Shown here: piece after piece, positions 1 to 64,000 of the stretch
Layout of the letters: each line of letters opens with the position of its first letter
How positions within the stretch are numbered: the stretch's first letter is position 1
From: Ustilago trichophora
Lineage: Eukaryota > Basidiomycota > Ustilaginomycetes > Ustilaginales > Ustilaginaceae
Assembly: GCA_900323505.1 (NCBI GenBank)
Contig: OOIN01000034.1
Span: forward strand, 186,001 to 250,000
DNA: 64,000 nt
Direction: 5' to 3'
The notes under the pieces: model-generated
Told to the model about the DNA's origin: nothing
Databases searched by the model: none
The model's input: only the letters and a program-made list of their open reading frames with translations
Program-made: the position numbers and the translations under genes

Positions 1-152
1 TCGCTTCCGTCCCCTCGGGTGGTGCCGCCCCCGCTGCTGCTGCTGGTGGCGCTGCCCCCGCCGCCGGCGGTGCCGCCGCCAAGGAGGAGGAGAAGAAGGA
101 GGAGGAGAAGGAGGAGTCCGACGACGACATGGGCTTCGGTCTCTTCGACTAA
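1..152 (+). CDS. RPP2: 60S acidic ribosomal protein P2, C-terminal part (5' truncated by window)
   Basis: The window opens inside a reading frame whose codons begin at base 3 and which stops with TAA at 150-152. It encodes an Ala/Gly/Pro-rich hinge, a Lys/Glu-rich acidic stretch, and the universal stalk-protein tail ending [10 protein letters not shown]. This tail on P0, P1 and P2 recruits elongation factors and other GTPases to the ribosomal stalk. The residues before the hinge (ASVPSGGA) resemble the P2 junction (KLxxVPSxGA) more than P1 or P0, so P2 is preferred. Only about 49 residues are present; the helical dimerisation domain lies upstream of the window. The family assignment is very secure; the P2 paralogue call is an inference from the hinge junction. 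Confidence 0.85.
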
Positions 153-343
153 ACGCTTTCTCCAATTGCGTTGTTCCCCCCTTCTGTCTCGTTCCCCTGC
201 ACAACATGCACCCCCCACCAAAAATATTTTGACGTCTCAGCTTTTCCCTCGTGTTTGAAGGTTAACTCATTTTGACACAAAGAAAGCTGTCGTTGGATTC
301 CTACCCGTTGCAAGACCCCTTGTATTTGTATAAAACCCCCATC

Positions 344-357
344 GACCATCGATGGTC
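344..357. repeat. Perfect 14-nt palindrome GACCATCGATGGTC
   Basis: Both halves are exactly complementary, with ATCGAT at the centre. It sits just downstream of a TATAAAA-like box in a gene-free stretch. It could be a protein-binding site or chance. Confidence 0.5.
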
Positions 358-907
358 ATAATGACGAGTCTTGGCGTCTTCACACACCCTCCTTTTCTTC
401 TGTTTTGTGTTCTTTTGTCTGAAGTGTGTGTTTGTCCATGTCCATTTGAGTACGCAAACGGCATCGCGAATCATCGGCCTTGACCATGTCTCAAAGAATT
501 GCGGGCTGACTTCCCTTTCGTTGCCCAAGATGTCGCTGCCAATTTCTCTTCAGAGCTGAGGAATATTGACGTTGACGTAAACATTGACATTGATTCAGCC
601 TTCTATCCCCAGTCGCACTGTTTCTTCTCTTTCCGTGTTCACATCATGAATTGATCGCCATCGGATGCTGAATTCAAGGTCACTACGTATACGAACCCAG
701 CTTCTTGATGAGAATTGCGCTTTGTGCTCCATGGCCTGTCGAAGCCAGAAATAGATCACGCTTTTTAACCTTGCTTCCAGACCGGTGCGTCAATATGACG
801 ATGTTTTCGGCTGGAACAACGAGCTTCAGGTGCAACATTTTGGCTCCTTTCTGTTCATTCCAAGAACGAGCAATGACTCAAGGAGCTCTTTGATACCTGG
901 CCAACGC

Positions 908-908
<1 letters not shown>

Positions 909-938
<30 letters not shown>
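909..938 (+). repeat. Poly(A) tract, 30 nt
   Basis: An uninterrupted run of A in an intergenic region. Comparable runs recur in the intergenic DNA of this window. Confidence 0.95.
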
Positions 939-942
<4 letters not shown>

Positions 943-2286
943 TCGGTCTGAACTCGACTTGAACTTCAACTCGACTGTTATCAAGATACATCAGACGTCA
1001 TGGTCCTCAAAATGAAGCGTCGCCATGAGAACCCGCACCACAAGCGACATTTTTTGGATGTGCAGAACCGCGAAAACGTTGCTATTCCGATGCTTGTCTG
1101 CAAACTGTGCAACTTTTTGCTTGGATTCAAATGAGCGCCTGTTCGCACACGCACACGAGCACACTTGTTGCTGCTGCTGATGGTGGTGATGGTGGTGAAT
1201 GCAACATCTACCGCTGAACTTGAACCTCGACGCCCCTCCTACTGTAACAGCATCTCTTTTTCACAGTGCAGAATAGAATCGCTCGTACTGGACTACCAAT
1301 AGCATTGTACAGTACATTTTTCACAATCCATGCGGAAAATTGCACGACGGAGGAGGCGACCCAATCCTGCACACTCGCCAATCTTACCTTCACTGATACG
1401 TCGATTAACGAATCGCTCAATATTGGTCTCCAAGAAAGCTCCTGTTCTCTGGTCAGAAAGCAGACCAGCAATCGAACGCACTCATAGGCAGCGTAAACTG
1501 TATGACTGAATGAGTGACAGATTGCTGCTGTTATTTCATCTCAGGAGTACGAGAGAGACGACGATGATTCAGCCCTCGAAGATGACGCTACCATCGATCA
1601 GAAGGGTCTTCTTCACAGCAGCCGGGAGAGGCGGAACACATTATACTTTTACGCGCAATTTTCACTGCTGTTGCTACCAAAATGTTTGCCTCCAACCACC
1701 AAACCATGTGTAAATTCGGATACGATTTGTGACATTGGTAGGACTCATTCGAACAACCCAATTCCAAGATTGATCCTATAGCTTAAAATGTAACGCCGAT
1801 GATACTGTAAGTCTTCCAACTTACCGCTTCCCTACCAAAGCTTTACAAGACAAGTCAAGCCCGAGCCGAACCTCACCAGAAAACCCCATCTTATCACCAC
1901 TTCTCACCATACCCATCCCTCTCAAGACATGATCCATACACAAAGAAAATGCAGCAGTAGGTCCACTTGAATCCTAAGACGTATCTCACCCTCGCTCAAG
2001 AATCATGGATAAAGCCCGTGCACTTTTGATACCGATCCATCGTTGTTTCTTCGTGTCGTGTGGCGATGACACCGTAAAATCACCTTCAACCTCCTGCTCA
2101 ACTGGACACTCGTCGACGTGTGAACACCACTCAAACAGTTTTGCAACCGCATACAAACACACACAGATACGAGTCACCATTCCCGAAATCACAGCAAAAA
2201 GAAGAAAACTATATGAGCAAGAGAAAAGATGGGGAACAAAAAACTTAGCCTTACAAAGCCGAGACCACTATAGGATCTTTGAATGT

Positions 2287-3929
2287 TTAGTGCGAGCTAG
2301 GAGGGTTGTAAACAATCTTTCGGCTCTTGATACCGGCCCACTTGAAGCGCTTGACCCAGATGCTGAGGGCGGTCAAGCTGCTCAAGATGATGACGGCCTG
2401 CATGCCCATCTTCTTCCTGGTGTCGTGTTCGGGTTCGGCGCAGAAGTGGAGGAAAGTAACAACGTCCTTTGCCATCTGCGAGGTGGTTGCGGGGGTGCCG
2501 TCGTCGTAGTCAACGAGGCCATCGTAGAGGACACGGGCCATGGCGATCTGGGTACCGGGGAAGTAAGAGTTGTAGTTCAATCCATCCTGAACCTTGACAC
2601 CGGCGGGGGGGTCGGTGTAACCGGTGAGAAGAGCAAAGATGTAATCGGCACCACCGTGACGTGCCTTGACCATGAGCGAAAGATCAGGGGGCAAAGCACC
2701 CGCGTTGGCAGCTCGGGCGGCCTCATCGTTGGCATAAGGACGAGGCATGTAATCGGCGAGCTTACCGGGACGCTGGAACATGGATCCCTCGTCGTCGGGA
2801 CCATCCTCGTACTCTACCTCCTCAGCCATGGCCTTAGCCTCGTCGACAGTGTGCGACTGTCCAACAAGGTTACGCCAAGCAATACGGTCGAGAGAGTGGC
2901 ACGAGGAGCAGACCTCTCGGTAAACCTGGTATCCACGTCGAATCGAGGCGTGGTCAAAAGTCTCAAACATGCCAGAGTGAGACCAGGGGTACTTGGGTGG
3001 GTGAAGTCCCTCATCGGCCATGTTGGCACTGGCAGTGTCCAAGAAAGGGAGGGTGCCGTAGAGGTGGTTGTACCAGGCAACCGATCCAGCGGCGACAGCG
3101 GTGGCGGCAATGGCCGAGGATCGAGAAGTCATAAACGTCTGCGAAGAGGCGTTGGCGCCAGCCTGTGTCGAGGCATTACGGACCTGTCGTACGCAATAAG
3201 AATGTGGAGAAACGAGGGTCAGTAATTTGATGTGTGGCGGATGTTGGGTAATGCTTTTTGGTGTAACAATGCGCCGCGCCGTGCCATGCCGTGCCACTTG
3301 TCGGAAATGCTGAAAGTCGAATTGAAGCGCCAATCTTTGCTCTTCAAGTCGAAGTGCGTGTGATGTCGAGCGTGAACTGAGGCAAATATGGTTGTGGTAG
3401 AGTCTCTGTGGCCGAGCGTGCTTTTGACAGAGCAAGGGGCAATCTGGTGCTGTTTCGCTCAAGTGCTGCAGTGAAATCGCTTTCATGCAGGCGTTGGTGA
3501 TGCGAACCAAGCCGAGAGATGGCATGGTGGCGCTATGTAGGAGTAGCTCTAGCTATCACGAGTGGCGAAGATGTTGATGCTGATGCCGCTAAAAGGTGAA
3601 GTGCATAGCTGGCGAATGTCGAGTGCATCAGATAAACCATCAGGGTGCCATTCAAGGGAGCGTGCTGTGGTTGACAAGATGGATCTGCTTCCACGATCAA
3701 ACCACAACTGGGCTGTCTGCAAATCGTCATGCTTATGCTCTCCCTGATGTGAAGTGTTGACTGGTCGTTTTTGGATGGCGCTTCTTCGATGTAGACTCTG
3801 GCTTCTTCCAAAGTGACGAGGCGGCGGGTGTGCTGGCGTGCAATAGCCTCTAGAGATACCTACCGAAGCGGCCGAGCCGTTGACGGCGGCGCGGAATGCA
3901 GTTCGCGCGCTGTTGAACAAGTTGGCCAT
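2287..3929 (-). CDS. CYT1: Cytochrome c1, haem protein of respiratory complex III
   Basis: Two exons: 3864-3929 and 2287-3183, giving 320 residues. The 680-nt intron begins GTAGGT and ends ACAG, and joins the exons in phase 0. The first exon encodes a basic mitochondrial presequence (MANLFNSARTAFRAAV), continued by a hydrophobic inner-membrane sorting segment (about residues 45-70) as expected for a bipartite signal. The mature protein has the covalent haem site CSSCHS (CxxCH), a PPDLS loop, and a C-terminal transmembrane helix followed by a basic tail that anchors it in the inner membrane. Electrons pass from the Rieske protein to cytochrome c through this subunit. A frame open to the exon also runs 342 nt back into the intron from an ATG at 3525 and could give an alternative N-terminus. 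Spliced length and domain order fit the family. Confidence 0.93.
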
Positions 3930-4777
3930 GTTGCGGAGGAAAAGGATGATGGATGGCTAACCCAAAAAGATGATGATGTAGGGAAAGGGTGACGGTGAGA
4001 AGATTGAAGTCTCTAGAGTTGTGATCGCACCCACACACACACACACCCTCTCTCTCTCTGTGTGTATCTCTGGCTGGTGGCTCTGTGACCTTGATTGCTC
4101 GACTCTTGGAGACGAGACCTTCTCAATCTCCAAAGCCCATTCCGAGTCCTTCTCAGCAGCTCTCACAGACACGGGATTTTTCGCACCCATTTGCAACCGG
4201 TCCAAAGCAAAGTTGAAATTTGAAATCCCATCGCAACCTTCTCTTGTCCACATCCCAAATTTTTCCAACTGTAGCCAGGCACAACTTCAAAAACCGTCGT
4301 TTTCAATTTCACCTGATTGATTTGAATGCGAGCCAACCTTCGTCGCTCCAAATTGAATTTTCTGGCGCGCTGCTTCTGGCTTGATTTCAAATGCGACTAA
4401 CAACTGGTCACAATTGCCAGGTCGCAGCCGTATGCTGCTGGTATTTGTAATCCAGCTTGGCCATGGCTCTCTCGCTTCCTCTCCCTCTCCCTTCAACCAT
4501 GCGCGCCAGAGGCAACACGGCTTAGCCAATCAGGGTCTTTCGAAAACACCCGAAGACTACGACTTGTCCATCTTTTCGCACGATACAAAACTACACCAGA
4601 ATAAAGCACATCCTGTGCCGTTGCTCTCAAGAGCAGACTGCATCACTAGGTTATGTGGCGGGAGGCTTTCATCATCAGACAGTTGCGTGCGGATATCAGA
4701 TGTGATGTGGCTGAGCAACAATACATTGACACTTGCAATGATATTTGCACGAGGTCTTTGCTGTCTGCCCCTTCTGC
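3930..4777. promoter_or_regulatory. CYT1 upstream region, also the 3' flank of MUS81
   Basis: 848 bp without a coding exon. On the + strand a composite CA / CT / TG microsatellite lies at about 4032-4065, some 100-135 nt before the CYT1 ATG, so it is probably in its leader. A CCAATCA motif at 4526-4532 fits the HAP-complex consensus that controls cytochrome genes in yeast, but at about 600 nt from the start codon the link is only suggestive. Confidence 0.4.
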
Positions 4778-6900
4778 TTACTCCGCCGCGTATCGTTCCG
4801 CACAAAACACCTCGGCAACCTTCTTACTCAACGCAGGACCAATTTTCTTCCGCTGATCCATCCCCTCTGTATAACTTGCCAACATTCCATACTTCTCCTT
4901 CATACCTCCTCCTTCTTCTTCTTCCTCAATCTCCCCATAGGCATCCGTGAGCTCTCTCAAGGTGCTATACATGGCTAGCACCTCGCGAACCTTTTCAGCG
5001 CTCATCCCTTTAATACACAGCAGCATCTTGCCAAAGATCTCCTTTGAAGTCAATCCTCCACTCTTACTGTTCAGCGCCTGGAAAGCTTCGAATGAGGTGA
5101 GCAGGATTGATGCGGTAGGGTGATTGCGCTGGAGTTCCGATCGTGTTTCGAGGAAATTGTTGCGCGAGATTAAGGCGCTGGGGATGACGGAAAGATCTCG
5201 ATTCTAAAGTAGAAGTACAGACGAGAGAGTATGAGAGTCAGCGAATGAGATAGAGAGTTCAACATCCTGGATTTTGGAAAAAGAACCCACCTCGTAGATC
5301 TTGCGAATCATCCCATCCATCGATGCCAAATAGTCGATGCTGGCAATGAGACCAGAGGTTCGCTCGACAAAGAATCCATCAACCACTTGGGAGCTACTGA
5401 GGGCGGTCTGAATTTGTGATCCAAACTTGCGCATCTGATTCTCCACGTCATAGTCTTCGATGAGGTATAGCACCTTGGTCAGTCCCGAGGATGAGAGTCG
5501 GAACTGTAGAGCCACAATGCAACCAGTCAGTCAACTCATCTACCATCTTGCTGTGCTGGGCGGTTCGACTTACCTTCTGATCCCGCCATCGACCGTCCAA
5601 GATCGAACTCGTCAAATCGTCCAGCCTCTTCCGCTCCACGATGTGATCTAGTACCACTTCGTCCGTCTCAAAACCCGTCCGATCTTTCCTCCTTGCTATC
5701 CAGACCGCATCTCCGACCTCCAAAGCCCTGGTCTCGGTATCGATTCCTCGTTCTAGCAACAACGTCGCTATCGGTTCTTTCTCCTGTCGTCTTCCTGGTC
5801 TGTGACGTTCACGATTGTCGACCACGAGATGGATGCTATAGCTGCCCGCCTTCAGGATCTCTGGTTCAAACGTCGACACGCGTGCTTGGAGGTTCTCCTG
5901 TTGCTCGTCTTCCGACCAGTCTTCGTCCGACTCGGCGTCTTCGCTTTCTCCGACATGATCGGCTCCATCTGCGGTTTGGAACGCAGTCTCCTCCACACCG
6001 GCATCTCGAGCCAGCGTCTCTGCCACTGTGGCGCCTTCGTCGCTGAGACAGTATCTCGCCGGATTCCCAGATTGCAGCACGTAACCTTTCGCGATGAGAG
6101 TCTTGATGCTAGTCCAACCGGTGTAGAATGACCTGTGATCACCTGCGCCTCTGGAAGTGCCGTATTGGCTGGAGAGCGGTACAGCAGCAGAAGCTCGAGA
6201 TGAGGATCCTCCGCTTTCGTATTCCGTATCCGAATATGGCCGTGCTGCGTTGATAAGCTGCGACTTTGAAACCTTTTCCTCTCGCATAGAGCCGCTGGCC
6301 CTGGTGGCGATGTACAACCCCACAAGAAGGCCGTATGCCCCAGAACGGTGTTGGGGCACGTAGGCGCGCTTCTTGGTCGACCGATCCGACGATCCTGTCG
6401 TTGACGTCGTCTTCTTTCGCTTGCTTGTGGCAGCGCTACTTCCTTCTGCTGCATCGGTAGGGACATCCGCATCCACGCCTTCTCCGCCTTCAGTCGACGC
6501 TGCCAACGCCGTAGTGCGCTTTGACGTTGACGCTTGTCTAGAGGCTGCACATCGTATCAATTCATAAAAAATCCCTTTGTCAGTTTCGCTCGCTCTTCCA
6601 AGGAGCTACGTTGAGGCAGTACTCACGACGCTCGGGCATCACTCGTCCATTCTCCTCGCACCATTTCAGCAGCTCCTCTTCGAGCTTGTTTGCGATGGTA
6701 GGACCAATCCCGGCAAGCTGGGTGGTCTGACATGGATGTTGAAACTCGATCGGACAAGATGCCAGCGAGTGATGTGCTTTGCGATATGTTCGAGCGACTT
6801 TGGATCCTTTCGACTGCGCTTCTTCCGTCCAAGCGGCGAGGAACGTGAGCCAGAGCGTATTGCCGCCTGCTGTGCTGTTGGGGTCAGAATCGTTGCTCAT
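4778..6900 (-). CDS. MUS81: Crossover junction endonuclease MUS81
   Basis: Four exons read on the minus strand: 6627-6900, 5574-6544, 5291-5503 and 4778-5203. All have GT..AG introns and the phases agree, giving 627 residues. Residues 1-91 form the N-terminal helix-hairpin-helix domain (LAGIGPTIANKLEEEL). Residues about 153-266 are the winged helix (YVPQHRSGAYGLLVGLYIA). The XPF-type nuclease domain starts near residue 325 and carries VVDNRE (332-337) and the catalytic ERKRLDD signature (395-401). The C-terminal half continues with LYLIEDYD and the tandem helix-hairpin-helix (KEIFGKMLLCIKGM). With Eme1/Mms4 the enzyme cleaves replication-fork and recombination intermediates. An acidic linker precedes the nuclease domain. 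The start ATG is the first in frame and matches the usual N-terminus. No partner gene is in the window. Confidence 0.93.
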
Positions 6901-7716
6901 CGTATCGTTCTACAGCTAGAAGCTTGGATGGCTGGGTTCAGAGCATCGTCATCGGATCGCTCAGGTACTCCGTCCTGCAGTCACAGTTGGACAGTGCAAA
7001 ATGAGGCGTACTGTTGGGCGTGAGGGATGCTGACGATGAGCAGCTCGGTGGCATGTGTTGCTGAGTAAACACTTTTTCGTTAGCGCGGCTGTTGTGTGGA
7101 GGAAACAGAGACCAACACTTTCTGCATGTTCGGTAGGTCGCGTCTCGGCTTCATTTCGCCTTTGGCGTATCGCGAGTTTTCGCTGCGACACGCTCGGTCC
7201 ATGTCACAATTGTGTCGGAATTTTTGTGATGGAATTAATTGGCACCTTTTTTTTTCCTTCCCCATTTTTCTTTTTATGGATTTCGAAATTGAAGGCAACA
7301 GAAGCCCGTGCCTCTAGCCTACCGTGGCATCGATCCTGCAAGACGAAAAGGTCGTGCCTCGATGCTCTTACATGCGAAAAATTCCAGCATTGGTGCTCAA
7401 GATCGTGCCTCTCTTCTGGTGCGAACAGGATTGTGTGCTGATGCAAGACTACGTCGCAGACCACTCTGCTGATGACAGCCTTGAGAAAAGACGGCTTGCT
7501 TCGGAATTCGGCCTTGACCAGCAGCGGGGACATTCGGACGGCCCAGCCGGGACAAGCTCGGAAGCCTTGCCATCTGGGCAAAGGGCTATAATAGGCTATC
7601 GATATCATGCTTCGATTCAGGACACAGGCACACTAGAACCTCCACGTCTTAACCACCAGCTGGCACGTCGGCATTTGGATATGGCATTTGCTTGTCAAGT
7701 TCTTTCTGTTTCTTTT

Positions 7717-7718
<2 letters not shown>

Positions 7719-7751
<33 letters not shown>
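7719..7751 (+). repeat. Poly(T) tract, 33 nt
   Basis: An uninterrupted T run in the MUS81-ACC1 interval. Confidence 0.95.
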
Positions 7752-7752
<1 letters not shown>

Positions 7753-9242
7753 GCGTGAGTGCATGGTCCAAAGCATGCCTATGCTTCGCATCTGAAATCG
7801 TGATGTGGACTGTGAGCATGGCCACGGAGCTGCCGGTGTGTGCGGCACATCCTTCCTTTGACCATTCGCCGATTTGTTTTCTGGAGGAAGAGAAAGATAG
7901 TTCTTCTAAAATTTGCCGCGTGGCTTCCCGCCTGCCAATTTGCGCGTATTTCTTCTTTCTCCCCAACAACTTTGCTCGCTTCGAACTTTGGCCTTTTTCC
8001 GTATCGCCTCCATATCGAATTTTGTCCTCGCATATCAAAACCACAGATACAAACACAGCTTGTTCAAACCGAAGCCGCTTCGGTATGCATCTCCCGGAAC
8101 GATCCGTTCAGAAGCTGCCTGAAGAAAAGAATCGGGAAGAAACCCCCGATTGAAGAGTGCGGAAAGTCCTCTTCCCCCAACTTGAAGGCAAGTTGGACGG
8201 CAGTTCACGTCCAGCGAATTTTGAATTTTTCCTCATTTTTCTTTTTTTACCCAACATCTGACAGCTCGATTTGAGTTTTCCTGCCCCCCCACTTCGTAGC
8301 CTTGATATCAGGCCCTCGCTTTACTCTATCCTCCCGGCATCTGGGCTTTGAAGGACAAATCTCGGAGCGGTGACACAGTTCAATTATGGCAGAGTGAGAA
8401 GACCTGCTACTGGGGCAACGAAGGGCGTGATAGAGAACAGAGGGATTGATTAACAAAGAAAAATAAATAAAAAGGAAAGGCAGAGTTGCAACCGCCAGAA
8501 ATTTGGGAGAATGTTTTTTCTCCTCTCCGCACGTTTCCCTGGCTGCGCCTTCACCTTTGGCTCATAGGAAATGAGCCGGAACCATACCATGAAATAGAAA
8601 TCACATCGTTGATATGAGAGCGGCACAGACCATCATATTTGCTCCGACATGCGAGAGATGCTGGATGTGATGAAGACAGAACCAGGCTCAAGAATCGTAG
8701 CGGGCAGGTGCATATCATTTTCCGGACGCAAGGTCGACCAATTTCAGAGGTGGCGGCACGCGACCCCAGCCCAAATTTGAACGCGACTTTGGGACTCTTG
8801 GATGCTCCGTCTCACCCGAAGCGCTTGGAGAGTGTGGATAGGCGCAAGTTGTAAAGCACAGGTTCCATCGGATCGCATCGTCATGCCTGAGCCCTGCAGT
8901 ACGGTATTCGAGAGGAACAGCGAAGAATGCGACGATACAAGACAGATAGCGAGACAATGGAGAAGAGATGTGAAGGTGGATAGCGGTGCATAGCAGATTG
9001 CGTGGGGGAAGGCTGGAGTTGGAGAATCGAGATCGATGATGATGGCACAGCTCGTGGCTCTCTCCGCCTCAACTTGGTCCTTTGATTTGGGGCGAAAAAG
9101 GTGGGAAGGAACAACAAAAGTAGGCAGCGCACAGATCCACACGCTCACCGGCAAAACGCGCAATGGAGGCGACGCAAGAAACAAAAAACAAAAAACAAAA
9201 AATAAAGATAAAAAATTTAGAATTTGGGTGGGGATAGAGGAG

Positions 9243-9246
<4 letters not shown>

Positions 9247-9293
<47 letters not shown>

Positions 9294-9304
9294 GTGTGTG
9301 TGTG
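9247..9304 (+). repeat. (GA)22 followed by a TG microsatellite
   Basis: Twenty-two GA units (9247-9290) run into GTGTGTGTGTGTG. The antisense frame made of Ser-Leu repeats across it is an artefact of the repeat. Confidence 0.95.
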
Positions 9305-9371
9305 TTGTGCCAGTGTTGGCAAGGGAAAGGGTCTGGGATACGATAGCCGAGCGAGACGATGGAGGTCTTAA

Positions 9372-9394
9372 TTTTTTTTTTTTTTTTTTTTTTT
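9372..9394 (+). repeat. Poly(T) tract, 23 nt
   Basis: An uninterrupted T run about 1 kb upstream of the ACC1 start codon. Confidence 0.95.
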
Positions 9395-9720
9395 ATTGTG
9401 TGTGGTCTTGATGGAAATTGTTGAGCCGGTAGCTGTCATCAATTTTTTGGTTCTCCGCTTCGCTTCTTGTTTCGTTTGCTTTGCACATAGAGAGTGTTGG
9501 TCAGTGCAACAAACGGAAGGCCCGAAAAGAAAGAACATTGAGCAATGAGAGAACTCAACTCGGAGACGCCGAAAGAGAGAGAGAGAGAGAGACTGCGCAC
9601 CTGCCAAGTGTCTTTTGCCAATGTTGGTGATGCGCCGTTAGTTCCGCCTGGCTTGATCAGCCAATACCATACGTAGAGATGTGGGTGGCCACAGAGTGTA
9701 AGGTGCCCGATAGTGGCGAG

Positions 9721-10382
9721 TGACAGTTGAGCAACGTAGTGTGTGTGTGTCTTTCTTTTTTTGGTCTTTTGGGCAAGTTCGCCGTTCCTCACTCACCCAC
9801 GTTCAAACCTACCTTTCTCTGTCGGCTCTTCCGAAGACTTCATCGGATCACTTCCCTCTTGGTCCTAATCTTTTTGATTTGGTGCTGCTCCACTCCTTGC
9901 CTCCTCACCATCACCATTATCATCACCCACCTCGCCATTGGCACTCCATCCCCCTCTCCTCGCCTCTCACCATCACTGCCAGCACATCAAGGCCATCCAC
10001 TGGCTCATCGACCCCTTTTACATCAAGTAGCCACATCGTCATCAAGGCCTCCCTCATCCTTGATCTCTTTCGCTGCGACAGCCCCACCCATCTGCTTCGA
10101 TCCTCAACGAAGCACTCTTTAACGTCCAGCCAGCCCTCCTCTTGGCTCTCGTGTTCAGGAAAACTCTGTCCGGATCCCTCTCCGGTCATCTTTTTCTCCT
10201 CTTCTCTTCTCGCTTCATTTGCTGTCTTTGAGCTCCCTCGCTCCATCGCAAAGGTCGCTTCCAAAGCTTTCTAGGAAGATTTTACGTCGCTCGCTCGTGG
10301 ATTCGACTCAGCTTTGCTCGATCTATCATTCCATCCGAAGCACTCCCTTTCTAGCTCTTTTTACGCAGAGATTAGCTTCAAA
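9721..10382 (+). promoter_or_regulatory. Pyrimidine-rich promoter and leader of ACC1
   Basis: This 660-nt stretch is strongly enriched in C and T (CTTCC, CCTCACCATCACC, TCTCCTC blocks) and ends at the AAAATG start of ACC1. CT-rich leaders are typical in front of highly expressed filamentous-fungal and basidiomycete genes. The transcription start cannot be placed from sequence. Confidence 0.45.
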
Positions 10383-13300
10383 ATGCCGACTCCTGACCAC
10401 AAGGCTGTCAGCCACTTCATCGGTAAGTTTCGCCGCCTCTTTGTCGCTTCTTCTGGACAGCACGTTCGAATACTGACATATTTGCTCCTTCGCTGCTCCT
10501 CTGCAAAACAGGCGGTAACCCGCTCGAAACGGCTCCTGCCGGCGCCGTTGCCGACTTTATTCGCAAGCAGGGCGGTCACAGCGTCATCACCAAGGTGCTT
10601 ATCTGCAACAACGGTATCGCTGCCGTCAAGGAAATCCGCTCCATCCGAAAATGGGCTTACGAGACCTTTGGCGATGAGCGTGCCATCGAATTCACCGTCA
10701 TGGCCACCCCCGAAGATCTCAAGGTCAACGCCGATTACATTCGCATGGCCGACCAGTATGTCGAGGTCCCCGGTGGATCCAACAACAACAACTACGCCAA
10801 CGTCGACTTGATCGTCGATGTTGCCGAGCGAGCCGGTGTCCACGCCGTCTGGGCCGGTTGGGGTCACGCGTCCGAGAACCCTCGTCTTCCCGAGTCGCTT
10901 GCCGCTTCCAAGCACAAGATCATCTTCATCGGTCCCCCCGGTTCCGCTATGCGATCCCTCGGTGACAAGATCTCGTCTACCATCGTTGCTCAGCACGCCG
11001 ACGTGCCATGCATGCCCTGGTCCGGTACCGGTATCAAGGAGACCATGATGAGCGAGCAGGGTTTCCTGACCGTCTCGGATGACGTCTACCAGCAGGCCTG
11101 CATCCACACCGCCGAGGAGGGTCTCGAGAAGGCCGAAGCGATCGGTTTCCCCGTCATGATCAAGGCTTCCGAAGGTGGAGGAGGAAAGGGTATCCGAAAG
11201 TGCACCAACGGCGAAGAGTTCAAGCAGCTCTACAACGCCGTCCTCGGTGAGGTGCCCGGTTCGCCCGTTTTCGTCATGAAGCTCGCCGGCTCCGCCCGCC
11301 ACCTCGAGGTCCAGCTGCTTGCCGATCAGTACGGAAACGCCATCAGCATCTTTGGTCGTGACTGCTCCGTCCAGCGTCGTCACCAGAAGATTATCGAGGA
11401 GGCTCCCGTCACCATCGCTCCCGAGGACGCCAGGGAGGCCATGGAGAAGGCTGCGGTCCGTCTCGCCAAGCTCGTCGGTTATGTCTCTGCTGGTACCGTC
11501 GAGTGGCTCTACTCTCCCGAGTCCGGCGAATTCTCTTTCCTCGAGCTCAACCCCCGTCTCCAGGTCGAGCATCCTACCACCGAGATGGTCTCGGGTGTCA
11601 ACATCCCCGCTGCTCAGCTTCAGGTCGCCATGGGTATCCCCCTCTACTCGATTCGCGACATCCGAACCCTCTACGGCATGGACCCCCGCGGTAACGAGGT
11701 CATCGACTTTGACTTTTCCAGCCCCGAGTCGTTCAAGACTCAGCGCAAGCCTCAGCCTCAGGGTCACGTCGTTGCCTGCCGTATCACCGCTGAGAACCCC
11801 GACACTGGTTTCAAGCCCGGCATGGGTGCGCTCACCGAGCTCAACTTCCGCTCCAGCACTTCGACCTGGGGTTACTTCTCCGTCGGTACCAGCGGTGCCC
11901 TCCACGAGTACGCCGACTCGCAGTTCGGTCACATCTTCGCCTACGGCGCCGACCGTTCCGAGGCCCGTAAGCAGATGGTTATCTCGCTCAAGGAGCTCTC
12001 GATTCGTGGTGATTTCCGAACCACCGTCGAGTACCTCATCAAGCTGCTCGAGACCGATGCTTTCGAGTCCAACAAGATCACCACCGGCTGGCTTGATGGC
12101 CTCATCCAGGACCGTCTCACTGCTGAGCGTCCCCCTGCTGACCTTGCCGTCATCTGTGGTGCTGCCGTCAAGGCTCACTTGCTTGCCCGCGAGTGCGAGG
12201 ACGAGTACAAGCGCATCCTCAACAAGGGTCAGGTGCCTCCTCGTGACACCATCAAGACTGTCTTCTCGATCGACTTCATCTACGAGAACGTCAAGTACAA
12301 CTTTACTGCCACCCGCAGCTCCGTATCTGGCTGGGTCCTCTATCTTAACGGCGGCCGTACTCTCGTTCAGCTCCGACCTCTTACCGACGGAGGTCTGCTA
12401 ATCGGTCTTTCCGGCAAGTCGCACCCCGTCTACTGGCGTGAGGAGGTCGGCATGACCCGTCTCATGGTCGACTCCAAGACCTGCCTGATCGAGCAGGAGA
12501 ACGACCCCACCCAGATCCGCTCGCCCTCGCCCGGTAAGCTCGTCCGCTTCCTCGTGGACTCGGGTGACCATGTCAAGGCTGGTCAGGCTATTGCCGAGAT
12601 CGAGGTCATGAAAATGTACCTGCCCCTGGTCGCTGCCGAGGACGGTGTCGTCTCGTTCGTCAAGACCGCCGGTGTTGCTCTCAGCCCAGGAGACATCATT
12701 GGTATCTTGTCGCTTGACGACCCCAGCCGTGTCCAGCACGCTAAGCCCTTCGCTGGCCAGCTGCCCGACTTTGGCCTCCCCATCATCATCGGCAACAAGC
12801 CCCACCAGCGCTACACTTACCTCGTCGAGGTGCTCAACGACATCCTCGACGGTTACGACCAGAGCTTCCGCATGCAGGCTGTCATCAAGGAGCTCATCGA
12901 GACCCTCCGCAACCCTGAGCTTCCTTACGGCCAGGCTTCCCAGATTCTTTCCAGCTTGGGTGGCCGTATCCCCGCCAGGCTCGAGGATGTGGTTCGCAAC
13001 ACCATCGAGATGGGCCACTCGAAGCAGATCGAATTCCCCGCCGCTCGTCTGCGCAAGCTCACTGAGACGTTCCTCCGCGACAGTGTCGACCCCGCTATCC
13101 GCGGTCAGGTCCAGAACACCATCGCCCCTCTCTACCAGCTCTTCGAGGCTTACGCCGGTGGCCTCAAGGCTCACGAGGGCAAGGTTCTCGCTTCCTTCCT
13201 CGAGAAGTACTACGACATCGAGTCCAAGTTCACTGGCGAGGCGGACGTCGTCCTTGAGCTCCGTCTCCAGGCCGATGGCGACCTTGACAAGGTCGTTGCT

Positions 13301-16300
13301 CTCCAGACTGCCCGCAACGGTATCAACCGCAAGAACGCCCTTCTGCTCAACCTCCTCGACAAGCACATCAAGGGCACCTCGCTCGTCTCGCGCACCAGCG
13401 GTGCTCAGATGATCGAGGCTCTGCGCCATCTCGCTTCGCTCCAGGGCAAGTCCACCGCTCCCGTGGCCCTCAAGGCTCGTGAGGTGTCGCTCGATGCCGA
13501 CATGCCCAGCCTTGCCGACCGTTCGGCCCAGATGCAGGCCATTCTCCGCGGCTCGGTCACCTCGTCCAAGTACGGTGGTGACGACGAGTACCACGCTCCC
13601 TCGCTCGAAGTCCTCCGTGAGCTTAGCGATTCGCAGTACAGTGTCTACGATGTGCTCCACAGCTTCTTCGGTCACCGTGAGCACCACGTCGCTTTCGCTG
13701 CCCTCTGCACCTACGTTGTGCGCGCCTACCGTGCCTACGAGATTGTCAACTTTGACTACGCCGTCGAGGACTTTGACGTCGAGGAGCGTGCCGTGCTCAC
13801 GTGGCAGTTCCAGCTACCCCGCAGCGCTGCCTCACTCAAGGAGCGCGAGCGTCAGGTCTCCATCAGCGATCTCAGCATGATGGACAACAAGAAGCCTCGT
13901 GCCGTTCACGAGCTCCGCACCGGTGCCATGACCAGCTGCGCCGATGTCTCGGACATTCCCGACCTCCTCCCCAAGGTGCTGAAGTTCTTCGGCTCGTCCG
14001 CTGGCGCCCCAATCAACGTGCTCAATGTTGCCGTCGTCGACCAGGCCGACTTTGTCGATGCCGAGGTGCGAAGCAAGCTCGCTCAGTACACCAACGCCTG
14101 CAGCAAGGAGCTCACCACTGCCCGTATCCGCCGTGTCACTTTCCTCCTCTGCCAGCCCGGCCAATACCCCTTCTTTGCCACCTTCCGCCCCAGCGAGCAC
14201 GGCATCTGGGCCGAGGAGAAGGCCATCCGCAACATCGAGCCCGCGCTTGCCTACCAGCTTGAGCTCGACAGGGTCAGCAAGAACTTCGAGCTCACCCCGG
14301 TGCCGGTCTCGTCCTCCACGATTCACCTCTACTTTGCTCGTGGTATCCAGAACTCGGCCGACACCCGCTTCTTCGTCCGCTCGCTGGTCCGACCCGGCCG
14401 CGTTCAGGGCGACATGGCTGCCTACCTCATCTCGGAGTCGGACCGCATCGTCAACGACATTCTCAACGTCATCGAGGTCGCCCTCGGCCAGCCTGAGTAC
14501 CGCACCGCTGATGCCTCGCACATCTTCATGTCGTTCATCTACCAGCTCGACGTCAGCCTCGAGGATGTGCAGAGGGCCATCGCCGGCTTCCTCGAGCGCC
14601 ACGGTACCCGCTTTTTCCGTCTCCGCATCACCGGTGCCGAGATTCGAATGATCCTCAGCACCCCCAACGGTGAGCCTCGTCCCATCCGTGCCTTTGTCAC
14701 CAACGAGACCGGTCTTGTGGTTCGTTACGAGACCTACGAGGAGATTGCCGCCGATGACGGCTCTTCCGTCCTCCGCGGCATCGAGCCTCAGGGCAAGGAG
14801 GCCACCCTCAACGCTCAGAGCGCCCACTTCCCTTACACCACCAAGGTCGCTCTTCAGTCGCGACGATCGCGCGCCCACGCCCTGCAGACCACCTTTGTCT
14901 ACGACTTTATCGATGTCCTCGGCCAGGCCGTTCGCGCCTCGTGGAGGAAGGTCGCTGCTAGCAAGATCCCTAGCGACGTCATCAAGTCGGCTGTCGAGCT
15001 CGTCTTTGACGAGCAGGAGAATCTGCGCGAGGTCAAGCGTGCACCGGGTATGAACACGATCGGCATGGTTGCCTGGCTCGTCGAAGTGGTCACTCCCGAA
15101 TACCCAACCGGACGCAAGCTCGTGGTCATTGGAAACGATGTCACCATTCAAGCTGGTTCGTTCGGCCCCGTCGAGGACCGCTTCTTCGCCGCTGCTTCTA
15201 AGCTCGCCCGTGAGCTCGGCGTTCCCCGCCTCTACATCTCGGCCAACTCGGGTGCCCGTATTGGCCTGGCTACCGAGGCCCTTGACCTCTTCAAGGTCAA
15301 GTTCATCGGCGATGACCCCGCAAAGGGCTTCGAGTACATCTACCTTGACGATGAGTCGCTCCACGCCGTCCAGGCCAAGGCTCCTGGCAGCGTCATGACC
15401 AAGCCCATCAAGGCTGAAGACGGCACCACCCACAACGTCATCAGCGACATCATCGGAAAGCCCCAAGAGGGTCTCGGTGTCGAGTGTCTCTCGGGCAGTG
15501 GTCTCATTGCCGGTGAGACTAGCCGTGCCAAGGACCAGATCTTCACCGCCACCATTGTTACTGGACGAAGTGTCGGTATCGGTGCCTACCTTGCCCGTCT
15601 TGGTGAGCGTGTCATCCAGGTGGAGGGATCGCCATTGATTTTGACCGGTTACCAGGCCTTGAACAAGTTGCTCGGTCGTGAGGTCTACACCTCGAACCTG
15701 CAGCTGGGTGGTCCTCAGATCATGTACAAGAACGGTGTTTCCCACCTCACCGCTCAGGATGACCTCGATGCTGTAAAGGCTTTCGTCAACTGGATGTCGT
15801 ACGTCCCCGCTCAGCGTGGCGGCCCTCTGCCCATCATGCCTACCGCCGACACTTGGGACCGTGCTGTCACCTACCAGCCTCCTCGTGGTCCTTACGACCC
15901 ACGTTGGCTCATCAACGGCAAGCGTGAGGAGGATGGCTCCAAGCTCACTGGTCTCTTTGACGAGGGCTCGTTCGTCGAGACTCTTGGCGGCTGGGCCACC
16001 TCGGTTGTCACTGGTCGTGCTCGTCTCGGTGGCATCCCTGTCGGTGTCATTGCTGTCGAGACCCGGACTCTGGAGCGTGTCGTCCCCGCCGACCCTGCCA
16101 ACCCCAACTCGACCGAGCAGCGCATCATGGAAGCTGGTCAGGTTTGGTACCCCAACTCGGCGTACAAGACTGCACAGGCCATCTGGGACTTTGACAAGGA
16201 GGGTCTTCCCCTCGTCATCCTTGCCAACTGGCGAGGATTCTCGGGTGGACAGCAGGACATGTACGATGAGATTCTCAAGCAGGGATCCAAGATCGTCGAT

Positions 16301-17017
16301 GGTCTGTCGTCGTACAAGCAGCCCGTGTTTGTTCACATTCCACCCATGGGTGAGCTTCGTGGTGGTTCGTGGGTCGTAGTTGACTCTGCCATCAACGACA
16401 ACGGTATGATTGAGATGTCTGCCGATGTCAACAGTGCACGAGGTGGTGTGCTCGAGGCCTCGGGATTGGTCGAGATCAAGTACCGTGCCGACAAGCAGCG
16501 TGCCACCATGGAGCGTCTCGACAGCGTCTACGCCAAGCTTAGCAAGGAAGCTGCCGAAGCCACCGACTTCACCGCCCAGACCACCGCCCGCAAGGCATTG
16601 GCCGACCGGGAGAAGCAGCTCGCTCCCATCTTCACCGCCATCGCCACCGAGTACGCCGATGCCCACGACCGTGCCGGACGCATGCTTGCCACTGGTGTCC
16701 TGCGATCCGCCTTGCCATGGGAGAACGCACGTCGCTACTTCTACTGGCGTCTCAGGAGGAGGCTCACCGAAGTGGCTGCCGAGCGCACCGTCGCCGAGGC
16801 CAACCCGCTCCTCAAGCATGTTGAACGTGTTGCCGCTCTCCGACAGTTTGTCGGCGCTGCCGCCTCGGATGACGACAAGGCCGTTGCTGAGCATCTCGAG
16901 GCCAGCGCCGCTTCGTTGTTGAGCGCTGCTAAACAGCTCAAGGCACAGTACATTCTCGCCCAGATCTCAACATTGGACCCTGAACTCAAGGCTCAACTCG
17001 CCGCTTCGCTCCAGTAG
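10383..17017 (+). CDS. ACC1: Acetyl-CoA carboxylase (multifunctional, cytosolic)
   Basis: Exon 1 is 10383-10422 and exon 2 is 10512-17017, with a GTAAGT..ACAG intron of 89 nt; the product has 2181 residues. The enzyme makes malonyl-CoA, the committed step of fatty-acid synthesis. Domain order: biotin carboxylase (about 20-560, with the glycine-rich ATP loop SEGGGGKGIRK and ELNPRLQVEHPTTE), biotin carboxyl carrier (about 680-750, EVMKMYL with the biotinylated lysine at about residue 714), a long central region, then the carboxyltransferase (about 1450-2090, ISANSGARIGLA and GFSGGQQDMYDEIL). The short first exon restores the conserved N-terminus MPTPDHKAVSHFIGGNPLE. The codons are strongly biased to C in third position, marking high expression. 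Length and sequence closely resemble the U. maydis protein as I recall it; its biotin carboxylase domain is the known target of soraphen. Confidence 0.98.
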
Positions 17018-18346
17018 TGCAGCTTTCCCCCTTTCTTCCCCTACACTTCTTCATTCCGCGCCGATTTGATTCGAAGGACTGTTGAACTGAGGCCTCGAGC
17101 GTGGATCGGATTGAGGGATCCGCCAGCCATCGTGCTCCTCATTTCAGGGTGCTTTTCAACTCGCACTAACTTCGAACCCTAGATGATAGATGGAAGCAGT
17201 TTCAGACAACTGAGGGGTTGTCTTTTTACCGCTCTCTTTCTCTCTCCCCTTGAAGGTTGTATTACTTTAGGTCTTTCCTTCCCATTGTGCTTTCACTTCA
17301 CCGTATAGACTCTGACTTCTCTTTTGATGATCTGCAATGTTTGATTTCTCGTTTTCGTCATTGTCATGGGGCTGTGTAGGCGATCAAGCTTGTGGTTGAC
17401 AATTGAGCATGTGGTGGTGCAAAGGAAGAAAAGTTTAATTTTGACCGCGGGGGTCAGATGTGAAGAGTGCGGCGACATCCAGTATGCTTTCGTTGATTAG
17501 GCTTCTGACACGCGTGTGTCTGAGAAGGCTGTCGAATTGCGAAATTGCGCACGTCCATTCATGCAGATTTACCTTGTAGTAGAATATCGCTTCAGACCTC
17601 AACAGCAAGTTTTTGCTTCTGTTCTTTACTTTGATAGTTTTGCTACAGTACAGTGGTAGTTACGGAGTGGTGCTGTTTTTGCGCTGCTTTGCGGTGAAGC
17701 ACAACGTGGTTCGAAAGTGGCAAGGTGCAGTATTGGGCCGAAGCGGTTGGAGAGTTGCGCTTGCGTTTGCGGAAGCTGCGGCTGGTGCGGACGCTCAAGC
17801 AAGGCTTCGAGGCTAGTCTGCTAGCGGGAAGAGAACGGAGCAGAGCTTTTGAGTGCGCATTCATTCACTAGCAGCATCAGCAGCAGCAGAGGAAGAGGGG
17901 GTTTGACTCGTCTAGGAGCATCAGAAAGGAGGAGGGACCTCTTGATACCTGTTCTTTCCACGAGCAGAAGGGTTAGAAAAGGATAAAAGAAGGCTTCCTT
18001 TTGCTCCTTCGATTCCTTCATCTTGGAACTCGTCTAACAGCTACATCCTAACCGGTGCAACCCTCTGCTAGAATCTTCTTCCATTGGTTCGTCGTTGATC
18101 TGTCAAGCAGCTCGTCTCACGATTACCTCCCTCTTCTACGCCACTGAACCAATCGCTCTCCATCGACTCATATTGCTTTCATCCTTCGAAGCCCACCGAT
18201 TCATCTTCTTCACCCACTCACCTCGTCACACACTCACCTCGCTAGAGATCCAATCATCGCTAGCTTTATCCCTCTTTCACCCACGGCGAACAAACAGCAC
18301 CCGCCTCCATCCAAATTCCACTACTCAACATCCATCCTTCGACAAC
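17018..18346. other. Intergenic: ACC1 3' flank and upstream region of the dsRBD gene
   Basis: 1.3 kb with no supported exon. The first few hundred bases should be the ACC1 3' UTR. From about 18060 the sequence becomes CT- and CA-rich, as expected for a leader. A frame runs in phase from 18095 into the next gene, but its composition is leader-like, so I placed the start at 18347. Confidence 0.5.
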
Positions 18347-19188
18347 ATGTCCCCTTCAGCCAATTACAACCAGACTAGTGTGAATCTTCAAGCCATAGGA
18401 GCGGGATCCATCCCAACATACCTGGAAAAAGCTTTTCCCCCTCGTTCCCCTGCAGAAGATGCCAACATGGCTGCTGGACACTTTGTAGACTCTGCTCGGC
18501 TGAACATCGATCACATGCTTCAGTCTTCCCTCTCGACCCCTAGCAGTGGTAGTGCTGAACGAATTGATTCAGAAAAGGAAGGAATGCAGGAAGAAGAGGA
18601 AGAAGTGCCATTTTACATCAAAACTAAAGGCAAAGGAAAAGGTAAACCCATATTCTTTGACTTGAAAAAAAGTAGCGTTGCTCAAATCTTTGGTATGTTC
18701 GCAGTTCCTCTCATCAAAATCACAGAGATTGGTGAAACATTCGCTGACCAAGATCCTGAGATTCATGCATTGAATGATGATGCTGTATGTGTGTACAGAA
18801 TACGCCGCTCAAAAGGGAATTCCTGACCCAGTGTTTTGTCACTCTTCCAGTGGAGCTGCGTAAGTAGTACCTCTCTCTTTCCCCCCTTTGTCGACTTTTC
18901 GTGCTTCATTATCAACCCGAACAATCTCCACCTTTCCTCTTGACCGATTGTTAACTCACTATCATCACCGCCAACATTCTGCCATGCCCCCCCTTCTTTT
19001 CTTTCAACAGCCACATCCTCAAATTTTCGGTAACAGTCACCTTTGCAGGTCTCACAACCACCAATACCGATCATCCATTTGCCGGATCTATCAAGGAAGG
19101 TAAAGAACAGGCTTGTTTCAAACTGGCACGTATGATTCTAGATCGACAGAGAAAAGGTCTAATGACTTCCTCCTCCTCAGCTCTTTGA
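18347..19188 (+). CDS. Small protein with a C-terminal dsRNA-binding-like domain
   Basis: Three exons, 18347-18692, 18799-18859 and 19011-19188, give 194 residues. The introns (GTATGT..ACAG and GTAAGT..ACAG) keep the frame. Residues 1-105 are Ser/Pro-rich with an acidic patch (QEEEEEVPF) and a Lys/Gly stretch. Residues about 108-182 fit the double-stranded RNA-binding fold: helix 1 with VAQIFEYAAQKGIPDPVF, strands with HILKFSVTVTFAG, and the second helix SIKEGKEQACFKLARMIL, which corresponds to the family's SKKEAKxxAAxxAL signature. The usual KK pair is reduced to IK-EGK. No helicase, RNase III or deaminase domain accompanies it. The fold appears only after splicing; the unspliced frame destroys it. 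The gene is convergent with SCM3. Function unknown; RNA binding is inferred from the fold. Confidence 0.6.
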
Positions 19189-19406
19189 AGAGGGATGCAG
19201 CATCATGGCCAATCTGCTTGGCAAGCGAAGAAGTTCAACGCTTCACCATCTGCACTCCTGCTCCTTTTCTTGAACTTCTCTCAAGCGTTATACCGAAACT
19301 GGTTCGCATAGACCATCTCTCTCTCTTACACACAAACATAAGACCAAAAGCGTAGAACCAAGCAGACAATTAAAAGTCAATTCCCATCAATTCAACCGCG
19401 ACGCGG

Positions 19407-21296
19407 TCATGACAAACTGACACAAAACAAACAAAAAGTCTTTGTACACTTTCCCGGACCGCCACATTCTGGTCGTATCTCGCCGACTTGATCTTCGTCG
19501 TCTGAGCTTGTGGCGAAAAGGTGAGCGCGCGAACGTCGTTTTGTTTTTTTGTGTGCTCTTTTGCGTGATGATGAAGATGATGATGAGAGGACGGGTGAGT
19601 TGGAGGTAAGAAAGGAGGAGGAGGTTGGTGTGCAGGGTTTAGGTTCTGTTGAAAGTTGAGATTTGGTTCGTGAAGAGAGATGTTGTTGGTGGTGCGAAGA
19701 AGAGCGGTCGGGGGTGGTGATGCGTGGAGCAGAAGGGGGTTGTGCGGGAGTGGTTGATATGTGTTGTGGAACTGTGTGCGGTGAGGATAGGGAGATGGGG
19801 GTCGAGGAACGGTGTGCAGGGGCGGTGGGAGTGGTGATCCTAGGGAATTCGGCTTCCACAGGTGACGAGGTCACAATCACAACATCTGGGTAGCTCGTCT
19901 TTGCGCTCGAGAGCATAGTCGAAGCACGCACTGGCGTCCGTTCCGGCTCCACGGTCTTGACGCGTGCCAATCGCTCTACCGTAGGAGAAGCCAGATGCGC
20001 CGTCACATTGGTTGATGCGCTCGAAGAAGGTGGTAGCATAGACCCTTGCGACGGTGTTCCATCTGACGGTTGCGAAGATGCCGGATTCCCTACCATTGAA
20101 GAAGCGTATGGACTTGACGCCTCCGTCATCTGCTTCTTGTCTTTATCCACTTGAACCTCCACAGCATCATCACCTTCTTTCGGTGCGTCATCTAGTAGCA
20201 TCTCAACAACCTCGACCTCGTCCTCGACCTCATCCTCATCGTCATCATCAGACCTTAGATCAACATAGAGCCTCGAAGAGCCGTCCGAGATCTTGAGCAG
20301 GTCTGCCAGGCCGAAGATATCGTTGTAAGGCAACGTCTCGAAAGCTGTTGTGCACTGGAGGAGCTCTTCGACGTTTTGTCGTTTGGCGCGAATCGTATCG
20401 ATGAGTTCGTCGTCAGAGTCGCTGTGGATTGTGACAATGTCAGGTTCGGATTCGTCTTCGGAGGACGAGGCGATAAGGTCGGGTTGGGTTGGTGGTCGGA
20501 TGGAGGTGACTTGTGGTGAAGCTGCTGTGATGCGATGAACCTTGGCACGCGATTTTGAAAGGGATGGAGGAGCCTCGTAGTCATATGCATCAGAATTGGC
20601 CCACGTCGGGTCGCCAAAGTCGATGACTTCGTCCTCGTCATCTTGGCCCTCCTCCTCGCCTTGACTGCCGAGCATAGCTTTTCTTCGTGCTTCTGCCTGC
20701 AGAAACTCCCTCAAATCTGGATCATTCGCTGCAGGATCCTCCTCCTCCTCCTCATCCGGGGATTCGCTACTAGACACCCTCGCCAGGAACTGCCTCCTAC
20801 GCTGAGCTTGTAATGGATCAGGCGAAGGGTCGAAATCCTCGTCTTCCTCTTCCTTGTCCTTCTCTTCCATCTCCCTCGCCTCGGGCCTATCTCTCCAGCC
20901 CTGCAGCTCTTCATCCTTAATAAACACGCCAAACGTCATGTTTTGCCTTAGACCCCTCAAACTTCCTCTGTCTTTTACAACCACGATGGGCTCCCCATTT
21001 GCCCGGTTCCCCAAGTAGATCTCATCCTGCTCTTGCAAATGGGCATCTTTGAAGCGCTCAAAGATGTTTTCCCATTTACGCTTTAGACGGGCAGTGGATT
21101 GGGCATGGAGATACTCGACGGTTTCGGTGCCATCGGGATTGTAGCGCTGTATGGTGCTGTTTTTGGCGCGTAGATCGGAAGTGAATTGTAGACGACGGCG
21201 CTTTTTGGGTTTGGGTTGGATGTGAGGTGGTGAGGGGCGGGGTTGAGATGGGCCAGCTTCTGCATTGGATTCGGCTAGAGGGTAGGGTTGATACAT
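19407..21296 (-). CDS. SCM3: Scm3/HJURP-type CENP-A (centromeric histone H3) chaperone
   Basis: A single exon of 629 residues. The start is the ATG at 21296 (MYQPYPLAES); the frame extends two codons further only through a non-ATG codon. Residues about 68-123 match the fungal Scm3 domain: ARLKRKWENIFERF, then DEIYL, then VVVKDRGSLRGLRQ, the pattern that wraps around CENP-A/H4. An N-terminal KPKKRRR is a likely nuclear signal. The middle is highly acidic and Ser/Thr/Pro-rich (residues about 130-600), and the C-terminus ends with a cysteine cluster (CGGPGKCTKTFCLFC) that looks metal-binding. Fungal Scm3 proteins are known for variable C-terminal DNA-binding modules. The gene is convergent with the dsRBD gene and divergent from DSC4. 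The family call rests on one short domain, so it needs a profile search. Confidence 0.7.
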   Translation of the reverse strand: MYQPYPLAESNAEAGPSQPRPSPPHIQPKPKKRRRLQFTSDLRAKNSTIQRYNPDGTETVEYLHAQSTARLKRKWENIFERFKDAHLQEQDEIYLGNRANGEPIVVVKDRGSLRGLRQNMTFGVFIKDEELQGWRDRPEAREMEEKDKEEEDEDFDPSPDPLQAQRRRQFLARVSSSESPDEEEEEDPAANDPDLREFLQAEARRKAMLGSQGEEEGQDDEDEVIDFGDPTWANSDAYDYEAPPSLSKSRAKVHRITAASPQVTSIRPPTQPDLIASSSEDESEPDIVTIHSDSDDELIDTIRAKRQNVEELLQCTTAFETLPYNDIFGLADLLKISDGSSRLYVDLRSDDDDEDEVEDEVEVVEMLLDDAPKEGDDAVEVQVDKDKKQMTEASSPYASSMVGNPASSQPSDGTPSQGSMLPPSSSASTNVTAHLASPTVERLARVKTVEPERTPVRASTMLSSAKTSYPDVVIVTSSPVEAEFPRITTPTAPAHRSSTPISLSSPHTVPQHISTTPAQPPSAPRITTPDRSSSHHQQHLSSRTKSQLSTEPKPCTPTSSSFLTSNSPVLSSSSSSSRKRAHKKTKRRSRAHLFATSSDDEDQVGEIRPECGGPGKCTKTFCLFCVSLS

Positions 21297-21723
21297 GGTC
21301 AAGGAAGAATGTGCATGGTGCCACCTTGTTGGGAGTGAAGCGGTGGTGTTGATCTGTCAAGGAGGAGGAAGGAGGAGGAGAACACGAACGGCGTAAGGCG
21401 TGCGTGCTGTAGAGTATATGCGCGTCGGCAACCGAATTCAGGGTCCAATTCTTCTTTTTTGACATCTCACCCGATTCTCCCGATTCAATTGTCTGCTCTC
21501 CACCTCGACCAAGTGACACTTTGGACTTGGTCGACAACGCATGGGCCTGCCATATTGAACACATTGCATGTCAATGTGACACAAGCTTCAAACAGCTTCT
21601 CATCCATCAAGCTCACCTCGAAGCTCGTCCGAACCACCATTGCATCCACTCAGGCCTCAAAAAAGTGTAATAGGTGTTGTAGGGATGGGCTCGTGATCAT
21701 TCCCACCCCAATCCGTCAGAACC
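21297..21723. promoter_or_regulatory. Divergent promoter between SCM3 and DSC4
   Basis: 427 bp separating the two start codons. I see no clear TATA box. An upstream non-coding exon of the DSC4-like gene could lie here, since in-frame stop codons close off its frame just 5' of the chosen ATG. Confidence 0.4.
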
Positions 21724-22843
21724 ATGTACTTCGAGAGGAAGGAGCTGATCCAATCTGTGAGTATATCTCCCAATCTATTCAGGACGATGCCAGAAAGCTA
21801 ACACAATTGACACTCTTCGCATCTGTCCCATTCTCTGCGATCGACAGCTGGATCTGCTCTGCTTCATACTCTTTGTTTACACCTGGCTTCTCGACAATCG
21901 CACCTTCCTCTTGATCATCAAAGCCGCGTTGCAAGTCCAATTCTGCAACCCTCTCCAGATGCACCCCACCTGGTCCCTCCCCTTCTTCGTTGTCTTTCTT
22001 CTCTGTCTCAACCTTCTCCTCTCCCTTGCGCATCTATGGACGCCACCGAACCTGACTAATACGGGTGATGCCATCCTCATCGACTTTGTCGGTCAAACTA
22101 CCACCCCAAATCGGCTTCACATGCTTCTCATCGATGCTTCCGTATGCTTCGTCCAACTTCTCATGACGGTAGTCGCCTTTGAGATGGGAAAAGATGATAC
22201 AAAGCCAGATGACGAACCGAGCGCGCTGGATGATCTGACGAGTAGATTGGAAGCAGATGATCTCGGACAGGGGTGGGATGTAAGGGATGAAGAAGCGACG
22301 CTCTTTGGACTTCATGAAGAGGAAGAACGAAAGAGGCATCGTTCGAGTTTGACCCATCACATTGCTGTTATACGGCTGGGACCGATATACGACCAAATCT
22401 TGTCGCGAGAGTTTCTGCCCACCCAATCCGCTGGACCAACTGACGCAGAACCAACTCCTCCTCCTCCTCCTCCTCCACCACTCCCACCACCACCAGGAGA
22501 CGAGCCGAATCTCAGCAGACCAGACACTAGCCGAATCAGACGCTTCTCTCGCCGTCCTCTCCCCAGCAACACCACCGCCACCACTGCTACCACAGCCGAG
22601 CAGAGCTACACGGGCCTAGGTCCAGTCTCAGCCGACAACTCCTGGCCACCCTTGTGGATGATCATTGGACGAAACATGGTTGGAGGTACTTCATTGCGTC
22701 CCCCTTCTTTTCGTCCCGTCTCGTCCGGCTTTGCCTCAATACGCGATGGTGTAGCTGGACGATTCGGACGTTCTCTCAGTAATCCTGCACCTGACCGATC
22801 TCGGTATTCGAGAATCAACCCGGATGATTCATCAGAGTCTTGA
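21724..22843 (+). CDS. DSC4: DUF1746 membrane protein, Dsc E3 ligase subunit 4-like
   Basis: Exons 21724-21756 and 21848-22843, with a 91-nt GTGAGT..ACAG intron containing a CTAAC branch site, encode 342 residues. The N-terminal part fits DUF1746: RKELIQSLDLLCFILFVYTW, then a second hydrophobic block (LPFFVVFLLCLNLLLSLAHL), then the signature ILIDFVGQ followed by a third hydrophobic helix. In S. pombe the DUF1746 protein Dsc4 belongs to the Golgi/endosomal Dsc ubiquitin-ligase complex that releases the SREBP transcription factor and degrades misplaced membrane proteins. The C-terminal 200 residues are acidic, then proline-rich (eight consecutive prolines), and probably cytosolic. The first exon is only 11 codons, so an additional upstream exon cannot be excluded. 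Confidence 0.72.
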
Positions 22844-23293
22844 GTTTGAGAGAAGACACTTTTTTTTTATATGTATTTGTATATGTACCTTTTCCATCCC
22901 AAGCAATACAACAGCTCAGCATACAACACAGGGAAAAGGGAGCAAAGGGGGAAGTGGAGGATGTGCGATCCCTTCAAAACGTGCCTCTTCATATGTTTTA
23001 AAAATTCAGGGACGATCTGCAAGAACCGCCTTACACCTCCTCTATCTTTCTTTCCCCATCCCTTTCTCCTCCACAGCCACCATCATTCCCAAAGGAGAGG
23101 GAGAGACGAGCAACTGTAAAGTTTAATGAGAAAGCACGAGGGAGAAAGAAAGAACGAAGGGGGAAGGTTGATGTTTCCTGTTAGTTTAAGTCGCGGACCG
23201 TGGATGAGATTAAAGTCCGCAACTAGATAATACAGGAGAGTATATAGGGAGGAGAGCTTGCACAGCCAAAACAAAGCCAGAGAGGAGAGGAAA

Positions 23294-23327
<34 letters not shown>

Positions 23328-23817
23328 GGGGAATCACAGGAAGTCTCAGACCGCTTCTGCGTTAAGGGGGGTTTTTTTTTTTCGTATGTTCTGCATTTCT
23401 TTTGTGCAAAGAGAATCGAGTGTGGTGTGTGTGTGTGTAATCGTTCATGGGTGGAACGGAATGCATGAGAGGGAGATGAGTGGAAGAAGCAAGAAGAAAG
23501 ATGGGGGCGGCGAATGGTTGATCTTATCCTCGAGTGTGGATTGAGCGAATGTAGGAAGAAAATTGCATGGTCTCGTTGGTTGAAATCGTCAAAAACAAGG
23601 GGAGTCGACAAAAGAAATGAGAAGAAAATAGAAGAGGCTTGGGGCGAGTTGCTAAAAACACAGATAGGTCTTCCCCTTGAATGTTGAGAGATTCCTACGT
23701 CCAAGAAACCAAGTTGACTTTTGCTACTCGTTTACAATCCACGGATTCGATCATCGCCTTTTTGGTGTGTGTTAGAGTATATATGTCGAGAATAGGATGG
23801 TTGGCTGAGCTGAACGC
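22844..23817. other. Intergenic: convergent 3' flanks of DSC4 and RPL33
   Basis: 974 bp with no supported exon. It contains a 33-nt G run (23294-23326), a short T run near 23370-23382 and a GT repeat near 23423-23438. Both neighbouring genes end here, so it is likely 3' UTR and terminator sequence. Confidence 0.55.
23294..23326 (+). repeat. Poly(G) tract, 33 nt
   Basis: Thirty-three consecutive G, then T and GGGG. Long G runs can form four-stranded structures; the C-rich strand is the RPL33 template sense. The exact length may be affected by sequencing error. Confidence 0.9.
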
Positions 23818-25053
23818 TTAGATGCTCGAGGGGTAGAGCATGACACGGACGCGAGCGGCAAAGGCCTGAGGAGGGATGTTGTGGGCGAACTTGGCACGGA
23901 CAACACCCGAGTTACCGTGAGGGCGGGTGATGCGACCCCAGATGACGCGGATCTTGGATCCACGGACCTCCTTGGTGGCCTTGTAGACGTAAGCGACACG
24001 CTTGCCGAGGTAGAACTTGGCCTCCTCAGTCTTCTCAACACCCTCGATCTTGATGAGGGAGGTGTGGCACTTGGCGACGCGCTGAGAGCGCTTGTGACCC
24101 ATAATCCTTCCCTTGACGTAAAGACGAGACTGCATGTAAGGCGAAGCAAAAGTGAAGAGGTTAGCGAGATTGCAAGGGACAATAGCGAAAGTTGAAATAT
24201 AGCCGACGAACAACGCAGAAGTGACGAGATTGCTGGTCGAGAGCATCACGAGACGCCAGATATGTCGGTTTGGAGGAAAGTTGGCATGGATGTCGCAACG
24301 GCGAATGTACTGGGATGCCCTGAGGATGCTGATGCGGTCGATGTCTGGTGTGGGTGTACGTTGCAAGGCCTCCTGTGAATGCTGGACGGAGAAGACTTCC
24401 TTGCTTGGCATGATTGTGACTCCCGGTTTGAGCCATTACTATGAGCCATTGCTATTTGAACGTGAAGATCGGAGCCTTCCAACTCCTGAGTTGTAGCCCC
24501 CAGCAAGCCATCCCATCCTTCCTGGCTCGCTGATGTGTATGCACGCCCCAGGTGCCGTGTTCGAGACTTGAGAGATCCATCAATGGTCATCCGTTGCCTA
24601 CCATAAAACGACATTGTAGCAGCGTAAACTCCGGCCTGATCTGCCGTACGTGCAACAGAACGGACATCCCTGCTATGCCTTATTATTGCTCTACCCGTCT
24701 CCAATCGAAATATGCCCTGATTGTCTATGTCAACGATGCCTCCTCAACCGACTTCAGTCCTACTCCGACTTTCTTCAAGTGGTGCATGCAGCGATTTGAA
24801 CGGCTTCATCCAGTAGCGATTCAAGCAAGGTGTCGTATGTGCAGCAATTGTGATGATATGTGGGATGTGAGGCGGGCAATGGTCGTCCAAGCACGATAGT
24901 CGGGTTGGGTATGATTCGTCATGGATCCATGCTGGATGTACCTGTGTTGCGTCTGGTTGTGTCGGCATGATGCTGTGCGGTAGCATTGACGGTACTGTCT
25001 GCGTTGTTTGGTCGCTGATTGATTATGTGTGTATGTCGATGATAGCTTACCAT
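23818..25053 (-). CDS. RPL33: 60S ribosomal protein eL33 (L35Ae family)
   Basis: The main exon 23818-24129 encodes [17 protein letters not shown] to the conserved end [11 protein letters not shown], including [27 protein letters not shown] and [11 protein letters not shown]; eL33 is about 107 residues in yeast. The start is in a separate exon. Preferred model: a first exon holding only ATG (25051-25053, followed by a GTAAGC donor) spliced over a 921-nt intron, giving 104 residues beginning MSRLYV. Alternative: an exon at 24942-24968 encoding MPTQPDATQ, also in phase 0, giving 112 residues. Ribosomal-protein genes with a start-codon-only exon are common in fungi, which favours the first. The 921-nt intron has no recognisable gene in it. 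The gene is divergent from BUD20. Confidence 0.9.
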
Positions 25054-25682
25054 TTTGACGATATGTGATGTGTTGATGGTCTTGACGGTGGAGCAGAAGG
25101 ATGAGGATCTCGATGGATTGACGTGCTAGACTCGACGGTGCTGTCTCTGGTTGACTGACTGACTGACTGAGTGAGTGACTGAGTGACTGTGGATGTGCAA
25201 TTCGAAATTTGGCTCTGTCCCAGAGTGTTAACACCTCGTGCCCTCTCATCCCTCAGCCAACCCTTGCTGCTAATTTGGCATGCCCATCTTCCGAAGTGCT
25301 TGCTGCTCAGCCTCAGATCTCAAGGGCAGCGCTGACAATTGGATTGAAGCTCGGCCGAGGTATGCACGTGATGGCAAATATGTGCCGAAATATGTTATCG
25401 ATCGAATCTGTCCTTATTGTGGCTTTACTCCCCCGATCCCCGATAAGGTCCAGCTCTGAAATTTCGAATTTGGGGAAAATGTGGGACCCTTGCTGCTGCA
25501 ATTTGCAACTTTTCTTTCAAGACTGAGCAACCATCGAAGCCTCGTCCTTCGCTTTCCCACTGCAATTGCTCGCCACCGTCATCATCATCATCATCATCAT
25601 CACCATTGATCACTTGGTCTCTTCTCACATCGGATCAGACCGCATCTCACCTCACCTATACACACATAGATAAATAACAACC
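25054..25682. promoter_or_regulatory. Divergent promoter of RPL33 and BUD20
   Basis: 629 bp between two ribosome-production genes. Near 25154-25190 there is a degenerate tandem of GACT/GAGT units, and near 25580-25602 an ATC triplet repeat. The shared position suggests joint control of the two genes, but no known fungal ribosomal-protein promoter motif was identified with confidence. Confidence 0.4.
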
Positions 25683-26072
25683 ATGACGCGCACACGACAC
25701 GGGAAAAAGACACACCACGCTCGACGAGATGTCAAGCGTGCCATGCGAACGCGTGCCCGTAAGCTCGATCCTGACCAGATCCAGGCCAACCTCAATGACC
25801 CTAAAAAGCTCGACGAGCTGCAGAACCCCAAGGAGCTCGACCTCGATAAGGCCGGTCTCGGTCTTTTCTACTGTGTCGAGTGCGACCGAAACTTTCCCTC
25901 CCAGAAGGATCAGCTCACCCACATCGCTTCCAAGCTGCACAAGCGAAGGGCCAAGAAAATCACCGAGGAGCCCGCGTATACCATCGAGGAGAGTCTCAGG
26001 GCTGTCGGTATTGGAATCGACAACAAGCAGCGCACTCCCAAAGCTGCTGAGCCGGCTAAGGAGATGGCCTGA
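25683..26072 (+). CDS. BUD20: Bud20/ZNF593-type zinc-finger ribosome export factor
   Basis: A single exon of 129 residues. The N-terminus is strongly basic (MTRTRHGKKTHHARRDVKRAMRTR in sense), followed by a short linker and a C2H2 finger (YCVECDRNF...LTHIASKLHKRRAK) of the long-spacing type seen in the ZNF593 family. In yeast Bud20 is a shuttling factor loaded late on pre-60S particles that promotes their nuclear export. The size matches the family (about 120-170 residues). The start is the first ATG (CAACCATG context). Its divergent neighbour is a 60S ribosomal protein gene. Confidence 0.92.
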   Translation: MTRTRHGKKTHHARRDVKRAMRTRARKLDPDQIQANLNDPKKLDELQNPKELDLDKAGLGLFYCVECDRNFPSQKDQLTHIASKLHKRRAKKITEEPAYTIEESLRAVGIGIDNKQRTPKAAEPAKEMA

Positions 26073-26713
26073 GCGCCACTGTGTCTTTGACATATTCGAC
26101 GCCCATTACACGCACCAAGGACTTTGATGCAGAGTCAGTGTGCCCGCTGCTTGCCATTTGAAGAGAGCCTACCTGCGTTTGTTCAGCATCAGAGCCTCCG
26201 GATCAAGCCACATGCTTGCACTCGCCCGTCACCACGACTCGAATGATGCTCTCGTACCACCGGTCCATCGCACCATCGTCTCTCATTCTTTCACAATAGA
26301 TGCCATCATGCTTGCTACAGAGTCTTCTCTATGCGCTCTCAGACTACCTGGAACGTGCCTTGTCTATATAGAAGCTTCACTGCTTCACCCATATACCCCA
26401 GTTTCTCACTCGTCTCTTTCTCGCACTATGTATTTTTATGCAATCTTCATTTTTTTTTTTTTGGCAACAATAATCTTGCTCGACGCTTGTGTGTGAAAGA
26501 GCCTTGCTACTGCCTGCCCACTCAAACCGGCCGATCGAGTGTGCATCGCGAGCGTTTGTAACGATTGAAAAAGTGGATCTTGAGTTGGTGTTCAACCTGT
26601 CTCGAGTTGATCAGAGTTCGGAACTTTCTTTTTTGAGGAGTGGAGTAATCCGACTTCCGAGAAAGAAAGCAAAAACATCCACAACCAACACACGATGAAG
26701 ATCAACGCGCTCC
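26073..26713. other. Intergenic: BUD20 3' flank and NUP85 upstream region
   Basis: 641 bp with no supported exon. It has a T run at about 26448-26462. Nothing else stands out. Confidence 0.5.
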
Positions 26714-28993
26714 ATGTTTCAAGGACAAACACTCCATCCGACATCACCATCACCATTCGCAACACCAGCTTGGCATACAGGCACTGCCAATTCAACCATG
26801 TCAAGCAGCGTTGCAGCAGCGCAGATCGTCAGCTATGACTGGGGCACTTCGTCCGATCTCAAGGCGCTCTACACACAAACCTACACCATCTTTACCTCGT
26901 TGCAACGCATCCACCAGGAGGCACTCCTCACAGATCGCGCTGGCCATGGCGCAGCAGGCACCTCTGTCCTGCCCTCCGCAGAGACCATTCAGTACTACAA
27001 CAGAATCAGCGAGCACTACGCACGTGCTATTCAGGACTACCTCGAAAGAATACAGCTAGACGACGATGTCGACAATGCACGGTTCCAGACATGGCGAGAT
27101 GCACAGACGATCCTCAGGCTCGCAGAAGTCCTCTACTACCCAAAAGACGGTCGCGGTATCAGCGTTGTCGGCGAAGAGCTCCTGCATTGGCTTAACTCCT
27201 TCGACGTGGCCCCAACTACCGAAGAAGGCCAAGAGATCGCAGAGTCAGCAATTCCACACGAACATCCATCCTACTGGGACTATGTGCTACGATGTGTCCT
27301 TCGTGGCTTTCACACCTCGGCAGCATCCGTGCTGAAATCTCTCGACTCGCATTCCTCATCCGTCATCCGCAGAGTAGCCCAGAAGGCTGCCAAGCTCCTC
27401 TCCACACTTCCACGCTCTACCAGCTTCTCCATGGAGCACGAGTTTGTCGCTGCACACCGCAGCTGGCTCGGCTCGGTTCGCAAGCTCATCAGCGGACTCG
27501 AGCAAGAGATGGATGAGATGGAGGCGGAAGCAGGTCACACGGAAGAAGTCGAGGATGAGAGACTCGAGTACGAGGCACAGTTCAGATGTCTTCTCGAGCT
27601 CATGGCCGGTGTCAAGGACCGCATTTTTGAAGCATGTGAGGATTGGCGTGAGGCCCTGGGTGCCTGGGGTACGCTGGTACATCCGACTCTCAAACGAGAT
27701 GATGTGCCCACAACTGCGGCGATCATCTTGGAAAAGTTCCCTATCGATGGAACAATTCCCGGAGAGATTGTACAGCAGCACTTGATCAAAGGTGAAGTAC
27801 GACAAGCTGTGCAAAAGTCCCAAGATGTCGATGTCTGGTTGGCAGCTCATCTGGCAGATCTTGCCGACAAGGCGGGTCTGCTTGAGGATGAACAGCAGGC
27901 AGATGCAAGCGTTCTGCGCCAAGAGCTGTTGCTCGAGTACGCACAGAGCCTGTTGGACGAGCAAGGATTGTGGAGGATTAGCATCGACTATTTGGCCGCG
28001 TGTGGCATGGAGGGGAGGAAAAAGATGTCACACGTCATCCTGTCGGTGCCATTGGACGGACCGGATCCCACAGACGATGATGAAGAGGAAGAGGACAACA
28101 AAGATGCAGATGACGCCATGGATGAGGGTGCCGATGGCAGCAATGTTGGCGCAAACAAGAAGCAAAAAGGGCTGGCACGAGCAGAGCAGGTGCTGAGGGC
28201 GTGTTCAGAACACGGTTTAGAGTCGGAAGCTCGAGTGGTCTGCCGAAGACTGTCGCGATCTCTGATGGAGCAAGGCCAGTACGGTGTTGCGATTGCCTAC
28301 TGCGTCCGGGCGTCAGATACGGTTCTCATCCGCACCATTGCAGACCGCATCTTGGGAGAATACGTCACTCGGGGAGCAGAAGCCTTCAATCAAATCGTCG
28401 ACTCGTTCCCCTCTTCGCTCATTTCACCTGCAGACGGAGGACTCGATCTCAACGGGGACGATTTCAACGATGATCAGAACTTGGCTCTCAGCAAGCATGC
28501 GCGAGGATTCTTCTCAAAGCGACTTGCCTTCCTTGCGCGCTTCCGCGACTTTCACCGGCTCTATGCTGATGGACAGTGGGCTGCGGCTGCGGGCCTCCTG
28601 GTTGAGTTGGTTACGACAGAGGCTGCACCAGAACGATTTATTGCCGTTCTCCTCGTCGACGCTATCCCCTTGCTCGAAGATGGACAGGCAACGTGGTTTG
28701 ACCGTTCCCAGACCTTTGAGCTGATCCGCATCGTCGAACGAATCACCAACGCCGTCTCGATGCATGCGGATATGTCGGAGCACTTCCTCGGCTATCTCAA
28801 TCAGCTTCTCGGCGTCGATTCATCTCAGCAAAAGCAGCAGCAGCAGCAGCAGCAGCAACAGCAGAGGAAGGAAGCAGAATCCAACACCAAGCAAGCAGAC
28901 TCGCGAAAGGCGTCGGACAAGCTGGATGCAGTTAGACTTTCGTTGGCGCGCAATCTGGCGCGTGTCGGCGTGATGCAGGTTGGCATTGCTTGA
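26714..28993 (+). CDS. NUP85: Nucleoporin Nup85 (Y-complex / Nup84 complex subunit)
   Basis: A single exon of 759 residues from the ATG at 26714, or 731 residues if translation starts at 26798, whose ACCATGT context is stronger. The protein is almost entirely helical. The block HPSYWDYVLRCVLRGFHTSAAS followed by STLPRSTSFSMEHEF and a conserved WLGSVRKLI resembles the Nup85 alpha-solenoid (ACE1-type) core, in which each repeat precedes a short conserved HSS / PRxSSF loop. Further helical repeats continue to about residue 700, then a glutamine tract (QQKQQQQQQQQQQQ) and a short basic end. Nup85 joins Seh1 in the Y-shaped scaffold of the nuclear pore. An acidic loop lies at about residues 455-480. 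Assignment is by pattern; Nup84/107 is the main alternative. Confidence 0.75.
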   Translation: MFQGQTLHPTSPSPFATPAWHTGTANSTMSSSVAAAQIVSYDWGTSSDLKALYTQTYTIFTSLQRIHQEALLTDRAGHGAAGTSVLPSAETIQYYNRISEHYARAIQDYLERIQLDDDVDNARFQTWRDAQTILRLAEVLYYPKDGRGISVVGEELLHWLNSFDVAPTTEEGQEIAESAIPHEHPSYWDYVLRCVLRGFHTSAASVLKSLDSHSSSVIRRVAQKAAKLLSTLPRSTSFSMEHEFVAAHRSWLGSVRKLISGLEQEMDEMEAEAGHTEEVEDERLEYEAQFRCLLELMAGVKDRIFEACEDWREALGAWGTLVHPTLKRDDVPTTAAIILEKFPIDGTIPGEIVQQHLIKGEVRQAVQKSQDVDVWLAAHLADLADKAGLLEDEQQADASVLRQELLLEYAQSLLDEQGLWRISIDYLAACGMEGRKKMSHVILSVPLDGPDPTDDDEEEEDNKDADDAMDEGADGSNVGANKKQKGLARAEQVLRACSEHGLESEARVVCRRLSRSLMEQGQYGVAIAYCVRASDTVLIRTIADRILGEYVTRGAEAFNQIVDSFPSSLISPADGGLDLNGDDFNDDQNLALSKHARGFFSKRLAFLARFRDFHRLYADGQWAAAAGLLVELVTTEAAPERFIAVLLVDAIPLLEDGQATWFDRSQTFELIRIVERITNAVSMHADMSEHFLGYLNQLLGVDSSQQKQQQQQQQQQQRKEAESNTKQADSRKASDKLDAVRLSLARNLARVGVMQVGIA

Positions 28994-29442
28994 TGAAATC
29001 TGATGTGCTACCTTTGACATACCATGTGCTAGATTGATGATGTGTGAGCATTGCGAGTAGTTATTGTGCTGGATGTTATTGTTGTTGCTGATGAGTGTGG
29101 CCTGTGCTCGAGATGGGATCCGATGGAGTGGAGGGTTGCTGACTGGCTATGCTGATCGCTGCGGGTTGTGTGACACTCTCTTCGAAAAGCGCGTAGACTG
29201 ACAAGTGCTCTTTGAAAATCAAACGCGTGTTCGCGTAGAGTAGATGCGACGCAAAAGGTGACACATTCCACCCGCGATTTCCAAAAAAGAACAACAGATT
29301 CACGGCTCAGCTTCTCATTCTCGACATCTTCATCTTCATCATCTTCCTCATCATCATTGCCACTGTTGATCATCACCACTTGCTGCGCTCTACGTCCCAC
29401 TTTCACAGCGCTCCCCCAACATCCAGCATACCTCTGCTAAGA
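28994..29442. other. Intergenic: NUP85 3' flank and RFC3 promoter
   Basis: 449 bp. A TC/TCA triplet-rich segment (about 29310-29360) precedes the RFC3 start. Nothing else stands out. Confidence 0.5.
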
Positions 29443-30573
29443 ATGAGCTCCAAAGGCAAAGGAAAGGCGGATGACACCGCGGCGGCATCATCCAACACAG
29501 CCGACCTCGATCTGCTACCCTGGGTCGAAAAGTATCGTCCCGCCACTCTCGACGATCTCGTTTCTCACAAGGATATCACCTCGACCATCCAGAATTTTAT
29601 CGACAAGAATCGACTTCCGCATCTCCTCTTCTACGGTCCACCTGGAACCGGTAAAACCTCGACCATCCTTGCCATGGCTCGCAAGATCTTTGGTCCTCAA
29701 TTCCGAAACAGCGTTCTCGAGCTCAACGCCTCGGATGATCGAGGAATTGAAGTGGTTCGTGAGCAGATCAAGAGTTTCGCCAGTACCAAGAGCGTCTTCA
29801 GCTCCAGAGGTGGATTCAAGCTCATCGTTCTCGATGAAGCAGATGCCATGACGCAAGCTGCCCAAGGAGCGCTGAGGAGAGTCATTGAACAGTATACCAA
29901 AAACGTGCGATTCTGCATCATCTGCAATTATGTCAACAAGATCATCCCCGCCATTCAATCACGATGCACACGTTTCAGATTCAACCCGCTCGAATTGGAT
30001 CAGGTCGAAGATAGGCTCAACCACGTCATTGAAACAGAGGGTTGTAAGATCACCCAAGATGGAAAAGAGGCGCTGTTGAAACTTTCCAAAGGTGACATGC
30101 GTAGAGCGCTCAACGTCCTACAGGCTTGCCACGCGGCTTCGGACAATATCGACGAAACGGCAGTCTACAACTGTACCGGTAATCCTCACCCTTCGGATCT
30201 CGAGGCTATTCTGAAATCCATGATGGAGGACGAGTTTACTACGGCATACAAGACGATTTCGGGGATGAAGACGGCAAAGGGTATTGCACTGGCAGATATG
30301 ATCAGTGGTGTATATGATTTGTTAGCGACGATCAAGCTTCCACCCAAGTCGAGAATTTATTTGCTCGATCATCTGGCGGATACCGAGTAAGTACTAAACT
30401 GACTCGAAGCACATTTTGATAGGGAGGGAAAAGCAAGCTGACCCATACCATTCTCTTTTGATTTGACCACCCCATTTGAAAGACACCGATTGAGTACGGG
30501 CGGCTCGGAAAAGATCCAACTCACAGCATTGCTGGGCGCCGTCAAGGTGGCTGTGGAGCTTTCGCAGGCTTGA
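29443..30573 (+). CDS. RFC3: Replication factor C subunit 3 (clamp loader small subunit; human RFC5)
   Basis: Exons 29443-30386 and 30483-30573, with a GTAAGT..AAAG intron, encode 344 residues. The clamp loader opens PCNA and places it on primed DNA. Visible AAA+ motifs: LPWVEKYRP (RFC box), GPPGTGKTS (Walker A), LDEADAMT (Walker B), SRCTRFRF (arginine-finger SRC motif), and GDMRRALN (sensor 2). The ISHxDI..TIQxFI and NASDDRGI contexts match yeast Rfc3/human RFC5 more closely than Rfc2 or Rfc4, and the second exon restores the C-terminal collar (HRLSTGGSEKIQLTALL). The upstream ATG at 29380 in the same frame gives a Ser/Pro leader not seen in the family, so I start at 29443. Confidence 0.94.
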
Positions 30574-30832
30574 TCAAGCACTTTTCCATTTTTTTTTTGT
30601 GTCACTTTACCACACAAACGAACACATACCGTCAGGCAACACATTTTTTTTTTTTTTTTTTTTTTTTTCTCGTCATCGTCAGCATTCAAACATATCCCGA
30701 CACACCATACGACTTGACCCGGATTCGATGAAAGAAAAGTGCATTTCGTTTCCATTGCAGTGCTAAGAAAGAAAGTATAAATGAAAAAGATAAAAGAAAA
30801 GCAGGGGTAGGCGACATTTCTTACAGAGTAAC
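30574..30832. other. Convergent 3' ends of RFC3 and AMD1
   Basis: 259 bp between two stop codons, holding a 25-nt T run at 30644-30668. It must contain both terminators. Confidence 0.5.
30644..30668 (+). repeat. Poly(T) tract, 25 nt
   Basis: An uninterrupted T run between two convergent genes. Confidence 0.95.
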
Positions 30833-33709
30833 TCAAGCAATGGGACCCTGATTCTGCCAAACCAAATCGAGCTCTTCCCTAAGCGTCTCCTCTCTAAACC
30901 TCAACCTAATATCGGGGACATTGCTCTTTGCCACCACATTTCCCCTTGGACCGGGAGCCTGGAAGTTGGGACCCAACCAATGTCTCTTGATCTCCATCTC
31001 CCAACCGGACTGCATCACCGAGTTACGTGCCAATTCGCACATATCAGCCGGGGTCAACTTGTAAATCTGAGTCGCCACCGAATACTCTTCCAACAGCGGT
31101 TCCTTGGACAAGTGGAATTGGAGAGGATCATCGGTGCTGATGGAAACATTCATGCCGAGTTTGAGGAAATTGGGGAAAGGATTTCGTTCGTACGACAGGA
31201 AAAGCGCATTGTTGGAAAGAGGTGACATGGCCAATCCGATCTGTTTGAGGTAGTAGAGATACTGTAAGGCGGGCACTTTTCGAAGCAGAATACCGTGAGA
31301 GATGGATTGAGAGGTTAAAAAGGCAGCTGCCATGTGGTCGGTATCTCCGGCTTCACCGGCATGGGGTCGGAGGACAAACGTGTTGAATCCACGAAGCTTT
31401 CGCCACTGGTTAAGGCTGGAAATGTTGGCAAACATGTAGTAGAGCCAATAGTTGTAAGGTGGACTGTCCTTGAAATCCCACAATCTGGGAACAGGGAACT
31501 TTTTGTGAACCCGCCTTTCGGGTTTGCTCTCGTCGTCGACGAGGTCGAATCCAACGACACGTTGGAGGAAAACGTGCAGTTTCGGATGACTCTGCGGATT
31601 CTGGGTCACCTCAAACAGCGGTTCAAAGACGTTGCGAATGATCTGTTCAAAGTTGTCCACCGTCCCATTGGCCTTGTACACGTCGTACAATCTAGGCACC
31701 TGAATGAGCCATCTCACGTTGGGGCTGAAAAGTCCATTATCCACCACCCAACCTGCCAATTTATCCCATTCGCCCCTCGTTCGACCATAGATGGAAACGC
31801 GATATTCGGCCATCTGGTATTTGCTCTGTTCCAAATCGGCCATGACTTCCTTTGTCAACTCGGCCAGGTATCGACCCTGGATAAGGTTGTCGGTCTTGAG
31901 GAAGATCTCACGCAGACGCGATTCACCCATGGGATTATACTTGAGGTTAAACTTGTCGAATCGATGGAAAGCGTCCTGATGGGCATGCATATCGAGCGTA
32001 TCGATGCTCAGATCGTAGGCGGTGAGCTTGAGAGATTCAAACACTTCCTGCAAGGTCAAATTCTTGCCATCACGATGAATGACGACGTCATCGGGGAAAC
32101 GCTTGATCTTGGCCTTGATGAAGCGGAGAAGATGCTTCTGGTTCATCGACGCACTGTGATGAATGTGGGTATCGACTTTTCGGACATTGTAGAAATCTCG
32201 ATGCGGTACACGCTTCATATCGGCAAGCTCGCGATACTCGTTGAGTAAAAAGTAGAGGTTCCACTTGCTTTCGAGGTACTTGAGTCGTCGCCAGGCGAAA
32301 CTCTTGACAGGACCGTCCGAGATGACACCGAGAAGGTAGTCGAGGTCCTTGAAATACTCGCGAATGGTGGGGACGTTGAAGAGGGGCTCCTTTCTGGCAG
32401 AGCCCGTAGGAGTCGTGGCAGGAGTAGGATCATCGACGCTCTGCGTAGGAGTGGCAAGCGCAGAGGGCGCATCACCTTCGTAGACCTGGATGACTCCAGT
32501 CTCGTCCATGTGCCAGGTGACCTCGGAGCCGTTGCGTGTATGCTTGGAAGGGATAACAATATCCTGCTCGCGATAGAGACCTGGCTTACCACCGGTGCTC
32601 TCCAGCAGCGCCTGAGCAGCTTGAGCGTTGGCAGGACTGGCGGGAGGAATAGGTGGAGGTAGAGGATTGACCGAGGTAGGACGCACAACAAACGACGACT
32701 CAGGCGGAGGGTTGAACAATTCCCAATGAGGACGAGGTGGGGCCGGGTAGATGCGCCAAGGCTTAGGCTTGCCGGTATTGGCATCCCAAGAAGAGCCATC
32801 GATCTTGATCGAGCCCTCCGCCACGGGTCCCGAAGCTGTCTTCTGCTGAGACTCGTCTACGCCATCATTAGCGGCCGCAGCCTGACGAGCACAGTATTCA
32901 GCGTCCCAATTTTTGGGGTTGTCCTCCATAGCGCCCTGAAGACTGGCATTCATATATTTATCCCTGAGCTGCAAACAAGTCTGCAAGCTGGTGTACAAAG
33001 CTCGCAATTCACCCGAGAGTTCAGAGTGGACAGCGACGTTGGAGGCGCTCAAATGGTTGGGATCGGCACCGGTCTGTTGACCAACGGGTGCGTGAGGAGC
33101 AGCTCCGAGACCAGCTGCGGCAGCTGCAGCCTCGGCAGGCGATGCGGCAAAGTGAGCCTGGTCTTGAGCAGCTTGAACGTTGGTATGTTTGGGGAGAGAG
33201 GTTTGGGGCTGAGCATCGTGGAAAATGGTAGCGACGTTGGGGGGAGGAACGACGCTTCCGTCTCCAGAAATGTCGAGGTCGGCGTTCGATCTTCGCTCAT
33301 CCTGAAGCGAGCCAGCCGAGAAGACAGAAGACCTTTCTGCGAGCGAGGTAGAAGCAAAGGTGGGTTCGAGCTCGTTCTGAGAATCGGCGGTAAAAGAGCC
33401 TTGAAGACGAGTAGGGATGTCGATAGCAGGCGTGTTCTGGTGAGAAGACGAGATGCGTCGATGGGCCCAGTAATGACCGTCGGATTCGTGAAGACGCTTC
33501 TCGTCAGCCTCCGAGTAGTGGGAAGCATCTGCACGGATGGCAGGAGGGGTACCGGGAGAGACGCCGTCCTGTTCAAAAGGGTTTCTCTCGCTGGATGCAG
33601 GGGAAGAATCCCTGGTGGAGTTAATGTTATTGTTGTTGTGCATGGACAAGGCCCGTGCCATGGCGGAGAGGTCGGCGTCGGCGCCGTTGGGCCTTCGAGT
33701 GCCGCACAT
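30833..33709 (-). CDS. AMD1: AMP deaminase
   Basis: A single exon of 958 residues starting at ACCATGTGCGGC. The longer open frame reaches upstream only by a TTG codon. AMP deaminase converts AMP to IMP plus ammonia and balances the purine nucleotide pool. The N-terminal 330 residues are low-complexity and presumably regulatory. The catalytic barrel contains the metal ligands in [15 protein letters not shown] (about residue 512), the [15 protein letters not shown] loop, and the signature [17 protein letters not shown] (about residue 860). The C-terminus [20 protein letters not shown] is typical of the family. It is divergent from the SPC34-like gene and convergent with RFC3. Confidence 0.97.
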
Positions 33710-34269
33710 GGTGGGGGAAGAGAAGCGCCGTGTATGCGCGGAAGCGGTGGATTTGTGGAAAGAAAGCAAGAGTCAGTGCCCAGGCAAACGCAAACAAGGA
33801 TCTATGACAACTTCGACGATAGATGGAGCACAACTTGGTAAGATTAAACAGACAACGAACAAGAAGGCCAAGATGCAGACAGGGTCTTGGTCTCCTTGTA
33901 TATATTTTAATTTCTTTGACTTATCTCTCTGACGGCGATGCACAGTCCGACCAAATAAAAAAAAAAAATCTGCAGCAAACGCACAGAGATCTGTGCGACT
34001 CAAATCTCAGATTTCTCGGACATGGCCGAAGAAGGGGGATTGGTATTTTCTCGGTCGAGAGATTAAAAGTTACAGAGTCCGACGCGTCGCATTCACTTGC
34101 ATCTCACGCGACGAATCTTTTTCGAGCGAGCTAAACAACACTGCAACTCAAAAGCGCTTTCCGATTCAGCAGCCACGTATCGGGCAAAGAGAACAACACT
34201 TTCCTGTGCGCGCGCAATTAAGACATCACTGACTGCCTCCACCATCTCTATTGTATCGATTCGCAAATC
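33710..34269. promoter_or_regulatory. Divergent promoter between AMD1 and SPC34-like gene
   Basis: 560 bp. An A run lies at about 33957-33968 (AAATAAAAAAAAAAAA). No coding exon is seen. Confidence 0.45.
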
Positions 34270-36150
34270 ATGGACAACGCTCTGCAGGCTCTCACCAATA
34301 ATCTCGACGCCATCAACTCGCGCCAGGCTGCGGCCAGAAAGCGCGCAAGGAAGGGCGGCGATGCTACGCCGTTCACCTCGGCCGTCTTGAATCGCGAGGG
34401 ACTCGAGATTTACACCTACATTCGGGACGCCGACCCTCAGACAGAGGCCAACCTCTTCTGGTATCCTCCTCTTCCTCAGTCAGCTTCCAGCTCTCGTGCC
34501 GGTCCCAGCTCTAGCGCTCACAGGAACGCCCATAATGTATCGGGTCGTACCAACGGTGCCACCGGTCACATGGCAGACGACGCCAATGAAGCAGACCTCT
34601 TGCTCGCCCCTCGTCTGCCAGAGCCTCGTCACGTTGCTCCTCCCACTCCGCTTCGCAACACTCACTCTTCCAACAAGAACAACTTCCAGTCTCAGAATGA
34701 GCAGAGTGTTGATCCGCGCGTCTTGCTCCTCGCAGCTCAGCGTCTCAACGATACCTGCGGCAAGGGCTCCAGGACGCGTAAACATATCAAGAGTCTTCTC
34801 AAAACCAACGCTTCGCTCAAGCAGTCCATCCAGAGCTACGAGCAGCAGATCCGCCAAAGCGAAGCCGAACTTCGTGCCACTGCCGAGGGCAAATCCATCC
34901 CCCCTTCGCAGCTCTCATCTGCTCACTCGGAAGCCGCACATGCAGGCAACGCCTCTTCTGCATCTGATCAGATTCATGCACACTTGTCCGAGGTGGAGGA
35001 AAGCATTCAGAAGGAGGAACTTGAAATCCTGGCACTGGAGGAGATGATCGGAGAGCTGCGTCAGGCTCGTCTTGACTGGCAAAAGCAGGAATTGGAACGT
35101 CAGCAGAGAGCTGAAGCTGCCGCAGAGTCGAGTAGAAATCAGCCTCAGCAAAAGACTCCTCAGCGTGCACCTCCTCGTGCTTCTCTTGCTCGTGTTGAGC
35201 GAGCAGATGTTTCAGCACACGAGTTTGTACGCGAGGCTGGTCCCGTCGCGGATGATCAAGATCATGAATCGTTGGACAGCAGGATGGATCTCACACAACA
35301 ACCAGCGGAAGAGGAGGAGGAAGAAGAGGTGCATCAGATCGCCTACAACTCTGAACCTCAGGGCGCTGCTGATGAGACAGTAGAACCGGATGCCACGGTC
35401 GCAAGAGCGCATCACGACATCTCTGTCTCGCAATCATTCGACGATCCCGCCGATCTCACCATTCAGCAACCACACGAACCAGAATCCCACCCACTTGGAG
35501 AAGACGTCGCAGACACATCTGCGGCCATCGACCCTGTCATCCCAGTTGCAGAGGAGCCAACCGCTGTCTCCCACCAGCTCGAATCTTCCCACTTACTTGC
35601 TGCCGGCAGTCAGAGCTCTGAAGAGCTCGAAAGGGTGACTCAAAAAGTGTGGCAAGTGTTTGGGGATGCGCTGCGCGCCGTTGCACCCGAACGAGAATCC
35701 GCCGACTACCTTGACACGCTCGACGTCCTCAAGGCGCTCATGACCGGTGGCGATAAACCCAACAATGCGGGTGATTACTCGGTGGGCTCAGTCCAGACCT
35801 CTTCCACCCTCTCCACCGCCGCCAGTGAAGCTTCGGCGGCGGCTACGGCAGCCCAGTTGAGCCCAGAGGTTCTGATGACCGCCTTTGTCATCTTCCAAAT
35901 GCTCGTCTCGGAGGAGCCCCATCGCATGAACATTGACGAGCTCAAGGTACGCGGTCACGAATGGTGGTCGACATCGGGTATGCAGGTCTGGCTGCATGCC
36001 CAGTCGCATGATGACACGGATGTGCCAAGTCGCATCGAGGCTTTGGAAGACGGTCAGAATTTGGCGAGGAAAGCGACTTATGGAATGATCTCGAAACAGC
36101 TCTTTGCGATCAAGCGACAAAAGGGTGTCGGTCTCGTCGGATTTGCTTGA
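34270..36150 (+). CDS. SPC34: DASH/Dam1 complex subunit Spc34-like, with large C-terminal extension
   Basis: A single exon of 626 residues. Residues about 30-70 (ATPFTSAVLN...YIRDADPQTEANLFW) resemble the opening of fungal Spc34, where FTNALL, a DITxLIRDTE block and ALFS follow one another. Residues about 150-200 (DPRVLLLAAQRLND...IKSLLKTNASLKQSIQSYEQQI) fit the second conserved block and coiled coil of Spc34. DASH couples kinetochores to microtubules. Yeast and S. pombe Spc34 are about 160-300 residues, so the remaining 400 residues are unusual: a second coiled coil (about 235-285), a long acidic low-complexity region, and a compact, well-ordered-looking C-terminal 150 residues (TQKVWQVFGDALRAV; HEWWSTSGMQVWLHA). 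The role of the tail is unknown. Confidence 0.55.
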   Translation: MDNALQALTNNLDAINSRQAAARKRARKGGDATPFTSAVLNREGLEIYTYIRDADPQTEANLFWYPPLPQSASSSRAGPSSSAHRNAHNVSGRTNGATGHMADDANEADLLLAPRLPEPRHVAPPTPLRNTHSSNKNNFQSQNEQSVDPRVLLLAAQRLNDTCGKGSRTRKHIKSLLKTNASLKQSIQSYEQQIRQSEAELRATAEGKSIPPSQLSSAHSEAAHAGNASSASDQIHAHLSEVEESIQKEELEILALEEMIGELRQARLDWQKQELERQQRAEAAAESSRNQPQQKTPQRAPPRASLARVERADVSAHEFVREAGPVADDQDHESLDSRMDLTQQPAEEEEEEEVHQIAYNSEPQGAADETVEPDATVARAHHDISVSQSFDDPADLTIQQPHEPESHPLGEDVADTSAAIDPVIPVAEEPTAVSHQLESSHLLAAGSQSSEELERVTQKVWQVFGDALRAVAPERESADYLDTLDVLKALMTGGDKPNNAGDYSVGSVQTSSTLSTAASEASAAATAAQLSPEVLMTAFVIFQMLVSEEPHRMNIDELKVRGHEWWSTSGMQVWLHAQSHDDTDVPSRIEALEDGQNLARKATYGMISKQLFAIKRQKGVGLVGFA

Positions 36151-36319
36151 ACATTGGCAGCTTGCTCTTTTCAATCACGGGTGAGGCGGTTCTAGATCCT
36201 ATTTAATATATATATGCCTTTTGAAATTCATGTCGCGGGTATATGATTTGGAATTGTACAATGATCGTGGTACGTGGCTATCTTTCTCCGAATGCTGTTT
36301 GTTCTTTGCCGTGTGGGGA

Positions 36320-37208
36320 TCAGGACTCGCTTGTCAAGATGCCGACCATGGCCGTGTCGATCATCGAGTCGATGTTGACCCACGAGTGTGTGAGGGCTAT
36401 GCGCAAGGAGCAAAACACCAAAGAAAAAAAGAAAAAAGGATGAGTTAGTGACTAAACTTTGAAACCGCAGATGATAAGCATCCCTATTGCGGGTTTTTGA
36501 AACCTCTCGAAACTCACCAAACAACCTGGTTCCGTCGCGACCGGCGCAACGCATCAATTCGTCTTCTCCACCAGGATGGAAGCGGAGATAAGGTGTAATG
36601 TTGTATACTTTGCCATAGAATGCCGACCAAGCGTCTTGGGGTTTGTTGTGCTTTTTGAGTTCGGAAGGTGTTACTCGTTGCAAAGAGGTGATGCCACCCC
36701 TGAGATCTGTGCTGTTTTTGAGTCTAGCCCAGTCGAGGGGGCTACATCCGGGTGCGAGGGCGACCTTCTTTCGACTCTTGCCCCCCTTGACGCCGGAAGC
36801 ACCTCCGACACCCACTGGTGCTGTCAAAGCTGATGTTGATGGCGGTGCTGTGAGGCCACTGCTCCTGGGAGGTGCCAAGCCCGTTGTTGGTGGAGCCATG
36901 AGCGTGTTGGAAGATGATGCTCGTGGCGCAACGGCTTGCAGGAATGACGCAGCTTTCGAGGTGGGGCCAGGAGCTGAAAAGGTGGAGTTGTTGGCGGAAG
37001 AGCTCTGCCTCTGTGCGCTATTCAGGCTTGGAAATGCAGGAGGAACGTCGTCATCCTCGACAGCAATGCTGGGACCATCTTGTGTGGCGCTCTGGAAGGA
37101 TTCGGCTGAATCCGAGTCATCGCCGCTTTCATGACCGGCAGTGGAAAGTCGAATGTTGTCGAGATTGATGCCAGACAGCTCTCCTGTCGTTGGAGCCGTC
37201 GAGGTCAT
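36320..37208 (-). CDS. Cytochrome b5-fold haem protein (Irc21 / NCB5OR N-domain type)
   Basis: Exons 36518-37208 and 36320-36396, with a GTGAGT..ATAG intron of 121 nt, give 255 residues. The N-terminal 140 residues are low-complexity and Ser/Ala/Pro-rich. The C-terminal domain begins at about residue 150 (KVALAPGCSPLDWARL) and carries the first haem ligand in YLRFHPGGEDEL and, only after splicing, the second in LTHSWVNIDSM. That arrangement is typical of the b5 domain in cytochrome b5 reductase 4 and of yeast Irc21. There is no reductase domain and no transmembrane anchor, so this would be a soluble haem protein whose redox partner is not known. Reading through the intron instead gives a nonsense tail, which supports the splice. 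Irc21 is the likely yeast counterpart, but I leave the symbol open. Confidence 0.8.
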
Positions 37209-37627
37209 TCTTGCTGGTAAGCTTCTGCTAAAATGTGTGTGTGTGTATGAGGGAGGAGAAGCATGGAGCGGTGGCACAATTTTGGCATTTCAGTTTCAGA
37301 TTCAGACAACACGGCAAGCTCAGTTGTCATATTTGAAATATTGTTCACCACGTAATCAGACATAAGCGCATTTCGTGTCATTTCATTTCGATTCGTGGCG
37401 GTGCGATGCGGTGCGATGCGGTGCGGTGCCCAACTCCGCTGCAAGTTGGGCTCAGGAGACACAACGTCAGAGTGTCACGGGCCAGCCTCGGTCATTTGCC
37501 ATTTCCACTAGGTTTTCCATCTGTCACTTTTCTCTTTCCCACCATCCATCAATACACCTTCGTCTTTCATCCACATCGAATCGGAGCCACCACATCAAAT
37601 CGAATTGGCTACCAGCCACAAGCCAAC
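37209..37627. promoter_or_regulatory. Divergent promoter of the b5-domain gene and HSE1
   Basis: 419 bp with a tandem repeat of GCGGTGCGAT at 37398-37429 (see separate entry) and a GT repeat near 37231-37245. No exon is seen. Confidence 0.45.
37398..37429 (+). repeat. Tandem 10-mer GCGGTGCGAT, about three copies
   Basis: Two exact copies plus a partial third, in the middle of a divergent promoter. Possibly a binding-site array or a simple-sequence expansion. Confidence 0.8.
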
Positions 37628-39541
37628 ATGTTCGCAGCCAAGAACCCTTTCGAGGACATTGTCCTCAAGGCCACATCCGATGAGCTCACTTCCGAGAACT
37701 GGGAGCTCAACCTCGAGGTCTGCGACAAGGTCTCATCCGGTGGAGAATCAGCGTAAGTATCACAGATCACTTATCCGGATACCTGCTCAGAACATGACTG
37801 ACACTGTATACCCTTATGACCTCAACCTTGCAGCGCTCGCAACTGCATCGGAGCCATCCAGAAACGTCTCGTACACCGCAACGCAAACGTTCAGCTATAC
37901 GCACTCACCCTCGCAGACGCCGTCGCCAAGAACTGCGGTCTCACAGCCCACCAAGAGATTGCCAGTAGGTCTTTCACCCAGACGCTCGCCAGGATTTGTC
38001 TCGACCGCAACACGCATGCTACCGTCAAGAAGCGCTGTTATGCTCTCGTCAAGGAATGGGCGGGAGAGTTTGACGACGAGAGTTTGGGCCTCATGAAAGA
38101 GACCTACGAGTCACTCAAGTCTCAAGATGCTGTCGCTGAAGAGGAGCATCTCGCACCGAAGCAACCACGTGAACCAACATCAGAGCAGCTGCGGGCCGAA
38201 GACGAAGAGCTTAGGAGGGCCCTTGAACTCTCGATTCAGGACCAAGGCGGCCGTAGCACTTGGAACAATTACAACACCACTCAGCAGGCCGAAGCTTCTG
38301 GTTCCTCTGCCCCGGCTGCTTCCTCCAGCTCGTACGCTCAACAGCAACAGCAGCAGCCATCGCAAAGCTCAGCTCCCTCCACTCAGCAGTATGCAGCTAC
38401 CTCACAAACGGCTGCTGTCGGAGCAAGCGTCCAGCCCACCGCTGCAGCGGCTACAACGGCTCCTGCTGTCGCTTCCCGAGTCCGTGCATTGTACGACTTT
38501 TCCCCTACCGAGCCAGGAGAGCTTGCCTTTTCCCGAGGCGAGATCATCCGCGTCTTGGACAGCGTCTACGAGCATTGGTGGAGGGGGGAAGTCCGGGGTG
38601 AGGCAGGAATCTTCCCCGTCAACTACGTCGAAGTGTTACCCGATCCGACCCCTGCCGAGCTGCAAAGGGAAGCCGAGATGGAGGCACGTATCTTCTCCCA
38701 AGCCGCTGACATCGACCGGCTGCTTAGCAAGCTTCGCAGTCTCGACCCTGCCCGTGATAACTTGGCTGAAGATGAGGAGCTGCAGGAATTGTACCAAAAA
38801 TCGCTCGCCATGCGACCCAAGATTGTCAAACTCATCGACAGGTACAGCAACAAGATCACCGAGCTCAAGGCGATGAATGACAAGTTTGTTCACGCACGAG
38901 GCTCATTCGATGAGATGATGGAGCAGAGTCTTTCGAGGTACAATCCGGGCGGTCACTCGAGTCAGGACTACCTTCGTCCTCGTCCCGAGCTTCAGCATCA
39001 GGCTTCGGCCTCTTCGGCTGATTACGCGCAGCATTCGGCGTACCCAAATAATGCTCACGGTGTTTACCCTGGCCACGCATCACCTTCGATCGCTCGTCCT
39101 CAGGATAATCCATATGGTTATCCGTCTCAACAACAACAGCATGGCTATTCTCAACCCTCCGGTGCTGCACCTGTCGACTCTGGCTATGCATCAAGCAGCC
39201 ATGCAGCCCCTCTTCCGCAGCAACAACAACAGCAGCAGCAGCACCCGCAGCCTTCTTCACAATACCCTCAAATGCCTCACGAACAACAGTATAACACCGC
39301 TCCTCACGATGACGAAAAACGTCGACTGTTCGAACGCGCAAGAGCAGAAGGCGAAGCCTACCAGCAGCAGCACTTCCAATCTCAACCCCAGCAGCCATCC
39401 ACTAGCGCAGGGTACGGTGGAGGATACCCTTCCCAACCACCTGATGTCTCCGGTCTACACCACCAAATGGGTTCCATGAACATTGGCGGCTCCGGAACCA
39501 GTGGTAGTGGTGGTTATAGCTCTCATCCTGTTGGACATTGA
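37628..39541 (+). CDS. HSE1: ESCRT-0 subunit Hse1 (STAM homologue)
   Basis: Exons 37628-37752 and 37834-39541, with an 81-nt GTAAGT..GCAG intron, encode 610 residues. ESCRT-0 (Hse1 with Vps27) collects ubiquitinated cargo on endosomes. Domain order: VHS (about 10-140, NPFEDIVLKAT...WELNLEVCDKV..ALTLADAVAKNCG..VKKRCYALVKEWA), ubiquitin-interacting motif (about 164-178, EDEELRRALELSIQD), SH3 (about 256-312, VRALYDFSPTEPGELAFSRGE..WWRGEVRGEAGIFPVNYVE), the helical core for Vps27 binding (about 313-420), and a Gln/Pro/Ser-rich tail. Length and order match the family. Several CAG/CAA runs encode glutamine tracts. The gene is convergent with APP1. Confidence 0.95.
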
Positions 39542-40054
39542 GATGATCTTTCATGTTGTATGGTATGGATCGTGCGATCGCATGGAAGCATTTTTTTTTT
39601 CCTGACTTGTTACTTGTGTGTGTGTTGTTGGCATGGTGTTAAGCTGTTTTTCTTTTTCAGGGTTGTTGTTAGCCTCTGCTTGACATGGCGATAAAGGGGC
39701 ATATGAGACGCAATTGAATACTTGGGTTGTAGAAGATTTTTTTCCGAGCATTGAGCTAGAGAGACTTTTTTCACAGCCTAGATACTGTATGTTTTTGTTG
39801 CAAGCTTGACTGTTAGACAAAGTCTCGGTCTCATCCGCTGCGTAGGAGGATCATACTCGAATCATCAAATGATCAAGACTGACAAGAAATAAGGAAAGTT
39901 GTCATGACAGCGTTGGTAGTGGGATTGCGTCTTATGAAGCAACAGAACGCAGAATGTGTTGCAAATGCAGCATGCAGTACTGTGCAGTACGTGTTTATGA
40001 CGATAAAATGAAGCAACTTTATTCCAATCCTTAAAAAAAAGGGGGGGATGTGGT
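39542..40054. other. Convergent 3' flanks of HSE1 and APP1
   Basis: 513 bp without an exon. It holds short T runs (about 39591-39600) and an A8G7 stretch near 40033-40047. The palindromic motif AGTACTGTGCAGTACG is present near 39977-39992. Confidence 0.5.
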
Positions 40055-42241
40055 TCAAGCTGACCGATCTGCAGGTCTGGTACCGCTCTTAAGTTCACGT
40101 ATGAGTTGACAAGCCTGTTCTTGCACATCTCCCCCTTCCCTAAACAGTCTAAAGACAGTAGAGCGAGGTAACATGCTGGTAGCCTTACTAAGGCGAATTT
40201 GAAATGCCTGTTTCTGTCGAATTTCTTGCTCGGACAGTGAACCGGATGAGCGATTTACCTCCTTCATCTGACCCGTATACCTAGTAGCTGAAAGGTCCAA
40301 TGTGGTAGTTGGCGCATTTGGAGGATAAGAAGTGTCAAAAAATGGTGGTTCGGAAATATCACCAACTCGACGTGACGATGCTGATACCGACGACTGCGTC
40401 AAAGCGCTACGAGGTGGTTTTGGTAAAGCATCATCAATGCTACTGGTCACCGAAAGTCTGTCAGTCGAAGAAGCAGCTGTAAACAAAGGAGACTTTTCAG
40501 CCTTTGATCCAGTAGCTGGACTGCTAACATCACGAATGAATACGCCTCGCACTTGCGCAGGACGCTCAGCCGCCAATGCACAATAAAGCTCCAAATCCAG
40601 CTCACCGCTATCTCCAATCAGGATAAACGGAGATGTGCGAAAATCATCGAGAATCTTGACAACATTGGCACGCTTTCGCTCGCCCGCGGGTTCTAACCAG
40701 CTAGACAAGAGACTACGAGCCCCACTGGGATAGTGCTTGAGTACAAGATGACTGATGGGTAGCCGGACCGCCTCGAGAAAGTCTAGAACGAGACTGTGCA
40801 GTTCGAGTGGAGCATTGGTGACGTAATGCAGGCCAGCGCCTAGGTCGATCATGGCGTGGTACCAGGATGAGACGCCTTTGACTTCAGCTTCGTGGTAAGG
40901 CAGGACAAACACGTTTCGGAGAATTTGTTTTGCTCCCTGGACGACGCCGGTATGCTTGACAGTGTCGTCGATATCTGAGATGACTCGAACACGACGAGAA
41001 TGGTCCTCATGAATGGTGCAGCGTCGCCAAGGAGATTCGGAAGCGGTGATCTCTGCCGAGCCCTCCGCTGCAGAGGTGAGGAGCTTTGCCTTGACCTCGA
41101 CTGCTTCAATCTCGTCTGGCGTAGCCTGGAACAAGTCGGCATAGTGACGACAGAAAGCCGAAAGCATATGCCAAGGTATAACCAGTCGATGCTCAAATTG
41201 CCCAGTCGAATCAGCCGTAAGACGAGTCGATGCCATGATGAGACGATTCCCCTGCTGATCGCAGGCGATAGCGCCATTGATCACGGGTGAAATTTCGATA
41301 TGAACATCCTTATGCGGCGATCGATAGACCCAGTAGGCTTGCAAGCGACGAGTGAGATTCTGATGAAACACAGTCACCTCGTCCAGACTTCTGTTGAGCC
41401 ACTGTGCAGAACCACCGGAGAGCATCGTGTCGGTCCTCTTGGGAGTCTGTGCAGCAAAAGTGGCAGCACGACGAAGAGCGTCCGGGTCTTGGTTAGATTC
41501 GTTTGCGGCCTGTTTGGCGGCGGCAGAATCGGTGGGGAAGGCATTGAGATTCTCCATGAGCCGAACGAGCGTCTGATCATCTGCATTTTCGATGACCTTG
41601 CGAGCGATTCTCTCCGATGCATGTTCATGAGCATGATGTTCGTTTTCGGAAGGATAATCCATCTCTTGTGGCTCTTCTACCAGTGGTACAGAAGAAGAAG
41701 AGTCGAGCATGGTGGATCCGAGGGGTTGTTGTTGAATTCTAGGAAGACCTGCAAGCTGGCGTGCCATCTGATTGAAAATCCTCTGGCTTCTACTTGGAGT
41801 GTCTAGCACTTTGGAAACGAATCCATGCAACGAGACGTGAAGTTCGATTTCGCCATCCTCCAAGTCTTCTGGAGCATCAAGTGTAGCCCAACCCTGAGGA
41901 TGACGATCGCGTGCCACCCTACGTTGAGCCCATCCTGGAAGAAGAACGACGTTTTCGAGACCGGCACGACCAGACATGTCCCTGATCCTCGGTAAAGCCG
42001 TGGTAGACGAGAAGTTACTAGATTGACCTCGAGCGTGTCTTGGAGTGGTAGCAGCGGTAGATGTAGACGAAAGCTGCGGCAACTTTGAGCGCGCTGAACC
42101 GGCAACGGCTTGCCAGTCGCGAGTGGCAAGATAATCGACGCTGGAGGTGAGGAGAGAAGCGGCTCTACTGCGAATACGAAAGCGACTCATGCTGGAACGC
42201 TCCCGAGATGTGTGAGGTGGATCTTGAGCATTTTCGTTCAT
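40055..42241 (-). CDS. APP1: Phosphatidate phosphatase App1 (actin-patch associated)
   Basis: A single exon of 728 residues. The enzyme dephosphorylates phosphatidate to diacylglycerol at endocytic actin patches. The APP1/DUF2183 catalytic domain shows the DxDxT signature in VISDIDDTVKHTG (Asp at residue 423), followed by LHYVTNAPLELH, LKHYPSGARS and the IGDSGELDLELYCALA motif. The upstream half holds a conserved N-terminal block (VLLPGWAQRRVARD, LHVSLHGFVSK) and a region of beta-rich sequence. The C-terminal 200 residues are Ser-rich, with a closing helical segment. The start is the first ATG. Divergent from the methylenetetrahydrofolate reductase gene. Confidence 0.93.
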   Translation of the reverse strand: MNENAQDPPHTSRERSSMSRFRIRSRAASLLTSSVDYLATRDWQAVAGSARSKLPQLSSTSTAATTPRHARGQSSNFSSTTALPRIRDMSGRAGLENVVLLPGWAQRRVARDRHPQGWATLDAPEDLEDGEIELHVSLHGFVSKVLDTPSRSQRIFNQMARQLAGLPRIQQQPLGSTMLDSSSSVPLVEEPQEMDYPSENEHHAHEHASERIARKVIENADDQTLVRLMENLNAFPTDSAAAKQAANESNQDPDALRRAATFAAQTPKRTDTMLSGGSAQWLNRSLDEVTVFHQNLTRRLQAYWVYRSPHKDVHIEISPVINGAIACDQQGNRLIMASTRLTADSTGQFEHRLVIPWHMLSAFCRHYADLFQATPDEIEAVEVKAKLLTSAAEGSAEITASESPWRRCTIHEDHSRRVRVISDIDDTVKHTGVVQGAKQILRNVFVLPYHEAEVKGVSSWYHAMIDLGAGLHYVTNAPLELHSLVLDFLEAVRLPISHLVLKHYPSGARSLLSSWLEPAGERKRANVVKILDDFRTSPFILIGDSGELDLELYCALAAERPAQVRGVFIRDVSSPATGSKAEKSPLFTAASSTDRLSVTSSIDDALPKPPRSALTQSSVSASSRRVGDISEPPFFDTSYPPNAPTTTLDLSATRYTGQMKEVNRSSGSLSEQEIRQKQAFQIRLSKATSMLPRSTVFRLFREGGDVQEQACQLIRELKSGTRPADRSA

Positions 42242-42698
42242 AGACGAAGAAAGAAGATCCAGACTTGGAGGAAGGAGGGCGGAATGGATCTAGATCTCGG
42301 GCCCGACCAAAATCATATCTTTTGAGAATGATTTTGGAGGAGCGGACTGACAGCACCGAAGCAGATGGAAGCAAAAGAGTCGAAATCAATGCAGCAGCGA
42401 TGGCCTCCAAAAAAGTAAAAACCGATTCGTTGTGCTGCTTAAGGAGTGTGCCGGTTGATGTTGGTTGTTGAAGAGGGAATGGGGTAAAAAGTGACACAAG
42501 GGCACCTTGCTCGGTAACTTTGAACGTCATGCGCAGCATGCACGGTGAACAAAGTGGCCGAAGAAGTGAGGTCTAACAGCTTTAGTCATGGTGACCTGAA
42601 TCCATCTCGATTTAACAGCAGCAAAAGTATTTCTTAGAAAGCCAAGATGCGGAGAGTGACGGCTTTGCCCCACGTTCTGTGTGTTACTGTAATGGTCA

Positions 42699-42722
42699 GT
42701 ACTGTACTGTACAGTACAGTAC
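42699..42722. repeat. Perfect 24-nt palindrome built of GTACT/GTACA units
   Basis: GTACTGTACTGT and its exact complement ACAGTACAGTAC meet at 42710/42711. It is both a palindrome and a tandem of TACTG/TACAG units, so it could fold as a cruciform or offer repeated dimeric protein sites. Confidence 0.9.
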
Positions 42723-42796
42723 AATATGCAAAGCACGGATCAGATTTAGATGTAGTAATCGCCTCCCAATCAGAAACAGTCACACAGCGAGTCAGC

Positions 42797-42822
42797 AAAA
42801 AAAAAAAAAAAAAAAAAAAAAA
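42797..42822 (+). repeat. Poly(A) tract, 26 nt
   Basis: An uninterrupted A run in the APP1-MTHFR promoter interval. Confidence 0.95.
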
Positions 42823-43340
42823 CCCCTTTTATTTTTCTCCTTTTTCGGTGAGGAAGAAACAGTCCAACAGCTGATCTGATCCAATCCAATCACAAAATTA
42901 ACAAATGATTGGAAGGTCTTCTCAGACTTTTTTTGGTCTCTCTAAATGCCATCGCCCCGCCACGCCGCCACTCGGCACGTTGTGCTTCTTCCTATTCGCT
43001 CTTTCACAACAATTCAGCACCCTTTTCTTCTTTCCCCCTTCTACATTTCCTCCTTCCTTCATCCTCGTTTACACACAACATTTCACCACTTGACCTTGGC
43101 TGCTACCTTCTCTCTTGCATCTAAATATTGTACACACTGTACACGAGTAGACTTTTAGCGTCTGCCACCCTGCATACAGCCATCACGTCCCACAAACGCT
43201 AAAGTGTTCGGGTCACTGTTCTGATTTCATAGGCACGTTGCATCTCTCAGCTTGACGTCGTCCTCGATTCAGGATACTCCCTTTATCACCGCAGCTTCTT
43301 TTCTTCCATTCATCCTCCCTCCCGTACATCCTAATCAACC

Positions 43341-45293
43341 ATGGCCAACGGAATCGACGCTACCACCCTCCCTCCCAAGGGCGACACCTCCTGGAAGATC
43401 ACCAACAAGATCGCAAAGGCCGAAAAGGAAGGCCGCATCTGGTGGAGTTTCGAATACTTTCCTCCTCGTACTGCCCAGGGTCTCACCAACTTGTACGACC
43501 GTATCGAGCGCATGGCCGACCTCGGTCCCGAGTTCGTCGACATTACCTGGAACGCCGGTGGACGCACTTCCGATCTCACCGCCTCGCTCGTCAAAACCGT
43601 CCACACCTACATCGGTCTCGAGACATGCATGCATCTCACCTGCACCAACATGCCTCGCGAGAAGATCGACACTGCACTCAAAGAGGCCAAGGAATTCGGA
43701 TGCCGCAACATCCTCGCCCTTCGAGGTGACCCTCCTGCCGGCCAATCCGAGTGGGAGCCCCACGCCGCCGGCTTCACCCGAGCAAAGGAGCTCGTCGAAT
43801 ACATTCGTGAGCAGTACGGCGACTACTTTGCCATCGCCGTCGCTGGTTTCCCAGAGGGTCACCCCGAGGCCATCGATGGTCCCGACAAGGAACTCGAGCG
43901 TCTCAAGGAGAAGATCGACGCTGGTGCCGATTTCATCTTCACCCAGATGTTTTACGATTTCGACATCTTTGCCAAGTGGGTCAAGGACGTTCGAGCTGCT
44001 GGCATCACTTGCCCCATCATTCCTGGTGTCATGCCCATCCAAACCTACGGTGGCTTCCAGCGTGCCACGGCTCGCTTTGGCACCCTCGTACCCCAGTACT
44101 TTCACGACGCTCTCGACCCGGTCAAGGACGACGACATGAAGGTACGAGAGATTGGCACCCGCCTTGTCGGTGACATGTGCAAGAAGATTGTCGGCACCGG
44201 TCTCGGCATCAGCGGTCTTCACATCTACACCATGAACCTCGAAAAAGGTTCGCGCATGCTCCTCGACTATCTCGGTCTCACCCCTTCGGTCAACCAGGTC
44301 AGCCCGCTTCCCTGGACACCCAGTCTTACACCCAAGAGGCGCGACGAGAAGATCCGACCCATCTTTTGGGCCAACCGCGCCAAGAGCTACGTCAACCGTA
44401 CCGAGACCTGGGACGAGTTCCCGAACGGTCGATGGGGTGACGCCCGCTCGCCCGCTTACGGTGACGTCGACGCCTACGGTGTCAAGTTGAGATACTCGAA
44501 CGAAGAGGCCAAGGAGATGTGGGGAACTCCCACTTCGCTTGAAGATGTCAAGGCTCTCTTCCAGAAGTTCTGCGCCGGCCAGGTCAAGGCGCTTCCCTGG
44601 TCCGAGACTCCGGTCGCTCGAGAGACCTCGGTCATCAGCGAGAAGCTCACCAAGATGAACCAACTCGGCTTTTTGACCATCAACTCGCAGCCTGCCGTCG
44701 ATGGCGCTCGCAGCGACGACAAGGTTCACGGCTGGGGTCCCAAGAATGGATACGTGTATCAAAAGGCCTACCTCGAGTTTTTCGTTTCGCCCGAGGACCT
44801 CGACGCCTTGATCGCCAGAATCGAGGCCGACCCTCAGATCACCTATCACGCCGTCAACTCGCAGGGCGACATGCGCACCAACACCAACTCGGAGGCTCCC
44901 AACGCCGTCACTTGGGGTGTCTTCCCGCACTGCGAAATCATTCAGCCTACCATTGTCGAGTCGATCTCGTTCTTGGCCTGGAAGGACGAGGCTTACGAGA
45001 TCGGAAGGAACTGGGCAAAGGTGTACGAGCCCACGTCGCCTTCGCGCAAGTTCCTCGAGGACTTGTTCAACAAGTACTTCCTCGTCAACGTGGTGCACAA
45101 CGATTTCAAGGCTGCCGATTCGATCTTTGAACCTTTCCTGAGCACTTCGACCGCTTCTTCGTCCGTCAACAGCTCGCTCTCTGGTATCGGCTCGTCTGTC
45201 GCCGACGCTGCTGGACGTGTAGCCAACTCGATTTCTTCGCTTGCCAACGGCGTTTCCAACGAGCACACCTCCGCACCTGCACCTGCAGCTTAG
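43341..45293 (+). CDS. Methylenetetrahydrofolate reductase
   Basis: A single exon of 650 residues starting at CAACCATGGCC. The enzyme reduces 5,10-methylene-THF to 5-methyl-THF for methionine synthesis. The N-terminal catalytic barrel (about 25-310) shows FEYFPPRT, THLTCT-like MHLTCTNMP, LALRGDPP, AVAGFPEGHPE, FTQMFYD and PGVMPIQ. The C-terminal half (about 340-610) is the regulatory domain of eukaryotic enzymes, including WGPKNGYVYQKAYLEFF and VTWGVFPHCEI. The final 50 residues are Ser/Ala-rich. Yeast has two such genes, MET12 and MET13; I cannot tell which is the orthologue from this window, so no symbol is given. C-ending codons dominate, as in ACC1, suggesting strong expression. Confidence 0.97.
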   Translation: MANGIDATTLPPKGDTSWKITNKIAKAEKEGRIWWSFEYFPPRTAQGLTNLYDRIERMADLGPEFVDITWNAGGRTSDLTASLVKTVHTYIGLETCMHLTCTNMPREKIDTALKEAKEFGCRNILALRGDPPAGQSEWEPHAAGFTRAKELVEYIREQYGDYFAIAVAGFPEGHPEAIDGPDKELERLKEKIDAGADFIFTQMFYDFDIFAKWVKDVRAAGITCPIIPGVMPIQTYGGFQRATARFGTLVPQYFHDALDPVKDDDMKVREIGTRLVGDMCKKIVGTGLGISGLHIYTMNLEKGSRMLLDYLGLTPSVNQVSPLPWTPSLTPKRRDEKIRPIFWANRAKSYVNRTETWDEFPNGRWGDARSPAYGDVDAYGVKLRYSNEEAKEMWGTPTSLEDVKALFQKFCAGQVKALPWSETPVARETSVISEKLTKMNQLGFLTINSQPAVDGARSDDKVHGWGPKNGYVYQKAYLEFFVSPEDLDALIARIEADPQITYHAVNSQGDMRTNTNSEAPNAVTWGVFPHCEIIQPTIVESISFLAWKDEAYEIGRNWAKVYEPTSPSRKFLEDLFNKYFLVNVVHNDFKAADSIFEPFLSTSTASSSVNSSLSGIGSSVADAAGRVANSISSLANGVSNEHTSAPAPAA

Positions 45294-46244
45294 AACCGAA
45301 CCTTTTCTTCCTTCTAGCGCTCGAATTCACCAGCGATAAAATTCAAGGCATGCATCAACTGCGTCCCTGACCATCATTCAAGAGGCATTTGACCTCTTCA
45401 ATTTTCACCTTTCTCTGCATACAGACAACAATCAACCAACATCCTTTCTTGTTCTTTCTTTTCTATTTTTTCGGACAATCCCGGGGCCTCTCAACGTAAC
45501 GTCACGCAATCTTTTCCCTGCTTTCAACAATGCATCCTCTCTCTCTTTCCATATACCTGATTCCCAAGTTTTCATTTTTTTTTTTTTTTTTACTCAATCG
45601 CATGCTACACTGCTCTCTGTTCGCACATTTTGTTCTTTTAAATTGTCTTCTTGTTCCTATCTGCTTGTACGACTAGTTCAACCTTGTCTCCTTTCTAATG
45701 CTGTTCAACATCCGCACAACTCTTACAATCAGAGAAGGTTATAATATCAACATTTGTGATTTGCAATCGTGTGCGGCTGTGGAGAAGTGTGGCAGACCGT
45801 GTGATTGGATTGAAAAATAGATGTTGCTGCTGAAAGCATTCTGACAAAGAAGGTTGTGTGGCGGCATCATACAGAAAGTGGAATGTGGGGTTGTGACATC
45901 GGCAAGTGAATCGGAAGCCGATCACGAATGCACGAGGAAAAATGCCGCGCCAACTCCACACTGAGGCTCAAGCCTCGTCTCGCTTCAACTTAATTTCAAC
46001 TACAGAAGCGCGTGGCTGTTGCGCCGTTGCTGAGTGCGGTACTCTCTCCCCTTCGTCGTGCGCATTGACCCAGCTCAGTCGACACAACCGACCTTCCATT
46101 CTGCCATCATCCTCATCGCTTTCCATACACCAATACCTTCATTCACACCTTGCCAACCTCGATACAGAACAGTACATTAGCGCCGACCAATCCAGTTTGT
46201 TTTCTTGCAGCTCCTTCTCCATACGATCAAACACACCTGCAAAC
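45294..46244. other. Intergenic: MTHFR 3' flank and SKP1 upstream region
   Basis: 951 bp with no supported exon. It contains a 17-nt T run at 45575-45591 and a CT-rich segment near 45400-45560. The last 200 bases before SKP1 are leader-like. Confidence 0.5.
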
Positions 46245-47180
46245 ATGGTCAGCCTCACCACCTCGGACAACGAGCAGTTTACTGTCGACCGCGACGTCGC
46301 CGAGCGATCCGTCCTCATCAAGCAGATGCTCGAGGGTGAGTTTTGTACATGGTCTGCAACGGCACAACCGATGCCCGTAGCTGTTGCTGCTGCTGCTCGT
46401 GGCGGATCAATGCTAACAATAAGCAATCAATTTTGCTGACCATCGCGCATCCATGTTGCTTTCCCGACAGACATCGGAGACACCGACCAGCCCATCCCTC
46501 TTCCCAACGTCTCGTCCAACGTGCTCAAGAAGGTAAGCTCATCCCTCATCGATACAAGACATGGCGAGACAGCAATCCCAACACTAACACTGACACTGCA
46601 TCCGCAATCGTATCATCTTCCCATAGGTCCTCGAGTACTGCTCTCACCACCGCGGCGATGCACCTGCACCCGCTGATGACGCCGAGGAATCGCGCAGGCG
46701 CACCACCGATATCTCAGACTGGGACGCAAAATTCATTCAGGTCGACCAGGAAATGCTCTTCGAGATTATCCTCGCCGCCAACTACCTCGATATCAAACCC
46801 CTTCTCGACGTTGGCTGCAAGACTGTGTAAGACATCCAGAATTAGCATCCACTGTTTGGCCCGCATCGTCGTAATCCCGGATTCTCTGACACTCTTCCTG
46901 ATTATATTTCTAATTTCACAGCGCAAACATGATCAAGGGAAAAACACCCGAAGAGATCCGAAAGCTCTTCAACATTCAGAACGACTTTTCGCCAGAGGAA
47001 GAGGCACAGATTCGAAAGGAAAACGTAAGTTGTCGGCCATCCTTCACCAACTCATTCAAAACGCAAGATGGGTTGACATTGCTCTCGATGCTGACGCTGA
47101 AAACAAAATGCCGATCTTTCTCCTCTTTCTTCTTTGGTATCGCTCGATAAATTGCGCAGGAATGGGCCGAGGACCGTTAA
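46245..47180 (+). CDS. SKP1: SCF ubiquitin ligase adaptor Skp1
   Basis: Five exons: 46245-46335, 46471-46532, 46627-46826, 46922-47024 and 47160-47180. All introns are GT..AG, and the product has 158 residues, the usual size. Skp1 links cullin to F-box proteins and in yeast also serves at the kinetochore. Visible family blocks: the BTB/POZ start [37 protein letters not shown], the [30 protein letters not shown] core, and the F-box-binding C-terminus [20 protein letters not shown]...[14 protein letters not shown]. The last exon has only seven codons including the stop. This is the most intron-dense gene in the window. Confidence 0.97.
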
Positions 47181-47945
47181 ACAAGTTCCAACATGTGAAG
47201 CGTCCTGTAATTCGATCTGTTAGCACTGTGTCCAAGAACAAGCCCGATTCGCGTTCAAGTGTACTGCATTCATCCCGCTTGTGCAAGTGAACCCATATGA
47301 GTCTGACGATCTGCAGTTACATCCGTGTGTATGGTCAATCTCTGCATTCATTTTGTGCTCTAACAAAAGGTTCTTTCAGCGACATGGTTTCAACACTAGG
47401 AAACGCAGCCTTACATCTTGTGTCATCACGCTCATCAACCATGCAGTCCAGATCTCAGCCTGGGCACTTTTTTTTTTTTTTTTTTAAGGTTTTCATCTCG
47501 CACCTCTGTCCGTCGGGTAACGGATTGAATAGATGTTGACACTTGATTTGGCTCTCACATGTACACTTAACAAAGCTTTTACCTCCCTAGCGAACGGCTC
47601 TTTGGTTTCACATTTTGTTGTCCTTCGCCTTGCTTTCCAATGATCAACAGAATGCGTACTTGCTTGGATGGTTGTTTGGTTAGCTGTCAAATAAGTCATC
47701 CATCCTGGTTGGTATTGATCGAGCTATTCGGTTGGTTTTTGTGGTTGGTTGCTTTCCGCATTGCGGGCTTGTGTGATGTGAATGAGTATAAAGATGTCAT
47801 ATCCTTCCTCGTTTGTCCTCGTCTTACCTTGCGTACAGCACACTACCATCTCCACCATCATCAACCATCGTATCCGACCTACTTTCCCACATAAAAGTAT
47901 AGCCAAAACTCGATTCATCATCCTTGGACTGGTAGACTCGATGCG
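47181..47945. other. Intergenic: SKP1 3' flank and upstream region of the Zn2Cys6 gene
   Basis: 765 bp with no supported exon. An 18-nt T run lies at 47468-47485. A TTGG-rich stretch (TTGGTTGG units) lies near 47660-47750, in front of the transcription-factor gene. Confidence 0.5.
47468..47485 (+). repeat. Poly(T) tract, 18 nt
   Basis: An uninterrupted T run downstream of SKP1. Confidence 0.95.
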
Positions 47946-49627
47946 ATGCTATCTCCTGTCGACTTGTACCATTCGCCTCCGACTAGATCAAAACTAAAGT
48001 TAAAGCCAAAGTCGAAACTTGAACCGTCCAACGTCATCAAGGGTGAAGCACCTACGAACTCGAATTCCATCTCGGCCTCTTGTTCTTCTTCTTCAACAAG
48101 CCCAGACGTAGATGTAGAACAAAAGATAGGAAAAAAGCGATCGAGATCAACTCGTGCTTGTGATGTTTGTCGTAAGTTGATCCTTTTCCGCACTTTTTTC
48201 ACGTTGGTTCTCTCTTTCTTGATTTTCTTACATGTCTTTCTATGTGTGTGTGTGGTTGACTGGGATGGTTGGGTTGGAAAGGTATAAATCATCGAAAATG
48301 TCCCGGTCCTGGTCCTGGTCCTGAAATCGGATCCAACCTCGATTCACCATCTTGCCAAAGATGCATAAAACAGCACAAAGAATGCACCTGGCTCGAATTT
48401 CATAATAGACTCTCGAGACAAGGTTCTGCTTCCAATTCGCCGAAATCTAGACGCATCAACATTGTCGTCAAACAACAACAACAGCAACAGCAACAGCAAC
48501 AGCAACAACGACAACAACAACGTGGACCTTTGGCAAAGAAATTTCCAAAAGCAAAAGCTCAACTTGCTCCTACGATGCCACAAGCAGTGATCGAGGTTTT
48601 GTCGAGTTCTCCTCCATCCTCGTCTAGTAGTAGTGGTAGTAGTGATGCTTTGCAACTTGACACCCCACCCCTCCTTTCTCCTCCGAGGAATCCGGTGGGG
48701 TTGATAGAATCAAATTCAGATACGATTCCGATGAAGAACATGCAGAGTGAAGGAGCTGAAATCGTATGCCCAAAGTCACACCTGAACATTGATCCACAAT
48801 ATCAACAACAACACTTTCAAAATCCCTTCCTTCACCATGTTCAAACACAACAGCAACAACCTACCGCAGTGATATTGAAAAGTCCAAAACCGTTGCCACC
48901 AAGATATCATGAAGATATGTTACACATTGCCAATCAACATAATCTCGTCGTGTTTGGCTTGCCTCTACAAACATGGCAACCAGATGTTTTCAAAGATTCA
49001 TCTTTGTTACATTGTGTAACGCCTAGTTATATTGAACCGCGACCTGATCAGGAAGAAGTTTTGACGGTATTGAAAGTTTTACTATCTTCGGATCAAGGTT
49101 GTAAACAAGCAACTGATGGATCAGTTGATGAAGGCGAGGATATGGTGAAATTTGCCGATAAGCAGAAAAGGACGAGATTGGATTACTCTTCTGATGAAGA
49201 ACCTTTCCCTCGCATTGTTAGTGATACTTCGGACGAAGATGAAATGGATCCCCCTCTCATTCCCATCAACAACGATATGGTACAAGCGGAAGAACGTATC
49301 AAGATCGAAAATCATTCCTCCAACAACGCCAAACTTGAACCAGAATTCTTCGTCGATTTCTCCCCCAAACCCCACAATACATCACCATATCGACACCAAC
49401 AAATTCAACCATCAACAACCCATTTCGATCCATTCCTCCTGGACCCCTTGGACACTACCCAAAGTCAAATCTTCGCATCGATCGAACTGGAAAATCTACC
49501 GCAGACCGCCGAAGAAAATTGGAACACAATCTCGGACCAAGACATACCAGACATTCTGGACGAAACATACCAGAATCAAGCAATCCAAAATTGGTTTCAA
49601 TTGAACGGCATCCTCGACAACGAATGA
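47946..49627 (+). CDS. Zn2Cys6 (Gal4-type) transcription factor
   Basis: Exons 47946-48171 and 48282-49627, with a 110-nt GTAAGT..AAAG intron, encode 523 residues. The binuclear zinc cluster is assembled across the splice: RSTRACDVC on exon 1, then RINHRKCPGPGPGP...SPSCQRCIKQHKECTW on exon 2. Six cysteines are present, but the loop between the third and fourth has 17 residues, longer than most. Basic KKRSRS precedes the cluster. Downstream are glutamine-rich tracts (HCAACAACAG repeats in DNA), Ser-rich stretches and an acidic C-terminal third that could activate transcription. No fungal middle homology domain was recognised. The codons are much less C-biased than those of the neighbours. The target genes cannot be told from the sequence. 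Confidence 0.85.
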
Positions 49628-49858
49628 GTCGAGCTTTGTACTACCTTGATTGTCAAACTTAAGATCACAGTAAGAGGGGGTTTTGTTTTTTTAGGGGATG
49701 TGCACTGTATGTACAGTAAATTTGGTCTCAGTATAAAAAAGTTTTACATCTGTAGTGTATAATGCATGTTCAGGCTTTAGAAAAGAGTGGAAATGTGGGA
49801 TTTCATTGCAGAAAAAAGATTGAGAAGAATACTTTGTTATGACAAGTGAAAGACATAT

Positions 49859-52015
49859 CTACTCGTCATCTTGGTCTTGTTCCATGGCTGCAGCGACATC
49901 TGAGGTTGGGGGTTGGTCATTGGAAGGGGCGGCAGCGGATCGTCGACTGCGAGAGCGTCTTGCACCTTCTTCCACGTCGAGGTCTTGACCAGCCTCTCCT
50001 GCCTCTGCACGGAGAGCGGCGAGCTCCTCGTCTCCGTCGACTGTTCCGTCTTCATCGTCGTCGTCGTCATCGCTGTTGTCATCATCATGGTCATTAGCCT
50101 GGTCAGCTGGCTGATCCTCTTCATCGCTTCCACGTGCATCATCACCACCATCCACATCGACATCCACATCGACATCCACATCCGCACTGGCATCAGCATC
50201 TACACCAACTCGACTCTCTTGAGCACCATTCGCCTCCATCTCCTCAGTGCCATCTCCTTGAGCCATCACATCTTCATTCTCCTCATCACTCGGTTCATAC
50301 GCATCCAACTCACCCACATCATCCACCTGACTTCGCGCATGCATCCTCTTGAGCTTCTCCCTCTCCTCCAACTCACGATGCGACAGGACGATGGCATCCC
50401 ATTTGCCCGGGTATCTTCGGTCGCGGTTTCGAAGCTTCTCGTTATTGGCAAAACGAGATCGCCAAACGCGAAGGGTGAAACGCATTCCGACCTTGTGGTA
50501 GTAGGCGCGAGCTTTGGGACGCGACTGGCTGGTGATGCCGGATCCAGAGGGCTGCTCATCGCGCTCTTTGCCCTTGACAGCGACGGATCGACGGGATCGT
50601 TTGGCGCGCTCGAATTCGGACTGAGGTGGAAGGGTCGAGTTCATCTGCTGCTCAGAGTCGGCAGTGGCGTTGTGGTCCTCGCCGGCAGCCTCATCGTCGT
50701 CGTCACCGAAAAGATCATCATCGTCATCACCAGCGTCTTGACCTGTTGGTTTGGAAGAAGAGGTCTTGACACCCTTGATAGGATCAACATCGGCATCTGG
50801 GTCTGCGTCGGGGATGCCATCATCGAGGGTGAGGAGCAAAACATCGTGAGCCGTCTCTGTGGTATCCTTGGGTACGTAGTCACGCGAGAGCTTGTATGCG
50901 GTGGCATAGTCCTTGTTGAGAAGTTTGGCAGAATGATTTTCGTCGTCATTTGCATCCTCGGTTTGGGGAGGGATGGGAAACTTTCCAGTCCTTCTCCTCT
51001 TTCGAAGTCTACGAGCGTTGTTGTCCTCAATCTCGCGATTGTCGATGAGCGTCATTGGCGCCTCTGGGTCTTGGGAAATCTCTTCACCTGCAGGCAGATA
51101 GTACGAGACCCTTTGCTCTCCATCGGCAGCATTGACAGGACGGAAGAGAGCCACATCGAGACGAGGATCGCTCTGCGGAACACCATTGACGATGCGACCC
51201 GGATGGTCGATAAAGCGGACGACCTGGTAGTTGGTAGCCCAGGTCTCTGGATCAGGTAAGAATTCAAAGAGCTGAAGTGGCTTGACGCCCTTCTTGTGCG
51301 GATGAACAAGAGAGGATAGAGGCTTCTGGGCATCTTTGAAAGACTTTTCGATCTTTGCGAGCTGCGCTTGACGCGAGACATCGATGCGCTCGGTGACTTT
51401 GGGCTTTTGAACTTGCTGCTGAGCATTCTTCTGTTGTGCACTGAGGTATTCGGTCCTACGAAGCCATGTAACGTCGTCGGCTGCGAGCGCAGCTTTGGCA
51501 CCTGGACCGAGGGATTGTGTATGACGCTGCTGGATGGCGGCTTGTAGCGTTGCTTGGGATGCAGGGTCATCCGTCGCGTTTAACGAGGTGATGAGACCAA
51601 TTGCACCCGATGTCGAGTTGGATGCAGCTGTAGGAGGAAGGTTGGTAGCAAAGTCCTGAAGCAAGAAAGCATCCGCATCATCGAGATCGTCTGCATCGAG
51701 CTTTGCAGTGGCAGGGACCACAACCTCGGAAAGATCGCCTTCCCACAAGTTTTGAAAGTTGGCAAGATCGATAGGCATACCGGCATGGACGTCGACTACC
51801 ATGGGGATGGGTTGCTGACTGGCGAGACGGTCGGCAAAGTGCGGGTTGGCATATCTGGAAGGCTCTGTGGGGATCTTTACGAGTTTTGGCGGATAAGGAG
51901 GGACAGGGATGGGGTTGGGATATCTGACACGGTCGATAAGCTCGCGCTTGGATCGTGAGCCTGAACTGGAGGAGCTGGCACCAGGTCCAGCGCTAGCACC
52001 GTTCGAGTACGACAT
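49859..52015 (-). CDS. PAF1: RNA polymerase II-associated factor Paf1
   Basis: A single exon of 718 residues. The start is the ATG at 52015 (MSYSNGASAG); the longer frame above it is CT-rich leader sequence opened by chance. Paf1 is the core subunit of the Paf1 complex, which travels with elongating polymerase II and promotes histone H2B ubiquitylation and H3 methylation. The conserved N-terminus is clear: RVRYPNPIPVPPYPPKLVKI, then RYANPHFADRLA and a VDVHAGMPIDL block, then WLRRTEYLS, and later YYHKVGMRFTLRVWR. The C-terminal 250 residues are very acidic, with Asp runs and an alternating Val-Asp repeat (VDVDVDVDVD). It is convergent with the Zn2Cys6 gene and divergent from the CCCH-Smr gene. 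Confidence 0.95.
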   Translation of the reverse strand: MSYSNGASAGPGASSSSSGSRSKRELIDRVRYPNPIPVPPYPPKLVKIPTEPSRYANPHFADRLASQQPIPMVVDVHAGMPIDLANFQNLWEGDLSEVVVPATAKLDADDLDDADAFLLQDFATNLPPTAASNSTSGAIGLITSLNATDDPASQATLQAAIQQRHTQSLGPGAKAALAADDVTWLRRTEYLSAQQKNAQQQVQKPKVTERIDVSRQAQLAKIEKSFKDAQKPLSSLVHPHKKGVKPLQLFEFLPDPETWATNYQVVRFIDHPGRIVNGVPQSDPRLDVALFRPVNAADGEQRVSYYLPAGEEISQDPEAPMTLIDNREIEDNNARRLRKRRRTGKFPIPPQTEDANDDENHSAKLLNKDYATAYKLSRDYVPKDTTETAHDVLLLTLDDGIPDADPDADVDPIKGVKTSSSKPTGQDAGDDDDDLFGDDDDEAAGEDHNATADSEQQMNSTLPPQSEFERAKRSRRSVAVKGKERDEQPSGSGITSQSRPKARAYYHKVGMRFTLRVWRSRFANNEKLRNRDRRYPGKWDAIVLSHRELEEREKLKRMHARSQVDDVGELDAYEPSDEENEDVMAQGDGTEEMEANGAQESRVGVDADASADVDVDVDVDVDGGDDARGSDEEDQPADQANDHDDDNSDDDDDDEDGTVDGDEELAALRAEAGEAGQDLDVEEGARRSRSRRSAAAPSNDQPPTSDVAAAMEQDQDDE

Positions 52016-52552
52016 GTTGACTCGTGCGTCGTTGTGTTGACGCAAAGCAAAACGATGGTGGAGTGGGTGAACAAGACGTAACGCGAAGATGGATTGAGAA
52101 GAACTGAATATGACGTTGCACAGGTCCCACCGCACACAAGCAGAGAGAGCGAGAGAGAGAGAGAAAGAGCCAAAACGCCGTCTACGCGTCTCGGAGCCGA
52201 GAAGGAGACTGTGGGAAGAAGAGGATGTAACAAACAAAAAAGGAAATCCAAATAAAAGGACAGAAGCTGTGAACTGCTGTGAGCTGTGAGGTCGAGTTGA
52301 TTTTTTCGACGTTGAGAAAACAAGAGAGGAACGTGCTGTTGTGCTAACTCAGAGAGACCTCTGAGACCCCTGAAATGCGCCATAAAATAAATGATTTTAA
52401 AATTAAATCGCAAGTTGGTCTAGGCACAACAACAGAGAGCAATCAATTATTGGACGAGAGACGCCATTTTTGAGCTCAGTCTTGATCTTTTGGCCCAAAC
52501 GACAGCGAAAGCAGCATCCACACACTCTCACACTCAGCTTGACTTTCCATCA

Positions 52553-52587
<35 letters not shown>

Positions 52588-52878
52588 TACACACATACAC
52601 CTTTGGCTATCGTCTTGGACGGCATCGCGCCAATACCTTTGTTTACAAACCCATCACCATCCCATTTCTAGCTCAGCTAAGGCGTAGGTCGCGCTTGCTG
52701 GCTTCTTCTCTCGAGCTCTCATCAGTGAGGCTGACCCTCACTGCAATGCAGTTCTCATCCATTCACTTTCGCCCACGCCATCGACTTCGGCATCCTTAAT
52801 CGTTTTCTTGCTTTTCTGTTCCAAATCTGCATGCTCAACGCTGAACAACGTTGAGCTGCTCCTCACTGCTGCGCACAA
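52016..52878. promoter_or_regulatory. Divergent promoter between PAF1 and the CCCH-Smr gene
   Basis: 863 bp with no supported exon. A (CT)10 run at about 52553-52572 passes into a CA repeat up to about 52600, and a GA-rich run at 52143-52165 lies in the PAF1 leader. The same CT/CA composite appears upstream of CYT1 and, as GA/TG, upstream of ACC1. Confidence 0.45.
52553..52600 (+). repeat. Composite (CT)n-(CA)n microsatellite
   Basis: About ten CT units followed by CA and CATA units, about 280-325 nt before the CCCH-Smr start codon. Confidence 0.9.
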
Positions 52879-55800
52879 ATGTCAACCAAACAAGCCTCCT
52901 ATGCCCGGTCCTTTCTCGATTCCATCCTAGTCGCCAAGAATGCTTCCACCACCCATCCTCAGTCCTTCTCTTCCAATTCGACTACGGCTACAGTCAACAC
53001 TACCGCGTCTTCCCCATCTTCTTCCTTGGCAACTTCCACAGGCGGTGTAGCTCCGCTTCTTACTGCTGCTTTCAAGCCGCACAAGCCCTCCTCCCTCTCC
53101 TCTTCAGCTTCGGCCTCAGCCTCGGAGGATGGTGCTGCTGAGCGAGATCTGTCGGCATACGATGCATATCTGCCATCCACGCTTTTGTCGCAGCCAGAGT
53201 TTGGCGATGAGCACCGCAATGGCAATGGCGTTGATGATGATGACACGTCTTCCATAGCCACTTCTCCCCCGCTCTCGTCATCGTTCAAGGCGCATCAACT
53301 TTCCATCCAGGCTCTTTCACATCACCGCTCCTTTTCAACATCCAGCAGTAGAAGGACTTCCACCTCTGCTCCTACACCTGACTACACTGCAGACATCATT
53401 GGCACGCTCAATGATCAACATCTCGACGAGGAAGAGCGCATCGACAAGGTCAGAGCCACGCTCGCCAATGCGCTCTATGCTATCGAAGGTGTCCCTTCCC
53501 CTTCTGCACGCATCGACAATCTCGTGCTCGATTTGATGCACCGTCACCGTGAGGATGTACAGCCCACCGGTACGCAATTCTCCTCAAACCCAAATCAGTC
53601 GCCCGTAAGACGCCCAGCCAGCATTCGCTCCTTCTCCACCTCTCGCCCATGGACGCCTTCTCGACCTTCCTTTTCGCCCGCTTCTTCTTTCGGCACTCCC
53701 ACAGAGGTTCCAGCATCTGCCTTTGCTGTCTCACAACGCCCAACTTCGCCTCACCTTGGCTCAAGTGCACTAGCTTCGCTCACCAGTCCTGTCTGGCCTT
53801 CTGCAGCCAGTGCCAGTGCCAGTGCCAGTGCCAGTGCAAGTGCGAGCGCACCCAGCCCCAGACCGCATCCAGGCGTCATCGGCTCCGGTTCCCCGCGCGC
53901 TTCACCCAGGCCTTGGAATCGCACCCTCTCCAACCTTTCTACCACCAGTCTCGCCTCTTCCAACGGCGCTGCTGCTGCTGCAGGTGCTGCCTCACCCATG
54001 TCGTCGCTGCCTCCAGGTGTGATCGGCAGTGCTGGCAGTCGTCCCGCTTCTCCCTCGCCATTCGGCTCTCCGAAACTCAACATCGGAGCTTCCGAGTTCA
54101 AGCCGCGCACCGCCTCTTCCACCAGCACCACCGTCGCTGCCGCCGCTCTCACGCCAACTCGTCCAGCCACCCATCTCGTACGCCGTCCCAGCTCCAACGC
54201 TAGCAGCACCAACCTCGCCCTTGCCAACAAGAGCCATGCCGGTGCCGGAGATGACGACGATGACGAGTTCTCGCCCTTTGGCACCATCAAGCCTACACAG
54301 CATCAACCGCTCAGTTACGCTGGCTTTACTACCTACGACCCCGATGCTGGATGGACCTCGGCCCAATCATTCGGTGGACAGAACTCGCACCAAAGCGCTT
54401 GGCCCAACGCTGATCCGAGCAACGCCTTTGATCCCTCGGAATCCAACGGACTTGGCGCCGAACCCACGGCGCCACTCACGCCCTTCGACATGCTCTACTC
54501 GATTCTCGTCACAGGCACCAGAGCTGGCTCGTCAGAATGGAGCCCTGAGCAGGTCGACGAGGCCCTCGTCATGCACAACTACGACGTCGAGAAGACACTG
54601 AATGCCATTTGGGAGAATGAAGGCAAGCCCCTCGGTGACGGCACGCGATCCTTGCTCTCCGGCGGTCCTCCTGCACACCGCATGCACACTGGATCTTTGG
54701 CGACCAACTCGCCTCGATTTGCCCCAGCTCAGCTGCCAGCCACTGCAGGCGTCAAGGCTGGCGTCAATGTCATGTCCAGGGAGGCCCTCGGTCTCGGTTC
54801 CAACCGTGGCCAGCGTCCTGCTCTGTCCAGGTCGGGCTCCTCACAGCTTGCACCGCGATTCGAAGCCGCCCCTAGTCCATCGGGACCAGGCGCCAACCGT
54901 GTTTGTCGATACTATCTTGCGGGAGAATGCCGACGAAGTGACTGCCGTTTTTCTCACGATCTGGACAATCGAGCCGTGTGTCGATATTGGCTCAAGGGGC
55001 ACTGCGCTCACAACCCATGCAATTTCCTGCACGACTACGATGCTCTCAACCAACTTGCCACAGGCATTGTGTCGGGTCTGCAGGTCAACGACGTCTACAA
55101 TCAGCGCTCTGCTTCGACGCTCGAGCCTTCCGACAGCTGGGGAACTTCAGGAGCTGGAAATGGCGCAAAGGAGGATTTCCCAGTGCTTGGAGCTGCTTCC
55201 AAAGATACGCCATCCAAGACTTCGTATGCTGCTACGCTGGGCGGAGGTTCAGATGCGTCGAGGAATAGATGGGCGTCGACGGTGCAAAAGAAGGCTCCAA
55301 CAGATGCTGTCACGAGGGCACAAAGTGATTCGCAGGGAGCTATCAGCATCCATTCCAAGGCAGCTCCCATGCGTGCTCAGCCCGGTGCAGGTGCATCAGA
55401 AGGCAAGTTGCCTGGGAAAGGAGCTCCTGCGGGACCTCGCGCTTCAGCTCGAATCCCATTGCGTCCTTCGGCACTTCTGCCGACGCTGTTGACCGGAAGC
55501 AGTGCAGCCGAGACGTATCAGACTCATCGAGGCGATGTGCTCTCCCTAGCCGAGCAAAGAAACAAGCTGCTGGCTCGAGCTTCTGAAGCATACCGCAAAG
55601 GCGACGTCGCCTCGGCAAAAAAGTTCAGCAAAGAGGCTTCGTCTCTCAACCATCAGTACGAGGACGAATCGCGCACTGCAGCCCATGTCATCGTCAAAGA
55701 GCGCCTCGGCGAGCTGCGTTCGCGTCTCAGCGATCCCAACACTTCCGGATCCAACGCCGCCGCCCATAGCACCGAAGCTGGCGCACGAAACCAGCGTGGC

Positions 55801-56169
55801 AAGATTGTAGGCAACGGCCTGGGTCTCTGCCTCGGCATTGTTCGACCCGCAGCCCTGCAAGGTAGCCAAGCTTCGTCGCTCATGGCCAACTTGTCGGCAG
55901 ACGAGCGTACCGAATGCTTGCTCGACTTGCACGGCTTGCATGCCAAAGAAGCAGTAGAGTTGACCGAAGAGTTTTTGCTTGGGCTAGAGGCCGAAGGCAT
56001 GCAAGGACTTGCGTACTTGGCAATTGGCAAAGGGAAGCATAGCAGCAAAGAGACGGACAAGAGGAGGGTCAAAGTGGGCGGCTTCATCAAGCAGTTTCTG
56101 AGCAGCTACTCGTATCCGTTTGCTGAGAGTGACGGTGTACTGGTGGTGGATCATTTGAGCCACTCGTAA
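52879..56169 (+). CDS. CUE-like, CCCH zinc-finger, DUF1771 and Smr domain protein
   Basis: A single exon of 1096 residues. The N-terminal 500 residues are Ser/Ala-rich and probably disordered. A CUE/UBA-like helical segment is at about 535-587 (PFDMLYSILV...QVDEALVMHNYDVEKTLNAIWE). Two adjacent CCCH fingers lie at about 673-724 (CRYYLAGECRRSDCRFSH and CRYWLKGHCAHNPCNFLH). DUF1771 follows at about 878-945 (HRGDVLSLAEQRNKLLARAS...AKKFSKEASSLN), then the Smr domain at about 1014-1093 with LDLHGLHAKEAVE and the AIGKGKHS loop. The Smr DxH motif and GxG loop are retained, so nuclease activity is possible. CUE plus Smr recalls yeast Cue2, the endonuclease of no-go mRNA decay, but Cue2 lacks CCCH fingers. 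Fungal CCCH-Smr proteins are known but poorly studied. Confidence 0.85.
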   Translation: MSTKQASYARSFLDSILVAKNASTTHPQSFSSNSTTATVNTTASSPSSSLATSTGGVAPLLTAAFKPHKPSSLSSSASASASEDGAAERDLSAYDAYLPSTLLSQPEFGDEHRNGNGVDDDDTSSIATSPPLSSSFKAHQLSIQALSHHRSFSTSSSRRTSTSAPTPDYTADIIGTLNDQHLDEEERIDKVRATLANALYAIEGVPSPSARIDNLVLDLMHRHREDVQPTGTQFSSNPNQSPVRRPASIRSFSTSRPWTPSRPSFSPASSFGTPTEVPASAFAVSQRPTSPHLGSSALASLTSPVWPSAASASASASASASASAPSPRPHPGVIGSGSPRASPRPWNRTLSNLSTTSLASSNGAAAAAGAASPMSSLPPGVIGSAGSRPASPSPFGSPKLNIGASEFKPRTASSTSTTVAAAALTPTRPATHLVRRPSSNASSTNLALANKSHAGAGDDDDDEFSPFGTIKPTQHQPLSYAGFTTYDPDAGWTSAQSFGGQNSHQSAWPNADPSNAFDPSESNGLGAEPTAPLTPFDMLYSILVTGTRAGSSEWSPEQVDEALVMHNYDVEKTLNAIWENEGKPLGDGTRSLLSGGPPAHRMHTGSLATNSPRFAPAQLPATAGVKAGVNVMSREALGLGSNRGQRPALSRSGSSQLAPRFEAAPSPSGPGANRVCRYYLAGECRRSDCRFSHDLDNRAVCRYWLKGHCAHNPCNFLHDYDALNQLATGIVSGLQVNDVYNQRSASTLEPSDSWGTSGAGNGAKEDFPVLGAASKDTPSKTSYAATLGGGSDASRNRWASTVQKKAPTDAVTRAQSDSQGAISIHSKAAPMRAQPGAGASEGKLPGKGAPAGPRASARIPLRPSALLPTLLTGSSAAETYQTHRGDVLSLAEQRNKLLARASEAYRKGDVASAKKFSKEASSLNHQYEDESRTAAHVIVKERLGELRSRLSDPNTSGSNAAAHSTEAGARNQRGKIVGNGLGLCLGIVRPAALQGSQASSLMANLSADERTECLLDLHGLHAKEAVELTEEFLLGLEAEGMQGLAYLAIGKGKHSSKETDKRRVKVGGFIKQFLSSYSYPFAESDGVLVVDHLSHS

Positions 56170-56597
56170 GATGGAAGGGAGGAGTAAAGGACAATACAAA
56201 GTAAAGTAGTAACCACGAACCAGACGCAAGGGATGTGTGAGATGAGCGATTTTGAGAGCTCGCGTGAGAATGTGAGAGATACTGTACACAGGAACTTTGA
56301 AGTTCGGGAAGCGGTGAAAGTGTTATGAAGAGCATCTTTGAGGCTTCTGCAGGGTCCAAGAGAATGAAAGCTAATCGAAGCGGGGGGTTTTTTTCTTTTC
56401 TTTTTTTTTTCTTTTCTTTTTTCTTTTTCGGCAGTCGGAGAACCTCGTCTTGTGCTTCTTGGCAACTTTGCGATTTTTCTTTGGACGTTCTTCCTCCACT
56501 TTCAGTTCTTCGCATCATCCTCTCCTCTTCCAACACCACTACCAACACCAACACCTTCTTTAAACTAGCCTCAGCACTACTCTCTTCTCACTTCTGC
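56170..56597. other. Short intergenic: CCCH-Smr 3' flank and PUS3 leader
   Basis: 428 bp. A T-rich block (TTTTCTTTTCTTTTTTT) lies at about 56391-56430. The frame of the next gene is open through this block, but the encoded Phe-rich stretch is not protein-like. Confidence 0.5.
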
Positions 56598-58838
56598 ATG
56601 GTCAATCTGCAAACAACTCTCCGAGTCCTGTCCACCTCAAGGAATCCACTTGCAACGCACTCACTCCGATTCCTCACCACCACCCACCTCTGCCATCGGG
56701 CCGACACCCAACTTCGCATCTGGCAACGTAAAATGGAAGCCAAAGAACGCTACCGAGACTGGAACAAAGAATCCCTTCTTTTGCGCATCGCAGAATTGGA
56801 AGCCCAGACCACTGCACTTCGTGCTGTACAAGCAAAAAAAGATACTGCCGCCCATGTTGCTTCGCTCACACCTGACTCGAGCACCACCAATGCATCTACT
56901 TTGATTGAAGAGGAGAACGCTCAAGATAAGCACACAGGAAAAGAGGCAAAGAAAAAGGCGAAAGGGGGAAAGAAAGAGAAGAAACCAAAAGAATTTGACT
57001 TTGCCACTTCTCCATGTCGAAAGATTGCCCTGAGATTCAGCTATGATGGGGCGGGGTATTCTGGACTTGCTGCACAAAATACCATTGGTGCAGGGTCCGG
57101 GTCTACTTTACCGACGGTGGAAGCGGTGTTGTGGGATGCGCTGTGTACGGCGAGATTGGTGGATCCAGCGATGGGAATGGATGGGGCGGGATTTAGCAGA
57201 TGCGGTAGAACTGATCGTGGAGTAAGTGCAGCCGGACAAGTCGTCGCACTTTGGGTTCGAAGTAAAAAGGTCAACCAGTGGCGTGCGCGTATCTCCCATA
57301 CCCAACAATTCTCTCCTTCCACCACCTCGTCGCCTCTCAGCAAACTGTCCCAAGAGGAGCTGGACCAACTCGAAGCGAAACAAAACACCCGATTGGAACC
57401 CGTCGAATTACCCTACGTTGCAATCCTCAATCGAATTTTACCTACATCGATTCGAATTCAAGCTTGGAGTCCCGTCAGATCCAATTTCAGCTCTAGGTTC
57501 GATTGCACCTACCGACACTACAAGTATTTCTTCCCTCGTGGTCCTCCAAAGCTCTTTTTCCCTCCCCACATCGACTCTTCGACTTGTTCAGCTGCTTCGA
57601 TCGATAGTGGAGCAACGAGATTGGACATTGAAAGCATGAGAGATGCGGCGAGGAGACTGTTGGGAGAGCATGATTTCAGGAATCTGTGCAAGATCGATGC
57701 AAGTAAGCAAATTACCAACTACAGGAGGAGGATTGATGGGGTTAGTATCGATCGGGTCTCTTCGCATTGGCCTACCAGTAGTGTAGTTGTGGAAGGAGAG
57801 GAAAACGAACAGGAGGGGGAAAGGGAGGAGATGTACGTATTGAATTTGAGAGGCACCGCGTTCTTGTACCATCAGGTGCGAAACATTATGGCGATCCTTT
57901 TCTTGGTCGGAGCACGATTGGAGAAACCTAACGTGATCGAGGAGTTGATGAATACCGAGCATGGTGCGATTGCTGCCGATAGGGTCAAGATGAGGTTGGC
58001 TGCAACCAGTGCATTTCGGCCTACTGCCAATTCAAAATTGGGCAACAACGACGGGTCACCGGTTGCACAAGAACAAGGAGAGGGAGCAATTAAATGGTGG
58101 CTTCCCGTAAACGCCACTTCCAATTCCACTTGCACCTCTTCTTCTTCCACTAGCAGCGCCATTGAAACACCTCAAGGGCTACCAATGTGGATTCAGACCA
58201 CCCTCAACGACGATCCTTCCACCCACCAGACCTCGGATTCTTCACTCGAGATATACGCAACCAAACCCAATTACGAAATGGCAGCGGATCGACCTTTAGT
58301 CCTATGGGAATGCGGATTCCTTCCCTCCGATGTTGAATGGCGTGTAGGACCCTATGATGGGTCTTTGGAGAAGATCTCTGCCGAGGAACAAAACGAAAAT
58401 CTCGCCACTGCTAGTAATAGCTTGTTAAGGGTCCATAAGAGTTGGACCCAACTCGCCATTAGTACCGAATTAACGAGACATTTCATCCTAGCTAGTCCTT
58501 CAGCTCAAAAAGGAACATTACCTAGTAGGACCACTTTTGAGGATGCTAGTTTTCCTTTTCTCCCAACAGCTCCTATCAACAACAATAGTATTGCTGAGGA
58601 ATTGCGACAAATGGAAAACAACAACAACAAAGGACAAGGCAAAGAAAATATTGCTCGAGGAGGTGTCATTCCTCTAGGTAATGGGACAGGTAGAGGAGCA
58701 TCCAATTACGTACCTCTCCAACAGCGTGCTAGGGAAGAGACGTACGAGGTGAAAAATCAAAGATGGGCTCAAACTACAGGTAAAAGAAGAGCCGAAAGAA
58801 AGGAGGCTGAATCGGGTGTCATGATAAGGGATGATTAG
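56598..58838 (+). CDS. DEG1: tRNA pseudouridine(38/39) synthase Deg1/Pus3
   Basis: A single exon of 746 residues from the ATG at 56598, or 701 residues from 56733. The enzyme makes pseudouridine 38 and 39 in the anticodon arm of tRNAs. TruA-family motifs: KIALRFSYDGAGYSGLAAQ, the catalytic aspartate in SRCGRTDRGVSAAGQ, FDCTYRHYKYFF, LLGEHDFRNLCKID and FLYHQVRNIMAILFLVG. The second ATG starts MEAKERYRDWNKESLLLRIAELE, the usual Pus3 beginning with its coiled coil. The 45 residues between the two ATGs are basic, hydroxylated and free of acid until a single Asp, like a mitochondrial presequence. A Lys-rich stretch at about 110-130 may be a nuclear signal. The C-terminal 230 residues, with PLVLWECGF, extend beyond most homologues. 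Confidence 0.93.
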   Translation: MVNLQTTLRVLSTSRNPLATHSLRFLTTTHLCHRADTQLRIWQRKMEAKERYRDWNKESLLLRIAELEAQTTALRAVQAKKDTAAHVASLTPDSSTTNASTLIEEENAQDKHTGKEAKKKAKGGKKEKKPKEFDFATSPCRKIALRFSYDGAGYSGLAAQNTIGAGSGSTLPTVEAVLWDALCTARLVDPAMGMDGAGFSRCGRTDRGVSAAGQVVALWVRSKKVNQWRARISHTQQFSPSTTSSPLSKLSQEELDQLEAKQNTRLEPVELPYVAILNRILPTSIRIQAWSPVRSNFSSRFDCTYRHYKYFFPRGPPKLFFPPHIDSSTCSAASIDSGATRLDIESMRDAARRLLGEHDFRNLCKIDASKQITNYRRRIDGVSIDRVSSHWPTSSVVVEGEENEQEGEREEMYVLNLRGTAFLYHQVRNIMAILFLVGARLEKPNVIEELMNTEHGAIAADRVKMRLAATSAFRPTANSKLGNNDGSPVAQEQGEGAIKWWLPVNATSNSTCTSSSSTSSAIETPQGLPMWIQTTLNDDPSTHQTSDSSLEIYATKPNYEMAADRPLVLWECGFLPSDVEWRVGPYDGSLEKISAEEQNENLATASNSLLRVHKSWTQLAISTELTRHFILASPSAQKGTLPSRTTFEDASFPFLPTAPINNNSIAEELRQMENNNNKGQGKENIARGGVIPLGNGTGRGASNYVPLQQRAREETYEVKNQRWAQTTGKRRAERKEAESGVMIRDD

Positions 58839-59066
58839 AAAGACGTTTTAGTGTGAATTTGTCTGTTTACTCATAACGTTCAACTTGGTGGAAATCTCAC
58901 ATCTGATCAACAGCTGAAGTAAGAAGTTTTTGAAAAACACAAAACAAAACAAAAAAAAGGGGGGGGGGGGGGGGATGAGGGGATAACTTGACTGAAGAAA
59001 AGTGTGTAAGTTATATGTGTGTTTGTATTGTGTCTCTTTCACGAGAGCATAGAGCTGTGTATGAAG
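58839..59066. other. Convergent 3' ends of PUS3 and the fusion gene
   Basis: 228 bp between two stop codons, with an A8 stretch and a 16-nt G run (58959-58974). It must hold both terminators. Confidence 0.5.
58959..58974 (+). repeat. Poly(G) tract, 16 nt
   Basis: Sixteen consecutive G after an A run, between convergent genes. Confidence 0.9.
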
Positions 59067-62000
59067 CTAAAATTTAATAGGCCCTTTGACTCGAGGAAAA
59101 GGTACAACATCCTTCACACTAACTGTATTAGTTACCCAAGCCAACAACCTCTCTAAACCCATACCAAAACCAGAATGCTGTACACCCCCTCCAAAAAGTT
59201 TCAAATCTTCAAGATACCAAGCTAACCTTTGCTTCACTGTATCATTACAACCCAAATCGAAAAGATTCCGCTCCAAACATCCACTTCGATATTCGCGTAC
59301 TGATCCACCCACCAACTCGCCCAAAGATGGAATGAGCAGATCAAAACATTCCACCAAAGTATCCCTTGCAGAAGAAGAAGAAGAACAAGAAGAAGGAGGG
59401 GCGCGCTTCATATAAAACGCCTTTTGAGAGAGTGGATAGTGTGTAACGAAAACAGGACCCAACGAAGAAGCTAAGAAACGTTCATGTTCGCTAGATAAAC
59501 CTTGATCAAGTTTGGGTTGAACAAGAAATGTTCCCTCTGGTGCAGAAGCGAGGAGAGAATGAGCTTCGTGATAAGTGATCCTCTTCCATTTCCCCTCAAC
59601 AACTCCCTTAAGAGTGGAAAGATGAGCTTGATCACCTAACAATTCCATATCCTCCACTCCTCCAAGAGTGTTGGAAATTCCTGCCTTAATCATCCCCTCA
59701 GTAACGTCCAGAATCCCATCCAAATCGGTAAAGTACATCTCTGCTTCAAGCATCCAAAATTCGCACAAGTGACGATTCGTCGCGCTACCTTCTGCCCTAA
59801 AGGCCGGATTCAAAGTCCATACCCTTCCCAAGCCGAGACCTGCCGCTTCAAGGTGAAGCTGCGACGAAACGGTGAGATAGGCCGAAGAGCCAGACCAAAA
59901 CGAAGTCAGAGGTTGCTTGGTGCGGACGTCGGATTCGGATACCACTTGAAACACTTCCCCCGCTCCCTCGCAGTCGCTCGAGGTTAAAATGGGACAGGCA
60001 ATTTTGACAAAGTCGTGCGAAGAGAGATAGTTCGACATGCCTTCTTCCAGTCTCTGTCGAGTGCGCGCTACTGCAGCGTAGCGAGGCAGCCGACCCAACA
60101 GATGTGGATTGCGTCGCTCAGAGAGGCTAGCGGAATAGCCGTTTTCTTCGACCGCCGTGCTGTTGTGTTGCATCTGTACGGCTGCTAGTGGATAAGTGAG
60201 GTCGCAACGGGAAAGCACTTCAACCGAGGTGGCATCCAATTCAATGGCTTGGCCCTTTTTCGTGCCACGTCCAGGTTTAAGATGTCCGGTGAGACGCAGG
60301 GCTGTACCGACGGTGAGACCTGCCAGACGATCGATCTCAGATGAAGGAGAGTCTTTAGAAGATCGGATCACTGCTTGGAGCGAAATTGGACCTGGGAGGG
60401 AGCCATCGGACAGTTCGAGAAAAGTTATTGATTTTTGTTTGCGCGTTGAGCGAAGCCAGCCAGTAACACTTACGGGGATGCGGTCCGAGGTGCCACTTTC
60501 AAAGGTGCTTTGTGCTCGGGCGAGGAGTTTCGAGAGAGATTCCGGTACCACAGTGGTAGCAGAAGCAGGGGCAGACGAAAGCCGAGTGCTGGTGGAAAAC
60601 CTTCGGAACGAATTGCCGAATTTGTCGCTCGCACCACCACCAGCTGCGTTATCCTTGCGCTTGCGGTTGCTGAGATTCTCTCCAAACATGTCGCGCTTGG
60701 TTCTTGGGCGCGAGGGACGGGCTGCATCGGCGGACGAAGGACCTGCGAAGGAAGACACCTCCTCCCAAGGCTTGGGTTTGGTCGATTTGCCGACTTCGAG
60801 CTCGCGCCAGATACCCTCAATGTCGTAGTTAAACCTAGCTTGTTCAGTCATAACGTGTACCATGCACCAATCGGCATCGACGAGGCACCAGTTGCCATCG
60901 CCCTTCTTGCCGCCCGTCTTGCTCTTGCTCGTGACGCCCAAACTCGAAGCATCGGACGCGGACATGACCAGACCCTCATATCGCACCGGCTGGATACCTG
61001 GCGTAGAATCCTCTTCCATCTCATCAAAGAGATCATCTTGTTCGATGGCGGGCGATTCACCTTCTTCCACCAGCTCGCTCTGTTCCTCTTGCATACGGCG
61101 GATCTCTGCAAGTTCCGACGATTCGCGCTCGGAAGCTCGTTCGGCCGCTCGGCGATCTTGCCTGCTCCTCACCTCTCCAGAAACGGCCCACTTGCCCGAG
61201 CGGAGGATGCGACGAATGCTCTCCGTAGAGACACGGAAGCGATTGCTCAGCTCCACGACGTCAAACTGCTCTGGATCGGAAGAGTGCAGCAGTCGAATAC
61301 CCTCCTGTGCCTCCCTTGAGAGGATCTTGGGCGGTCTCCAGCCATCCGGGAACTTCTTCTGGAGTGCGATGCGGTGGACGGCCCAGTCTGGCAAACTCTT
61401 TCCCAACTCGTGCTCGATGCGAGACATGCCCTTTGGTCGGGGAGGTGCCGCGGGGGTGGTTGGCTTTGGTGATGTCGACTTCTGATATCGTGGAGCGGAA
61501 GGTCCAGGGCCTAGATACTCGTCGAGATCGAGCTCAGTTTCCATCGCAGGCGGACGTGTATGTTTGAGGAAGCGGCCAATGTCGATAGCCACTCTGCGGA
61601 CACTGCCTGCAGCGCTGCTCTTGACTTGGACGACCACGATCCAGTCGTTGGTACCGTAAGCGTCGGAGCTGAGATCTTTGGAAAGAGATGCGGGGTGGAT
61701 GAGGGTGATAGGTGTGAGCTGGTCGTCCTCTTCGCTGGGGCGGGCTATCAAGTTGGCAGAAGGGCCGGAAACAAGATGCGACTTGAGCTTGGCGATGGCA
61801 TTAGGCTCCTCGACCTTGGGCGCGAGAGGGATGTAAGAAAATGTGTTGGTAGCTGTTGTTGTTTCGAGTTGCGCTGCATGGGTCGCTTCAGATGCAGGAT
61901 CTGCTGGTGCATCTATTGTCTCTGTCTGCAAGAACCAAGGGATCGCAGGGTCGGTGCCGCTAAGCTCATCGCTGATGTTGGAAGACTGAGCCGGTGCAGT

Positions 62001-62234
62001 GTTACCAAACGCATCTTCCTCGTCCTGGACTGCACGGCGAGGAAGCTGACGTGGAAAAGCTCTTGTGGAAGACGAAGTGAGCAAACGCTTGGAAGCGCTA
62101 ATCGGAGACTGAGTCGAATTGGCACGAGGTTGTGCGTTGATAACCGAATACAAAGTAGAGGCCACTTGAGCTACAGGCGCTGCAGAGCTACGCACAGTAC
62201 TTGCGGCAGACCATCTTGAAGCTCGAGCGAGCAT
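59067..62234 (-). CDS. Mitochondrial fusion: RsfS (Atp25-N type) with inserted neugrin/Rrg9 domain, plus asparaginyl-tRNA synthetase
   Basis: One uninterrupted frame of 1055 residues from the ATG at 62234. The frame reaches further upstream only through a GTG. Residues 1-65 are a basic, Ser/Ala-rich presequence. IPWFLQTE (98-105) recalls the mature start of Atp25. Residues about 172-228 (NDWIVVVQVKSSAAGSVRRVAIDIG) fit the first half of the RsfS/Iojap domain, and about 446-480 (NWCLVDADWCMVHVMTEQAR...YDIEGIW) its second half. Between them, about 280-350, lies a neugrin/Rrg9 block (WAVHRIALQKKFPDGWRPPK...LSNRFRVSTESIRRILRS). After a basic stretch (FRRFSTSTRL, 543-552) comes a full class II asparaginyl-tRNA synthetase: OB fold (587-680), motif 1 region with SDCEGAGEVF, motif 2 FRAEGSATNRHLCEFWMLEAEM, motif 3 GFGMGLERLLAW. 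Its yeast counterpart is Slm5. Each part is mitochondrial in other fungi but normally encoded separately. Confidence 0.85.
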   Translation of the reverse strand: MLARASRWSAASTVRSSAAPVAQVASTLYSVINAQPRANSTQSPISASKRLLTSSSTRAFPRQLPRRAVQDEEDAFGNTAPAQSSNISDELSGTDPAIPWFLQTETIDAPADPASEATHAAQLETTTATNTFSYIPLAPKVEEPNAIAKLKSHLVSGPSANLIARPSEEDDQLTPITLIHPASLSKDLSSDAYGTNDWIVVVQVKSSAAGSVRRVAIDIGRFLKHTRPPAMETELDLDEYLGPGPSAPRYQKSTSPKPTTPAAPPRPKGMSRIEHELGKSLPDWAVHRIALQKKFPDGWRPPKILSREAQEGIRLLHSSDPEQFDVVELSNRFRVSTESIRRILRSGKWAVSGEVRSRQDRRAAERASERESSELAEIRRMQEEQSELVEEGESPAIEQDDLFDEMEEDSTPGIQPVRYEGLVMSASDASSLGVTSKSKTGGKKGDGNWCLVDADWCMVHVMTEQARFNYDIEGIWRELEVGKSTKPKPWEEVSSFAGPSSADAARPSRPRTKRDMFGENLSNRKRKDNAAGGGASDKFGNSFRRFSTSTRLSSAPASATTVVPESLSKLLARAQSTFESGTSDRIPVSVTGWLRSTRKQKSITFLELSDGSLPGPISLQAVIRSSKDSPSSEIDRLAGLTVGTALRLTGHLKPGRGTKKGQAIELDATSVEVLSRCDLTYPLAAVQMQHNSTAVEENGYSASLSERRNPHLLGRLPRYAAVARTRQRLEEGMSNYLSSHDFVKIACPILTSSDCEGAGEVFQVVSESDVRTKQPLTSFWSGSSAYLTVSSQLHLEAAGLGLGRVWTLNPAFRAEGSATNRHLCEFWMLEAEMYFTDLDGILDVTEGMIKAGISNTLGGVEDMELLGDQAHLSTLKGVVEGKWKRITYHEAHSLLASAPEGTFLVQPKLDQGLSSEHERFLASSLGPVFVTHYPLSQKAFYMKRAPPSSCSSSSSARDTLVECFDLLIPSLGELVGGSVREYRSGCLERNLFDLGCNDTVKQRLAWYLEDLKLFGGGVQHSGFGMGLERLLAWVTNTVSVKDVVPFPRVKGPIKF

Positions 62235-62605
62235 CGTTACAACGCACTTGATTCTTGTCGAAGGTGGTGGACAGTAAGGATACCAAGACGAAGTTGGACA
62301 GGGATGACGGTTCTTCCAGAGACAGAAAATCAAGCGGCTGAGTTGCTCCACTTTTTCCTGAATTTCCCTGCGAAAAAGTGACTGTTGGCTGCATCTGAAT
62401 TACTAAGCATGACTTTGAGTGTACACTAAATAGGTGAGAAGGATTCCGTGCGACAAGGAATTGGAAATAGCGCGGGCGACGGTCACTGCTTCCAACCCAA
62501 ACGATTTCGGCATTTCTCGTCGTCGTCGATGTTGAGCAACACCAACGTTTGTTTGACTCTCACCCATCTACCCGGTCCTTCACCCCCACATATACATACA
62601 ACAAG
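62235..62605. promoter_or_regulatory. Divergent promoter of the fusion gene and the complex I subunit
   Basis: 371 bp shared by two nuclear genes for mitochondrial proteins. An ATTGG (reverse CCAAT) lies at about 62460-62464. No TATA box is evident. CCAAT control is common for respiratory genes, but one such pentamer is weak evidence. Confidence 0.4.
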
Positions 62606-63469
62606 ATGCGTGAGTATTTACAGCACAGCACCACAGCGACACAAAGCATGATACATATAAGATCTTGTCGAAAACCGCCATCTCTGGGAAGCGCCAGCAT
62701 TGCCTCGAGCCAAGATCATGCGCAAGGATTCCCTATGCACGCAGAACATCGTACTTACCAAAATCACCACCGCTGCTTTTCATAAACTTGTGCACATCCC
62801 CCTTTCGTAGCCGTCAAGCAACTCGACACGCCATACCCGGTCATTGATGCCGATCCACACTTTTCGCGAGTCGTTCGCAGTTTCCGCGGCTCCGACTATG
62901 CCGCCATGGCAGGAGCCACCGCAGCTTTCCCCTCGGCCATCTACCTGATGGAGATGTTTGATCCAACACGACCCAAGCGCGGTCTCGGTAGTGCTCTGCG
63001 TCTGTCGACATTCCTGGGTCTTTGTGGTGGATTCCTGTTCGCATATCAGAGGACATCGTTCCGTTTCTGGGGCTGGAAGGAGAACGAGATTGAGCAGGCG
63101 GCCAACCAGGCTGCTCTGGATGCCGGTATCAAGCCTCCTGGTACCGACCCTAGCAAGAGCGACCTCACCCCTTACATGCAGGGCGTTGCTCACAGGAACA
63201 GCGCCTTCTCCCAGTTGAAATTCAGTAAGTTCTGCTCAACGTACTCGATAGAGCTCACGTCAACGCTTTCGCATTTGCATTAATGTCACCTTAAGCAGTG
63301 ACTCAAGATTGACTTGGTCCCAAATCAATCGCTTGACCTGAAACCATTACTGACATCGTACTGCTCGCAATACTCTGTTACCCCTCACTCTGTCACAGGC
63401 ACGCTCCCTTGGTTCAACTTGGTAGACCACCCATACCACGGCGGCAACAACTCGCAGGAGTCGTCCTAA
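62606..63469 (+). CDS. Complex I accessory subunit (fungal 21-kDa NADH:ubiquinone oxidoreductase subunit)
   Basis: Three exons: 62606-62609, 62811-63224 and 63399-63469, with introns GTGAGT..GTAG (201 nt) and GTAAGT..ACAG (174 nt), give 162 residues. The first coding exon has only four bases, ATG plus C, and the splice produces MPVKQLDTPYPVIDADPHFSR, the typical opening of the fungal 21-kDa subunit. A hydrophobic stretch (about 75-95, LRLSTFLGLCGGFLFAYQRT) suggests a membrane helix. The C-terminal block STLPWFNLVDHPYHGG, coded by exon 3, matches the family's second conserved domain. It belongs to the N. crassa 20.9/21-kDa type. It is divergent from a gene for mitochondrial translation. Confidence 0.9.
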
Positions 63470-64000
63470 AGTGGCCACGGCTCCAACTCAAACTCTCATA
63501 TCTTTTCGCTTCTTTTGTGTCCACTTGTGACTCTATTTGAATGAGAAGATTGGTTTCACTAGATCCTCCCTTTGCATCGGATTTCCTGTCTTGGATGATT
63601 TGGCTCGATAGCAAATTAAGCGCTGCCGTGAGATTGAATGGAGAGAACAATGGGAAATGTTGGGAGAAGATCTTGAGTCATCGGGCCACTTGTGAAGGTC
63701 TCTGTCTCTTCGGAAGGGGACCGCATTGCATCGCTCAAATTGACTGTGTGAAAAAGCGTGATTCGGCAAGCTTCCGACATCAACACAATCATTCGAGCAC
63801 CTTTTCTCGGGCGCTGACGTCTCACGCAACTGTTCATGGCTGAACCAGATACACAACGTCAAACGCTAAGAAAAATGAGTTTAGACGTTGCGCATGAAAG
63901 AAAAAGTCGAATAAAAATACAAGTGTATGGACAGGATGACTTGTCACTCTTGCAGAAGCCGTTTTGACAGCCAGTCCATGCAACTGAAATGGGATGTCTT
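63470..64000. other. 3' flank of the complex I subunit gene to window end
   Basis: 531 bp with no supported exon on either strand. It contains an AATAAAAA motif near 63890 that could serve as a polyadenylation signal. A gene beyond the window may begin here. Confidence 0.45.

What the first reader, a model, noticed from the sequence alone, without database searches (positions are those of the whole stretch)
59067..62234. One polypeptide joins RsfS, neugrin/Rrg9 and mitochondrial asparaginyl-tRNA synthetase
Seen: one 1055-codon frame without stop or needed intron carries a presequence, both halves of an RsfS domain, a neugrin-like block and a complete AsnRS. Known: RsfS-type proteins block or assist joining of the large ribosomal subunit; Rrg9 is needed for mitochondrial gene expression; Slm5 charges mitochondrial tRNA-Asn. 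In yeast RsfS is already fused to another protein in Atp25 and cut after import. Inference: this is a distinct fusion coupling mitoribosome assembly and tRNA charging, either as a working complex or as a way of making matched amounts.
Basis: partly seen in the sequence, partly recalled or inferred. Interest (0 to 1): 0.88.

Follow-up and report, generated by a model that had tools for sequence, protein, structure and literature searches.

The report
RsfS–neugrin–asparaginyl-tRNA synthetase fusion
A fungal gene encodes one long mitochondrial protein that joins part of a ribosome-assembly factor, an rRNA-helper (neugrin) domain and a complete asparagine-tRNA charging enzyme, and it is probably cut into separate working proteins after import into mitochondria.

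Summary
The fusion is real. One intronless 1055-codon frame (window 59067-62234, minus strand) carries Pfam matches above curated cut-offs to RsfS (last 39 of 98 profile positions), neugrin, an OB-fold and a class II synthetase; NCBIfam calls it AsnRS. A second copy on another contig (89% identical, dS about 0.5) is also one frame with the same domains in the same order. Six-frame searches found no other RsfS or neugrin; a separate AsnRS, probably cytosolic, exists. Not confirmed: the first half of RsfS (residues about 165-240) is recognised by no profile, and two low-confidence models did not settle it. The linker before the AsnRS has no stop and, in both copies, an R-x-F|S-T presequence-cleavage motif, weak evidence alone (8-10% of shuffles). 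Best reading: a composite mitochondrial precursor like Atp25, Arg5,6 or Rsm22-Cox11, probably cut on import into an RsfS-neugrin factor for the large mitoribosomal subunit and a free mitochondrial AsnRS. The kind is known; this partner set did not show up in my ten paper searches. Whether other fungi share it could not be tested.

The parts
59067..62234 (-). whole fusion ORF, 1055 codons plus stop; first ATG of the frame at 62234
   Evidence: second copy L004:1501-4659, 1052 residues, 89% identical
62079..62234 (-). N-terminal presequence-like stretch, residues 1-52, ending in RLL|TSSSTR
   Evidence: no D or E before residue 71 (sequence; 30-residue windows from 29 on); fast-evolving, NG86 dN 0.135, dS 0.451 for residues 1-60
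61926..61943 (-). IPWFLQ, residues 98-103, like VPWYLQ of Neurospora Atp25
61515..61742 (-). candidate N-terminal half of RsfS, residues 165-240 (unconfirmed)
   Evidence: no Pfam match for 130-245; yeast Atp25 alignment at 197-225 reached by 11 of 1000 shuffles of 165-240, Neurospora Atp25 by 719 of 1000
61059..61334 (-). neugrin/Rrg9 domain, residues 301-392, between the candidate N-half and the C-half of RsfS
   Evidence: PF06413 37.5 bits, cut-off 24, 41.2 bits as a fragment; NG86 dN 0.014, dS 0.502 for residues 269-360
60807..60926 (-). RsfS C-terminal half, residues 437-476
   Evidence: PF02410 30.8 bits, cut-off 21.6, 35.3 bits as a fragment; W449, D453, Y470 in the places of the uL14-contact residues W77, D81, Y98; NG86 dN 0.007, dS 0.635 for residues 421-485
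60495..60779 (-). linker, residues 486-580
   Evidence: 79-92% nucleotide identity between copies in 20-codon bins, one 3-base indel
60591..60605 (-). RRF|ST, residues 544-548, possible MPP/Icp55-type cleavage site; RSF|ST in the second copy
   Evidence: motif as described in PMC8847149 (passages); 1631 and 2036 of 20000 linker shuffles also contain it
60213..60473 (-). OB-fold anticodon-binding domain of AsnRS, residues 588-674
   Evidence: PF01336 29.8 bits, cut-off 27
59088..60113 (-). class II AsnRS catalytic domain, residues 708-1049
   Evidence: PF00152 200.3 bits, cut-off 25; TIGR00457 348.4 bits; motifs

Best explanation
A composite mitochondrial precursor. One mRNA is translated into one protein, which is imported by its N-terminal presequence (inferred). 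In the matrix, MPP (then perhaps Icp55) removes the presequence and also cuts in the linker at RRF|ST, which looks like the old presequence of a formerly separate AsnRS gene (inferred). Products: (1) an RsfS-neugrin protein that binds uL14m on the immature large mitoribosomal subunit, keeps the small subunit away, and brings a helix-turn-helix-type neugrin/Rrg9 domain to the large-subunit rRNA (inferred from the families); (2) a free mitochondrial AsnRS that charges tRNA-Asn (inferred). The fusion, domains and order are shown; cleavage, products and location are inferred. The benefit may be equal dosage, or, as proposed for Atp25, keeping RsfS inert in the cytosol.
For: Domains above curated cut-offs. 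Two collinear copies with the same fusion and dS about 0.5, so it is not an assembly join and is older than the split of the copies. No stop in frame before the AsnRS in either copy, and a linker conserved at 79-92% with one 3-base indel. Only these two RsfS and two neugrin matches in the genome. Another AsnRS on C34/C28 can serve the cytosol, leaving this one as the likely mitochondrial enzyme. Three of four uL14-contact residues kept. R-x-F|S-T motif in both linkers. Precedents: Atp25 is an RsfS part plus a C-terminal domain, cut during import in yeast, with the RsfS part seen on uL14m in Neurospora (PMC7560712 passages); MPP cuts Arg5,6 internally, and Atp25 and Rsm22-Cox11 carry predicted internal signals and sites (PMC8847149 passages). 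Neugrin belongs to a human module that sets 16S mt-rRNA level (PMC5377769 and PMC6540609 passages).
Against: The cleavage motif appears in 8-10% of linker shuffles, and another match sits inside the catalytic domain at 919. The 27 residues before the site hold two acidic residues in each copy, so it is not a clean presequence. Linker conservation is not unique: noncoding DNA upstream of the gene reaches 75-84% in several bins, and an open 95-codon linker arises in 820 of 5000 Markov sequences. The first RsfS half is unproven; without it the RsfS could be a remnant. Neither structure model gave a PDB match at E 0.001 or better.
Confidence: 0.6

Rival explanations
1. The protein stays in one piece and works as a bifunctional factor: AsnRS is held at the large mitoribosomal subunit during assembly, linking charging to subunit joining.
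For: One frame in both copies; no proof of cleavage was obtained; the second half of the linker (531-580) evolves like a free spacer (NG86 dN 0.132, dS 0.236).
Against: The best studied fungal RsfS fusion, Atp25, is cut on import in yeast and only its RsfS part is seen on the Neurospora ribosome (PMC7560712 passages); a cleavage-type motif sits in the linker of both copies.
Confidence: 0.17
2. Two products from one locus at the RNA level: an internal start (for example at Met516, window 60689) or alternative splicing yields AsnRS alone with its own presequence.
For: Met516 is present in both copies and lies before the R/S-rich stretch; frame +1 of the linker is also open in both copies.
Against: The upstream part has no stop of its own in frame; the residues after Met516 include acidic ones; no RNA data were available.
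Confidence: 0.15
3. The RsfS portion is a decayed remnant: only the C-terminal strands and helix survive, and the protein is a neugrin-AsnRS fusion without ribosome-silencing function.
For: No profile support for the N-terminal half.
Against: RsfS-C is the slowest-changing segment of those measured (NG86 dN 0.007, dS 0.635); uL14-contact residues W, D, Y kept; no other RsfS match in the genome; residues 181-240 are conserved too (dN 0.045, dS 0.443).
Confidence: 0.08

Closest known systems
Atp25 (Saccharomyces, Neurospora)
   Same: RsfS-type domain at the N-terminal side of a longer mitochondrial precursor, with a second functional part behind it (PMC7560712 passages); a PW(Y/F)LQ motif before the domain in Neurospora
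   Different: Atp25 carries an M-domain at the C-terminus; here the partners are neugrin/Rrg9 and AsnRS. The M-domain (PF13929) was not found in this genome, but that search rang in no control genome either, so it says nothing
Composite precursors Arg5,6 and Rsm22-Cox11
   Same: Two proteins in one precursor with an internal signal and cleavage site between them (PMC8847149 passages)
   Different: Other proteins; MPP cleavage was shown for Arg5,6, here it is only predicted
MALSU1 / bacterial RsfS
   Same: C-terminal half with W, D and Y of the uL14 contact
   Different: Those are short proteins (chains of 105 to 234 residues, a trypanosome one 349); here neugrin lies inside or beside the domain and AsnRS follows
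Neugrin / Rrg9
   Same: PF06413 match over cut-off
   Different: A separate protein in yeast and human (recalled); here embedded in a fusion
Slm5, yeast mitochondrial AsnRS
   Same: AsnRS by profile and presumed role
   Different: Slm5 is a separate protein (recalled); not compared by sequence here

Membership tests
AsnRS (class IIb) | asnS profile over cut-off | tested here: met
   TIGR00457 348.4 bits, cut-off 342.6; 368.1 in the second copy. The other Asn model, NF003037, was below its cut-off in both (349.9 and 367.2 of 414)
AsnRS (class IIb) | OB-fold and class II motifs 2 and 3 | tested here: met
   (motif patterns recalled)
AsnRS (class IIb) | charges mitochondrial tRNA-Asn | not testable with these tools
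   needs an enzyme assay
Neugrin/Rrg9 | PF06413 over cut-off | tested here: met
   37.5 bits, cut-off 24; the mL58 model (PF12824) stays below its cut-off here (23.1 of 30.4) and has its own genes on C3/C4
RsfS / MALSU1 / Atp25-N | PF02410 over cut-off | tested here: met
   30.8 bits, cut-off 21.6, profile positions 60-98 only
RsfS / MALSU1 / Atp25-N | full-length rsfS equivalog profile (TIGR00090, a prokaryote model) over cut-off | tested here: not met
   28 bits, cut-off 56.9, positions 66-99 of 99; so I file it as an RsfS-related protein, not as a proven RsfS
RsfS / MALSU1 / Atp25-N | complete RsfS fold including the N-terminal half | tested here: inconclusive
RsfS / MALSU1 / Atp25-N | uL14-contact residues E70, W77, D81, Y98 | tested here: inconclusive
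   W, D, Y kept; the place of E70 is uncertain because YEG at 419-421 lies 28 residues before W449
RsfS / MALSU1 / Atp25-N | binds the large mitoribosomal subunit | not testable with these tools
   needs biochemistry
Composite mitochondrial precursor cut by MPP | N-terminal presequence and internal signal with cleavage motif | tested here: inconclusive
   present by composition and motif, but the motif occurs in 8-10% of linker shuffles
Composite mitochondrial precursor cut by MPP | actual internal cleavage | not testable with these tools
   needs import assay or N-terminomics

The most novel reading that the evidence does not exclude
The neugrin/Rrg9 domain is nested inside the RsfS fold, making one factor for large-subunit rRNA and subunit joining, and it stays physically linked to AsnRS so that asparagine charging and mitoribosome assembly are coupled.
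Probability: 0.1. Interest if true: 0.82.

Novelty: new variant of a known kind. Interest (0 to 1): 0.55.

Why it matters
RsfS in ascomycete fungi is fused to an unrelated C-terminal domain in Atp25. A second fungal RsfS fused to different partners would suggest that RsfS itself favours life in a composite precursor, which is what the 'keep it inert in the cytosol' idea predicts. It also ties neugrin/Rrg9, listed among proteins of unknown function in yeast in the paper seen (PMC7453639 passages), to RsfS and so to the large mitoribosomal subunit: a testable guess for what Rrg9 does.

Tried and rejected
Assembly or annotation artefact: rejected, because a diverged, collinear second copy carries the same fusion. 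The block being mL58 (MRP-L20) rather than neugrin: rejected, below cut-off, and mL58 has separate genes.

RsfS N-half: the N-half profile from 85 RsfS sequences reported neither copy in this region, and in the list of the 1000-shuffle file, which I cut at 30 lines, shuffles came first and the fragment did not appear; the table of counts in that call came out empty. hhalign gave probability 0.5% and a wrong register. An Atp25 profile (two sequences) scored the window protein at -0.4 bits, with shuffles above it. Pooled local alignments of 87 strand-helix cores: best placement starts at residues 190-219 for 44 of 87, but 26 of 200 shuffles reach the pooled score. MAFFT placed the bacterial N-half in the neugrin block and the coil behind it, not at 165-240, which speaks against the idea or shows how weak the similarity is.

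No relatives in viral contigs. Spread in other fungi could not be tested: the protein database was off, the genome has no relatives held, and the other collections are prokaryotic, viral or plasmid. The ten paper searches showed no title or abstract start naming this fusion; I saw listings, and passages of eight papers, no whole text.

Full report
Observation. The minus-strand frame 59067-62234 is 1055 codons from the first in-frame ATG to the stop. Pfam finds neugrin (301-392), the C-terminal part of RsfS (437-476), an OB-fold (588-674) and a class II synthetase (708-1049), all over the curated cut-offs; a fifth family, MRP-L20 (mL58), matches weakly below its cut-off. NCBIfam names it asparagine--tRNA ligase (TIGR00457 348.4 bits, cut-off 342.6); a second asparagine model, NF003037, and the rsfS model stay below their cut-offs.

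Second copy. The genome held (38.8 Mb, 45 contigs) has a second copy on contig C35, 89% identical in protein, 1052 residues in one frame, same Pfam domains in the same order, with collinear flanks over 8 kb. Over 1043 codons dN is 0.062 and dS 0.526 (NG86; YN00 dS 0.433). So the fusion is not an assembly join and predates the split of the two copies. In the second copy an in-frame ATG lies 16 codons upstream of the start used here, so its N-terminus is less sure.

Other genes. The RsfS model matches 2 places and the neugrin model 2 places in the genome, in both cases only the two fusion copies. The mL58 model has its own genes on C3 and C4. A separate AsnRS lies on C34 and C28 at 33% identity; the C34 gene scores 418.7 bits with TIGR00457. 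I take it as cytosolic (inference; no targeting test was made). These searches ignore introns, so a split or very diverged gene could be missed.

Constraint along the protein (NG86 dN/dS values): presequence 1-60 0.135/0.451; 181-240 0.045/0.443; neugrin 269-360 0.014/0.502; RsfS-C 421-485 0.007/0.635; linker 486-580 0.101/0.290; OB 0.038/0.470; catalytic 0.081/0.822. YN00 failed on several short segments and gave high ratios for the coil 361-420 (0.89), the Pro-rich stretch 241-268 (0.53) and the linker (0.52). In the linker, substitutions fall 9, 10 and 18 on codon positions 1, 2 and 3. Linker nucleotide identity is 79-92% with one 3-base indel. The bins just downstream of the gene are at 33-50%, but noncoding bins upstream of it reach 75-84% (one 24%, at a long A-run), so nucleotide conservation alone does not prove the linker coding. 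An open 95-codon linker is not telling either: 820 of 5000 Markov sequences were open. The argument for one polypeptide is that the upstream domains have no other stop, in both copies.

RsfS halves. The C-terminal half is secure and keeps W449, D453 and Y470, in the places of W77, D81 and Y98 that touch uL14 in S. aureus RsfS (PMC9503621 passages). The N-terminal half is not shown. Pfam: 0 families for residues 130-245. Profiles of RsfS and Atp25 did not pick it out. Yeast Atp25 aligned at residues 197-225 with a score reached by 11 of 1000 shuffles (segment 165-240), 33 (130-245) and 52 (91-300); Neurospora Atp25 gave 719, 865 and 25, the last through the motif PW(Y/F)LQ at 99-103. Both models predict two strands at protein residues 199-205 and 212-218; RsfS would have a strand and then a helix there (recalled), and confidence is low.

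Linker. Both copies hold R-x-F|S-T (RRFST at 544, RSFST at 546), matching the cleavage consensus R-x-(F/Y/I/L)|(S/A)(S/T) given for Icp55 in PMC8847149 (passages). Shuffles contain it in 1631 and 2036 of 20000. It stands between the RsfS-neugrin part and the AsnRS, followed by an S/T-rich stretch as after the N-terminal RLL|TSSSTR. Evidence is suggestive only.

Mechanism. PMC7560712 (passages) describes Neurospora Atp25 of 699 residues: RsfS part plus M-domain, cut during import in yeast, RsfS part on uL14m of an immature large subunit, blocking the small subunit; it reports the idea that the fusion protects cytosolic ribosomes. PMC8847149 (passages) reports internal MPP cleavage of Arg5,6 and predicted sites in Atp25, Rsm22-Cox11 and others. 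PMC3400551 (passages) reports that RsfS proteins bind L14 in bacteria, human mitochondria and maize chloroplasts. Human neugrin belongs to a module that sets 16S mt-rRNA level (passages of PMC5377769 and PMC6540609). In yeast, loss of Rrg9 or Slm5 goes with loss of mtDNA (PMC2768984 passages), as blocked mitochondrial translation does according to the same passages. Hence RsfS and neugrin plausibly act together on the large subunit, while AsnRS is most simply a passenger released by cleavage. All of this is inference from families and precedents.

Verdict. A real, conserved fusion with an unusual partner set, of a known kind (composite mitochondrial precursor). The nested RsfS-neugrin arrangement and any coupling to tRNA charging remain open. 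Spread in other fungi is untested.

Noticed in passing
whole genome G000; window 56032-64000 against L101: The assembly seems to hold two diverged copies of this gene and of the other genes that rang; over 8 kb at this locus they are 78-84% identical in DNA, as in a hybrid, a dikaryon of unlike nuclei or a mixed sample.
   Followed up: partly
56325-58838 (+): Tail-to-tail neighbour: tRNA pseudouridine synthase (PF01416) with a long low-complexity N-terminus; the true start is uncertain.
   Followed up: no
62906-63280 (+): Head-to-head neighbour: part of the 21 kDa subunit of respiratory complex I (PF10785), so two genes for mitochondrial proteins share an upstream region.
   Followed up: no
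59090-59672 (residues about 855-1048): The later part of the AsnRS catalytic domain is much less alike between the copies than the rest (64-77% nucleotide identity with indels, against about 90% just before); cause unknown.
   Followed up: no
L004, about 120 bases before position 1501: The second copy has a long A-rich run upstream of the start codon and an extra in-frame ATG 16 codons upstream; the window copy lacks both.
   Followed up: no
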